From: Clostridia bacterium
GTDB taxonomy: Bacteria > Bacillota > Clostridia > Christensenellales > Borkfalkiaceae
Direction of reading: 5' to 3'
Length of the DNA stretch: 41,807 bases
Assembly (NCBI GenBank): GCA_017468085.1
Contig: JAFUJR010000026.1
Location: forward strand, 1 to 41,807
The notes beneath the pieces were generated by a model that was not told the DNA's origin, ran no database searches, and worked only from the letters and a program-made list of their open reading frames with translations. The translations under genes were made by a program, and so were the position numbers. Below are positions 1 to 41,807 of this stretch, piece by piece (position 1 is the stretch's first letter; each line of letters opens with the position of its first letter).

Positions 1-1
1 C

Positions 2-3000
2 ACGGGCGTTACGCAAGATTGCTCGGCATGGACGGGCGGTATTGACCGCGGTGTGCTTGGTCAGTGGAATAACGGTACGCTTGAAAACGTATACCTGCAA
101 GTACATACGACGAACGTAGTAAAAGAGCACTACGGCGTATTGTGCTTTGGTATGGATACGGGCTCTAAAATTGCAAACGTAGTTGTGGAAGTAACGAGCG
201 ACAGCACGCTTTTCCATTACGTTATGATGACCGACAATGCATTAGCAGACGGTAATTCGGTTGGCGTAGTAGGTTCTTACGCAAACGGCGCAACGGAAAG
301 CGCTGAATCGGCTTGGGGCGTAAACAGCGGCTTCCATCAGCAGCTTTCTTGGATGGTCGCGGAAGAAGCAAACGACGAATTGCTTACGTTCACCAGTCCT
401 TACTGGACAATCGACGCGACGGCAAGAACGATTACGATGAATCCCGTTAAGTTCACCTTTGAAACAGAGGAAGAAACGCCCGTTGGACCCGAACAACCCG
501 AAATTATCACCGAACAAGTGAAGGTCAACGAAACCTATTACAACGAAGCGGGGAGCTTAGATTTGACGGGTAGCGGCATTGACGTAAGCGCAATTACGGA
601 AATCACGAGCGGCGGAACGGCAGTCAGCTTCACGGCAAACGGCAATATTTTGACGGTTGCGGCGGGTACGAGCGGTGCGGAAAGCGAGTACGTAATTACG
701 ACCCCTGCGGTAATTTATACCGTAACCGTGTTGGCTTGCGACAACGCAATTACCACGGCAGACGAATTTACGGCTTGGGTAGCGGCTCCCTCTGGCTACG
801 TTGTGCTTGCAAACGATATCGATTTGAAAGGCGCAACCGTCGGTGCGGAAACTAATATGGCAGGCACGTTCAACGGTCAAGGCTATGCGATTTATAACCT
901 TACCACGACGGGAACGACGGGCGTATTCAAGTACGTTGGCGGTACGTTTAAAAACGTACAGTTTATCAACTACACGCAGGATTGTGAAAACGTAGCGGCA
1001 ACGCGCGGCTTGTTTGGCGATAACGTATGGGGTACGATTGAAAATCTTTTAATTCAAGGTCAAATTATCAACAACAGCGCGGGACATAACGGTATTATCG
1101 TAAAATATACCAGCAGCGGTACGTTTAAAAATATCGTTGCATATATGGAAAGCAGCGCTACGGATAAATATCATTACGGCTTAACGAGCGGCGGCGACGG
1201 TACGCCTACGGCAAGCAACGTTTACTTCGTATCCTCTAATAGCCTTGGCGTAGCGTTTAACTATGACAACAGCCTCGGTACGGTAGAAAATTGTGCAAGC
1301 TACGCGACGGAAGCGGCTATGCTTGCGGCGGTGGATTTCAGCACGTGGGAAACGCCTTGGACGGTGAACGAAAACGGCGCGCCTCGTATGCGTGAAATTT
1401 CCGTGCCTACCATTCTTTTGAGCGACGTCAACGCGCAAATCTACGACGGCAAAGCAAGCCTTACTTTATCAGCGCTTGGCATAAGCAGTTCTGCGGTTAC
1501 GAAAGTAACCGTTGGCGGCGCAAACCTTTGGTATGAAATTTCTAACGACGCGCTTACGATCAACGCGGCAAAGAGCGGTACGTATAAGGTCGTTATCTAC
1601 ACGGTATGGTCGGCATATCAAGTAAAAGTATATTGCTATAATTTGGAACCGGTTTTGCTTAGCGGCTCTGTCCTTGCGCAAAGCGTAGACGGGCAAGCAA
1701 GCGTTGACCTTAGCGCGTACGATTTGCAAGGCGCAAAAATTGTCGGCGTAACTTGCGGCGGCGTTTCCATTGATTTCACGCACGAGAGCAACGCGTTGAC
1801 TTTGGTCAATGCGCCCTACGGCGACCAAACCTACGAGCTGCTTACCGACGGGCAGTATAAATATATCCTTGACTGTTGCGTATACGAAAACGGTATTTCG
1901 ACGGCGGATCAGCTCAATACCTGGCGTAATGCAGGCATGACGGGTTATTCCGTGCTTCTTAACGATATCGATTATAACGGCGCAACGCTTACCGAAGGCG
2001 GATACGTTATCGACGCAACGCTTGACGGTAGAGGTTATAAAATCACCAACTTCACTTATAAGAACTTTGTAACGAGATTGTATAACAACAACGCAGTCGT
2101 TAAAAACGTATACTTTGATAGCATAACGCAGGATTGCTCGTCTTGGACGGGCGGCATCGACCAGGGGCTTTTCGGTAATTGGCACTCGGGCGTTATCGAA
2201 AACGTTTACGTAAACGTAACGACGACGAATATGAGCGGCGAACATTACGCTACGTTGTTCTACGGTACGGAAGCAGGTGCAGTGGTTAGAAACGTAGTTG
2301 TAGAAATCGAAAGTACGGTTGATAAATTCCACTACGTGTATATGAAAAATGAGGGCGCAGGCGCAGTTGTAGAAGGCGTAGTAGGTTCGTATGGTAACAG
2401 CACGGGCTCTACCGAAGGCGGTAATGAAGCTTGGGGTGTAAACAGCGGCTTCCATCAGCAGCTTTCTTGGATGATCGCAGAAGAAGCAAACGACGAGTTG
2501 CTTTCCTTCACCAGCCCTTACTGGGTAATCGATACAGCGGCGAGAACGATTGAGCTTCTTCCTTTGGCAGAAACCAAACCCGCTGTCGTAGAGGACGGTT
2601 ATCTTGTAAAAGAAAGCGAATCCGCTTACGCTATCGTTATTGACGCAAACAACACTTCGAATGCTATCAGAAAAGCGGTTACGGAATTACAAACGCTGTT
2701 CAAGGAGGCAACGGGCGTTCAGCTTCGTTGCGTAACGGATAGCAACGCGACCTATGCAAGCAACGTCAAGTATATTTCGCTTGGCTACAACAACTATACC
2801 AGCGACGCGGGCGTTTCGCTCGGCTTAAACGAAGAAATCGGCTCGCAAGGTTATAAAATCGTAACGGTAGAACAGAGTATTATCATCCTCGGCGAGCCGC
2901 AGGGCGTTCTTTACGGCGTATACCAATTGATGCACGAATTGTTCGGCTTTGAACAGTACACCAAGGACGTTTACACCTTGAACGGCGCAACCACGGTTGC

Positions 3001-4321
3001 ATTGCCCGACTTAAAAATCGTTGACGCACCCGACGTAGAACACCGCGTGGCGTTCAGCGGCGTACAGCTCAACGACGAAACCTCGCGTAACCGTATGCGC
3101 ACGCAACACTCCGGTGAAATCATTATGAATAATGGTAACGCGCACAATATGACTCGTTATATCGTGCCCTTCGATACCTATTATTCGACGAATCCTACTT
3201 GGTATAGCTCCATGACGGACAGCAGCGATACGTACGGAACGACGCAGCTTTGCTATACGGCGGGCGAGTACGGCTCGGATAACTACAACGCGATGAAAGC
3301 GGTTGCGGTTGCAAGCATTAAGGAAATTATCCTTGCAAATCCTCAGGCGGATATGATGTCCTTAACGCAAATGGACGTCGAGGGTATGTGGTGTAGCTGC
3401 TCCGGCTGTCAAGCAATCATTTCGCAGTACGGTGAAGAATCGGCAACGCAAATTCTGTTCGTTAACGACGTGGTTTCTGAAATCGAAACGTGGCTGAACA
3501 ACGAACAGGGCGGCAGAGAAGTCAAGTTTATGATGTTCGCTTATTACGAAACGCAGGAAGCGCCTACCGGCTTGACCCTGAACGAAAACGTTTCCGTTTG
3601 GATCGCGCCCATTAAGGACAACTATACGACGGGCGTAAACGCAAGCGGCAACAGCATGGGCTCGATGCTTTCCGATTGGAAGAACGTAGCAAGCAGCGTA
3701 GCAATTTGGGCGTACGGCGTATACTTCAGCGAATACCTCGTACCTTACAACACCTTCGATTATATCGACCAGCTTGTTGACGCGTGCGTAGCAAGCAACG
3801 CGGAATATATGTGGATTCAGGGTAACTGGAACACCACGCAGAACACGGGCTTCGACAGCTTGAAGGCATATCTCATTTCCAAGCTTATGTGGGATTCCAC
3901 GCTTGACGTAAACACGCTTACCGACAACTACTTCAACGCAGTTTACGGCGCGGCGGCAGACAAGATGAAGGAAGTCTACACGGAAATGAAGACGGAATTG
4001 GCTTCGATGAGCTTGAGCGGCAATATTTACGACGCGCCTTGCGGATTTAGCGAATGGGATAACAGCTATTTGACGGCACAGCTTGACAGATTGGTTGCGG
4101 CTATCGGTATGCTTGACTCGAATGCGGCGGATTACCAGACGATTTACGACGCAATCGTTTGCGAATCGATCAGCTTCCGTTATATCTATAAGGAAAATTC
4201 CTTGCTCGGGTTAGGCGGTAATTATTCCACCGACGCTTGGGGCACGTTTGAAGAAGACGTAGCCCGCCTTGGCTTCACGATGGTCAGCGAGCAAAAAACG
4301 ATGGAGGCTTATCTTGCTTAA
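2..4321 (+). CDS. Large secreted DUF4838 glycosidase-like protein with beta-helix repeats (5' end outside window)
   Basis: The frame is open from the first complete codon at position 2, so the N-terminus and any signal peptide lie upstream. The first half carries GLUG-like beta-helix repeats, seen as 'FNGQGYAIYNLT' and 'LDGRGYKITNF' followed by 'GLFG' and 'ENV'-type strands. A block starting 'TQDCS.WTGGID' occurs near 11-455 and again near 2126-2570, and a shorter relative lies between them. From about 2590 to the stop the protein resembles DUF4838, a family related to alpha-glucuronidase-type hydrolases. It has the 'GVYQLMHELFGFEQYT' segment and the family's Cys-rich motif 'VEGMWCSCSGCQA' near 3375-3415. 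Substrate and catalytic residues cannot be assigned. Its position before glycan-degrading genes suggests cell-surface binding and cleavage of a complex glycan. Confidence 0.8.
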   Translation, partial: TGVTQDCSAWTGGIDRGVLGQWNNGTLENVYLQVHTTNVVKEHYGVLCFGMDTGSKIANVVVEVTSDSTLFHYVMMTDNALADGNSVGVVGSYANGATESAESAWGVNSGFHQQLSWMVAEEANDELLTFTSPYWTIDATARTITMNPVKFTFETEEETPVGPEQPEIITEQVKVNETYYNEAGSLDLTGSGIDVSAITEITSGGTAVSFTANGNILTVAAGTSGAESEYVITTPAVIYTVTVLACDNAITTADEFTAWVAAPSGYVVLANDIDLKGATVGAETNMAGTFNGQGYAIYNLTTTGTTGVFKYVGGTFKNVQFINYTQDCENVAATRGLFGDNVWGTIENLLIQGQIINNSAGHNGIIVKYTSSGTFKNIVAYMESSATDKYHYGLTSGGDGTPTASNVYFVSSNSLGVAFNYDNSLGTVENCASYATEAAMLAAVDFSTWETPWTVNENGAPRMREISVPTILLSDVNAQIYDGKASLTLSALGISSSAVTKVTVGGANLWYEISNDALTINAAKSGTYKVVIYTVWSAYQVKVYCYNLEPVLLSGSVLAQSVDGQASVDLSAYDLQGAKIVGVTCGGVSIDFTHESNALTLVNAPYGDQTYELLTDGQYKYILDCCVYENGISTADQLNTWRNAGMTGYSVLLNDIDYNGATLTEGGYVIDATLDGRGYKITNFTYKNFVTRLYNNNAVVKNVYFDSITQDCSSWTGGIDQGLFGNWHSGVIENVYVNVTTTNMSGEHYATLFYGTEAGAVVRNVVVEIESTVDKFHYVYMKNEGAGAVVEGVVGSYGNSTGSTEGGNEAWGVNSGFHQQLSWMIAEEANDELLSFTSPYWVIDTAARTIELLPLAETKPAVVEDGYLVKESESAYAIVIDANNTSNAIRKAVTELQTLFKEATGVQLRCVTDSNATYASNVKYISLGYNNYTSDAGVSLGLNEEIGSQGYKIVTVEQSIIILGEPQGVLYGVYQLMHELFGFEQYTKDVYTLNGATTVALPDLKIVDAPDVEHRVAFSGVQLNDETSRNRMRTQHSGEIIMNNGNAHNMTRYIVPFDTYYSTNPTWYSSMTDSSDTYGTTQLCYTAGEYGSDNYNAMKAVAVASIKEIILANPQADMMSLTQMDVEGMWCSCSGCQAIISQYGEESATQILFVNDVVSEIETWLNNEQGGREVKFMMFAYYETQEAPTGLTLNENVSVWIAPIKDNYTTGVNASGNSMGSMLSDWKNVASSVAIWAYGVYFSEYLVPYNTFDYIDQLVDACVASNAEYMWIQGNWNTTQNTGFDSLKAYLISKLMWDSTLDVNTLTDNYFNAVYGAAADKMKEVYTEMKTELASMSLSGNIYDAPCGFSEWDNSYLTAQLDRLVAAIGMLDSNAADYQTIYDAIVCESISFRYIYKENSLLGLGGNYSTDAWGTFEEDVARLGFTMVSEQKTMEAYLA

Positions 4322-4353
4322 GCAAGTTGAGTAAAAGCTAAATAAGTGGAAAA

Positions 4354-4384
4354 GGCTTCTTGGCGGTTTTGCCGCCAAGAAGCC
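4354..4384 (+). terminator. Perfect 13-bp intergenic hairpin without U-tail
   Basis: A perfect 13-bp stem (4354-4366 with 4372-4384) has a 5-nt loop and lies between the stop of the DUF4838 gene and the next gene. No T-run follows, so it is more likely an mRNA-stabilising or attenuating hairpin than a full terminator. Confidence 0.6.
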
Positions 4385-4413
4385 CGTACCATGCTTTAAG
4401 ATGGAGAAAGTTT

Positions 4414-6555
4414 ATGAACGCTTTACGGATAGAAAACAAAAATTCGGCGTTGGAAATAAAGCTTGCAGAGGGCGTAATATCCTGTTTGCAAGGCAACGGC
4501 AGAGATTTGTGCGTAGGAAATACCTACCCGCTTTTTGTTGTATCCATTTATGAAGAGAATTATGAAAACAAGCATATATCTTCTTCCGATTTCACCTTTG
4601 AAAAAATGGAAAAGGTGGGGGGCAGGTATGTGTTGACCTACAATTACTTTGAAAAATATACCGTTCGCGCAGAGATTGCAAACGACGCGGATTTGGAAGA
4701 ATTCCGTTTCCGTATTCAAGTGAAAAATAATACCTCCTCGCTTATCGAGTGGGTGGAATATCCCGGTGTTTCTTGGGCGGACGATTTAGACGGCTCTAAA
4801 AAGTCGAATATACTGTGGCTTTTTAACGAGGGCGCGCTCGTTAGTTATCCCAAAGATAAAATGTGGCCTTACGAAAACCCTTGCTATCCCAGCTACGGCT
4901 CGTTTGGTATTTATCCGAATATGGTACAGTCGCAATTCATGGCGTATTTATACGACGACGGCGGTATGTATATCGGTTGTCATGACAAAGACGATAACGT
5001 GAAACAAATCGATTTCTATCATAAGGACGAGCGGGTGAAATTACAGCTCCGTTTTTACAGCGGCGTAGAGTACGGCGAAGATTTTACGATGGACTTCGAC
5101 GCGGTTTTCCGTTTCTTCAAAGGGGAATGGCAGGACGCTTGCGATATCTACCGTACTTGGTTTGAGCGCGTAACGGACGTCAAGAAGATTTGCGAAAACG
5201 AAAATATTCCTGCGTGGTATGAGGAGTCGCCTTTGGTGGTCGCTTTGCCGATTCGCGGCACGCACGACACGGTGGAGGGCATGCCTCCGAATAAGCTGTA
5301 TCCTTACGACAATCTTTTGCGTGAGGTAGAAAAAATTGCGGAAAAGACCAAGAGTAAGCTGCTCGTTTTGCTGATGCATTGGGAGGGAACTGCGCCTTGG
5401 GCGCCTCCCTACGTTTGGCCACCCTACGGCGGCGAAGAGGGCTTTAAAGAATTCTCGGATAAGTTGCACGCGATGGGGCATTATTTGGGTTTATATTGCA
5501 GCGGCTTGGCTTGGACGCAGCAGAGCAAGATATTGCCCGAGTACAACAAAGAAAAGGAATTTGAAGAAAAGAATTTGGCGACGCAGATGTGCGTAGGCCC
5601 CGACCAGAGGCTGGAATACCGTTTGGTTTGTCAGCCGCAGGTACGCGGTTACGATTTTTGTCCGACCAGCCCGTTCTTGCGTGAAGTCATTGCGCAGGAA
5701 GTGAAAAATATGTTCGACGCGGGTGTGGATTATATCCAGCTTTTAGACCAAAATCACGGCGGCGGCAGTTATTTCTGTTTCTCCAAATCGCACGGACATC
5801 CGCCCGTACCCGGCAAATGGCAGGTGGACGCGGTGAACGAAATTCTGGAAAACGTACGTCAGGACAAGAAAGTTTTCGGTTGCGAATCTGCTTCGGCGCA
5901 GGCGTTTATCAAAAATTTGCTTTTTAGCGATAACCGTCCTACGCTTGCAGAACTTATCGGCGACGCCGTACCCGCTTACGCGTATATTTATCACAGCCGC
6001 GTAAACAACTTTATGGGGAATCAGAGTTGCAACGAAATGCGTTACCACGACGACGATTACCGCTACCGTATGGCATATTCGTTTATGGCGGGGGATATGC
6101 TTACCATCGTCATCAACGAGGACGCCGAAATTATGCACCATTGGGGCGCGGCGCGCAAAAAAGTGCCAAATCCCGAACAGTCGAGCTGTTTCCAACTTAT
6201 CAAGGAATGTAACGCTTGGCGTGTGGCGGCGAAGGAATATCTTTGCTACGGCGATATGCAAAAGCCTGCGCCTTATACCTGCGAGGAAATTTGCAATTTT
6301 ACCGTATTCCGCAGGCAGGATTTTGATAAGCCCGTACCTAAGGTTATGGCAAACGCATTTTCCTTCAACGGCAAAAAAGCAGATATTTTTATCAATTATA
6401 CGACGCAACCCGTTACCATTTCTACCCCTATTACGGCAGGCGAAAAACTGTATGTAAGCAGCGCAGATTTTAAAGCGAAAAAGGCTACGCCTCGCGGCAG
6501 TGAAGAAATCACGCTTGCGCCCTTGTCCGTCATCTTGATTGAAAACGAAGGATAA
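4414..6555 (+). CDS. DUF6259 domain protein, putative glycoside hydrolase
   Basis: This is a 713-residue protein. I chose the ATG at 4414 because 'ggag' lies about 7 nt upstream and the open frame before it crosses the 4354-4384 hairpin. The N-terminal half looks like a beta-sandwich, and the C-terminal half like a TIM barrel with 'LLVLLMHWEG', 'GHYLGLYCSG' and 'YIQLLDQNHGGG'. This pattern fits DUF6259, an uncharacterised family resembling clan GH-D/GH36-type hydrolases. Asp445 in 'LLDQNHG' sits at a strand end where such enzymes carry a catalytic Asp, which is inference. No signal peptide is visible, so it is probably cytoplasmic. It probably shares a transcript with the upstream DUF4838 gene. 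Confidence 0.72.
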   Translation: MNALRIENKNSALEIKLAEGVISCLQGNGRDLCVGNTYPLFVVSIYEENYENKHISSSDFTFEKMEKVGGRYVLTYNYFEKYTVRAEIANDADLEEFRFRIQVKNNTSSLIEWVEYPGVSWADDLDGSKKSNILWLFNEGALVSYPKDKMWPYENPCYPSYGSFGIYPNMVQSQFMAYLYDDGGMYIGCHDKDDNVKQIDFYHKDERVKLQLRFYSGVEYGEDFTMDFDAVFRFFKGEWQDACDIYRTWFERVTDVKKICENENIPAWYEESPLVVALPIRGTHDTVEGMPPNKLYPYDNLLREVEKIAEKTKSKLLVLLMHWEGTAPWAPPYVWPPYGGEEGFKEFSDKLHAMGHYLGLYCSGLAWTQQSKILPEYNKEKEFEEKNLATQMCVGPDQRLEYRLVCQPQVRGYDFCPTSPFLREVIAQEVKNMFDAGVDYIQLLDQNHGGGSYFCFSKSHGHPPVPGKWQVDAVNEILENVRQDKKVFGCESASAQAFIKNLLFSDNRPTLAELIGDAVPAYAYIYHSRVNNFMGNQSCNEMRYHDDDYRYRMAYSFMAGDMLTIVINEDAEIMHHWGAARKKVPNPEQSSCFQLIKECNAWRVAAKEYLCYGDMQKPAPYTCEEICNFTVFRRQDFDKPVPKVMANAFSFNGKKADIFINYTTQPVTISTPITAGEKLYVSSADFKAKKATPRGSEEITLAPLSVILIENEG

Positions 6556-6564
6556 ACAAAAAAT

Positions 6565-6601
6565 AAACGCCGTGCAAACGTTTTGTTTTGCGCGGCGTTT
6601 T
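6565..6601 (+). terminator. Rho-independent terminator of the DUF6259 gene
   Basis: A 14-bp stem with one G.U pair (6565-6578 with 6587-6600) starts about 10 nt after the stop and runs into 'ttttg'. Confidence 0.75.
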
Positions 6602-6637
6602 GTGCTAAAAATAAGTAAAAAAGTGCAATAAAAAGTT

Positions 6638-6663
6638 AAAAAAAACCCTTGACTAAACAAGGG
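6638..6663 (-). terminator. Minus-strand terminator downstream of the AraC gene
   Basis: Read on the minus strand, a 6-bp stem CCCTTG/CAAGGG with a 6-nt loop is followed directly by eight T residues. It backs up the hairpin at 6678-6705. Confidence 0.65.
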
Positions 6664-6677
6664 CTTAGTGATACAAT

Positions 6678-6705
6678 TAAAGCACCTGTATAAGCAGGTG
6701 CTTTA
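6678..6705 (-). terminator. Hairpin immediately after the AraC stop codon
   Basis: A perfect 11-bp stem (6678-6688 with 6695-6705) with a 6-nt loop lies just beyond the AraC stop and is followed by 'tttaattgt' on the minus strand. It probably forms a double terminator with the hairpin at 6638-6663. Confidence 0.6.
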
Positions 6706-6710
6706 AGCGT

Positions 6711-7577
6711 TTAATTGTTGTTTAACGTCCTTCTGTATTCCGAGGGAGAGCAACCGTAATGCTTTTCAAATGCGCGATATAGGCTGGATTTATCTCCAAA
6801 ACCGCATCGTTCGGCTATATCTTCCATCGAAAGATTAGGGTTAGATAAAAGGGAAGCCGCCATCGTAGCGCGTTCCTTCGTAATATATTCTACGGGCGAA
6901 ACGCCGAATTTTTGTTTGAAAGTACGGCTGAAATAGGACGGATTGTAAAAGCATTTCTGTGCTAAATCTTCAAGCGTAAGTTTTTGGTCGAGATTTTCGT
7001 CGATAAATTCGGACAGCGCGCGCCATACGTCGCCTACTTCCTTCCGCTCCATCGAGTGCGAAACGTGCACCTTGCGAAGGATTTTTGCAAGAATAACGGT
7101 CATATAGCTTTCTAAGATGGCGTTGCGTTCCGATTTGTCGGCTTTGTATTCCTTGTGCATATCGCGCAGAAGCGCCTCGATCCATTGCCGCTCTTCGCCC
7201 TCAAAGGTGAAACGGCAGACGTGCATCGTTTCGCTTTGGATTTCTTCCAATGCGGAAAGGGAAATCAGGTCTAACGCGTTTTGCCTATCGATAATGCGCT
7301 TTACAATTGTTTCGGGCGAGAAACAAATATTGTAATAGGTAAACGAATTGACGGGCGCAAAAGAGTGCGTGCTGTTTAAATTAATAAAAAACAAGTCGCC
7401 CCGCCGTGCGGGATAATCTACGCCGTTGATCGACTGTATACATTCCCCGCTTGAAATATATATGATTTCCGTGAAATCGTGCGTGTGTATGGGGATGGAA
7501 TGTCCGCTCACCGTTTCATCGAAAATATGCAGACTAAGCTCGCCTTGAATGTAGTTTTCAACCTTGTAAATTTTCAT
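6711..7577 (-). CDS. AraC-family transcriptional regulator
   Basis: This 288-residue protein has an N-terminal cupin-like sensor domain ('HTHDFTEIIYISSG', then 'RRGDLFFIN'). Its C-terminal AraC double helix-turn-helix shows 'LEDLAQKCFYNPSYFSRTF' and 'IAERCGFGDKSSLYRAFEKH'. The start at 7577 begins 'MKIYKVENY', as expected for the cupin domain. A longer open frame upstream is very Lys/Phe/Ile-rich and overlaps the promoter, so I rejected it. It is divergent from the GH20-to-uxu operon and convergent with the DUF6259 gene. It is the obvious candidate to sense a sugar and control the operon starting at 7666. The promoter sits so close to the ATG that the message may be leaderless. Confidence 0.9.
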   Translation of the reverse strand: MKIYKVENYIQGELSLHIFDETVSGHSIPIHTHDFTEIIYISSGECIQSINGVDYPARRGDLFFINLNSTHSFAPVNSFTYYNICFSPETIVKRIIDRQNALDLISLSALEEIQSETMHVCRFTFEGEERQWIEALLRDMHKEYKADKSERNAILESYMTVILAKILRKVHVSHSMERKEVGDVWRALSEFIDENLDQKLTLEDLAQKCFYNPSYFSRTFKQKFGVSPVEYITKERATMAASLLSNPNLSMEDIAERCGFGDKSSLYRAFEKHYGCSPSEYRRTLNNN

Positions 7578-7583
7578 GCATAT

Positions 7584-7612
7584 AGTATACCATTTTTTTG
7601 GGATTTTTGCAA
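7584..7612 (-). promoter_or_regulatory. Promoter of the AraC-family gene
   Basis: On the minus strand, TTGCAA (7612-7607), a 17-bp spacer and TATACT (7589-7584) are present. Only 6 nt separate the -10 from the ATG, which places +1 at or beside the A of the start codon. Confidence 0.7.
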
Positions 7613-7665
7613 TAGGAAAGAAAAAAATTTTTTTTATTAGTAAAAAATTTAACAGAGGTAAAAAA

Positions 7666-9567
7666 ATGCAAATCGTTTGCTTACAGTTGGATTTAGCCAG
7701 ACAAAAAGAAAATTTGCCCTTTATCAAGAGCTATATTGATTTTGCGGCGGAAAACGGGTACAACTCCCTGCTTTTATATTTGGAAAATAACGTACGCACC
7801 CAAAGCACGCTCTACTTCGACGCAGACGAAAGCTATTCCGAGGCGGAAATACGCGCAATCGTCGCGTACGCGGAAACAAAGGGGATAGACGTCATTCCCG
7901 CCTTTGAAAATTTGGGGCATTTGGAAAGATTTTTCCGTTATCCTGCTTTTGCGGAGCTTGCCGAGTGCAAGGACGCGCAAAAAGAGGGCAGAGGCTTTTA
8001 CACGGGGCTTGGCACTTGCGGTTGTTCTTCCAATCCTGCTTTGTACGAGGTGTTGGATAACTATATCCGCGAAGTTTGCGCGCTGTTCAACAGCCCTTAC
8101 GTACATATGGGTTTGGACGAACCTTTCGACTTTGCCGTTTGCAAGCGTTGCAAGGATAGAATGGAGAGGGAAAACAAAACCAAGGCGGACCTCTTTTACG
8201 AGCACGTTATGCACAGCCGCGACTTGGTAAAGAGCATGGGCAGAACTATGATGATGTGGGACGACTTTTTCGAGTATGCCGATATCGCTCACAGACTTCC
8301 CCGCGATATCATCTTTTGCAATTGGAATTATAATTTTATATCCGACGAGCCGGGCGGGCATTGGACAAACCGCATCAAGCGGGATTGGTTTGCTTATTAC
8401 GACGCGTTGGGCTTTGAATATATCTTTTGCGTGTACGGACACAGAGCTTCGTCTTTGTACAATTTAGAGAGCTTTACCGAATATGCGGAGAAGTATCACC
8501 CCATCGGCGGTATGGTTACGCAATGGGAAAGAAGTAACGGATTTTACTTTGCAACGTATCCGTTTTTGGCGGTTGCCGGCAGAAAATGGGGCGGGCAGGT
8601 ATGCGATGAAAATAAAGTTAAGGAAATTTTTTCCAACCTTTTGGGCGGCGAGGAACAAGCCGAGCTTTTGCTTTCGTTGGATATTCCCACTTTCTATTGG
8701 GGATATAACGACGTAACGAACGTCTGCGAGGGGGACTATTTCCTCAAAAGTCTTTACGAAAAACAGCTTGCCTATGCGGTCAATCGGTTGCGCGTATTTG
8801 CAGAGGGTGCAACGGGGCTTGCAAAGGATATTTTGACGGACGCTTTTTGTTACGTTTACTCCATTTTGCTCGATATCCGTATGCAGCGTTTGGGTGTGGA
8901 AATTTTCAATAATTATGAGAGCGGAAACAAACCCGTAGCGTATTTCTTTAAAAAATTGGACGAAATGACGGCGGGTTGGCAAGAGATTGAAAAACATACG
9001 ATTGCCTTGTGGGCAAAGCACAAGCAGGGCATTAAGAGCTTTAACAATTCCTTGCAGAAAAAATTTGAAAAAGCCTATACCGCTATCGAAAGAATAAGAA
9101 CGGACGTCGTTAAAAATACGCAGGTGGGCGTCTTGTATACCGATTTGATGTTGCACGACGGGTACGGCACGGTACGCGGTGAAATCCGTGTAAAATACCA
9201 AGGCGAACAGAAAGAAAAAATCCTTTACCGTGGCAACGTAAAGCCGAGCTTGGCGGGCTTTGAAGTCGGCGGTTGCTACAATTTCAGATACCTTTTAGAG
9301 GACAAGGCGGTAGAGTATATCGTCTACGGCGTATTTGGCGAGGGCGCGCTTTATCCCACTCATTTCAGATATACGCGCGGCGGTAAAAAGTACGTTGCGG
9401 ACAGCGTGGAAATTTTGCAAGGGAAGGTCGTCAACGCAGACATGGTACTTACAAACGACACTCGTTTTGCCGAAATGGGTTATGACGACGGCGTAGGGCA
9501 TTTTAACGACCTTGCGCTTGCGAAGCAGATGCACGAAATTAAAATCACCTTTAAAAATCTGGTGTAA
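7666..9567 (+). CDS. GH20-like beta-N-acetylhexosaminidase
   Basis: This is a 633-residue protein, with the start chosen at ATG 7666 because 'agagg' lies about 7 nt upstream. The TIM-barrel part shows 'PAFENLGHLERFFRYP' and then 'HMGLDEP', where Asp151-Glu152 matches the GH20 Asp-Glu pair of substrate-assisted catalysis. 'HMGLDE' replaces the usual 'HxGGDE', as in divergent GH20 members. The Cys pair 'CKRCKDRM' after the motif is also typical of that branch. The C-terminal 200 residues are probably an accessory beta domain. No signal peptide is seen, so it likely acts on imported oligosaccharides, releasing N-acetylhexosamine for NagA and NagB encoded in the same operon. It is the first gene of that operon. 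Confidence 0.8.
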   Translation: MQIVCLQLDLARQKENLPFIKSYIDFAAENGYNSLLLYLENNVRTQSTLYFDADESYSEAEIRAIVAYAETKGIDVIPAFENLGHLERFFRYPAFAELAECKDAQKEGRGFYTGLGTCGCSSNPALYEVLDNYIREVCALFNSPYVHMGLDEPFDFAVCKRCKDRMERENKTKADLFYEHVMHSRDLVKSMGRTMMMWDDFFEYADIAHRLPRDIIFCNWNYNFISDEPGGHWTNRIKRDWFAYYDALGFEYIFCVYGHRASSLYNLESFTEYAEKYHPIGGMVTQWERSNGFYFATYPFLAVAGRKWGGQVCDENKVKEIFSNLLGGEEQAELLLSLDIPTFYWGYNDVTNVCEGDYFLKSLYEKQLAYAVNRLRVFAEGATGLAKDILTDAFCYVYSILLDIRMQRLGVEIFNNYESGNKPVAYFFKKLDEMTAGWQEIEKHTIALWAKHKQGIKSFNNSLQKKFEKAYTAIERIRTDVVKNTQVGVLYTDLMLHDGYGTVRGEIRVKYQGEQKEKILYRGNVKPSLAGFEVGGCYNFRYLLEDKAVEYIVYGVFGEGALYPTHFRYTRGGKKYVADSVEILQGKVVNADMVLTNDTRFAEMGYDDGVGHFNDLALAKQMHEIKITFKNLV

Positions 9568-9569
9568 GT

Positions 9570-11462
9570 ATGCAAATAGAAAAGTTTTTTCACAAGGGAA
9601 AATGGATGGGAGTAAGCGGTTGGCTGTTTGCGCGTGGTAGCTTCGGTGTTGTGGACAGCGAAGCGGATTACGTATATCAAAATGAGGGCGAAAAGCTCCG
9701 TTATGCGTATACGCAAGGCGGCGTCCGTTTTGTGACGGAATTTGAACCCCATCCCAACGGTGCGGTAATTCGTAGAGATTATTGTGAAAATCTCACCGAC
9801 GTACCCGTGGAAATCAACGCGTTCTGTTCCCGTTTCTTTATGGAGGGGAATAGGTACGAAGCGTACACTCAATACAATGGCTGGCAACACGAAAGTAGCG
9901 GCGGTTGGCAACCCCTTGTCACACAAGTGGTAGCGGCAGATTGCGGCATTCGTACCTGCGACGGCGCAACGCCTATGCTCGCGCTTTCTAATGCGCACAG
10001 TGGAAAAACGACGGTGTTTCATATTTTGCCCAACTGTCAATGGAAAATCGCCGCTAAAAAACGTCCTCTTTGGGGTAGACAAGAAGCGATTGTTGTGGAA
10101 ATTGGGATGGAAGAGAGCGGCTTATCCTTGACGGCGGCTCCGCACGAAAAAATCTATCTTCCGACTGTAATTTTTTACGAAACAGAAAGTAAAACGGATC
10201 TTGGCGCGTACAAGCTGCACGAGGTGTTCAATGGGTTATATCCGCGTAAGCAAATGCCGATTATGTACAACACTTGGCTGTTGAATTTCGACCATATCGA
10301 CGTGGATAATATTTTGCGCCAAGTGGATTGCGCGGCAGAGCTGGGCGTGGAAATGTTTATGGTGGACGCAGGCTGGTTCGGTGAGGGAGAAAACTGGTTT
10401 GGTTGCGTGGGCGACTGGACGGAAAACCTCACGGGCGGCACGGCGGGCAGGTTGCTTGAAATTTCGAAAAAAGTGCGCGAAAAGGGTATGATTTTTGGCT
10501 TGTGGTTTGAGCCCGAACGTGCGGCGTCTGCCTCCAAAATACAAAAAAATCACCCCGAATATTTCACGCAAGGCGTGTTTTTGAATTTTGCAGACGAAAA
10601 AGCGAGGACGCACATCTACGAGCAACTCTGTTCGGCAATCGAAAAATATCAAATCGGTTTTTTAAAATTCGATTTCAATCAATCGGTTGCGTATGACGAA
10701 TCAGGCAACGCTTTTTACCGCTATTTACAGGGGCAACGGGCTTTTGTAGAGGCTTTGCGCGCGCGTTATCCTTATCTGTATATCACCAACTGTGCAAGCG
10801 GCGGCGCAAGAACGGAGTTGGGGCAAGCTACTTTGTTTGATAGTTTTTGGTTTACGGACAACCAAGGCCCTTACGAGGGCTTGACGATTGTCAAAAACAC
10901 CTTAAAGCGCATGCCCACCGCCCTTATCGAGCGTTGGAACGTGCAAACGTTTTGCGACGGTTTTCCGCAGGAAACAAGCGCCGAGCCTCGTCGTTTGCCG
11001 ATTAGCTGCAACAACGCGACGTGGGATTACGTAATGAACGTTTCTCCGCAGTATACCTACGCCTTTTTGACGGGCGGACCTATGGGTTTTAGCTGTGATG
11101 TGGCAAGTTTTCCCGACGATTATAAAGCGGAATTAAAAGAATTTATTGCAAAATATAAGCAGGAGCGCGAGTTTTATAAAAAAGCTACGGCGCGTATATT
11201 GGTGGACGAAAAGGATATTACCGTCCTTGAATATGCAGACGCCGCGTTTAACAAATGCCAACTGCAAATTTTTACGAAGCTTGTATATACGGAAGCTATT
11301 CGTGTTTATCCTACCGTAGACAAATCGGCTGTTTATGTATGCAACGGAACGCGCCTTACGGGCGCAGAGCTTGCGGACGACGGCTTGTACGTCGGCGGTG
11401 TGGCGGAAGAGGGCTTAAAGGACAATTCTTGCATTTGCATTACGTTGGATAAGGTGTTATAA
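9570..11462 (+). CDS. GH36 alpha-galactosidase
   Basis: This 630-residue protein starts 2 nt after the previous stop. It carries the GH36 hallmarks 'MFMVDAGWFG', 'GLWFEPERA', 'FLKFDFNQ', 'NCASGGARTELG' and 'FWFTDNQ'. By family analogy Asp368 in 'KFDFN' is the nucleophile and Asp430 in 'FTDN' the acid/base, a spacing close to that of known GH36 enzymes. The family removes terminal alpha-galactose, and some members remove alpha-N-acetylgalactosamine. No signal peptide is present, so the enzyme is probably cytoplasmic. Next to a GH20 enzyme it suggests breakdown of host-type or plant oligosaccharides capped with alpha-galactosyl residues. The exact substrate is not readable from sequence. Confidence 0.88.
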   Translation: MQIEKFFHKGKWMGVSGWLFARGSFGVVDSEADYVYQNEGEKLRYAYTQGGVRFVTEFEPHPNGAVIRRDYCENLTDVPVEINAFCSRFFMEGNRYEAYTQYNGWQHESSGGWQPLVTQVVAADCGIRTCDGATPMLALSNAHSGKTTVFHILPNCQWKIAAKKRPLWGRQEAIVVEIGMEESGLSLTAAPHEKIYLPTVIFYETESKTDLGAYKLHEVFNGLYPRKQMPIMYNTWLLNFDHIDVDNILRQVDCAAELGVEMFMVDAGWFGEGENWFGCVGDWTENLTGGTAGRLLEISKKVREKGMIFGLWFEPERAASASKIQKNHPEYFTQGVFLNFADEKARTHIYEQLCSAIEKYQIGFLKFDFNQSVAYDESGNAFYRYLQGQRAFVEALRARYPYLYITNCASGGARTELGQATLFDSFWFTDNQGPYEGLTIVKNTLKRMPTALIERWNVQTFCDGFPQETSAEPRRLPISCNNATWDYVMNVSPQYTYAFLTGGPMGFSCDVASFPDDYKAELKEFIAKYKQEREFYKKATARILVDEKDITVLEYADAAFNKCQLQIFTKLVYTEAIRVYPTVDKSAVYVCNGTRLTGAELADDGLYVGGVAEEGLKDNSCICITLDKVL

Positions 11463-11477
11463 GTCTGGAGGGGGATT

Positions 11478-12377
11478 ATGCCGGAATATGCTTTGTTAAT
11501 TTTATCGGCGTTTCTCTTTTCGACGGAGTTCATTTTTGTAAAGCTCTTTGAAAATAAAAACGGTTCGTCTTATACGTCCGCGTTAAGTTTTGCGCTAGGT
11601 AGCAGTGTGATCGGATTGCCGATTTTGTTTATCTGCAACGGGTTTACGCTTGGATTTAGCTGGTATTCCTTGTTGATGGCAGGGTTGCTTGCGTTAGTGA
11701 GCGTAGGCGCGAACATTATCGGGATCAAGGCGGTTTCCATTGGCTCGGTAGCGGTGTATACGCTGTTTATGATGCTTGGCGGTATGATAGTACCCTTTGT
11801 CGTCGGCGCGGCGTTCTTACACGAAAAGGTGAAACTTTGGTATATTATTGCCACTGTACTTTTGACGGGTGCGCTCGTGTTGCCCGTATTTGATAAAGCG
11901 GAAAATAAGTCGAGCGGAAAGGGGAAAAAGATTTTTTGGCTGTTTATTGTGCTGTGCTCCGTGCTGTTTATGCTTAACGGCGCGAATTCGACGATTGGCA
12001 ATCTGCACCAAAACGAAAATATTACCTTTAAAAAGGTTGGCACGGTAGATTTCCTTATTTGGAAATATATCTTTAAGATTGTTTATTGCGGCATTTTGTT
12101 TTTTACCCACCGCGACAAGGGAAAATACAAGCTGCTCGTTCGCAAATCTTCTTTGCTCGCAGGCGCAGGATTTGCGGCGGTGCATATCGCGGCAACCTTA
12201 CTGCAGCTTTATTGTGCAATTACGGTCAACGCCAGCCTGATGTACCCGTTGGTGACGGGCGGTACGTTGATTTTTACGCCAATATTATCCCGTATTATCT
12301 TCAAAGAAAAACTTACCGTGTTTGTGATTGCGGAAATCTTAATTTCCGTCGTCGCAACTGTCTTGTTTGTGTTCTAA
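11478..12377 (+). CDS. EamA/DMT-family membrane transporter
   Basis: This is a 299-residue, strongly hydrophobic protein with about ten membrane-spanning segments in two five-helix halves, as expected for the drug/metabolite transporter superfamily. A strong 'ggaggggg' precedes the ATG. The first half reads 'FLFSTEFIFVKLFENKNG' and has an EamA-like 'GSVAVYTLFMMLGGMIVPF'. A short basic loop near residues 155-160 separates the halves. Position inside a sugar operon suggests import of a mono- or oligosaccharide or export of a by-product. That is inference, because DMT members carry many substrates. Confidence 0.8.
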   Translation: MPEYALLILSAFLFSTEFIFVKLFENKNGSSYTSALSFALGSSVIGLPILFICNGFTLGFSWYSLLMAGLLALVSVGANIIGIKAVSIGSVAVYTLFMMLGGMIVPFVVGAAFLHEKVKLWYIIATVLLTGALVLPVFDKAENKSSGKGKKIFWLFIVLCSVLFMLNGANSTIGNLHQNENITFKKVGTVDFLIWKYIFKIVYCGILFFTHRDKGKYKLLVRKSSLLAGAGFAAVHIAATLLQLYCAITVNASLMYPLVTGGTLIFTPILSRIIFKEKLTVFVIAEILISVVATVLFVF

Positions 12378-12397
12378 AAAGGGAGAGGAGTGTAAAT

Positions 12398-13255
12398 ATG
12401 GCTACCATGTACGCGTTGACGGAAACAAGTCCGTTTATGATGTCTTTTGTTATCGTTACTCAGAGCGGAAACTGTATCGTCGTGGACGGCGGCAGAGAGG
12501 CGGATATGCCCCTCTTGAAGAAGTACGTCGCCGGCAGAAAAATCAAGGCGTGGATTTTAACGCACGCTCACAACGACCACGTCGACGGCTTCGTTGCGGA
12601 AATGCAGAAAAACGGCGGCGCGGATTTTGATATTGACAAGGTGTATTACAATTTTCCCGATTACGACGCTTTAATCGGCAATAAAAACGTACCCGATTAC
12701 GCGTATTTTTGTCAGGAATTAAACGAAATTTTGCCTGCGTTTAACGGGATAAAGGACAAATTTGCAGACAAAGCGCATATCGTCCGCCAAGGCGAAAAAA
12801 TTAGCGTGGACGAGTTGGAAATAGAATTCCTCTATGCGCTGCACGACGGGTTGTATTCCAACCTAATGAACGACGCGTCCTTGGTTTTTAAAATCACGGG
12901 CGGAGAAAAGACGGTGCTTTTCTTGGGGGATTTGGGCCCTGAGGGCGGCGACGTATTATACCGCGAATCCCGTCATAAATTAAAAGCGGATATCGTGCAA
13001 ATGGCGCACCACGGACACATGAACGTCGGCATGGAAGTGTACGCGGCGGTTGCCCCTAAGGCTTGCGTTTGGTGCGCGCCCGTTTGGTTGTACGAGGAAG
13101 CAGAAAGACCTGATTGGATGACGGACGAGTGGTTTGCAGGCGACGAAAAGCGCAGACGCATGTACGGCACGGCGGTTACGCGCGCATGGCTTAAACAGTT
13201 GGGCGTGCAAACGCATTACGTAACGGGCAACGGCACGCAAACTATCGAATTTTGA
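12398..13255 (+). CDS. MBL-fold metallo-hydrolase
   Basis: This is a 285-residue protein. The start is ATG 12398, preceded by 'gagagg'; the upstream open frame overlaps the transporter gene and is rejected. The metallo-beta-lactamase signature 'THAHNDHVDG' (HxHxDH) is clear. 'FLGDLGPEG' and 'MAHHGHMN' supply the further metal ligands. The layout resembles ComEC-type MBL proteins lacking the membrane part. The substrate is unknown. In this operon it could hydrolyse a sugar ester, lactone or phosphate, but sequence alone does not show this. Confidence 0.8.
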   Translation: MATMYALTETSPFMMSFVIVTQSGNCIVVDGGREADMPLLKKYVAGRKIKAWILTHAHNDHVDGFVAEMQKNGGADFDIDKVYYNFPDYDALIGNKNVPDYAYFCQELNEILPAFNGIKDKFADKAHIVRQGEKISVDELEIEFLYALHDGLYSNLMNDASLVFKITGGEKTVLFLGDLGPEGGDVLYRESRHKLKADIVQMAHHGHMNVGMEVYAAVAPKACVWCAPVWLYEEAERPDWMTDEWFAGDEKRRRMYGTAVTRAWLKQLGVQTHYVTGNGTQTIEF

Positions 13256-13261
13256 CGGCAT

Positions 13262-13292
13262 TTGACGTGGGCAGGTATGCAATGAATATAAT
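13262..13292 (+). promoter_or_regulatory. Possible internal operon promoter
   Basis: TTGACG (13262-13267) and a perfect TATAAT (13287-13292) are separated by 19 bp in the 83-nt gap before the SGNH gene, the largest gap in this operon. The spacer is longer than ideal. Confidence 0.35.
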
Positions 13293-13338
13293 TTCTGCCT
13301 GTTAAGATAGGGAATGAACGCATTCGTAAGAGGATTTT

Positions 13339-14409
13339 ATGGGAATAGAAAAAATCGACAAAAATTTTATAATTCAAAAGGGAAATGCGGACGGAAAAGC
13401 CGTGTATGAAATACCTCACCATAAATTTGGCTTACACGGCGTATTTTACGAGGAAACGCAAGGCTGTTTTGCGCGCGTTCCGTTTGAAATTGCACAGCGC
13501 GTAAACGAAGGGGTTGCCGAGCTTACAAGGCATACGTCAGGCGGAAGAATTTGTTTTTCTACCGATTCGCAAATCATGCAAATTACTGCTCGGTACAAGA
13601 ATTTATGGATTATGTCGCATATGCCGTTGACGGGCTCGGGCAGCTTTACCCTCTGCGAAGTGGAGGGAGAGCAAGAAAAGTTTATTGGCAATTTTATGCC
13701 CATTTCCACGGATAAGCAGGGCTTTACCGCCACGTTGAATTTGAAAGGCGGCACGCTTAGAAATTACGTGCTTTATTTCCCTTTATACAACGACGTGCAA
13801 GCGCTTTCCGTTGCCTTGGACGAAAATGCGCGCGTGGAAAAATACGACCCTTACCGTGATATCAAGCCGATTTTGTATTACGGCTCGTCCATTACGCAGG
13901 GCGGGTGCGCAAACCGCACGGACGGCGCTTATCAGGCGCTTATTTGCAAACGCAACCGCGTGGATTTTATCAACCTGGGTTTTAGCGGCAGTGCCAAGGG
14001 TGAGGACGTGATGACGGACTATTTGGCGAGCATAGATTGCAGTCTTTTCGTCTGTGATTACGACCACAACGCGCCCAACGCCGCGCACTTGCAAGCGACC
14101 CATTTCCGCTTGTACGAGCGTTATCGTAAGCAACGCCCCGACGTGCCGATTTTATTTATCACAAAACCCGATTGGCAGAGGGACGCGGAGGGCGACATAC
14201 GTCATCAAATTATCAAAAACACCTACCTCCAAGCCAAAAAGCTTGGGGATAAAAAGGTCTACTTCTTGTCGGGGAAAGTCTTTTACGGCAAAAAGGATGC
14301 TGCGGAATACGCAGTGGACGGTTGTCATCCGACTGACCGCGGATTTCACCGTATGGCAGAGGTGATTTATAAAAAGATACGTCGCATATATGAAGATAAC
14401 AAAATATAA
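13339..14409 (+). CDS. Two-domain SGNH/GDSL hydrolase (putative carbohydrate esterase)
   Basis: This is a 356-residue protein with 'agagga' just upstream of the ATG. Residues 1-165 form a beta-rich N-terminal domain often seen before SGNH domains. The catalytic domain shows block I 'YYGSSITQGGC' with the nucleophile Ser, block II 'NLGFSGSAKG', block III 'DYDHNAPN', and the terminal Asp/His pair in 'VDGCHPTDRG'. SGNH enzymes of this type remove acetyl or other acyl groups from sugars. No signal peptide is visible. A second SGNH gene and an alpha/beta hydrolase follow directly, so the target glycan is probably acylated at more than one position. Confidence 0.85.
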   Translation: MGIEKIDKNFIIQKGNADGKAVYEIPHHKFGLHGVFYEETQGCFARVPFEIAQRVNEGVAELTRHTSGGRICFSTDSQIMQITARYKNLWIMSHMPLTGSGSFTLCEVEGEQEKFIGNFMPISTDKQGFTATLNLKGGTLRNYVLYFPLYNDVQALSVALDENARVEKYDPYRDIKPILYYGSSITQGGCANRTDGAYQALICKRNRVDFINLGFSGSAKGEDVMTDYLASIDCSLFVCDYDHNAPNAAHLQATHFRLYERYRKQRPDVPILFITKPDWQRDAEGDIRHQIIKNTYLQAKKLGDKKVYFLSGKVFYGKKDAAEYAVDGCHPTDRGFHRMAEVIYKKIRRIYEDNKI

Positions 14410-14464
14410 TCGCGAAAATAGCGACGATAGAAGAAAGAAAAAACAATTCTCGGAGGTATAAACG

Positions 14465-15058
14465 GTGAAAGAGAGATTTGAGTGGATTCATAGTTGGTGC
14501 GACGAAACGTTAAGCGGCGATTTGCCCCGCGTGCTTTTGGTGGGGGATTCTATTACGCACAACTATCAAGAAAGGGTGCGCGAATTATTGCGCGGCGTAT
14601 GCTACGTCGACTATATTTCTACCTCGTATGCAATCGACGCCAAAATTTACAATCACTTGATTTACGATTTTATGACGGACAGCAAATACGATTTAATACA
14701 TTTCAACAACGGCTTGCACGGTATTCATATTTCCAAGCGTTCGTATAAAATTCGTTTAAAAAAATTGCTTGCTAAGGTAGAAAAGCAGACCAAACTCGTC
14801 CTTGCGACCTCTACCCTCGTATACAAAGAGGGCAACAAGCGTTTGGACGGCGCGTGGATGAAGCGTGTGAGAGAACGTAACGCGGCTATGCAAGAATTGG
14901 CGGCGGAAAAGGGGTACGGCTTAGACGATTTGTATCCCGTAAGCGTATCCGTGCCTAAGGAATTGCGCTACGTGGACGGCACGCATTATTTGAAAGAGGG
15001 CTACGATATGCTCGCGGAGACGGTTGCGGCTTGTATTCGCAAAAATTTAGAGAAATAA
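14465..15058 (+). CDS. Single-domain SGNH/GDSL hydrolase
   Basis: This 197-residue protein starts at GTG 14465, 7 nt after a strong 'ggaggt'. The motifs are 'VLLVGDSITHNY' (block I), 'HFNNGLHGIH' (block III) and 'VDGTHYLKEGYDML', which holds the catalytic Asp and His. It contains only the catalytic domain, unlike its upstream neighbour, and the two are too different to be a recent duplication. The likely role is deacylation of an imported sugar, but the substrate is unknown. Confidence 0.85.
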   Translation: MKERFEWIHSWCDETLSGDLPRVLLVGDSITHNYQERVRELLRGVCYVDYISTSYAIDAKIYNHLIYDFMTDSKYDLIHFNNGLHGIHISKRSYKIRLKKLLAKVEKQTKLVLATSTLVYKEGNKRLDGAWMKRVRERNAAMQELAAEKGYGLDDLYPVSVSVPKELRYVDGTHYLKEGYDMLAETVAACIRKNLEK

Positions 15059-15068
15059 GGAAAAAGAG

Positions 15069-15791
15069 ATGTTTCAAGAGATAGAGTGGCGCGGCTTTCA
15101 GGGCTACGAATTTGAATTTGAGGGCTTGCCTGCCAAGCTGATAAAGCCCAACTGCAAGCCCAACGGCAAGTGGCTGTTAAAGGCGGAGTATTTCGACGCT
15201 TTTCCCGAAACGGAAATCGAACTTTTAAACCGCGGCTGGCATTTGGCGTACAATCAAAACCACAATCGTTGGGCGGAGGATTTGGATCTGCAAAGAAAAT
15301 CCGCCTTTTTACGCTATATTCCCCAAACCTTCGGCTTGGACGAAAAATGCGTGTTGGTGGGGATGAGCTGCGGCGGTTTATATTCCGTCAAGCTCACGGC
15401 GTTAAATCCCGAGCGCGTGCGCGGCGTTTATTTGGACGCGCCCGTTATGAACTTGTTAAGTTGCCCTTGCAATTTGGGCAAAGCAAACGGCGTTCCTTTT
15501 GAGGAATATAACCGTTTTACGGGCAGAACGCTTGCGGAAATGTTAAGCTATCGCGAACATCCGATTGATAAAATGCACGTTTTGGCAGAGCATAAAATTC
15601 CCGTCGTGATGGTAGCGGGGGACAGCGACGGCGTCGTGCCTTACGACGAGAATGGGGAACTGCTTGAAAAATATTATAAAAAGCTCGGTTTGCCCATCAA
15701 GACGTTTATCAAAAAGGGCGCGGATCACCACCCCCACGGGTTGGAAAATCCGTCTATCGTTGCGGATATCATAGAGGATTTTGAGGGATGA
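15069..15791 (+). CDS. Alpha/beta hydrolase (putative esterase)
   Basis: This 240-residue protein starts 10 nt after the previous stop. The nucleophile elbow 'VGMSCGGL' puts Ser100 in a GxSxG motif. 'VAGDSDGVVPY' supplies the acid (Asp185 or Asp187) and 'GADHHPHGLE' the catalytic His. No membrane or signal segment is seen. The stop overlaps the nagB start by ATGA, so the two are probably translationally coupled. It belongs to a run of three putative esterases placed directly before the amino-sugar genes. Confidence 0.82.
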   Translation: MFQEIEWRGFQGYEFEFEGLPAKLIKPNCKPNGKWLLKAEYFDAFPETEIELLNRGWHLAYNQNHNRWAEDLDLQRKSAFLRYIPQTFGLDEKCVLVGMSCGGLYSVKLTALNPERVRGVYLDAPVMNLLSCPCNLGKANGVPFEEYNRFTGRTLAEMLSYREHPIDKMHVLAEHKIPVVMVAGDSDGVVPYDENGELLEKYYKKLGLPIKTFIKKGADHHPHGLENPSIVADIIEDFEG

Positions 15792-16546
15792 AAAGTTTTA
15801 AAAAAGATAAATTAGAGGTGCGCATTTACGAAAACCGCACCCTGATGGGTGAAGCGGCGGCGCGCGATATCAAGGCGAAAATCGGGGAATTGCTACAAAC
15901 GAAAGCGGAAATCAATATGATTTTTGCGGCTGCCCCGTCGCAAAACGACGTGTTAAAAGCGCTTGCCGAGGACGAGGAAATTGCGTGGGATAAAATCAAC
16001 GCCTACCACATGGACGAATATATCGGCTTGGATAAAGACGCGCCTCAAGGCTTTGGAAACTTTTTAAAGCGCAGCATTTTCGATCTTGCTCCCTTCAAGA
16101 GCGTAAACTATATCGATATCACGGCAACCGACCCCGAAAAAGAGGCGGAAAGATATGCGAAGCTCTTAAACGAAAACCCGACGGATATCGTCATTATGGG
16201 CATTGGCGAAAACGGACATATTGCGTTCAACGATCCGCCCGTTGCCGATTTTAAGGATGAAAAAACGGTCAAGTCCGTCAAGTTGGACGAAATTTGCCGT
16301 CAACAGCAGGTCAACGACGGGTGCTTTGCTTCCATTGACGAAGTGCCTACGCACGCGATGACGCTCACCGTTCCCACACTCGTGCGCGCGCCCTACCTTT
16401 TCTGTATCGTTCCTGCGCTCACTAAGGCAAAGGCAGTGTTTGAAACGGTAAACGGAAGCGTTGACGAGCATTGTCCCGCAAGCGTTTTGCGCACGCACGA
16501 CAACGCCGTTTTGTATTTGGATAACGAAAGTTCAAAGCTGTTATGA
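15788..16546 (+). CDS. nagB: Glucosamine-6-phosphate deaminase
   Basis: This 252-residue protein has normal family length. It converts glucosamine-6-phosphate to fructose-6-phosphate and ammonia. The motifs are 'NAYHMDEYIGL' with the catalytic Asp near residue 76 and 'MGIGENGHIAFNDP' with the catalytic His144. 'PTHAMTLTVPTL' also fits the family. It overlaps both neighbours by ATGA, which supports this start and translational coupling. The allosteric N-acetylglucosamine-6-phosphate site of enteric NagB was not assessed. Confidence 0.95.
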   Translation: MKSFKKDKLEVRIYENRTLMGEAAARDIKAKIGELLQTKAEINMIFAAAPSQNDVLKALAEDEEIAWDKINAYHMDEYIGLDKDAPQGFGNFLKRSIFDLAPFKSVNYIDITATDPEKEAERYAKLLNENPTDIVIMGIGENGHIAFNDPPVADFKDEKTVKSVKLDEICRQQQVNDGCFASIDEVPTHAMTLTVPTLVRAPYLFCIVPALTKAKAVFETVNGSVDEHCPASVLRTHDNAVLYLDNESSKLL

Positions 16547-17688
16547 TAAAGATTAAAAGCGACAAAATTATTCTTGGGGAAGATTTATTCGACGGTACCA
16601 TGTACGTGATGAACGGAAAGATCGTTGAAATTTCCCAAGAGGATAGACCGACGGAAATTACCTACGATTTGAAGGGGAAATACGTGTCTGCGGGGTTTAT
16701 CGATATGCACACCCACGGCGCGGGCGGTCATGCGTTTATGAACAGTACGGTAGAAGACGTCGTTGCGGGCTGTGATTATCATTTACAGCACGGCACGACG
16801 AGTATCGTCCCCACGATATCCGCAGGCTCGTTTGAAACGATGAAGCAAGCCGTCGTCAATATCCATCAAGCCAAGGGCAAGGCGAAAGGAAATATCCTCG
16901 GCGCGCATTTGGAGGGACCATACCTTTCCGCTAAGCAATGCGGCGCGCAATGCCCCGCTTTTATCACGCCCCCAAAAAAAGAGGAGTATGAAAGTTTGAT
17001 TGCGGAATACGGGGAAAGCATTGCCCGTTGGACGTACGCGCCCGAAAACGATAAAGACGGGGCGTTCTGTAAATATTTGACCGAACATAATATTCTTGCC
17101 TCCGCAGGGCATACGGACGCGGTGAACGCGGACATGGTGCGGGCAATTTCAAACGGATGCCGTTTAATCACCCACTTGTATTCCTGTACCTCGACGGTAA
17201 CGCGCGACCACGGTTTCCGCTCCCTCGGCGTTATCGAAAGCGCGTATTTGCACGACGAATTGTACGTGGAAATTATCGCAGACGGCAAACATCTGCCTCC
17301 TGAGTTGATTCAAATGATTATCAAAATCAAGGGCGCGGACAAGGTTGCGCTCGTAACGGACAGCCTTGAAATTGCGGGTACGGATATCACCGAAGGGGTG
17401 ATGAGCGGCACGGAATTTATCGTCGAGGACGGCGTTTGCAAACTGAAAGACCGTTCGGCGTTCGCAGGGAGCGTAGCCACGGCGGATTGCCTAATTAGAA
17501 CGCTTGTCAAGGATTGCGGGTACTCCGTTCCGACGGCGGTGAAAATGTTGACGCAAATCCCTGCAAAAATATTAAAAATCGATGGGAAGAAAGGCTCTCT
17601 TGCCGTCGGTATGGACGCAGATATAATCGCCTTTGACGAAGATATTTGCGTTTCGGATATCTTTATAAAAGGAAAAAAGGAGAAATAA
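16543..17688 (+). CDS. nagA: N-acetylglucosamine-6-phosphate deacetylase
   Basis: This 381-residue amidohydrolase removes the acetyl group from N-acetylglucosamine-6-phosphate, giving the NagB substrate. 'GFIDMHTHGAGG' carries the His56/His58 metal-site pair. 'GAHLEGPYLS' gives the metal-binding Glu, 'SAGHTDA' and 'THLYS' give further His ligands, and 'LVTDSLEIAGT' gives the catalytic Asp. It overlaps nagB by 4 nt and is followed after 1 nt by uxuA. No sugar kinase or PTS gene is in the window, so phosphorylation must be encoded elsewhere. Confidence 0.95.
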   Translation: MIKIKSDKIILGEDLFDGTMYVMNGKIVEISQEDRPTEITYDLKGKYVSAGFIDMHTHGAGGHAFMNSTVEDVVAGCDYHLQHGTTSIVPTISAGSFETMKQAVVNIHQAKGKAKGNILGAHLEGPYLSAKQCGAQCPAFITPPKKEEYESLIAEYGESIARWTYAPENDKDGAFCKYLTEHNILASAGHTDAVNADMVRAISNGCRLITHLYSCTSTVTRDHGFRSLGVIESAYLHDELYVEIIADGKHLPPELIQMIIKIKGADKVALVTDSLEIAGTDITEGVMSGTEFIVEDGVCKLKDRSAFAGSVATADCLIRTLVKDCGYSVPTAVKMLTQIPAKILKIDGKKGSLAVGMDADIIAFDEDICVSDIFIKGKKEK

Positions 17689-17689
17689 T

Positions 17690-18775
17690 ATGCAAATGAC
17701 TTTTCGGTGGTACGGCGAAGGAAATGACCGTATCAGCTTGCAGGATATCAAACAAATTCCAGGAGTAAAAGGTATTGTTTGGGCATTGCACGACAAAATG
17801 CCCGGCGAAGTGTGGGAAGAAGCAGAAATTGCAAAGGTCAAGGCGCAGTGCGATAAATACGGCTTTAATATCGACGTGGTGGAATCGGTAAACGTCCACG
17901 ACGATATCAAAATCGGCTTGCCTACGCGCGAAAAATATATCGAAAATTACAAGCAAACCATTCGCAATTTATCTAAGTTTGGCGTTAAGGTGATTTGCTA
18001 TAATTTCATGCCCATTTTCGATTGGACGAGAAGTAATCTGTTCCATGAAGTAGGGGACGGTTCGACGGCGCTTTTCTATGAAAAGAACATGATTCAAGAC
18101 GACTATAACGCGATGGCGAAGTATATCTTGGATTTCACGGAAAAATACAACATGTCTTTCCCTGGATGGGAGCCTGAACGTATGGCGAAATTGGACGAAC
18201 TTTTTAAGGCTTACGCGCCCGTAACAAAGGAAAAACTTTGGGAAAACCTCAAATATTTCCTCGAAGCGATCATGCCCACTTGCCGCGAGTGCGATATTAA
18301 AATGGCGATCCATATGGACGATCCGCCTTGGGATATCTTCGGCTTGCCCCGACTTCTCGTGGACGAGCCGAGCATCGACAGATTTTTGAAGATGGTGGAC
18401 GACGAATACAACTGCTTGACGCTTTGTTCGGGCAGCTTGAACGCCAACCCTAACAACAACGTAGCGGAAATCGTCAAAAAGCATTGCGATAGAATCGCGT
18501 TTGCGCATATCCGTAACGTAAAGCATTTCGAAAACGGGGATTTCTCCGAGGCGAGCCACCGCGATTGCGACGGCGATACGGGTATTTTGGAAATCTTGAA
18601 GGCATACCACGATTGTGGGTTTAAAGGATACGTTCGTCCCGACCATGGTAGGCACCTTTGGGACGAGGGCCCTGGAAAAGTGCGCCCCGGTTACGGCTTG
18701 TATGACAGAGCGCTTGGCATTATGTATATGCTCGGCGTTTGGGATATGCTTGATAAATTAAAAGCGGAAAAGTAA
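17690..18775 (+). CDS. uxuA: Mannonate dehydratase
   Basis: This 361-residue protein has family length and converts D-mannonate to 2-keto-3-deoxygluconate in glucuronate breakdown. The N-terminus 'MTFRWYGEGNDRISLQDIKQ' is typical of UxuA. 'CYNFMPIFDWTR', 'AIHMDDPPW' and 'RPDHGRHLWDE' contain the expected metal-binding His, Asp and Cys residues. A 'ggag' sits a few nt upstream of the ATG. It links a uronic acid branch to the amino-sugar genes in the same transcript. The uronate isomerase and KDG kinase/aldolase are not in the window. Confidence 0.95.
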   Translation: MQMTFRWYGEGNDRISLQDIKQIPGVKGIVWALHDKMPGEVWEEAEIAKVKAQCDKYGFNIDVVESVNVHDDIKIGLPTREKYIENYKQTIRNLSKFGVKVICYNFMPIFDWTRSNLFHEVGDGSTALFYEKNMIQDDYNAMAKYILDFTEKYNMSFPGWEPERMAKLDELFKAYAPVTKEKLWENLKYFLEAIMPTCRECDIKMAIHMDDPPWDIFGLPRLLVDEPSIDRFLKMVDDEYNCLTLCSGSLNANPNNNVAEIVKKHCDRIAFAHIRNVKHFENGDFSEASHRDCDGDTGILEILKAYHDCGFKGYVRPDHGRHLWDEGPGKVRPGYGLYDRALGIMYMLGVWDMLDKLKAEK

Positions 18776-18788
18776 GGAGTGAAATAAA

Positions 18789-19640
18789 ATGAAACAGAAC
18801 GTTTTAAACACCGATTTGACGGGAAAAGTGGCGGTTGTAACTGGCGCAGGCGGCGTGCTTTGCAGTTATTTTGCGAAGGTATTGGCACGTGCAGGCGCAA
18901 AGGTTGCATTATTAGACTTAAATGAAGCAGCAGCAAAACAGCACGCGGCGGAAATCGTAGAAGAGGGCGGCGTTGCCAAGGCGTATGCGTGCAACGTGCT
19001 CGACAAGGAAATTTGCTATGCGGTGGCGGAACAGGTAGAAAAAGACCTCGGCAAGTGCGATATCCTCATCAACGGCGCGGGCGGAAATAATCCCAAAGCG
19101 ACGACGGATAAGGAATATTTCGAGCTTGGCGATATTGACGCGGACACCAAATCCTTCTTCGATTTGGACGCAAGCGGGGTTGGGTTTGTATTCAATTTGA
19201 ACTTCCTCGGCACGCTTATTCCTACGCAGGCGTTCGCGCGCCAAATGGTAGGCAGAAAGGGCTGCAATATTTTGAATATTTCTTCGATGAACGCGTACAC
19301 GCCCCTTACAAAAATCCCCGCATACAGCGGTGCAAAGGCGGCGATTTCCAACTTCACGCAATGGCTTGCGGTGCATTTTTCTAAGGTGGGGATTCGCGTA
19401 AACGCCATCGCGCCCGGTTTCTTCTCGACCAAACAAAACGCAAAACTTTTATGGAACGACGACGGCACGCCCACGGCAAGAACGGGCAAGATTTTGGCGG
19501 CTACGCCCATGGGCAGATTCGGCGAAACAGAAGAACTCGAAGGCGGCTTGTTATTCCTTATCAACGATAAAGCGGCAGGCTTTATCACGGGCGTAGTGTT
19601 GCCCATCGACGGCGGCTTCTCGTCGTATAGCGGCGTATAA
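18789..19640 (+). CDS. uxuB: SDR-type D-mannonate oxidoreductase (fructuronate reductase)
   Basis: This 283-residue short-chain dehydrogenase has the nucleotide-binding motif 'VVTGAGGVLCSYFAK', 'INGAGGNNPKATT', and a catalytic 'YSGAK' (Tyr179, Lys183) with Ser165/166. The 'NGAGGNNP' segment and the ending 'VLPIDGGFSSYSGV' match the SDR-type mannonate oxidoreductase of Bacillus (YjmF). Enteric UxuB is an unrelated long-chain enzyme with the same activity. The position 13 nt after uxuA supports reduction of fructuronate to mannonate, the UxuA substrate. A related keto-sugar acid reductase remains possible. It is the last gene of the operon. Confidence 0.78.
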   Translation: MKQNVLNTDLTGKVAVVTGAGGVLCSYFAKVLARAGAKVALLDLNEAAAKQHAAEIVEEGGVAKAYACNVLDKEICYAVAEQVEKDLGKCDILINGAGGNNPKATTDKEYFELGDIDADTKSFFDLDASGVGFVFNLNFLGTLIPTQAFARQMVGRKGCNILNISSMNAYTPLTKIPAYSGAKAAISNFTQWLAVHFSKVGIRVNAIAPGFFSTKQNAKLLWNDDGTPTARTGKILAATPMGRFGETEELEGGLLFLINDKAAGFITGVVLPIDGGFSSYSGV

Positions 19641-19688
19641 ACCGTTAGAAAACGGTGCAAAATCCGTAATTTTATAATCAGTGTTAAA

Positions 19689-19725
19689 AAACGCTCTCAC
19701 GCCGTTTTCGGCTTTGGGAGCGTTT
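19689..19725 (+). terminator. Terminator of the glycan-utilisation operon
   Basis: An 8-bp outer stem (19689-19696 with 19718-19725) and a 4-bp inner GCCG/CGGC stem with a TTTT loop end in a short T-run. It lies about 50 nt after the uxuB stop. Confidence 0.6.
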
Positions 19726-19768
19726 ACCATAGAAAAAACTTATAATCCAATTATTTTCTTGAAAGGGA

Positions 19769-19797
19769 TTGCTTTTTTCGTATCGGTATGTTACAAT
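19769..19797 (+). promoter_or_regulatory. Promoter of the alkaline phosphatase gene
   Basis: TTGCTT (19769-19774), a 17-bp spacer and TACAAT (19792-19797) lie about 50 nt before the start codon. No clear Pho box could be recognised. Confidence 0.65.
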
Positions 19798-19848
19798 ATC
19801 CTTATTCAAAAGTGAACGTCCAACAATGGATAATAAGGCGGTGTACAA

Positions 19849-21018
19849 ATGAGAAAATATTGGCAAAAGTTTATCACGTTGACCTTGGCGGGCGCGATGT
19901 CGCTTTCAATGATTTCTTGCGGAAAGGGAGAGAAAAACGACGGCATTATTTTAAAAAACGTTACGCAAGCGAAGAACGTGATTTTATTGATTGGCGACGG
20001 TATGGGTCCCGAACAGATCCGCGCGGGCGAGCTGTTTAAAGGCGAAAAGCTGGCGATGCAAAAATTTCCGTATATGACGAAGGTACAAACCAGGTCGGTT
20101 ACGGGCTTGACGGACTCTGCGGCGGCGGCAACGGCGCTTGCGACGGGTACGCGCACCTCCAATGGGTACGTGGGCAGATACGTTAATACCGCAACGCTAG
20201 AAACTACGGATTTGGAAACCATCGTCGACGTTGCGCACGGCTTAGGCAAACGCACGGGCGTAATTGCAACGGAAGAGCTGTACGGCGCAACCCCTATGGG
20301 CTTTTCGGCGCACTCGAATAGCCGTAACAATACGGATGAATTGGTAAACTCTGCCGCAACGACGAGCAACGTCAATCTGTTTGCAAGCTATGTTATCGAC
20401 GCTAAATATCAAGCGGCTTTTACGAATGCAGACTATATCAAGATTGACGACGCGGATATGATTTCCGAATCTACCGAGGATAAAATTTTCGGCAGTTATG
20501 CTATTGCGGCGACTTACGAAGCCATGATGGTGGACGGCTCGTTCGTTGCGTTTGACCGTCTTGTTACCGAAGCGCTGGAATATCTTTCCAAGGATGAAGA
20601 CGGATTTTTCTTAATGGCGGAGGGTTCGCATATCGATCACGGCGGGCACAACAACGATATCTGCTATATGCTAGAGGAGCTGATTGCCTTCGACGATATG
20701 GTTGCGGCGGTGTTGGAATGGGCGAAAGACCGCGACGATACGGTGGTCATCGTTACTGCCGACCACGAAACGGGCGGCTTGGAATTGAAAAGTAGCGCGA
20801 CGCACGAGGCCATAGTTGAAGCGTATGAAAACGGCGGTATAGGAAAATGTTATACGTGGTCGACGAGCGGACATACGAACACGGACGTAAACCTCTATAT
20901 CAACGGTGCGGATATCGATTTTGCACAATACTCCTTCAAAAACAAAGACCGCATCAAAAACACGGAAGTGTTTGAAATTATGAAAACGCTTATGACGGGC
21001 GAAACGACGGCGGAATAA
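19849..21018 (+). CDS. Alkaline phosphatase, lipoprotein type
   Basis: This 389-residue protein belongs to the PhoA-type superfamily and hydrolyses phosphate monoesters using two zinc ions and magnesium. Residues 1-23 are a lipoprotein signal ending 'LSMISC', with Cys24 as the probable lipidated residue, so it should be anchored outside the membrane. The metal site and nucleophile are visible in 'LLIGDGMG', 'TDSAAAATALATG' (catalytic Ser), 'EGSHIDHGGH', 'TADHETGG' and 'SGHTNTD'. All key residues appear intact. It stands alone with its own promoter and terminator. Phosphate-starvation control is usual for the family but not shown here. Confidence 0.9.
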   Translation: MRKYWQKFITLTLAGAMSLSMISCGKGEKNDGIILKNVTQAKNVILLIGDGMGPEQIRAGELFKGEKLAMQKFPYMTKVQTRSVTGLTDSAAAATALATGTRTSNGYVGRYVNTATLETTDLETIVDVAHGLGKRTGVIATEELYGATPMGFSAHSNSRNNTDELVNSAATTSNVNLFASYVIDAKYQAAFTNADYIKIDDADMISESTEDKIFGSYAIAATYEAMMVDGSFVAFDRLVTEALEYLSKDEDGFFLMAEGSHIDHGGHNNDICYMLEELIAFDDMVAAVLEWAKDRDDTVVIVTADHETGGLELKSSATHEAIVEAYENGGIGKCYTWSTSGHTNTDVNLYINGADIDFAQYSFKNKDRIKNTEVFEIMKTLMTGETTAE

Positions 21019-21074
21019 GCAACGGAGCGCGTAGGGCGCAAACCCGCGCAACGCTGACAATATTGGGCTAAAAT

Positions 21075-21106
21075 AAAACGGGGCTGAGAAAAATCAGCCT
21101 CGTTTT
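21075..21106. terminator. Bidirectional terminator between convergent genes
   Basis: A 13-bp stem with one wobble pair (21075-21087 with 21094-21106) and a 6-nt loop is flanked by A-rich sequence on the left and T-rich on the right. It can serve the phosphatase gene (+) and the ABC-F gene (-). Confidence 0.75.
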
Positions 21107-21122
21107 CATTTGTGATTTGCCT

Positions 21123-23021
21123 TTAAATAAGCGTTTCGTATTCGGCGTACAACTCGTCGAGCTTGGTTTTAATTTCTTCTAAGCGATTGCATTTTTCCGT
21201 CAAGAGGGCGAAGTTGCCCGTTACTTCGGGGTCGGAAAGAGAGGCGTTAAGTTCCTCGTCCTCCGTTTCCAAGGCGGAAATTTCTTCTTCGATTTTCTTA
21301 ATGCGCGTACGGCGTTTAGCGTCTGCGGCACGTTCTTCCTTGCTACGGTAATATCCGTCTTTTTGTTCGGTGTTTTTAGGGACGATGGGGGCAGGTGCGC
21401 GTTGAGCTTCCGTTTTTGCCGCTTTTAAGCTGTTTTTATAGGCGGTGTATTCGTCGTAATCGCCCGTGAACGAGGTGGCGTTTCCGTCCTCTAATTCTAA
21501 AATTTTGCCCGCCAAAGCACGGATAAAGTATCTATCGTGCGAAACGAAAAGGAGGGTGCCGTCAAATTCTTTCAGCGCGCTTTCCAAACTTTCGCGCGCC
21601 GCCAAATCGAGGTGGTTGGTCGGCTCGTCCAAAATAAGCACGTTGCCGCCCTCGCACTCGAATACGGCAAGGGCAAGTTTTGCCCGCTCGCCGCCCGAAA
21701 GCATACGTACTTGCTTATCCATATCCTCGGCAACCAGCCCCGCCTGCGCTAAAATACTGCGTACCTTGGTCTGATCCCAGGAAATATGCCGTCCCCAAAG
21801 CTCGCTAAGCACCGTTTCGTTGAGGTTGAGGTTGCCGTGCTCCTGTTCGTAGTAGGCGATTTTGACAAACCGCCCAAACCGTACGGCGGGATTTTTGCCG
21901 CGCACAATTTCTTTGATGAGGGTGGATTTTCCCGTTCCGTTATCCCCGATAATCGCGCATTTTTCTCCGCGGGTCAGCGAAAAGTTCGCCTTTTCCAACA
22001 ATACCTTTTCGCCTGCCGTCAAGCGCAGATTTTCAATTTCCAACACCCGTTCGTACGGCTTTTCCGCGTACGAAAAGACGAAGCGAGGGGGCGTGGGTGG
22101 CAAGCACGGCTTTTCGATTAGCTCCATTTTTTCCAAGGCGAGCCTGCGTGATTGCGCCATTTTCGTGGTAGACGCGCGGACGAGGTTTCTGTCCACGTAC
22201 TCCTGCATATGCGCCCGTTCTTCCTGCTGTTTTTCGTATTCTTTTAAAAGGTGCGACACTTTTTCCGCTTTCAATACCTTGTACTTGGTGTAGTTGCCCT
22301 TGAATATTGAAAGGCGCTTGTTTTCCAGTTCGTAAATTTGCGAAACGAGCTTGTCCAAAAAATATCTATCGTGCGAAACGGTCAAAATAGCGCCTTTAAA
22401 CGCGGAAAGATAATCTTCCAGCCAAAACAGCGTTTTCATATCGAGGTGGTTGGTCGGTTCGTCCAAAATCAAAAGCTCGGGCTCTTCAAGAAGAAGTCGG
22501 CAAAGTTTCAGGCGGGTCTTTTCGCCGCCCGACATGGTGCAAATGGGTTGCCCGTACACGCTTTCAAAGCCCATGCCGTTGAGGACTGTGCGGATTTTTA
22601 CTTCAAAATTATAGCTATCCCTCGCGGCGATGCGGTTATTCAGCGCCTCGTATTTTTGGGATAACGCGCGATACTCTGCGCTATCTTCGTGGCAGAGCGA
22701 AATTCTTTCTTCCACCTCGCGAAGGGAATTGATAGCGGAAATATCCTCGCGGAAAATTTCTTTCATTTCCTCGTAAACGGTATTGGACGAATCGTATCCG
22801 CCGCTTTGTGCAAGATACCCTATCCGAATGCCGTTTTTGCGGAAAAGAACGCCGCTTTCGGGCTCCAATTCCCCTAAAATCAAGCGGATAAGGGTGGTCT
22901 TACCTTCGCCGTTTCCGCCGATAAGTCCAACCCTGCCTCCTTCGTTTAAAGAAAAACAGATATTTTCGAGCAGAGAACCGCCGTTAAAACCGAAATTTAA
23001 GTTGTCTGCGGAAATCAACAT
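21123..23021 (-). CDS. ABC-F family ATP-binding protein
   Basis: This is a 632-residue cytosolic protein with two ATPase domains and no membrane segments. The start 'MLISADNLNF' at 23021 has 'gagg' upstream and fits the family; the longer frame adds an unrelated stretch of 15 residues. Domain 1 has Walker A 'GGNGEGKT' (35-42) and 'LDEPTNHLD'. Domain 2 has 'GDNGTGKS', 'LSGGERAKLALA' and again 'LDEPTNHLD'. A charged linker with 'RNLVRASTTKMAQSR' separates them, and a C-terminal coiled coil follows. This architecture matches Uup/YdiF-like translation factors acting on ribosomes. An antibiotic-resistance role is not supported. Confidence 0.9.
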   Translation of the reverse strand: MLISADNLNFGFNGGSLLENICFSLNEGGRVGLIGGNGEGKTTLIRLILGELEPESGVLFRKNGIRIGYLAQSGGYDSSNTVYEEMKEIFREDISAINSLREVEERISLCHEDSAEYRALSQKYEALNNRIAARDSYNFEVKIRTVLNGMGFESVYGQPICTMSGGEKTRLKLCRLLLEEPELLILDEPTNHLDMKTLFWLEDYLSAFKGAILTVSHDRYFLDKLVSQIYELENKRLSIFKGNYTKYKVLKAEKVSHLLKEYEKQQEERAHMQEYVDRNLVRASTTKMAQSRRLALEKMELIEKPCLPPTPPRFVFSYAEKPYERVLEIENLRLTAGEKVLLEKANFSLTRGEKCAIIGDNGTGKSTLIKEIVRGKNPAVRFGRFVKIAYYEQEHGNLNLNETVLSELWGRHISWDQTKVRSILAQAGLVAEDMDKQVRMLSGGERAKLALAVFECEGGNVLILDEPTNHLDLAARESLESALKEFDGTLLFVSHDRYFIRALAGKILELEDGNATSFTGDYDEYTAYKNSLKAAKTEAQRAPAPIVPKNTEQKDGYYRSKEERAADAKRRTRIKKIEEEISALETEDEELNASLSDPEVTGNFALLTEKCNRLEEIKTKLDELYAEYETLI

Positions 23022-23050
23022 ATACGACCTCGTCAAAATTTGGATAAAAT

Positions 23051-23079
23051 AGGATAATTGCGCCAAAAACCGCGCACAA
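23051..23079 (-). promoter_or_regulatory. Possible promoter of the ABC-F gene
   Basis: On the minus strand, TTGTGC (23079-23074), a 17-bp spacer and TATCCT (23056-23051) lie 29 nt before the start. Both boxes are imperfect. Confidence 0.4.
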
Positions 23080-23087
23080 TAACGGTG

Positions 23088-23216
23088 ATGAAAGACCGTA
23101 AAAAAATGCTAAATAAAATTCGCGAATGCGAAGCGGAGCTTGTCTACGCCACGCCGTCGAGGGTGGCAAAGCTGACGGGAAAAATCGTCAAGTGGAAAGC
23201 GGAGTTATTCGATTAA
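23088..23216 (+). CDS. Small basic protein, 42 residues, function unknown
   Basis: This short reading frame starts 'MKDRKKMLNKIRECEAEL' and ends 'KWKAELFD'. It is highly charged and probably two helices, with no membrane segment and one Cys. It fills the gap between the divergent ABC-F gene and the convergent radical SAM gene, and its stop overlaps that gene's stop by 2 nt. Without it this stretch would be about 190 nt of unexplained DNA. The ribosome binding site is weak and no good promoter is visible, so it may be spurious. Confidence 0.42.
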   Translation: MKDRKKMLNKIRECEAELVYATPSRVAKLTGKIVKWKAELFD

Positions 23217-24097
23217 AAATCCCAAGAGGGGATATATTCCGCGCTACCCGATTCGCGTTCTTGCAAAAACAGCCGTTCGATCCCCAAATCGAAAGCGGTT
23301 TGCACCACCGCGCCGTATTCGCGCGCCGTTACCTTGCGGGAAAGCTCGGGAAAACCGTCTATCTCGCCAAAAGGGGTGTATTGGCTCATTAAACTCAAAT
23401 AAGCGGTTTCGGGCAATTCGCGTTTGAACCATTTGAGGACGGATTTACTGTCCGCGGTGCACAGGGGCATCACCAAATGCCGCACGATACAGCCGGAAAG
23501 CATTTTGCCTTCGTCCGTCATTTTTAAAGGCTTGGCGTTTGCCATAAAGGACACCGCCTCGCTCGCCACGTCAAAATAATCTTCCTTGCCTAAATACCGC
23601 TTGGAAAGGGCGGCGGAATAAAATTTGAGGTCGGGCAGATAAATATCGATAAAGGGGTCGACGCGTTTAAGCGCGTCGATTTTTTCATAGCTGCCCGTAT
23701 TGTAAACGACGGGGATTTGGGGACGGTAAAGTTCAAATGCCGCCACCAGGTGCGCGTTGAAATGGGAGGGCGTAACCAACGAAATATTCTCCGCGCCCAT
23801 ATCTTCCAGCTCTTTAAATATATCCGCAAGTTGGGCGGGCGTGATCTCTTTACCGCGTTTCGCGCGCGAAACCTCGTAATTTTGACAGAACCGACAACGC
23901 AAGTTGCAACCCGAAAAAAAGATAGTGCCGCTCCCGTTTTTAAAGGAAATGCAAGGCTCTTCAAAGGGGTGTAGATAATATTTTGCGATACGCAATCCCG
24001 AAGCGCCGCACGCGCCCACGCCGTTAAGACGGTCTGCACCGCATTCTACGGGGCAAATTTTGCAATTGTTCATCAAATCGCGAAGTTCTGCTTTCAT
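23213..24097 (-). CDS. Radical SAM protein, PflX-like (COG1313 type)
   Basis: This 294-residue protein has the radical SAM cluster motif 'CNLRCRFC' with Cys64, Cys68 and Cys71 binding the [4Fe-4S] cluster that cleaves S-adenosylmethionine. An N-terminal Cys-rich segment, 'CKICPVECGADR' then 'GACG', may hold a second cluster, as in PflX-type proteins annotated as pyruvate formate-lyase activating enzyme homologues. No glycyl-radical enzyme is encoded nearby, so the partner is unknown. The gene is divergent from metK, which makes its cofactor; that may be coincidence. The start at 24097 has a near-leaderless promoter, and a second Met at residue 9 is an alternative. Confidence 0.85.
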   Translation of the reverse strand: MKAELRDLMNNCKICPVECGADRLNGVGACGASGLRIAKYYLHPFEEPCISFKNGSGTIFFSGCNLRCRFCQNYEVSRAKRGKEITPAQLADIFKELEDMGAENISLVTPSHFNAHLVAAFELYRPQIPVVYNTGSYEKIDALKRVDPFIDIYLPDLKFYSAALSKRYLGKEDYFDVASEAVSFMANAKPLKMTDEGKMLSGCIVRHLVMPLCTADSKSVLKWFKRELPETAYLSLMSQYTPFGEIDGFPELSRKVTAREYGAVVQTAFDLGIERLFLQERESGSAEYIPSWDF

Positions 24098-24105
24098 ACC
24101 CTCAT

Positions 24106-24134
24106 ATTATAACACGGTTTTGCGCAATTTGCAA
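24106..24134 (-). promoter_or_regulatory. Promoter of the radical SAM gene
   Basis: On the minus strand, TTGCAA (24134-24129), a 17-bp spacer and a perfect TATAAT (24111-24106) are present. The ATG follows the -10 by 8 nt, so the 5' leader would be only 0-2 nt long. Confidence 0.75.
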
Positions 24135-24154
24135 GCGTGCGCCCACGAAATTAG

Positions 24155-24183
24155 TTGACAATACGCAAAAAAACATATATAAT
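24155..24183 (+). promoter_or_regulatory. Consensus sigma-A promoter of metK
   Basis: A perfect TTGACA (24155-24160), a 17-bp spacer and a perfect TATAAT (24178-24183) are present. Transcription should start near 24190, leaving a leader of about 100 nt before metK. Confidence 0.9.
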
Positions 24184-24186
24184 GTA

Positions 24187-24292
24187 CTTCCCGACGTATG
24201 CGCAGGCGTTTTTTGCGCGCAAATCCGTGTGGGAACTTTTCCGCAAATCCCAAACGCGGGAAAGAACTATCGTTAAAAAGAGGATTTTTTAC
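24187..24292 (+). promoter_or_regulatory. Structured metK leader with possible H-type pseudoknot
   Basis: Stem A pairs 24236-24244 with 24256-24264 (9 bp, one G.U). Its 11-nt loop contains TCCCA (24248-24252), complementary to TGGGA (24230-24234) just 5' of stem A, which gives an H-type pseudoknot topology. A competing pairing of 24187-24193 with 24257-24264 is possible with one bulge. The leader does not match the SAM-I consensus as I know it. Whether it senses S-adenosylmethionine is inference. The ribosome binding site 'agagg' near 24280 follows 15 nt after the fold. Confidence 0.4.
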
Positions 24293-25456
24293 ATGAAAAA
24301 GTTTTTTACCAGTGAAAGCGTTACCGAAGGACATCCCGACAAGGTCTGCGACAACGTCTCCGACGGCATTTTAGACGCGATTTTGGCAACCGACCCGCAA
24401 GCAAGGGCGGCAATTGAGTGCGCGGCGGCGTTCGATACGCTGCTTATCATGGGCGAAGTAACCACGACGGCGCAGGTCGATTACGAAAAGACAGCCCGTG
24501 AAATCATCAAAGAAATCGGCTATGATTTCGGAACGTTCGCGTTCGATAAATGCAAAATTATTACGGCAATCCACCAGCAGTCCCCCGATATCGCCATGGG
24601 CGTAAACGCGTCCTTAGAAAGAAAGACGGAGGGCGGCGACGAGGCTGACCAGCTCGGCGCAGGCGACCAAGGTATGATGTTCGGTTATGCTTGCAGAGAA
24701 ACGAAGGAATTGATGCCGTTGACCCTTTCCCTTTCCCACAGAATGGCAAAACGCCTTACCACCGTCCGCAAAGACGGCACGCTTAGCTATCTTCGTCCCG
24801 ACGGTAAAACGCAGGTTACGGTGGAATACGAGGACGGCGTGGCGAAGCGCGTGGATACCGTGGTCGTTTCCACACAGCACGACGCGGAAGTTTCGCAAGC
24901 GCAAATCCACGCGGATATTAAAAAGTACGTCATCGACGAAATTATCCCCGCGGAATTGATGGATGAAGACACGAAAATTTACATCAACCCCACGGGCAGA
25001 TTTGAAATCGGCGGCCCCGAGGGAGATAGCGGTTTGACGGGCAGAAAAATCATCGTCGACACCTACGGCGGAAGATGTGCGCACGGCGGCGGCGCGTTCT
25101 CGGGCAAAGACCCCACGAAAGTGGACAGAAGCGCGGCGTATTATTGCCGTTATATCGCCAAAAACCTCGTTGCGGCAGGGCTTGCGGACGAGGTGGAAAT
25201 TCAAGTTGCTTACGCAATCGGCGTAGCGAATCCCGTTTCCGTATTCGTAAACAGCCACGGCACGGGCAAGCTGAACGACGAACGCCTTGCGGAAATCGTT
25301 AAGACGGAATTCGATCTTCGTCCTTACGCCATTATCCGCTCCCTCGATTTGCGTAAACCCGTCTTTAAAAAGACGGCGGCTTACGGGCATTTCGGCTATA
25401 AGGGTTTTAGCTGGGAACGCACGGACAGAGTGGATGATTTGAAGAAATACTTATAA
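24293..25456 (+). CDS. metK: S-adenosylmethionine synthetase
   Basis: This 387-residue protein makes S-adenosylmethionine from methionine and ATP. The start at ATG 24293 gives the standard N-terminus '[17 protein letters not shown]', with 'agagg' upstream. Family motifs are 'GHPDK' (13-17), '[13 protein letters not shown]', '[13 protein letters not shown]' and '[15 protein letters not shown]'. All regions appear intact. It has its own strong promoter and a structured leader. Confidence 0.96.
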
Positions 25457-25468
25457 CGAAACGGGGTG

Positions 25469-25494
25469 GAACGACAAGGTTAAATTGTCCGTTC
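25469..25494 (+). terminator. Hairpin after metK
   Basis: A 9-bp stem with one bulged C (25469-25477 with 25485-25494) lies 12 nt after the metK stop, followed by a short pyrimidine tract 'tctt'. It is a weak terminator candidate ahead of the better one at 25549. Confidence 0.4.
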
Positions 25495-25548
25495 TCTTCA
25501 CCGTATTATTCGAAAAATCGATTAAAAAAATTAACAAAAAATACGTTT

Positions 25549-25585
25549 GCGCAGTTTGAGGATTTGCTTAAACTGCGCGTTTTTT
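25549..25585 (+). terminator. Rho-independent terminator of metK
   Basis: A perfect 9-bp GC-rich stem (25549-25557 with 25570-25578) has a 12-nt loop and is followed by GTTTTTTA. The rest of the gap to 25717 is AT-rich and I see nothing else in it. Confidence 0.8.
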
Positions 25586-25717
25586 ACCTCAAAAATACCC
25601 CCAAAAGCCTCATTTTGTAATATTGGCGCGTTTTATTTTCCTCTTTTTAACGATAGATTTTTTCGTGGATTTTTTTAAATTTTATTAAATAATTATACAA
25701 AATGGAGCATAAAATCA

Positions 25718-25746
25718 TTGACAAAGGGAGGCTTAGGTGATACAAT
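25718..25746 (+). promoter_or_regulatory. Promoter of the small-peptide/giant surface protein operon
   Basis: A perfect TTGACA (25718-25723), a 17-bp spacer and TACAAT (25741-25746) are present. The leader to the first gene is about 190 nt. Confidence 0.85.
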
Positions 25747-25759
25747 ATGATATCATATT
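25744..25759. promoter_or_regulatory. 16-bp perfect palindrome overlapping the -10 and start site
   Basis: The sequence AATATGATATCATATT is its own reverse complement and covers the end of the -10 box through to about +6. This is a classical position for a repressor operator, but no cognate regulator is identified. Confidence 0.5.
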
Positions 25760-25795
25760 ATAATGTACGCGCGAATATTCAAAAAGGTGATTTGA

Positions 25796-25834
25796 CGGGG
25801 GTGGGTAATCGATTTATTCGATTATTCTTCCCCG
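25796..25834 (+). promoter_or_regulatory. Long leader hairpin upstream of the surface-protein operon
   Basis: A 17-nt arm (25796-25812) pairs with 25818-25834 with one mismatch and a few G.U pairs around a 5-nt loop. No T-run follows, so it is not a simple terminator. It may stabilise the message or form part of a regulatory leader. A 22-codon TTG-start frame (25792-25860) overlaps it but is weakly supported. Confidence 0.5.
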
Positions 25835-25943
25835 AAAAAACTATCAAATATTTGGTATAGCGGGTATTATATGCAGTAAAATGCGAATTTTAGTAACCAA
25901 GGCGCAAAATCAAAAAAATATTTTTCAAAAAAGGAGAAGGCTT

Positions 25944-26087
25944 ATGTACATCAAAGACGAAGTAAATACGGCAACGGTACGTCGCGTTTATGAAGAATGT
26001 AAGCTGGTAATCACGTACTTGACGCAAAACGACGTCATTACGACAAGCACCGACACGGGTGAGGAATACCCCGAAGGGTGGAATTAA
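25944..26087 (+). CDS. 47-residue peptide of the 'ITTS' type, function unknown
   Basis: This peptide begins 'MYIKDEVNTATVRRVYEE' and ends 'GEEYPEGWN', and the ATG follows a strong 'aggag'. It is acidic and has one Cys, no signal sequence and no membrane segment. The segment 'LTQNDVITTSTDTGEE' resembles short acidic peptides with an '(D/E)(V/I)ITTS' stretch near the C-terminus that I recall from gut Clostridia; their function is unknown. It is first in an operon, 15 nt ahead of a giant secreted protein with its own strong ribosome binding site, so the two are co-expressed. A leader-peptide, chaperone or precursor-peptide role is possible, but nothing in the sequence decides this. Confidence 0.72.
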   Translation: MYIKDEVNTATVRRVYEECKLVITYLTQNDVITTSTDTGEEYPEGWN

Positions 26088-26102
26088 GAGGGAGGTACGA
26101 AG

Positions 26103-29100
26103 ATGAAATTTTTCAAAAAATTCACGATGAAAAAAGCGCTTTTGACCTGCCTTGCGGTGTTCGCAACCACGTTCTGCGCGGCGTTGGGCGTTAGTTTGTT
26201 TAACCCCGTTGCGGCGAAAGCAGATACGCATAGCAATACCGTTTATCAAACGGACGGTGCGTCTGTGCGCGTATTCCAATGGAACGGGAGTACTTACGAA
26301 AAAACCGACAGAAAAGGTATTCGTTTCCACGTTGAAATGGGCGCGGGGTACACGGTAAAAAACGGCCCGGTTTTATTTACGAGCGAAACCCACGAAAGAG
26401 GTTCGTTTGTTATTGCCGAAGGCTATACGACCAAGACGCTCGTAATTCCCACTCGTTTACTTTCGGGGGATTTAACGTTGGACACCGATAACGTGTTGGC
26501 AATCGACACCACCGAGTACTGGTTTACTGACAGCGACGGCAACTGGGAGTCGGTTGCATATATTTACAACGTGCCTGAAGAACGCTACACGGACAACTTT
26601 TCGTACAGAGGCGTCGTTTTAAATAGCGCAGGTGAGGTCGTAGCGGAAACCGAGGTTACGGAAAGAAGTTTGACGTGGGTCGCAAAACAGGCGTATAACG
26701 ATACGGTTAACGGCGATTTCGATTGGGGCACGGACGATAGCGGTACCGACCTTAACGAGACAGCCAAGGGATTAATCAAGGAATATATCCCCACGTACAA
26801 TATTACGTATAAAGTAAACGGCGCTGAGACGACGGAAGAGGTTTTATGGGGCGACGTACCTCAAAACGTGCCTACTGAAGGCGTAAAGGGCGCTTGGTAC
26901 GACACGGAAAACAGCGAAGAGGTCAACGTTACTACGGAAATGACGTGGGCAGAAGACCGTACTCTCGTTTTAGAAACGACGACTTCGGAAGATTTTGTGT
27001 TAACGGGCGTTGCCGACGAGGATAGCTTTGCGGACGCTAACGGAAACACCTACAGTGGTTTTAAGGTTTTCGCTACGTTACATACGGACGTGTTTGCCGA
27101 TAAAACGGAAATGGATATTCGCGCCGTAAACGTAGAGCACGTGCGCGGCGGCGAAGTAGTAGACAGCGGCTTCACCTTGCAAGGCGTTTGGACGCTTAAA
27201 GAACAGAATAGCCTTGGCGAATGGCAAATGCGTTTGTTCTTCGCGTTTGACAGCGACAACGGCGCGAAGCTTGCAAGCGGCGACCAAATCGTAATCAAAG
27301 GCGATTCCGTATTCTATTACGACGGCGTTATGTATAAATTGACGGAAGATTACGCCATCGACTATACGCTGGTAAACGACGCGGAATCTTACGGTATTTT
27401 CTTGGGGTATTTGTATAACTCCGACGTAAAAGAAATTACCAACTGCGCCGAAGATAATACGGGCAATAATGGAGCCCCCAATGAATATACGATTCGTGTA
27501 GAATTTTACGACGACGTCATGATCAACGGTGAGTTCACCTTTGAATTTGGCACGAATGAGGACGGAAGCGAAATTGACAAAACGGCTTACCCTTGTCCCG
27601 TGTTTATTAGATGCGGTGAAGACGATAGCAAGCTGATTCCCGTTTCCGGCGGTAGATATTATTGGAACGAAGGCGAGCACAAGATTTTGGAATTGATCGG
27701 CGCTGGCGACTATGAAAACAAGGTATTCGGTTGGCATAGCGGCGACGAGTTGATTGCCGCTCCTCGTACTATCGTGAAGCAAAACGGCGGCTATTATATA
27801 TTCCAAGACCAAATGTACGCTTATTTCTTACTGAGCGGTGTAATTGACAAGTGGAACACGGCGCTTGGCGACTGGGTTGTCGGTGAGGAAGTGGCGCAAT
27901 ATGCAACGAGTGAATTTGAGGCGCAAGGTACGGTTACGGCAATTAACGACAACGGTGTTGCAGAAAACGAAATTCGTATCAATACGGCAAATCACTGGTT
28001 CCCCGAAAGCGCAAAAGTAAATATGCTTACCGCTGAAAACATGTCGGAGACAGCTCCTTATGCGGTATACCGTACTGCGGCGGACGGAACCGTTACCGAA
28101 GTAGAGAAAATAAGATATCACGGTACGTCGAAAGACGCAGGCGGTTATCATCAAATCCTTGGGTTCTGTGACGCAGGCGACTTTACGGTAGGCGATATCG
28201 TTACGATTGCGGCAGGCACGCGCTTCTGGTTGGGTACGGAGTATTACACCGTTACGGAAGAAATTACCTATTATTATAACGGCAACTTCTGGGCTCAAAA
28301 CTTTGACGCAAGCACGATGGGCGAGTTGTCTTCGGCAAGCTTTGAACAACGTGCGCATAACCAAGGCGCCAGTGAAGTTCGTATGTACTTCACAGCCCCT
28401 TTGGAAGGCTACACGACGGTAGATAATGCGTTCGATGATTTGCAGCTTGGCGTAGGTAGTATTACGTTAAACGGCACACCGTTTACCTACGTTAGATATC
28501 AACGTTGGGACGCAAGTTCCACGTGGCTTTCTTTTGGCGGCACGGACATGATTGGTAAAATCGCGCTTGGCGATACTATCGTTATTGAAGAAGGCACGAC
28601 GATTTGGTCTGCGAATAACGTTGCTTATAAATTCACGGAAAAGGTAGAATGGATTTATTCTGCTAATCCTAATGACGCAAATCGTAATTGGTCGCGTGTA
28701 CACGGCGGCGTTACGGTAAGCGCAACGGCGGATAATGCAACGGTTAGCGGCGCGGGCACGTTTGCGGTTGGCGAAACGTACACCTTAAACGTAGCGCCTG
28801 TAGGCGATTACATTATCTCTTCCGTAATCGTGAACAGCGAAGAATTGCCTTTGAACGCAAACAATACTTATACCTTCACGGTAGAACAATCGAACGTAAT
28901 TGAGGTACAAACGGTTGTAGGGCATAAGGTATATTTCACAGTTCCCGAGGGCGCAGCGATTAGCGTAGATGGCAACGCAGTTGCCAACGGCGGTTTCGTT
29001 GCGGTAGCAAGCGGTGATGCGCTTACCTTCTCGGTTGCGGCAAGCGAAGGCTATAAGCTCACGGGAGTAATGGGCGCAACAGACAACGGCGACGGTACGT

Positions 29101-31811
29101 ATACGGTAAGCAACGTAACGGCAAATGTGACGGTTACGGTTTCGGTTGAAAAATTGTATAAAGTAACGTATTCGGGTGAAAACGTAAGCATTAGCGCAGA
29201 CGTAGCAGACGGCACGTGGGTAGACAACGGCACGAAGGTTACGTTTACTATCGGGGTAGACACCGGTTATACGCTTATCAACGTAGAGAATGCAACCAAG
29301 ATAGACGCAACTACTTACACGGCAACGGTAAACGGCGCAGACCTTGAAGTTAAGGTAAATGCAAAGGCAAACGATGCATTTATAGATCTTACAGAAAGAC
29401 TTTCTATGGAAGATAGAACGTCTTGGGGCGCGCATGATGGCGAAGTATATCTTGGCTTGTTGGATACGGGCATTACGAATACCGTAACCAATGAAAATGG
29501 TTCAACGAGCACAAACCACTATTTCAATACTTCTGTAAATGATACCTGGTACGTAGGCAACGAAGCGCCTATCACGGCAAACAACGGCGTGGATATTATG
29601 GAATATATCTACGTAAACGGCGTATCCGCAAGAAAATTGATTACCGACAACGCAAACGGCGTTAGAGGCGCGAACTCCTGTAGTTGTTGGCTTTCCAACT
29701 CTGCGGCATATCCCGTATACGTAGAAACGACCAACGGCAGTGGTTTGATGATGAGATTGGCGAAGGCTGTATACGGTACCGAATTTACGGTTACGATTAA
29801 GGCAGGTTTCACGATTACGAACGCGAATAGCGATTTGGTTGCAGTAACGAAAGATATTAACTTTAACTACACAAGCGGCACGATTAGCAAAGAAGTTATT
29901 ACTTCTCAATACACTGTAGCTTTGGACGGCGTAACGGCAGGCGCAACCGTAACGGCAAACGGCGAAGCTGTTTCCAACGGCGCAACGGTGGCTGAAGGCA
30001 CGGAAATCACCATCACGCCGAGCGAAGCATATAACGTAAGCTCTGTAACGGTAAACGGCGAAGCGCTTACGGCAAACAACGGCGTTTACACCTTCACCTT
30101 GTTGAAGGATTCTACCATTAACGTTTCGGCAACAATTAAGACGTATACGGTAACGTTGACGAATGATTCCACAAAAGCAACCGTAAATGATGTTAGCGAT
30201 AATATGACGATTACGCACGGTCAAACGTATTCGTTCACGGTAAGCGCGACAAGCGGTTATGCGCTTACGTCGGTTACGATTAACGGCGAAGAACAAGGCA
30301 CGGGCGGTTCGTACAGCTTCACGGCAAGCGGCGCGACCCCTATCGTTGTAACAGCAAAGAAACTTTATGCGGTAACGTGGAGAAATCCTACGGGCGCAAC
30401 GATTAGCGTAACGGCAAACGGCAACCCAGTTAACAGCGGTGATACGGTTGTGGAAGGTACTTCCATTTCCGTAACGGTAAAGGCAAGTAGTGGCTATCGT
30501 TTGGATACTGTTTCGGGTATTGGAAGTGTAAGCATTGATAAAACCCATGCAACAGCTAATACGTTTAACTACACGGTAAATGACGCAACGTCTATTTCCG
30601 CAAAGACGGTGAAGATGTATCAAATCACGTGGACGGAAGGCAACTTTACTATATCCGGCGTAACCAACGGCGGTTGGTATGATGATAATAGTACGCATTC
30701 TGTAAAGGTTGCCCCGGCGTCAAATCATGCGATGACAAGTATTACAGTCAACGGCGGTAGCAACGTTGGTGGTTCTACTTATATGACGGCGGAACAAGAT
30801 ATCACTGTGACGGTAAGCGGTAAAACGGCAACGATTGTCGTTTCCACCGAGGCATATCCTACGATTAAGATTAATCCGAATAATGCAACGGTTACGTTGA
30901 ATGGCGAGAGCTATACTTCTAGCACTAGTGTACAACTTCCTAAAGGTTCTCATACCGTAACGGTTGCGGATAGAACTAGTGGACTCACGACTTATACTGT
31001 TACAAATGTAAGCATTTCGGGTAGCGTATCTGGTGATACTACTGGTACGGCGGCGGGTGATTATTCTATCACAATTAGTGGTGACGTTACGATTGAGATT
31101 ACTACGAGTGATGGCGGCGGCTGTCTTGTTGAAGGCACGCTTGTAACGCTTGCAGACGGCAGCAAGAAAGCAGTGGAAGATTTGAAGGCTGGCGATATGT
31201 TGGTTGTATTCAATCATGAAACTGGTAAATATGACGTAGCACCTTTGCTTGTAAATACGCACGCAACGGCTGCAGCTGACTACTACACGGTAATTAGCTT
31301 GTACTTCTCTAACGGCGAAGTCTTGAAGATTGCTGACGAACACGCAGTATTTAGTAAGACGGCAAATAAGTACGTATATATCAATGCGGACAACGCATAC
31401 GAGTTTATCGGGCATGAATTTGTTTCGTCTGTATATGAAAACGGTGAAGTCGTAACCAAGCTTGTAACGTTGGATAACGTAACGATTACGGAAGAATATA
31501 CGCGTATTTTCACCCCTGTAAGCGTATGGCATATGAACGTTGTTGCGGATAATATGTTGACGCTTTCGGGTAGAACGGTAAACTTCTTTGAATATGATGA
31601 AACGATGAAGTACGACGAAGCAAAAATGCAAGCGGATATTGAAAAATACGGCTTGTACACGTATGAAGACTTTGCGGATTGCGTATCCGAAGAAGTGTTC
31701 AATGCATTTCCCTTCAAATACTTCAAGGTGGCAATCGAAAAAGGTGAATATACTATGGAAGAATTGATGTTCTTGTTTAGCGAATACAACGAGAGCGATT
31801 CCGAAAAGTAA
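26103..31811 (+). CDS. Giant secreted repeat protein with C-terminal Hint-like autoprocessing domain
   Basis: This 1902-residue protein has an 'gggagg' site upstream. Residues 1-41 are a Sec signal peptide with a probable cut after 'AKA'. Residues 50-233 form a 'GASVRVF..KGIRFHVEM' type domain. Four related modules of about 130 residues span 297-432, 433-590, 600-733 and 739-863, and a divergent fifth lies near 1093-1260. InlB/Flg_new_2-like repeats fill 868-1091 and 1267-1666. At Cys1674 ('GGGCLVEGTLVTLADGS') a Hint-like domain begins, with His1747 in 'KIADEHAVF' at the block B position. The usual block B Thr is Ala and no terminal His-Asn is present, so only cleavage at the Gly-Cys bond, Hedgehog-style, is expected. 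A helical tail (about 1837-1902) ends the protein. There is no LPXTG sortase signal or S-layer domain. The role is probably adhesion or surface display. Confidence 0.85.
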   Translation: MKFFKKFTMKKALLTCLAVFATTFCAALGVSLFNPVAAKADTHSNTVYQTDGASVRVFQWNGSTYEKTDRKGIRFHVEMGAGYTVKNGPVLFTSETHERGSFVIAEGYTTKTLVIPTRLLSGDLTLDTDNVLAIDTTEYWFTDSDGNWESVAYIYNVPEERYTDNFSYRGVVLNSAGEVVAETEVTERSLTWVAKQAYNDTVNGDFDWGTDDSGTDLNETAKGLIKEYIPTYNITYKVNGAETTEEVLWGDVPQNVPTEGVKGAWYDTENSEEVNVTTEMTWAEDRTLVLETTTSEDFVLTGVADEDSFADANGNTYSGFKVFATLHTDVFADKTEMDIRAVNVEHVRGGEVVDSGFTLQGVWTLKEQNSLGEWQMRLFFAFDSDNGAKLASGDQIVIKGDSVFYYDGVMYKLTEDYAIDYTLVNDAESYGIFLGYLYNSDVKEITNCAEDNTGNNGAPNEYTIRVEFYDDVMINGEFTFEFGTNEDGSEIDKTAYPCPVFIRCGEDDSKLIPVSGGRYYWNEGEHKILELIGAGDYENKVFGWHSGDELIAAPRTIVKQNGGYYIFQDQMYAYFLLSGVIDKWNTALGDWVVGEEVAQYATSEFEAQGTVTAINDNGVAENEIRINTANHWFPESAKVNMLTAENMSETAPYAVYRTAADGTVTEVEKIRYHGTSKDAGGYHQILGFCDAGDFTVGDIVTIAAGTRFWLGTEYYTVTEEITYYYNGNFWAQNFDASTMGELSSASFEQRAHNQGASEVRMYFTAPLEGYTTVDNAFDDLQLGVGSITLNGTPFTYVRYQRWDASSTWLSFGGTDMIGKIALGDTIVIEEGTTIWSANNVAYKFTEKVEWIYSANPNDANRNWSRVHGGVTVSATADNATVSGAGTFAVGETYTLNVAPVGDYIISSVIVNSEELPLNANNTYTFTVEQSNVIEVQTVVGHKVYFTVPEGAAISVDGNAVANGGFVAVASGDALTFSVAASEGYKLTGVMGATDNGDGTYTVSNVTANVTVTVSVEKLYKVTYSGENVSISADVADGTWVDNGTKVTFTIGVDTGYTLINVENATKIDATTYTATVNGADLEVKVNAKANDAFIDLTERLSMEDRTSWGAHDGEVYLGLLDTGITNTVTNENGSTSTNHYFNTSVNDTWYVGNEAPITANNGVDIMEYIYVNGVSARKLITDNANGVRGANSCSCWLSNSAAYPVYVETTNGSGLMMRLAKAVYGTEFTVTIKAGFTITNANSDLVAVTKDINFNYTSGTISKEVITSQYTVALDGVTAGATVTANGEAVSNGATVAEGTEITITPSEAYNVSSVTVNGEALTANNGVYTFTLLKDSTINVSATIKTYTVTLTNDSTKATVNDVSDNMTITHGQTYSFTVSATSGYALTSVTINGEEQGTGGSYSFTASGATPIVVTAKKLYAVTWRNPTGATISVTANGNPVNSGDTVVEGTSISVTVKASSGYRLDTVSGIGSVSIDKTHATANTFNYTVNDATSISAKTVKMYQITWTEGNFTISGVTNGGWYDDNSTHSVKVAPASNHAMTSITVNGGSNVGGSTYMTAEQDITVTVSGKTATIVVSTEAYPTIKINPNNATVTLNGESYTSSTSVQLPKGSHTVTVADRTSGLTTYTVTNVSISGSVSGDTTGTAAGDYSITISGDVTIEITTSDGGGCLVEGTLVTLADGSKKAVEDLKAGDMLVVFNHETGKYDVAPLLVNTHATAAADYYTVISLYFSNGEVLKIADEHAVFSKTANKYVYINADNAYEFIGHEFVSSVYENGEVVTKLVTLDNVTITEEYTRIFTPVSVWHMNVVADNMLTLSGRTVNFFEYDETMKYDEAKMQADIEKYGLYTYEDFADCVSEEVFNAFPFKYFKVAIEKGEYTMEELMFLFSEYNESDSEK

Positions 31812-31831
31812 TATTCCTAACAACTAAAAAC

Positions 31832-31866
31832 AGCCCTCGCGGAGAAATCCGCGAGGGCTATTTTTT
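31832..31866 (+). terminator. Strong terminator of the surface-protein operon
   Basis: A perfect 12-bp GC-rich stem (31832-31843 with 31848-31859) with a GAAA tetraloop is followed by ATTTTTT. Confidence 0.93.
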
Positions 31867-31891
31867 GTGTGAGACCGAGTTAAGGCGCATT

Positions 31892-31999
31892 TGTCATACC
31901 AACCGAGCGAAGCGAGTGGAGCGTATCTCAAAAAAAGTGAAAAGGTAAAAATAAGACAAGAGATACACTCGATTTGCCTACGGCTCACTCGGTACGACA
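31892..31999. repeat. REP-like imperfect inverted repeat
   Basis: The left arm (31892-31929) starts 'tgtcatacc' and ends 'gtatctc'. The right arm (31960-31999) starts 'gagatac' and ends 'ggtacgaca', so the outer and inner ends are complementary. Each arm holds its own small 'gagcgaagcga' or 'cctacggctcactcgg' palindrome. This resembles short non-coding REP-type elements scattered in bacterial genomes; other copies lie outside the window. Confidence 0.55.
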
Positions 32000-32035
32000 A
32001 ACAGTGGGTTGTATCAGTATGACAAATAGTGGTTT
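31996..32035 (+). repeat. Short direct repeat next to the inverted repeat
   Basis: Two 15-nt copies, gacaaacagtgggtt (31996-32010) and gacaaatagtggttt (32021-32035), differ at two positions and are spaced by 25 nt. They look like degenerate ends of the neighbouring REP-like element. Confidence 0.4.
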
Positions 32036-32053
32036 GCGCATTGGGCAATAAAA

Positions 32054-32087
32054 GGGGGGCGGATATGCTTGAACGCATACCTGCCCC
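32054..32087 (-). terminator. Terminator of asnA
   Basis: A GC-rich stem (32054-32067 with 32074-32087, one mismatch or bulge) lies just beyond the asnA stop and is followed on the minus strand by TTTTATTG. The plus-strand side is also T-rich, so it may act both ways. Confidence 0.7.
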
Positions 32088-32103
32088 CGTCTTTTTATAT
32101 TTT

Positions 32104-33111
32104 TTACAGTAAAACTACCCCTTTTTCTCGGCAGATTTTTTTCGTTTCTTCGTCCCACAGGGAAACCTGCACCTCGCCAATGTGCGCCTTGCCAAGTAGC
32201 AACATAGAAAGCCTACTTTGCCCGATACCGCCGCCTATGGTGAGGGGCAATTCGCCCGCAAGCAACGCCTTATGGAAAGGTAATTCTCTGCGTTCGTCCG
32301 CGCCCGCTTTTTTCAACTGTTCGTCGAGGGCTTTTTCGTCTACGCGAATACCCATAGACGAGATTTCCATCGCGCAGCCAAGCGCGTCGTCCCAAAACAG
32401 AATATCGCCGTTGAGCTTCCAATCGTCGTAGTCGGGCGCGCGGTTGCCGTGCGGCTTGCCCGATTGCAACTTATCCCCAATCTGCATAACAAACGCCGTC
32501 TTGTGTTCCTTTACAAACTCGTGTTCGCGCGCTTCGGGGGGAAGGTAGGGATAGAGATTTTCCAGCTCCTGCGCGGTGATAAAGGTAACGGCGCGGGTCA
32601 GCTTTACGTCGATTTGCGGATAGCGGCATTTGAGATAATCGAGGGTGTCGCATATCGCGCCGACAATGCCTTGCACTACCTTTTTAAGGTAGTCCTCCGT
32701 CCGCGTTTCGCGCGTGATGATTTTTTCCCAATCCCACTGGTCGGTGTAAACGGAATGCAGGTTGTCCATTTCCTCGTCGCGGCGGATGGCGTTCATATCC
32801 GTATACAAGCCTTCGCCCGCGGAAAAGCCGTAGGCTTTCAGCGCCATGCGCTTCCATTTTGCAAGGGAATGCACGACGACGGCGTCCTTGCCCGTTTCCT
32901 TTAAGTCGAAACGGACGGGGCGCTCTACGCCGCTCAAATCGTCGTTTAAGCCCGTGGCGGGGTCAACGAAGAGGGGGGCGGAAACGCGTTTTAAGTTGAG
33001 GGCAAGACACAACCGCTCCTCAAAGGTGCGCTTTAAAATGCCGATGGCGGTTTGCGTGTCGTACATGCCGAGGGTAGAAGCGTACCCGTCGGGGATATAT
33101 ATTTTGCTCAT
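32104..33111 (-). CDS. asnA: Aspartate--ammonia ligase
   Basis: This 335-residue protein makes asparagine from aspartate, ammonia and ATP. It is a class II aminoacyl-tRNA synthetase-like enzyme of normal length. 'VHSLAKWKRMAL', 'YTDQWDWEK', 'GNRAPDYDDW' and 'LTIGGGIGQSRLSM' are characteristic AsnA segments. The start at 33111 ('MSKIYIPDGY') is chosen because the upstream open stretch overlaps the promoter. It is a single-gene unit between the surface-protein operon and secA. Confidence 0.95.
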   Translation of the reverse strand: MSKIYIPDGYASTLGMYDTQTAIGILKRTFEERLCLALNLKRVSAPLFVDPATGLNDDLSGVERPVRFDLKETGKDAVVVHSLAKWKRMALKAYGFSAGEGLYTDMNAIRRDEEMDNLHSVYTDQWDWEKIITRETRTEDYLKKVVQGIVGAICDTLDYLKCRYPQIDVKLTRAVTFITAQELENLYPYLPPEAREHEFVKEHKTAFVMQIGDKLQSGKPHGNRAPDYDDWKLNGDILFWDDALGCAMEISSMGIRVDEKALDEQLKKAGADERRELPFHKALLAGELPLTIGGGIGQSRLSMLLLGKAHIGEVQVSLWDEETKKICREKGVVLL

Positions 33112-33141
33112 AATAGCCTGCCAAGTGATAAAATTTTTATT

Positions 33142-33171
33142 AGTATAGCACAGTGTGGGATAAGTTGTCAA
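33142..33171 (-). promoter_or_regulatory. Promoter of asnA
   Basis: On the minus strand, a perfect TTGACA (33171-33166 with complement tgtcaa), an 18-bp spacer and TATACT (33147-33142) are present. The leader is only about 25 nt, leaving no room for a T-box. Confidence 0.75.
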
Positions 33172-33283
33172 ATAAATTGCAAGCATAGCTTGCGTGAATT
33201 GAAATCTGCGGTTTCGTCCGCAATTCGTTACGGTTATAAATTATGCGTTTTTCTGCTTAAACGTTCTAAAAACGGGTATAAAT

Positions 33284-33337
33284 AGAGTATAAAATACTCT
33301 TTCGGCATTTTACGGCAGGATTTTGCCGTATTTTTTT
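33284..33337 (+). terminator. Tandem hairpins ending in T7 upstream of secA
   Basis: A 7-bp hairpin AGAGTAT/ATACTCT (33284-33300) is followed by a second 7-bp hairpin TACGGCA/TGCCGTA (33311-33330) and seven T residues. No plus-strand gene precedes it, since asnA runs leftward. It could end a small RNA made from 33172-33337 or insulate secA. I see no convincing promoter for such an RNA. Confidence 0.45.
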
Positions 33338-33359
33338 GGATAAACCGTGTAAAAACGCT

Positions 33360-33387
33360 TTGATTTTTAGCGGAAATATTGTACAAT
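33360..33387 (+). promoter_or_regulatory. Promoter of the secA operon
   Basis: TTGATT (33360-33365), a 16-bp spacer and TACAAT (33382-33387) lie about 75 nt before secA. A second -10-like TATAAT sits a few nt downstream. Confidence 0.6.
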
Positions 33388-33461
33388 GTATAATGACGAT
33401 AAAATGCCGTATTGTAGGCAGTTGTCTTAGTTGAGCAAAATAAACATTCGGAGTTATCGAA

Positions 33462-36400
33462 ATGGGATTGATTAAGTTTTTAATGGGTGGCGACGCCAGA
33501 AGAAGCCTTAAAAAGCTGAACAAAATGGCAGACCAAGTAGAAGCGCTTGAACCGAAATATCAAGCAATGGACGACGAAACGCTGAAAGCGCAGACGAACG
33601 TGTTGAAAGAACGTCTTAAAAACGGCGAAACGTTGGACGATATTTTATACGACGCTTACGCGGCGCTCCGCGAAGCGGCGAAGCGCGTCCTCGAAATGCG
33701 CCACTTCCGCGTACAGATTATCGGCGGTATTTGTTTGCATCAAGGACGTATTGCCGAAATGCGTACGGGTGAAGGTAAGACCCTCGTTTCCACCCTGCCT
33801 GCATATTTGAACGCGCTCTCGGGTAAGAGCGTACACATCGTTACCGTCAACGATTACCTTGCAAAGCGAGACGCAGAATGGATGGGTAAGGTGCATAAAT
33901 TTATGGGACTCACCGTCGGCGTTGTCGTGCCCGGCATGGACGACGACCAAAAGCGCGCGGCTTATAAGTGCGATATCGTATACGGCACGAATAACGAGTT
34001 CGGCTTCGATTACCTCCGCGACAACTTGAAAACGGACCTTTCTAAGATGGTGCAGCGTGATTTGACGTTTGCCATCGTGGACGAAGTCGACTCCATTTTA
34101 ATCGACGAAGCGAGGACCCCCCTCATCATTTCGGGTAAAGGCGAAAAGTCCTCCGATTTGTACGTGCGCGTGGATAAGCTCGTCCGTACCTTTGACGGCG
34201 GTTTCGACGACGAGCTGAAAGAAGCGGAAGACGCGGCTTATTTAGAGCAAAAGAAAAACAAGAAAAACAAGAAGAACAAAAAGGTTGTGGAAGATACGGA
34301 CGACGAGGAAGACGAGGAGTTTGTAGACTACACCAAGATGACTTTGGAAGAACAGGCAAACTACGAAGCGGAGCTTGCGGAAAAACGCGCGCAGGCTTTG
34401 GCGAACGCGCCCGAGGGTAAGAAATCCTTGGCGGCGGCAAGAGCTTGGGATTACATCATCAACCGCAAAGAAAAGACGGTAGAGCTTACCGAAAGCGGCG
34501 CGAAGAAAGCGGAAAGATTTTTCCACATCGACAACATTGCGGAAATCGAACACGCTGACCTCAACCACCACATTCAGCAAGCGCTCAAAGCGCACAAGCT
34601 CTTTAAACTGGACGAAGATTATATCGTGCAGGATGGTGAAGTCGTTATCGTAGACGAATTTACGGGTCGTCTTATGATCGGCAGAAGATACTCCGACGGC
34701 TTACACCAAGCCATCGAAGCGAAGGAAGGAGTGGAGGTCCGCAGTGAAAATAAGACGTATGCAACCGTAACCTTCCAAAATTATTTCCGTTTATATTCCA
34801 AACTTTCGGGTATGACGGGTACGGCAAAGACGGAAGAAGCGGAATTTAGAACGATTTACTCCCTCGACGTTGTGGAGATCCCCACCAACCGTCCCGTACA
34901 GCGTAAAGATATTCCCGACAGAGTATATAAGACGAACAACGGCAAAAAACGCGCCATTGTAGAAGAAATCATCAAGCGCCACGAGGCAGGTCAGCCTATC
35001 CTCGTAGGTACGTCGTCCGTTGATAAATCGGAAGAAATTTCCCGTTTGCTCGTTCGTAACGGCGTTAAGCATAACATTTTGAACGCGAAGAACCACGAAC
35101 GCGAAGCGGAAATCGTTGCGCAGGCAGGTAGATTCGGCGCGGTTACCATCTCCACCAACATGGCTGGCCGCGGTACGGACATCTTGCTGGGCGGCAACCC
35201 CGAATATTTGGCGAAAAAGCGTCTGCGTGAAGAGGGTGCAAGCCACGAGGATATCGAGCTTGCAACGAGTATGTATATTACGGAAATCCCCGAAGAAATC
35301 GCGGCTCTCCGTGAAAGATATAAAGAAGTTTACGCTTACTACAAAAAACAGACGGACGAGGAAAAGGCGAAGGTTATCGAGGTGGGCGGCTTGTGTATCA
35401 TCGGTACGGAACGTCATGAATCTCGCCGTATCGACAACCAGCTCCGTGGCCGTGCAGGCCGTCAAGGGGACGTGGGTATGTCCGTGTTCTATCTTTCGCT
35501 TGAAGACGATTTGGTACTCCGTTTCGGCGGCGAACGTATGAAAGCGATGTATAACGCATTCGGAATCGACGAGGATACCTGCTTGGAATCGAGAATGCTT
35601 TCGAACGGTATTGAAAACGCGCAGAAAAATATCGAGGGCAGAAACTTCGGTATCCGTAAAAACGTATTGCAGTACGACGACGTTATGAACAAACAGCGTT
35701 TGGTCATGTACGAAGAACGTATGAACGTTTTAAAGGGCGGCAACGTACACGACCAAGTGGTGAAATATATCCCCGATTACGTGGCGGATACGGTTGCTTC
35801 GGCGGTGAATATCGACGCCATGCCCGAGCTCTGGAACGAAGCCGAGCTCAACGCGGCGTTGGAAGCGAAAATTTTACCCGAGGGCACGAACTACGTTACG
35901 CGCGAACGTTTGATGAAGTGGGATTACGAAACCGCGCTCCGCAAAATTACCAATAAAGCGGTTAAAGAGTACGAAAATAAGATTGAAGAGTTGAAAGAAT
36001 TCGGCGTGGATTTCTACGCGCTGGAACGCAGAATCCTGCTTATGACGGTAGATAGAAACTGGATCGACCACATCGACGCGATGGATCAGCTCCGTAAAGG
36101 TATCAGCCTCCGCGCCTACGGTCAAGTCGACCCCGTCATTTCCTATAAGCAAGAGGGCTACGAGATGTTCGACGAGATGATACAGCGTATTCAACGCTCG
36201 ACCATCAGCGTGCTTTTGAAAATGAAGATAGAAATGCGTCCTGCGCAGCCTGCGCCCGCACAGCCCGCACAACCTGCGGCGCCTGCACAAAGCGCACAGC
36301 CCGCACAACCTGCGGCGCCTGCACAAAGCGCACAGCCCGCGAAGCCTGCGGCAAGACCTTTCCGTCGTCAAATGCCCGTTCCTCTGTCGAATATGTCCTC

Positions 36401-36533
36401 GTATAACGAGAGAGTAGCGGCGGAAGAGGCGGCAAGAAAAATGCAAGCGGCACAAAAGCCCAACCTTGCGGTTTTGGCGAATAATATCCCCGCAGAGCAA
36501 CCCTCGAAGCCCGAAGAAAAAAAGGACGAGTAA
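33462..36533 (+). CDS. secA: Preprotein translocase ATPase SecA
   Basis: This 1023-residue motor drives proteins through SecYEG. Walker A is 'MRTGEGKT' (about 100-107). The second ATPase site region contains 'VDEVDSILIDEARTPL', and 'TNMAGRGTDILLGG' and 'IDNQLRGRAGRQGD' are canonical. Residues about 262-330 carry a lineage-type insertion rich in Lys-Asn and then Asp/Glu. The C-terminus has a Pro-Ala-Gln repeat instead of the Cys-rich zinc motif seen in many SecA proteins. A 'ggag' precedes the ATG. It leads a probable operon with prfB and tsaD. Confidence 0.97.
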   Translation: MGLIKFLMGGDARRSLKKLNKMADQVEALEPKYQAMDDETLKAQTNVLKERLKNGETLDDILYDAYAALREAAKRVLEMRHFRVQIIGGICLHQGRIAEMRTGEGKTLVSTLPAYLNALSGKSVHIVTVNDYLAKRDAEWMGKVHKFMGLTVGVVVPGMDDDQKRAAYKCDIVYGTNNEFGFDYLRDNLKTDLSKMVQRDLTFAIVDEVDSILIDEARTPLIISGKGEKSSDLYVRVDKLVRTFDGGFDDELKEAEDAAYLEQKKNKKNKKNKKVVEDTDDEEDEEFVDYTKMTLEEQANYEAELAEKRAQALANAPEGKKSLAAARAWDYIINRKEKTVELTESGAKKAERFFHIDNIAEIEHADLNHHIQQALKAHKLFKLDEDYIVQDGEVVIVDEFTGRLMIGRRYSDGLHQAIEAKEGVEVRSENKTYATVTFQNYFRLYSKLSGMTGTAKTEEAEFRTIYSLDVVEIPTNRPVQRKDIPDRVYKTNNGKKRAIVEEIIKRHEAGQPILVGTSSVDKSEEISRLLVRNGVKHNILNAKNHEREAEIVAQAGRFGAVTISTNMAGRGTDILLGGNPEYLAKKRLREEGASHEDIELATSMYITEIPEEIAALRERYKEVYAYYKKQTDEEKAKVIEVGGLCIIGTERHESRRIDNQLRGRAGRQGDVGMSVFYLSLEDDLVLRFGGERMKAMYNAFGIDEDTCLESRMLSNGIENAQKNIEGRNFGIRKNVLQYDDVMNKQRLVMYEERMNVLKGGNVHDQVVKYIPDYVADTVASAVNIDAMPELWNEAELNAALEAKILPEGTNYVTRERLMKWDYETALRKITNKAVKEYENKIEELKEFGVDFYALERRILLMTVDRNWIDHIDAMDQLRKGISLRAYGQVDPVISYKQEGYEMFDEMIQRIQRSTISVLLKMKIEMRPAQPAPAQPAQPAAPAQSAQPAQPAAPAQSAQPAKPAARPFRRQMPVPLSNMSSYNERVAAEEAARKMQAAQKPNLAVLANNIPAEQPSKPEEKKDE
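36264..36335 (+). repeat. Two identical 36-nt tandem repeats inside secA
   Basis: Two perfect 36-nt copies (36264-36299 and 36300-36335) encode PAQPAAPAQSAQ twice, flanked by partial copies. Perfect identity at DNA level suggests recent slippage and possible length variation between strains. Confidence 0.9.
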
Positions 36534-36557
36534 CGCCGATAGAAGGAAAACATCCAT

Positions 36558-37655
36558 ATGTTTAAAGCAGACGATTACAGATTAAAAATACAAGGTATGC
36601 GCAATATTTTGAAAGAAGCGGAATACGCTTTGGATATCGAGCATTTGCGCCCCCGCCTTGCAGAGCTTGAAAAGGAGCAGGAAAACCCTGACGTTTGGCA
36701 GGATTTAGAGCGTTCCACCAAGATAGGCAAGGAAATTGCAGGTATCCGCAACAAAATCAACGCATACGAAAAGGGCGCAAACGCCCTTTCCGACGCGGAG
36801 GACGTTGTAGACCTCATTGAAGAAACGGAGGACGAAAGCCTGATCCCCGAACTGGACGAAATGCTTTCGACGGCGGAAAAAGATATTGAAGATATGCGTA
36901 TCCGCGCCATTTTGAAAGGGCAGTACGACAACCACAACGCTATGCTCACCCTGCACGCAGGGGCAGGCGGTACGGAGGCTTGCGATTGGTGCCAAATGCT
37001 TTACCGTATGTATTGCCGTTATTGCGAAAAGATGGGCTTTAAGGTGTACGAGCTTGACCGAGAAGCCGGCGACGGCGCAGGTTTTAAGAGCGTAGACTTC
37101 CGCGTAGAGGGCGAAAACGCGTACGGGTATTTGAAAGCGGAAATGGGCGTACACCGCCTCGTCCGTATCTCTCCCTTCGACGCGAATAAACGCCGTCAAA
37201 CGTCCTTCTGTTCCTTAGAGGTCATGCCCGAGGTTGAGGACGACGACGAGGTGGAAATCAACGACGACGATATCCGTATCGATATTTACCATTCGGGCGG
37301 CGCAGGCGGTCAAAACGTAAACAAGGTTGCTTCCGCCGTGCGTATCACCCACTTCCCTACGGGTATCGTGGTGCAATGTCAAAACGAGCGTTCACAGCTC
37401 CAAAACAAGGCGATGTGTTTTGCGATGCTCCGTTCTAAGCTGTTGGAAAAGAAAATCGAACAGCGTCAAGCGGAAGCGCAAGCCATGAAAGGGGACGTAA
37501 AGAAAATTGAGTGGGGTTCGCAAATCCGCTCTTACGTATTCTGTCCGTACACCCTCGTCAAAGACCATCGCACGGGCTACGAAAAAGGGGACGTGCAGTC
37601 GGTTATGGACGGCGAATTGCACGGCTTCGTCATCGATTATTTGAAGAAATCCTAA
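36558..37655 (+). CDS. prfB: Peptide chain release factor 2
   Basis: This 365-residue protein releases finished peptides at UGA and UAA. The codon-recognition motif is 'SPF' at 205-207 and the catalytic 'GGQ' is at 250-252, the same positions as in Escherichia coli. 'SPF' marks RF2 rather than RF1. The frame is continuous from ATG 36558 with no internal UGA near codon 26, so the usual programmed frameshift that autoregulates prfB is absent. It follows secA by 24 nt. Confidence 0.96.
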   Translation: MFKADDYRLKIQGMRNILKEAEYALDIEHLRPRLAELEKEQENPDVWQDLERSTKIGKEIAGIRNKINAYEKGANALSDAEDVVDLIEETEDESLIPELDEMLSTAEKDIEDMRIRAILKGQYDNHNAMLTLHAGAGGTEACDWCQMLYRMYCRYCEKMGFKVYELDREAGDGAGFKSVDFRVEGENAYGYLKAEMGVHRLVRISPFDANKRRQTSFCSLEVMPEVEDDDEVEINDDDIRIDIYHSGGAGGQNVNKVASAVRITHFPTGIVVQCQNERSQLQNKAMCFAMLRSKLLEKKIEQRQAEAQAMKGDVKKIEWGSQIRSYVFCPYTLVKDHRTGYEKGDVQSVMDGELHGFVIDYLKKS

Positions 37656-37669
37656 CAAAAAAAAGCGCG

Positions 37670-37693
37670 AAGCGGCGGCGAATGCCGCCGCTT
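37670..37693 (+). terminator. Hairpin between prfB and tsaD
   Basis: A perfect 10-bp GC-rich stem (37670-37679 with 37684-37693) with a GAAT loop is followed by only a short T-run. It may be a partial terminator or processing site inside the operon. Confidence 0.55.
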
Positions 37694-37720
37694 TAAACAA
37701 CGATTTACAAGGTGCAACGT

Positions 37721-38809
37721 ATGTATAATCCGTTACAAAACGTAGATACAACCAAATCCGAGCCGATTATCCTCGGCATCGAATCCTCGTGCGACGAAAC
37801 GGCGGCGGCGGTCATTCGCGGCAGAAAAATTCTGTCCGACGAAATCGCTTCGTCCGCAACGGTGCAGGCGCAGTTTGGCGGCGTCGTGCCCGAAATTGCC
37901 TCGCGCGCGCACACGGACGCGATTGCTGAGGTGGTGGAGCGCGCAGTGAAAAACGCGGGGATCACCTATGCGGACGTCGACGCGATTGCCGTTACTTACG
38001 GCGCGGGCTTGCTCGGCGCGTTGCTCGTGGGGGTATCCTTTGCCAAAGCCTTAGCGTACGCATTGAATAAACCCCTCATTGCCGTCAACCATATCCGCGG
38101 TCATTTGGCGGCGGCGTATTTGGATTCGCCTACATTAAAGCCCCCGTTCGTTACCTTGCTTGCAAGCGGCGGTCATACGGCGGTTTTGTATGCAAAATCG
38201 GACGCGGAGTTTGAAATCCTCGGCGCGACGCTGGACGACGCGGCAGGGGAGGCGTTTGATAAGGTGGCGCGTGTGTTGGGCTTGAAATATCCCGGCGGAC
38301 CGAATATAGAAAGATGCGCGCAGGACGGAAAGGATACCGTGCCTATGCCCAAAATGTTGAAAGGGGGCGGCGGATATAACTTTTCGTACAGCGGTTTAAA
38401 GACGGCGGTCATCAATTATTGCCACACCAAAGCGCAAAAAGGGGAGGGCTTTTCCAAGGCGGACGTTGCGGCGTCCTTCCAAAAGGCGGCGGTGGACGTG
38501 CTTGTGGAAAAGACGGTGGAAGCGGCACTCGAAAAAGGGGTTTCCGTCGTAACCGCAGGCGGCGGCGTAGCGGCGAACACCTATCTTCGCACGAGCTTAA
38601 AGGCGGCGTGCGATAAATACAATTTGACTTTGATTTTGCCCGAAAAGCGGTACTGTACGGACAACGCGGCGATGATTGCGTCCGAGGGGTTGGTGCAGTT
38701 TAAGCTGGGTAATTTTGCGGATATGACCTTGACGGCAAAAGCGTCCATTCCTTTGGCGGCGACCTTAGAAACGGTGCAGAGCCGCGCGGCAAAAAAGGCG
38801 GAGGCGTAA
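37721..38809 (+). CDS. tsaD: tRNA N6-adenosine threonylcarbamoyltransferase
   Basis: This is a 362-residue protein. I prefer ATG 37721 with 'aagg' upstream over a GTG three codons earlier. It transfers the threonylcarbamoyl group to adenosine 37 of ANN-decoding tRNAs, with TsaB and TsaE encoded elsewhere. 'LGIESSCDETAAAV' is the ASKHA nucleotide-binding start. The metal-binding pair His124/His128 sits in 'NHIRGHLAAAYL', and 'LASGGHTAVL' and 'GEAFDKVAR' are also typical. Confidence 0.96.
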   Translation: MYNPLQNVDTTKSEPIILGIESSCDETAAAVIRGRKILSDEIASSATVQAQFGGVVPEIASRAHTDAIAEVVERAVKNAGITYADVDAIAVTYGAGLLGALLVGVSFAKALAYALNKPLIAVNHIRGHLAAAYLDSPTLKPPFVTLLASGGHTAVLYAKSDAEFEILGATLDDAAGEAFDKVARVLGLKYPGGPNIERCAQDGKDTVPMPKMLKGGGGYNFSYSGLKTAVINYCHTKAQKGEGFSKADVAASFQKAAVDVLVEKTVEAALEKGVSVVTAGGGVAANTYLRTSLKAACDKYNLTLILPEKRYCTDNAAMIASEGLVQFKLGNFADMTLTAKASIPLAATLETVQSRAAKKAEA

Positions 38810-38812
38810 GCA

Positions 38813-39778
38813 ATGCGTGAATTTTTAGAGCATACGTGGGAGTTTTTCCTGCACGCCTTAGAGGATACCGCGCCGATGTTGCCGTGGATATTGGTGCTGT
38901 ATATCGTTATACAGCTTATCGAAAGTAAGGCGGATTTAAAAAAGATAGGACGGTTGGGCAGTAAATTGGGCCCGCTCGTCGGATCGGCTACGGGCTTGAT
39001 ACCGCAATGCGGGTTTTCCGTGATGGCGGCAAAGTTTTTCGAACAGAAATATATCACGCTCGGCACGCTGTTCGCAATTTTTATGGCGACGAGCGACGAG
39101 GCGTTTATCATTATGCTATCCTCGGGCGAGGGAGCGGTATACGTTCTGCCGATGGTGGCGATAAAAATCCTTGTCGGCGTGGCGGTTGGCTATGCGACGG
39201 ACGGGTTGATGCGCCTCATTGGGCGTAGGCAGGTATGCGCTCAAATGCCAAATACGGCAAACGGAGCGCCCACGACCACCCACGAAATTTTTATGCAGAG
39301 ATTTTTAGAGGAGCGCGAGGTAGAGGCAAATTGCTCGTGTGGCAGAAGCCACGCAGGCGAAGGACCTTGGAAGCAATATTTGCTCTATCCCTTGTTGCAT
39401 ACTTTAAAAGTGGCAGGGTTTATCTTCCTCGTCAACTTTATTTTGACGGCGATTATCCACTCGGTAGGCGAGGACGTTTTCGTCGAGTTTATGCACGGAA
39501 ATCTGTTCTTACAGCCTTTTGTAACTTGCGCCGTAGGGCTTATCCCCAACTGCGCGTCCTCCGTCGTTATTACAGAAACTTTTTTAAGCGGAGGCATTTC
39601 CTTCGGCTCATGCGTGGCAGGGCTTTGCGCCAATGCGGGGATGGGGTTCGTCGTGCTTTTGAAGAACGTGCGGAAGTGGAAACGCAACTTGATTATGATT
39701 GCGGCTTGTTATCTTATTGCGGTTGCCGTGGGAATGATCGTCAATCTGCTTGGTGTGGTAATTTCCTTTACTTGGTAA
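38813..39778 (+). CDS. ArsP_2-type (10-TM) heavy-metal/arsenic efflux permease
   Basis: This 321-residue membrane protein starts 3 nt after tsaD. It has two homologous halves, shown by 'ATGLIPQCGFSV' near residue 60 and 'AVGLIPNCASSV' near residue 242, each with a Pro-(Gln/Asn)-Cys motif. A hydrophilic middle loop contains 'CSCGRSH', a possible metal-binding site. This fits the family called putative 10-TM heavy-metal exporter, also annotated as arsenic efflux or manganese transporter. The true substrate is unknown. No ArsR gene is nearby. Confidence 0.8.
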   Translation: MREFLEHTWEFFLHALEDTAPMLPWILVLYIVIQLIESKADLKKIGRLGSKLGPLVGSATGLIPQCGFSVMAAKFFEQKYITLGTLFAIFMATSDEAFIIMLSSGEGAVYVLPMVAIKILVGVAVGYATDGLMRLIGRRQVCAQMPNTANGAPTTTHEIFMQRFLEEREVEANCSCGRSHAGEGPWKQYLLYPLLHTLKVAGFIFLVNFILTAIIHSVGEDVFVEFMHGNLFLQPFVTCAVGLIPNCASSVVITETFLSGGISFGSCVAGLCANAGMGFVVLLKNVRKWKRNLIMIAACYLIAVAVGMIVNLLGVVISFTW

Positions 39779-39796
39779 AAAAAATTTCGTCAATGC

Positions 39797-39826
39797 GTTT
39801 AATGTGCGGCGGTTTTGCGTTATAAA
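39797..39826 (+). promoter_or_regulatory. Possible promoter of the sigma-factor cluster
   Basis: GTTTAA at 39797-39802 equals the SigB-type -35 box, but the matching -10 is poor. Alternatively TTTAAT (39798-39803), 17 bp and TATAAA (39821-39826) form a sigma-A-like promoter. Confidence 0.35.
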
Positions 39827-39869
39827 TATTTAGGACGAGGGGCGAAGAACGCCCAAAGGAGCATAAATT

Positions 39870-40178
39870 ATGCAAGAAGCAGTTGTAAAAGGTTTGTTGG
39901 ACGGCGCGCTTTGCGTCGAGCTTTCCGGAGATATCGATTTAGGGAATGCGGAGGAATTTTACGCCGTCGTTTCTCAGGCGTATGCGCAAACGCCCGCAAG
40001 TTTACATTTTGATTGTGTGAACTTGAACTTTATCGACAGCACGACCTTGGGCACGTTTGTAAAAATACTTAAAATGGCAAAGACGGACGGAAACGGCTTG
40101 CGGCTTTCCGGTTTACAACCCAAAATCAAGAAGCTGTTTTTGATTTGCGCGCTTGATTCTATTATGGAGATAGAATAA
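39870..40178 (+). CDS. STAS-domain anti-anti-sigma factor
   Basis: This 102-residue protein has a strong 'aaggag' site. It is a SpoIIAA/RsbV-like antagonist. 'LNFIDSTTLGTF' contains Ser57, matching the serine whose phosphorylation by an RsbW-type kinase controls binding. It would release the sigma factor encoded two genes downstream by binding its anti-sigma kinase. It is first in a tight four-gene cluster. Confidence 0.9.
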   Translation: MQEAVVKGLLDGALCVELSGDIDLGNAEEFYAVVSQAYAQTPASLHFDCVNLNFIDSTTLGTFVKILKMAKTDGNGLRLSGLQPKIKKLFLICALDSIMEIE

Positions 40179-40179
40179 G

Positions 40180-40533
40180 ATGGAAAAGTTTTTAATCACT
40201 TTGCCCTTGACGGGCGAATATCTTACGACGGTTCGTTTGACGACGGGCGGGCTTTGTGCGCTGGTCGGTTTTAACGTGGACGAAACGGAGGATTTTAAGG
40301 TGTGCGTTACCGAAAGCCTGCTTATTTTAAAACGGAACGGATACGCTACGGCGAGCATTACGTTTACCGTGGGGGAGACGCTCCGTTGCCAAATCGTGGG
40401 CGTTGGTGCGCGCGGCGAAAAAGCGGATTCGTTTGAGGACGGCATTTCCAGCGCTTTGCTTTCCGCGTTGGTAGGGAACGTAGAGTTTACGAAAGAGCAA
40501 GATATTGTTACGGGAATTGTGTTTGAAGGCTGA
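40180..40533 (+). CDS. Degenerate RsbW-like protein (HATPase fold, N-box lost)
   Basis: This 117-residue protein starts 1 nt after the STAS gene. 'YLTTVRLTTGGLCALVGF' and 'DFKVCVTESLLILK' follow the RsbW/SpoIIAB layout. The N-box Asn expected four residues after Glu45 is Ile49, and no glycine-rich ATP lid is visible. It probably cannot bind ATP or phosphorylate the STAS protein. It may still bind the sigma or STAS factor as a non-catalytic partner. The place between antagonist and sigma gene is where spoIIAB normally lies. Confidence 0.72.
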   Translation: MEKFLITLPLTGEYLTTVRLTTGGLCALVGFNVDETEDFKVCVTESLLILKRNGYATASITFTVGETLRCQIVGVGARGEKADSFEDGISSALLSALVGNVEFTKEQDIVTGIVFEG

Positions 40534-40536
40534 TAA

Positions 40537-41277
40537 ATGATGACGGACGAGAAGATGAGCGAGTTATTTGCGCGCTATAAAGAAACGGGCGACGTTGCCG
40601 TCCGCAATCAAATTGCGGAAAAATATCTTTACATAGCCGACATTCTCGCAAAAAAATTTACGGGGCGCGGTGTAGAATACGACGACTTACGGCAAGTCGC
40701 CGCGCTTGCGCTTGTCCGCGGGATTGACCGCTTCGACCCCGATATGGGTATGCAATTCAGCACCTTCATCACTCCGACGATCACGGGCGAAATTAAAAAT
40801 TATTTCCGTGATAAATCGCGTATGGTCAAGCTGCCCAGACGGCTTGGGGAAATCAGTTCGGCTGTGAAAAAATTTGCCGATGAATACGCGGCGAAAGCGG
40901 GAGGGAAGCCGAGTGTGCGGGAGATCGCTAAGGCGCTTTCCCTTTCGGAAGAAGACGTAGTGCAGGCTTTGGAAATCGGCGGTACGCTTTCCCTGGACGG
41001 CATGGCGGCGGACGGCGACGGGGAGAATGACCGCTCCCTTTACGCTTTGCTTGCAGGGGACGAGGAGGCGTATGAAAAATTTGAAACCAAGGAAACCTTG
41101 AGGGCGGCGATGCGTGATTTCTCGGATACGGAAAAAGCGCTTGTCAAATTTCGTTACGTAGACGAATTATCGCAAAGTGAAACGGCGAAACGGTTGGGCG
41201 TCTCGCAAATGTTTGTATCGCGTATGGAGCGCAAACTTTTGGAAAAACTGCGAGATAAACTCAAGGACGCGTTTTAA
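40537..41277 (+). CDS. SigB/SigF-type RNA polymerase sigma factor
   Basis: This 246-residue sigma-70 group 3 protein has region 2 ('DLRQVAALALVRGIDRF', then 'FSTFITPTITGEIKNYFRD'), a region 3 helix-turn-helix 'PSVREIAKALSLSEED', and region 4 'LSQSETAKRLGVSQMFVSRM'. The 'FITPTITGEIKNYFRD' segment is typical of SigB/SigF/SigG. Two adjacent Met codons leave the start uncertain by one residue. The gene is flanked by anti-sigma-like genes on both sides. No sporulation genes are present here, so general stress or another developmental role is equally possible. Confidence 0.92.
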   Translation: MMTDEKMSELFARYKETGDVAVRNQIAEKYLYIADILAKKFTGRGVEYDDLRQVAALALVRGIDRFDPDMGMQFSTFITPTITGEIKNYFRDKSRMVKLPRRLGEISSAVKKFADEYAAKAGGKPSVREIAKALSLSEEDVVQALEIGGTLSLDGMAADGDGENDRSLYALLAGDEEAYEKFETKETLRAAMRDFSDTEKALVKFRYVDELSQSETAKRLGVSQMFVSRMERKLLEKLRDKLKDAF

Positions 41278-41291
41278 AACGAGGTGGGACG

Positions 41292-41651
41292 ATGATATTC
41301 AAGATTGAAAATTATCTTGCCTTACGGGAGGCGACGGATCGGCTTTGCGCTTTCTTACTCGCGGAAAAGGTCGACGAGGAGAGGGCTTTCGATTGCAAAC
41401 TTATCGTGTATGAGCTGATTGGGAACGTGCTTAAACACGCAGACGGGGGCGCGACGCTGTACGGCGAGGTATCGGACGGATTGGTACGGTTAAAGCTCGT
41501 GGCGGCAAAGCCTTTTTGCCCGCCGAATACGACGGCGTGCGCGGACGTGTTTGCCGAGCAGGGCAGAGGGCTGTTCTTAGTAGAAAAGCTGTGCGAGGAG
41601 CAAACTTTCACCTCCGAGGGAGAATGGATTATTACGATTAAAAGCAAATAA
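41292..41651 (+). CDS. RsbW/SpoIIAB-like anti-sigma kinase (intact ATP site)
   Basis: This 119-residue protein, 14 nt after the sigma gene, has 'gaggtggg' before the ATG. The N-box 'YELIGNVLKHADG' has Glu41 and Asn45, the spacing of SpoIIAB Glu46/Asn50. The glycine box 'QGRGLFLVEKLCE' is present. It is probably the working kinase that holds the sigma factor and phosphorylates Ser57 of the STAS protein. Position after, not before, the sigma gene is unusual for this family. Confidence 0.85.
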   Translation: MIFKIENYLALREATDRLCAFLLAEKVDEERAFDCKLIVYELIGNVLKHADGGATLYGEVSDGLVRLKLVAAKPFCPPNTTACADVFAEQGRGLFLVEKLCEEQTFTSEGEWIITIKSK

Positions 41652-41669
41652 AAGACGGAACAAACGTGA

Positions 41670-41710
41670 TATGCACCCCAAAAGTTAGACAAACTTTTGG
41701 AGGTGCATAT
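41670..41710 (+). promoter_or_regulatory. Terminal hairpin masking the transposase ribosome binding site
   Basis: An 18-nt left arm (41670-41687) pairs with 41692-41710 with one bulge. The right arm contains GGAGGT (41699-41704), the likely Shine-Dalgarno sequence 11 nt before the transposase ATG, so transcripts entering from outside would fold it away. Confidence 0.6.
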
Positions 41711-41807
41711 TTTTTATGAGAAAGAAAGGTACAAAGAACAAATTTTACTCGCCAGAATTTAAAATATCTGTTATAATGGATATGCGAGAAAATCATTTAT
41801 CTTACAG
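41672..41807 (+). mobile_element. IS3-family insertion sequence, left end (continues past window)
   Basis: The end 'tgcaccccaaaagtt' is a typical IS3-family terminal inverted repeat, and a transposase OrfA frame starts 44 nt inside. It is inserted about 20 nt after the stop of the RsbW-like gene, so that cluster is intact. The right end and target duplication are outside the window. Confidence 0.75.
41716..41807 (+). CDS. IS3-family transposase OrfA, N-terminal fragment
   Basis: Thirty codons are visible, beginning 'MRKKGTKNKFYSPEFK' and then 'SVIMDMREN'. This is the common N-terminus of the helix-turn-helix OrfA protein of IS3-family elements. The gene is cut by the window edge, not by mutation. 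A good 'ggaggt' lies upstream but inside a hairpin. Confidence 0.8.
   Translation, partial: MRKKGTKNKFYSPEFKISVIMDMRENHLSY

Follow-up and report, generated by a model that had tools for sequence, protein, structure and literature searches.

The DNA analysed here, hereafter the window, is a 41,807-nucleotide stretch from a Clostridia bacterium (Christensenellales; Borkfalkiaceae), corresponding to positions 1–41,807 of the forward strand of contig JAFUJR010000026.1 in assembly GCA_017468085.1. It carries a gene for a giant secreted protein, which stands alone between metK (S-adenosylmethionine synthetase) upstream and asnA (aspartate-ammonia ligase) and secA downstream (Table 1; labels beginning with L and G denote the loci and genomes compared). 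Cys1674, preceded by GGG, opens the last 229 of its 1902 residues, which comprise a Hint domain and a helical tail; this module occurs once in the window's own genome (G000). No LPXTG-like motif is present in the protein, as the initial annotation had claimed, its last 300 residues contain no hydrophobic segment, and there is no C-terminal membrane segment. Elsewhere in the window (53–4318), a 1422-residue protein matches DUF4838 and a GH67 N-terminal domain.

Table 1. Features of the secreted-protein gene, in window coordinates
Feature	Position	Strand	Remarks
Secreted-protein gene	26103..31811	+	One long frame, 1902 aa; 1689-aa relative in L002/G095
Signal-peptide-like start	26103..26228	+	Hydropathy: hydrophobic segment from residue 11; peptide end by eye
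N-terminal ectodomain region (query for ectodomain homologues)	26235..27002	+	Matches in 19/57 same-genus genomes
Cys1674, putative nucleophile; predicted scissile bond Gly1673–Cys1674	31122..31124	+	Cys in 66/66 bacterial modules and 23/23 viral Hint sequences
Hint domain, residues 1674–1822	31122..31568	+	Pfam match; AlphaFold2/Foldseek fold
Thr1719–His1720, at or adjoining the Hedgehog Asp46 (Asp303) position	31257..31262	+	HHalign: Thr1719 opposite Asp46
His1747, block-B histidine	31341..31343	+	His in 66/66 bacterial modules and 23/23 viral Hint sequences
Conserved helical tail, residues 1823–1902	31569..31808	+	Predicted helices, conservation, tail-profile scans

The initial annotation proposed a Hint fold beginning at a cysteine that follows glycine, with His1747 in the block-B position. 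Both residues lie where it placed them, and the fold is borne out by structure prediction: the AlphaFold2 model, built from a 47-sequence alignment, is a Hint fold (pLDDT 92.2), and Foldseek returned 57 PDB chains at E ≤ 0.001, among which intein and Hedgehog Hints rank highest. In Pfam, the last 249 residues match the Hint family best (PF01079; 27.4 bits, E 3e-6), slightly short of its cut-off of 29.7, and the best PDB profile match of the module is 6y75 (E 1.1e-6). By its predicted fold, its putative N-terminal nucleophile (Cys1) and its block-B histidine, the module is assigned to the HINT superfamily. The candidate nucleophile does not vary among homologues: across 66 distinct bacterial modules (>150 bits and >200 model columns, near-copies removed), six residues never change (Cys1674, Gly1686, Phe1735, His1747, Gly1770 and Phe1773) and Asp1685 is present in 65, whereas the residue preceding the cysteine varies (Ser in 29, Gly in 9, Leu in 6, Thr in 6 and others in 16). 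A C-terminal His-Asn and a C-extein were said to be missing and, by eye, are absent from the window module, so splicing is not expected. The module differs from inteins in this respect and in that whole bacterial modules end the protein, with 0–67 residues beyond the match.

Helices are predicted after the Hint domain at residues 1839–1849, 1854–1857, 1863–1868, 1871–1879 and 1885–1897. The helical tail that had been claimed thus stands, but its length is ~80 residues including a short linker, rather than ~65. Conservation of the tail in the 66 modules is about as tight as that of the Hint domain, with a mean column identity of 45% and conserved residues at Gly1850 and Tyr1854 (65 modules each), Tyr1849, Asp1845 and Lys1880 (63 each) and Gly1881 (62). 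In a single comparison, between the window and its closest named relative (L002), pS and pN are 0.582 and 0.078 for the Hint domain and 0.756 and 0.045 for the tail, in which synonymous change has reached saturation; the low pN relative to pS in both parts argues that the module is more than chance and is under purifying selection in that pair.

When 297 genomes of the order were scanned with a profile of the tail alone, 55 of them yielded 73 matches in total; 59 of these matches share a frame with a Hint domain (lists compared by eye). Seven of the other 14 were read and proved to be broken frames, contig ends and one chance match to an unrelated 289-residue protein; the remaining seven lie in open frames no longer than 152 residues. 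The Hint–tail pairing is therefore obligate, in that the tail accompanies a Hint domain in all long frames save the one chance match, and on these counts use of the tail on its own was rejected. Four short frames (L157, of 109 residues, L150, L153 and L158) retain all or part of the tail while most or all of the Hint is missing, and in one of them the tail directly follows a signal-peptide-like start; these look like products of decay by deletion.

Comparisons with known proteins place the tail in no known fold or family: it has no match among PDB sequences (best E 0.28) or in fold searches (the second comparison covered nine chains), and no Pfam family is found in more than three of the 66 members (best E 0.017). 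The last result bears on whether the Hint domain releases the tail as a toxin, as in PT-HINT pretoxins. That reading is highly improbable, and we rejected it: the similarity to PT-HINT (PF07591) that suggests it reaches only 19.6 bits over the last 249 residues against a cut-off of 27.7, one tail conserved among relatives takes the place of a variable toxin domain, no toxin family is matched, and the neighbours are metK, asnA and secA, with no immunity-like gene recognised among ten proteins scanned.

The proteins that carry the module begin in different ways. Ordinary signal peptides occur in some full frames; TasA/camelysin-type starts (PF12389) are found in L018 (above the cut-off), L022 (at it) and L021 (below it); and L026 has, by eye, a pilin-like start and lies near a gene with an N-methylation motif. 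The hosts at L003, L130 and L134 are predicted three-helix membrane proteins that lack a signal peptide and end in the module. List_Bact, MBG and YDG repeats occur among the hosts, several of which have List_Bact or InlB-type repeats. BLASTP (E ≤ 1e-5, alignment covering at least 30% of the shorter sequence) sorted thirty-six ectodomains, some of them cut by contig ends, into nine groups with no links between them, with 19, 7, 3 and 2 members and five singletons, a division that is only a guide because shared repeats may merge groups and remote homology may be missed. The differing fronts and groups support the expectation that the Hint–tail pair is used repeatedly at the C-terminus of different repeat proteins. 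Separately, the L003 gene is clustered with genes for an FtsK/SpoIIIE-family ATPase and for small proteins; the cluster may be type VII-like, an unproven assignment.

Matches to the module, weak and partial ones included, occur in 41 of 201 family genomes, in 88 of 396 order genomes (representing 37 of 142 genera) and in 9 of 398 genomes sampled over the phylum. In 67 of the 88 order genomes, as counted from the list, the match spans the Hint domain and most of the tail, and in the phylum search no match except the window's own extends past model position 91 of 239. Among the sampled genomes, the Hint–tail pair is thus a feature of one Clostridia order. Twenty-seven module loci come from named genome records, many of whose titles mention ruminant or rabbit gut samples, and the window module has no match among plasmids. 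Identity to G095 is 86% in the module and 57% in the N-terminal region. Searches with that region located the ectodomain with its module in G000 and G095, whereas in G985, G147, G049 and G979 frames sharing the same N-terminal region stop within the ectodomain; there, stretches reaching beyond the genes match neither the Hint–tail nor the tail profile. The frame in G965 is that of L019, with its Hint domain cut by a contig end, and that in G977 runs off its contig. Four homologues that end without the module indicate that an ectodomain is viable without it, and that the module is an addition not required for the ectodomain in every species.

The module also occurs on phage proteins. Among the best 80 of 146 matches on viral contigs, the whole Hint and tail ends frames of 766–823 residues in L160–L166 (four distinct module proteins), with no signal peptide recognisable by eye; in L160, the gene just before encodes a portal protein (phrog_156, E 2e-22). 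These loci group with the bacterial module L055 (99/86) in a tree that omitted five viral rows, which points to exchange with bacteria. Scanning viral contigs for the tail yielded four contigs only, all already among the whole-module matches. A sister group, L168–L181, has a similar Hint domain (HHalign of the two alignments, E 3.5e-31) followed by its own conserved tail of ~60 residues; the similarity of this tail to the window type is not significant (HHalign E 0.29, with about the first 14 residues aligned and the L180 row of the phage-tail alignment reduced to a single letter). Comparison with PHROGs likens L175 to tail fibres and L177 to baseplate-fibre connectors; L169 best matches a family of unknown function and only weakly a baseplate hub, and L168 has no match. 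The modules of L160 and L169 have no match among named phages. All 23 viral Hint rows (31 matches of at least 40 bits, minus the identical copies L161, L165, L166 and L173, and minus L188, L189, L196 and L218) retain Cys1 and the block-B histidine. In a single internal case, on a viral contig (L167:1870-4467), Hint and tail lie within a secreted repeat protein and at least 270 residues follow.

We propose, with middling confidence, that the last 229 residues form a self-processing module that gives the ectodomain its mature C-terminus, an outcome that Hog, BIL and phage-fibre chaperone modules each reach by a route of their own. Cys1674, helped by His1747, would attack the Gly1673 carbonyl in an N–S acyl shift, a step that we consider quite probable, to form a thioester. 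We infer that a nucleophile would then break the thioester, so that the Hint–tail leaves and the ectodomain acquires its mature C-terminus, and that the tail would probably be needed for the reaction to occur at the right time or place. Invariance of the cysteine and histidine in the bacterial and viral sets, while the preceding residue varies, favours self-processing, as do the Hint fold, the C-terminal position, purifying selection and the obligate tail. The sister Hint family argues in the same direction, since it caps phage proteins, some of them fibre- or baseplate-like, a known site of auto-removed C-terminal chaperones of another fold (PMC4690869). Against self-processing stand the internal module of L167 and the loss of the block-B threonine: the Thr of the TxxH motif, which aids catalysis in Hedgehog, is Ala1744 in the window, and column 1744 holds Thr in three and Ser in three of the 66 modules and mostly aliphatic residues elsewhere. 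The corresponding Hedgehog mutant, T326A, is described as strongly impaired (PMC9163320). The same replacements raise the alternative that catalysis has been lost and the Hint–tail stays as a structural or binding cap, which is quite unlikely given that a non-catalytic Hint would not need its invariant cysteine and histidine.

The fate of the thioester is a separate matter. Under the self-processing proposal, the common outcome would be self-removal, with water or a small thiol as the nucleophile, and not stable attachment, and we put its prospects at roughly even. Two things make us prefer it to surface conjugation: the hosts, which include secreted giants, membrane proteins and phage proteins, suggest no single obvious acceptor, and some ectodomains do without the module. 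Simple hydrolysis has no obvious need for a conserved tail, and that the tail is so strictly conserved is the best reason to suspect more than hydrolysis. Conjugation, which is possible but somewhat unlikely, would follow the Hedgehog C-terminal region (Hog): the tail would bind a lipid, a glycan or a wall amine or hydroxyl, and the Cys1674 thioester would be transferred to it, attaching the ectodomain without sortase. Hog is described as a Hint domain followed by a sterol or adduct recognition region (PMC2362128; PMC7242414), an architecture that the helical, obligate tail after the Hint domain resembles.

One point of comparison with Hog is the general base. Hedgehog Asp303 (Asp46) activates cholesterol and is reportedly absent from inteins; D303A retains DTT cleavage and D303H is active with a broader substrate range (PMC9163320; PMC13060885). 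Among the features that help separate Hog-Hints from other Hints, according to a review, is an Asp or His that serves to activate cholesterol (PMC7765530). Column 1719 is Asp or Glu in 35 of the 66 modules, column 1720 is His in 30 (the window included), and one or the other applies in 57; on the tree, each of these two traits forms clusters but has switched several times. Asp or Glu occupies the Asp46 column in one of the 23 viral rows and, by eye, in none of eight control Hints (6y75, 2lwy, 8w20, L089, L090, L095, L096 and L097) out of 12 aligned, the other four (L091, L092, L093 and L098) ending before that column. The residue of the window itself is Thr1719, however, and a histidine next to the Asp46 column also occurs in 8w20, which is, to our knowledge, a bacterial Hint protein not regarded as a Hog. 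The TxxH threonine is missing, as is the SCYA cysteine (Hedgehog Cys400), absent from the window module in an alignment made by eye at that end. Further differences from Hog are that the module is found in bacteria and phages, that it has no known sterol substrate, and that its tail has no match in the PDB. The module may thus work like Hog, but it is not classed there.

Other known systems offer partial parallels. Bacterial intein-like (BIL) domains share the Hint fold (the C. thermocellum entry 2lwy, and 6y75, whose title names BIL2 of Tetrahymena), and B-type BILs are described as lacking a C-terminal splicing motif and occurring in variable bacterial proteins (PMC7765530). The module has Cys1 and the histidine and lacks the block-B threonine, and N-terminal cleavage is a prediction for it; it differs from BILs in its obligate conserved helical tail, for which no BIL counterpart appears in the literature covered. 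More broadly, we found no account of bacterial Hints obligately paired with a helical tail in the portions of the Hint, Hedgehog and fibre-chaperone literature covered, BIL work being represented through citing papers. The C-terminal intramolecular chaperones of phage tail fibres (T5 pb1) are self-cutting modules on long fibrous proteins, as is proposed here, but these auto-released domains have another fold and Ser-based chemistry (PMC4690869), and no trimer requirement is known for the module. Sortase LPXTG signals resemble the module as modular C-terminal caps common to different surface proteins, several of those here with List_Bact or InlB-type repeats. They differ from it in that the window protein has no LPXTG and that a membrane segment is predicted in the last ~240 residues of none of 38 frames.

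Conventional anchors are scarce in these bacteria, which favours conjugation or anchoring: sortase (PF04203) was found in two of 201 family genomes, and SLH and CWB2 domains in none and one, respectively, of 36 module-positive genomes (of the 41 in the family, G069, G099, G107, G110 and G128, whose matches were weak or partial, were omitted). One of the two sortase-positive genomes is the window's own, however, with matches on two small contigs, and this speaks against conjugation, as do the four module-less ectodomain homologues, the three-helix membrane hosts and the phage protein with no recognisable signal peptide. In that genome, the sortase-like gene lies on contigs C55 and C56 (L128, L129) with the same neighbouring genes on both, possibly through contamination or strain variation. 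Given module-less homologues and phage carriers, anchoring was set aside as a settled function. It would be unlikely, on present evidence, for the module to be a bacterial counterpart of Hog, in which Hint and an acceptor-recognition tail covalently join the C-termini of many different surface proteins to a cell-surface molecule, each protein carrying its own single-turnover ligase, in a Clostridia group almost devoid of sortase.

The proposed self-processing cap, portable and always joined to its tail, is a direct candidate for how gut Clostridia of a sortase-poor family finish and hold giant surface proteins, and the Hint–tail pair could represent a maturation or attachment route that has not been described before. 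A bacterial Hint-plus-tail would also model how the Hedgehog Hint gained its acceptor-binding region, and a module that cuts on demand could serve as a single-turnover C-terminal processing tool.

Genes near the module were considered as possible makers of an acceptor. A conserved neighbour in this role was rejected, since the window gene stands alone and other contexts also lack such genes. Giant module-bearing genes at L004–L009, L027 and L028 are followed downstream by one or more of three recurring neighbours: a gene for a ~1000-residue protein, one for an ATPase and one for a membrane protein; across 28 loci compared, the ~1000-residue protein lies downstream in seven, the ATPase gene in six and the membrane-protein gene in four, and Pfam types the downstream genes as ABC-transporter parts in L007 and L027 only.
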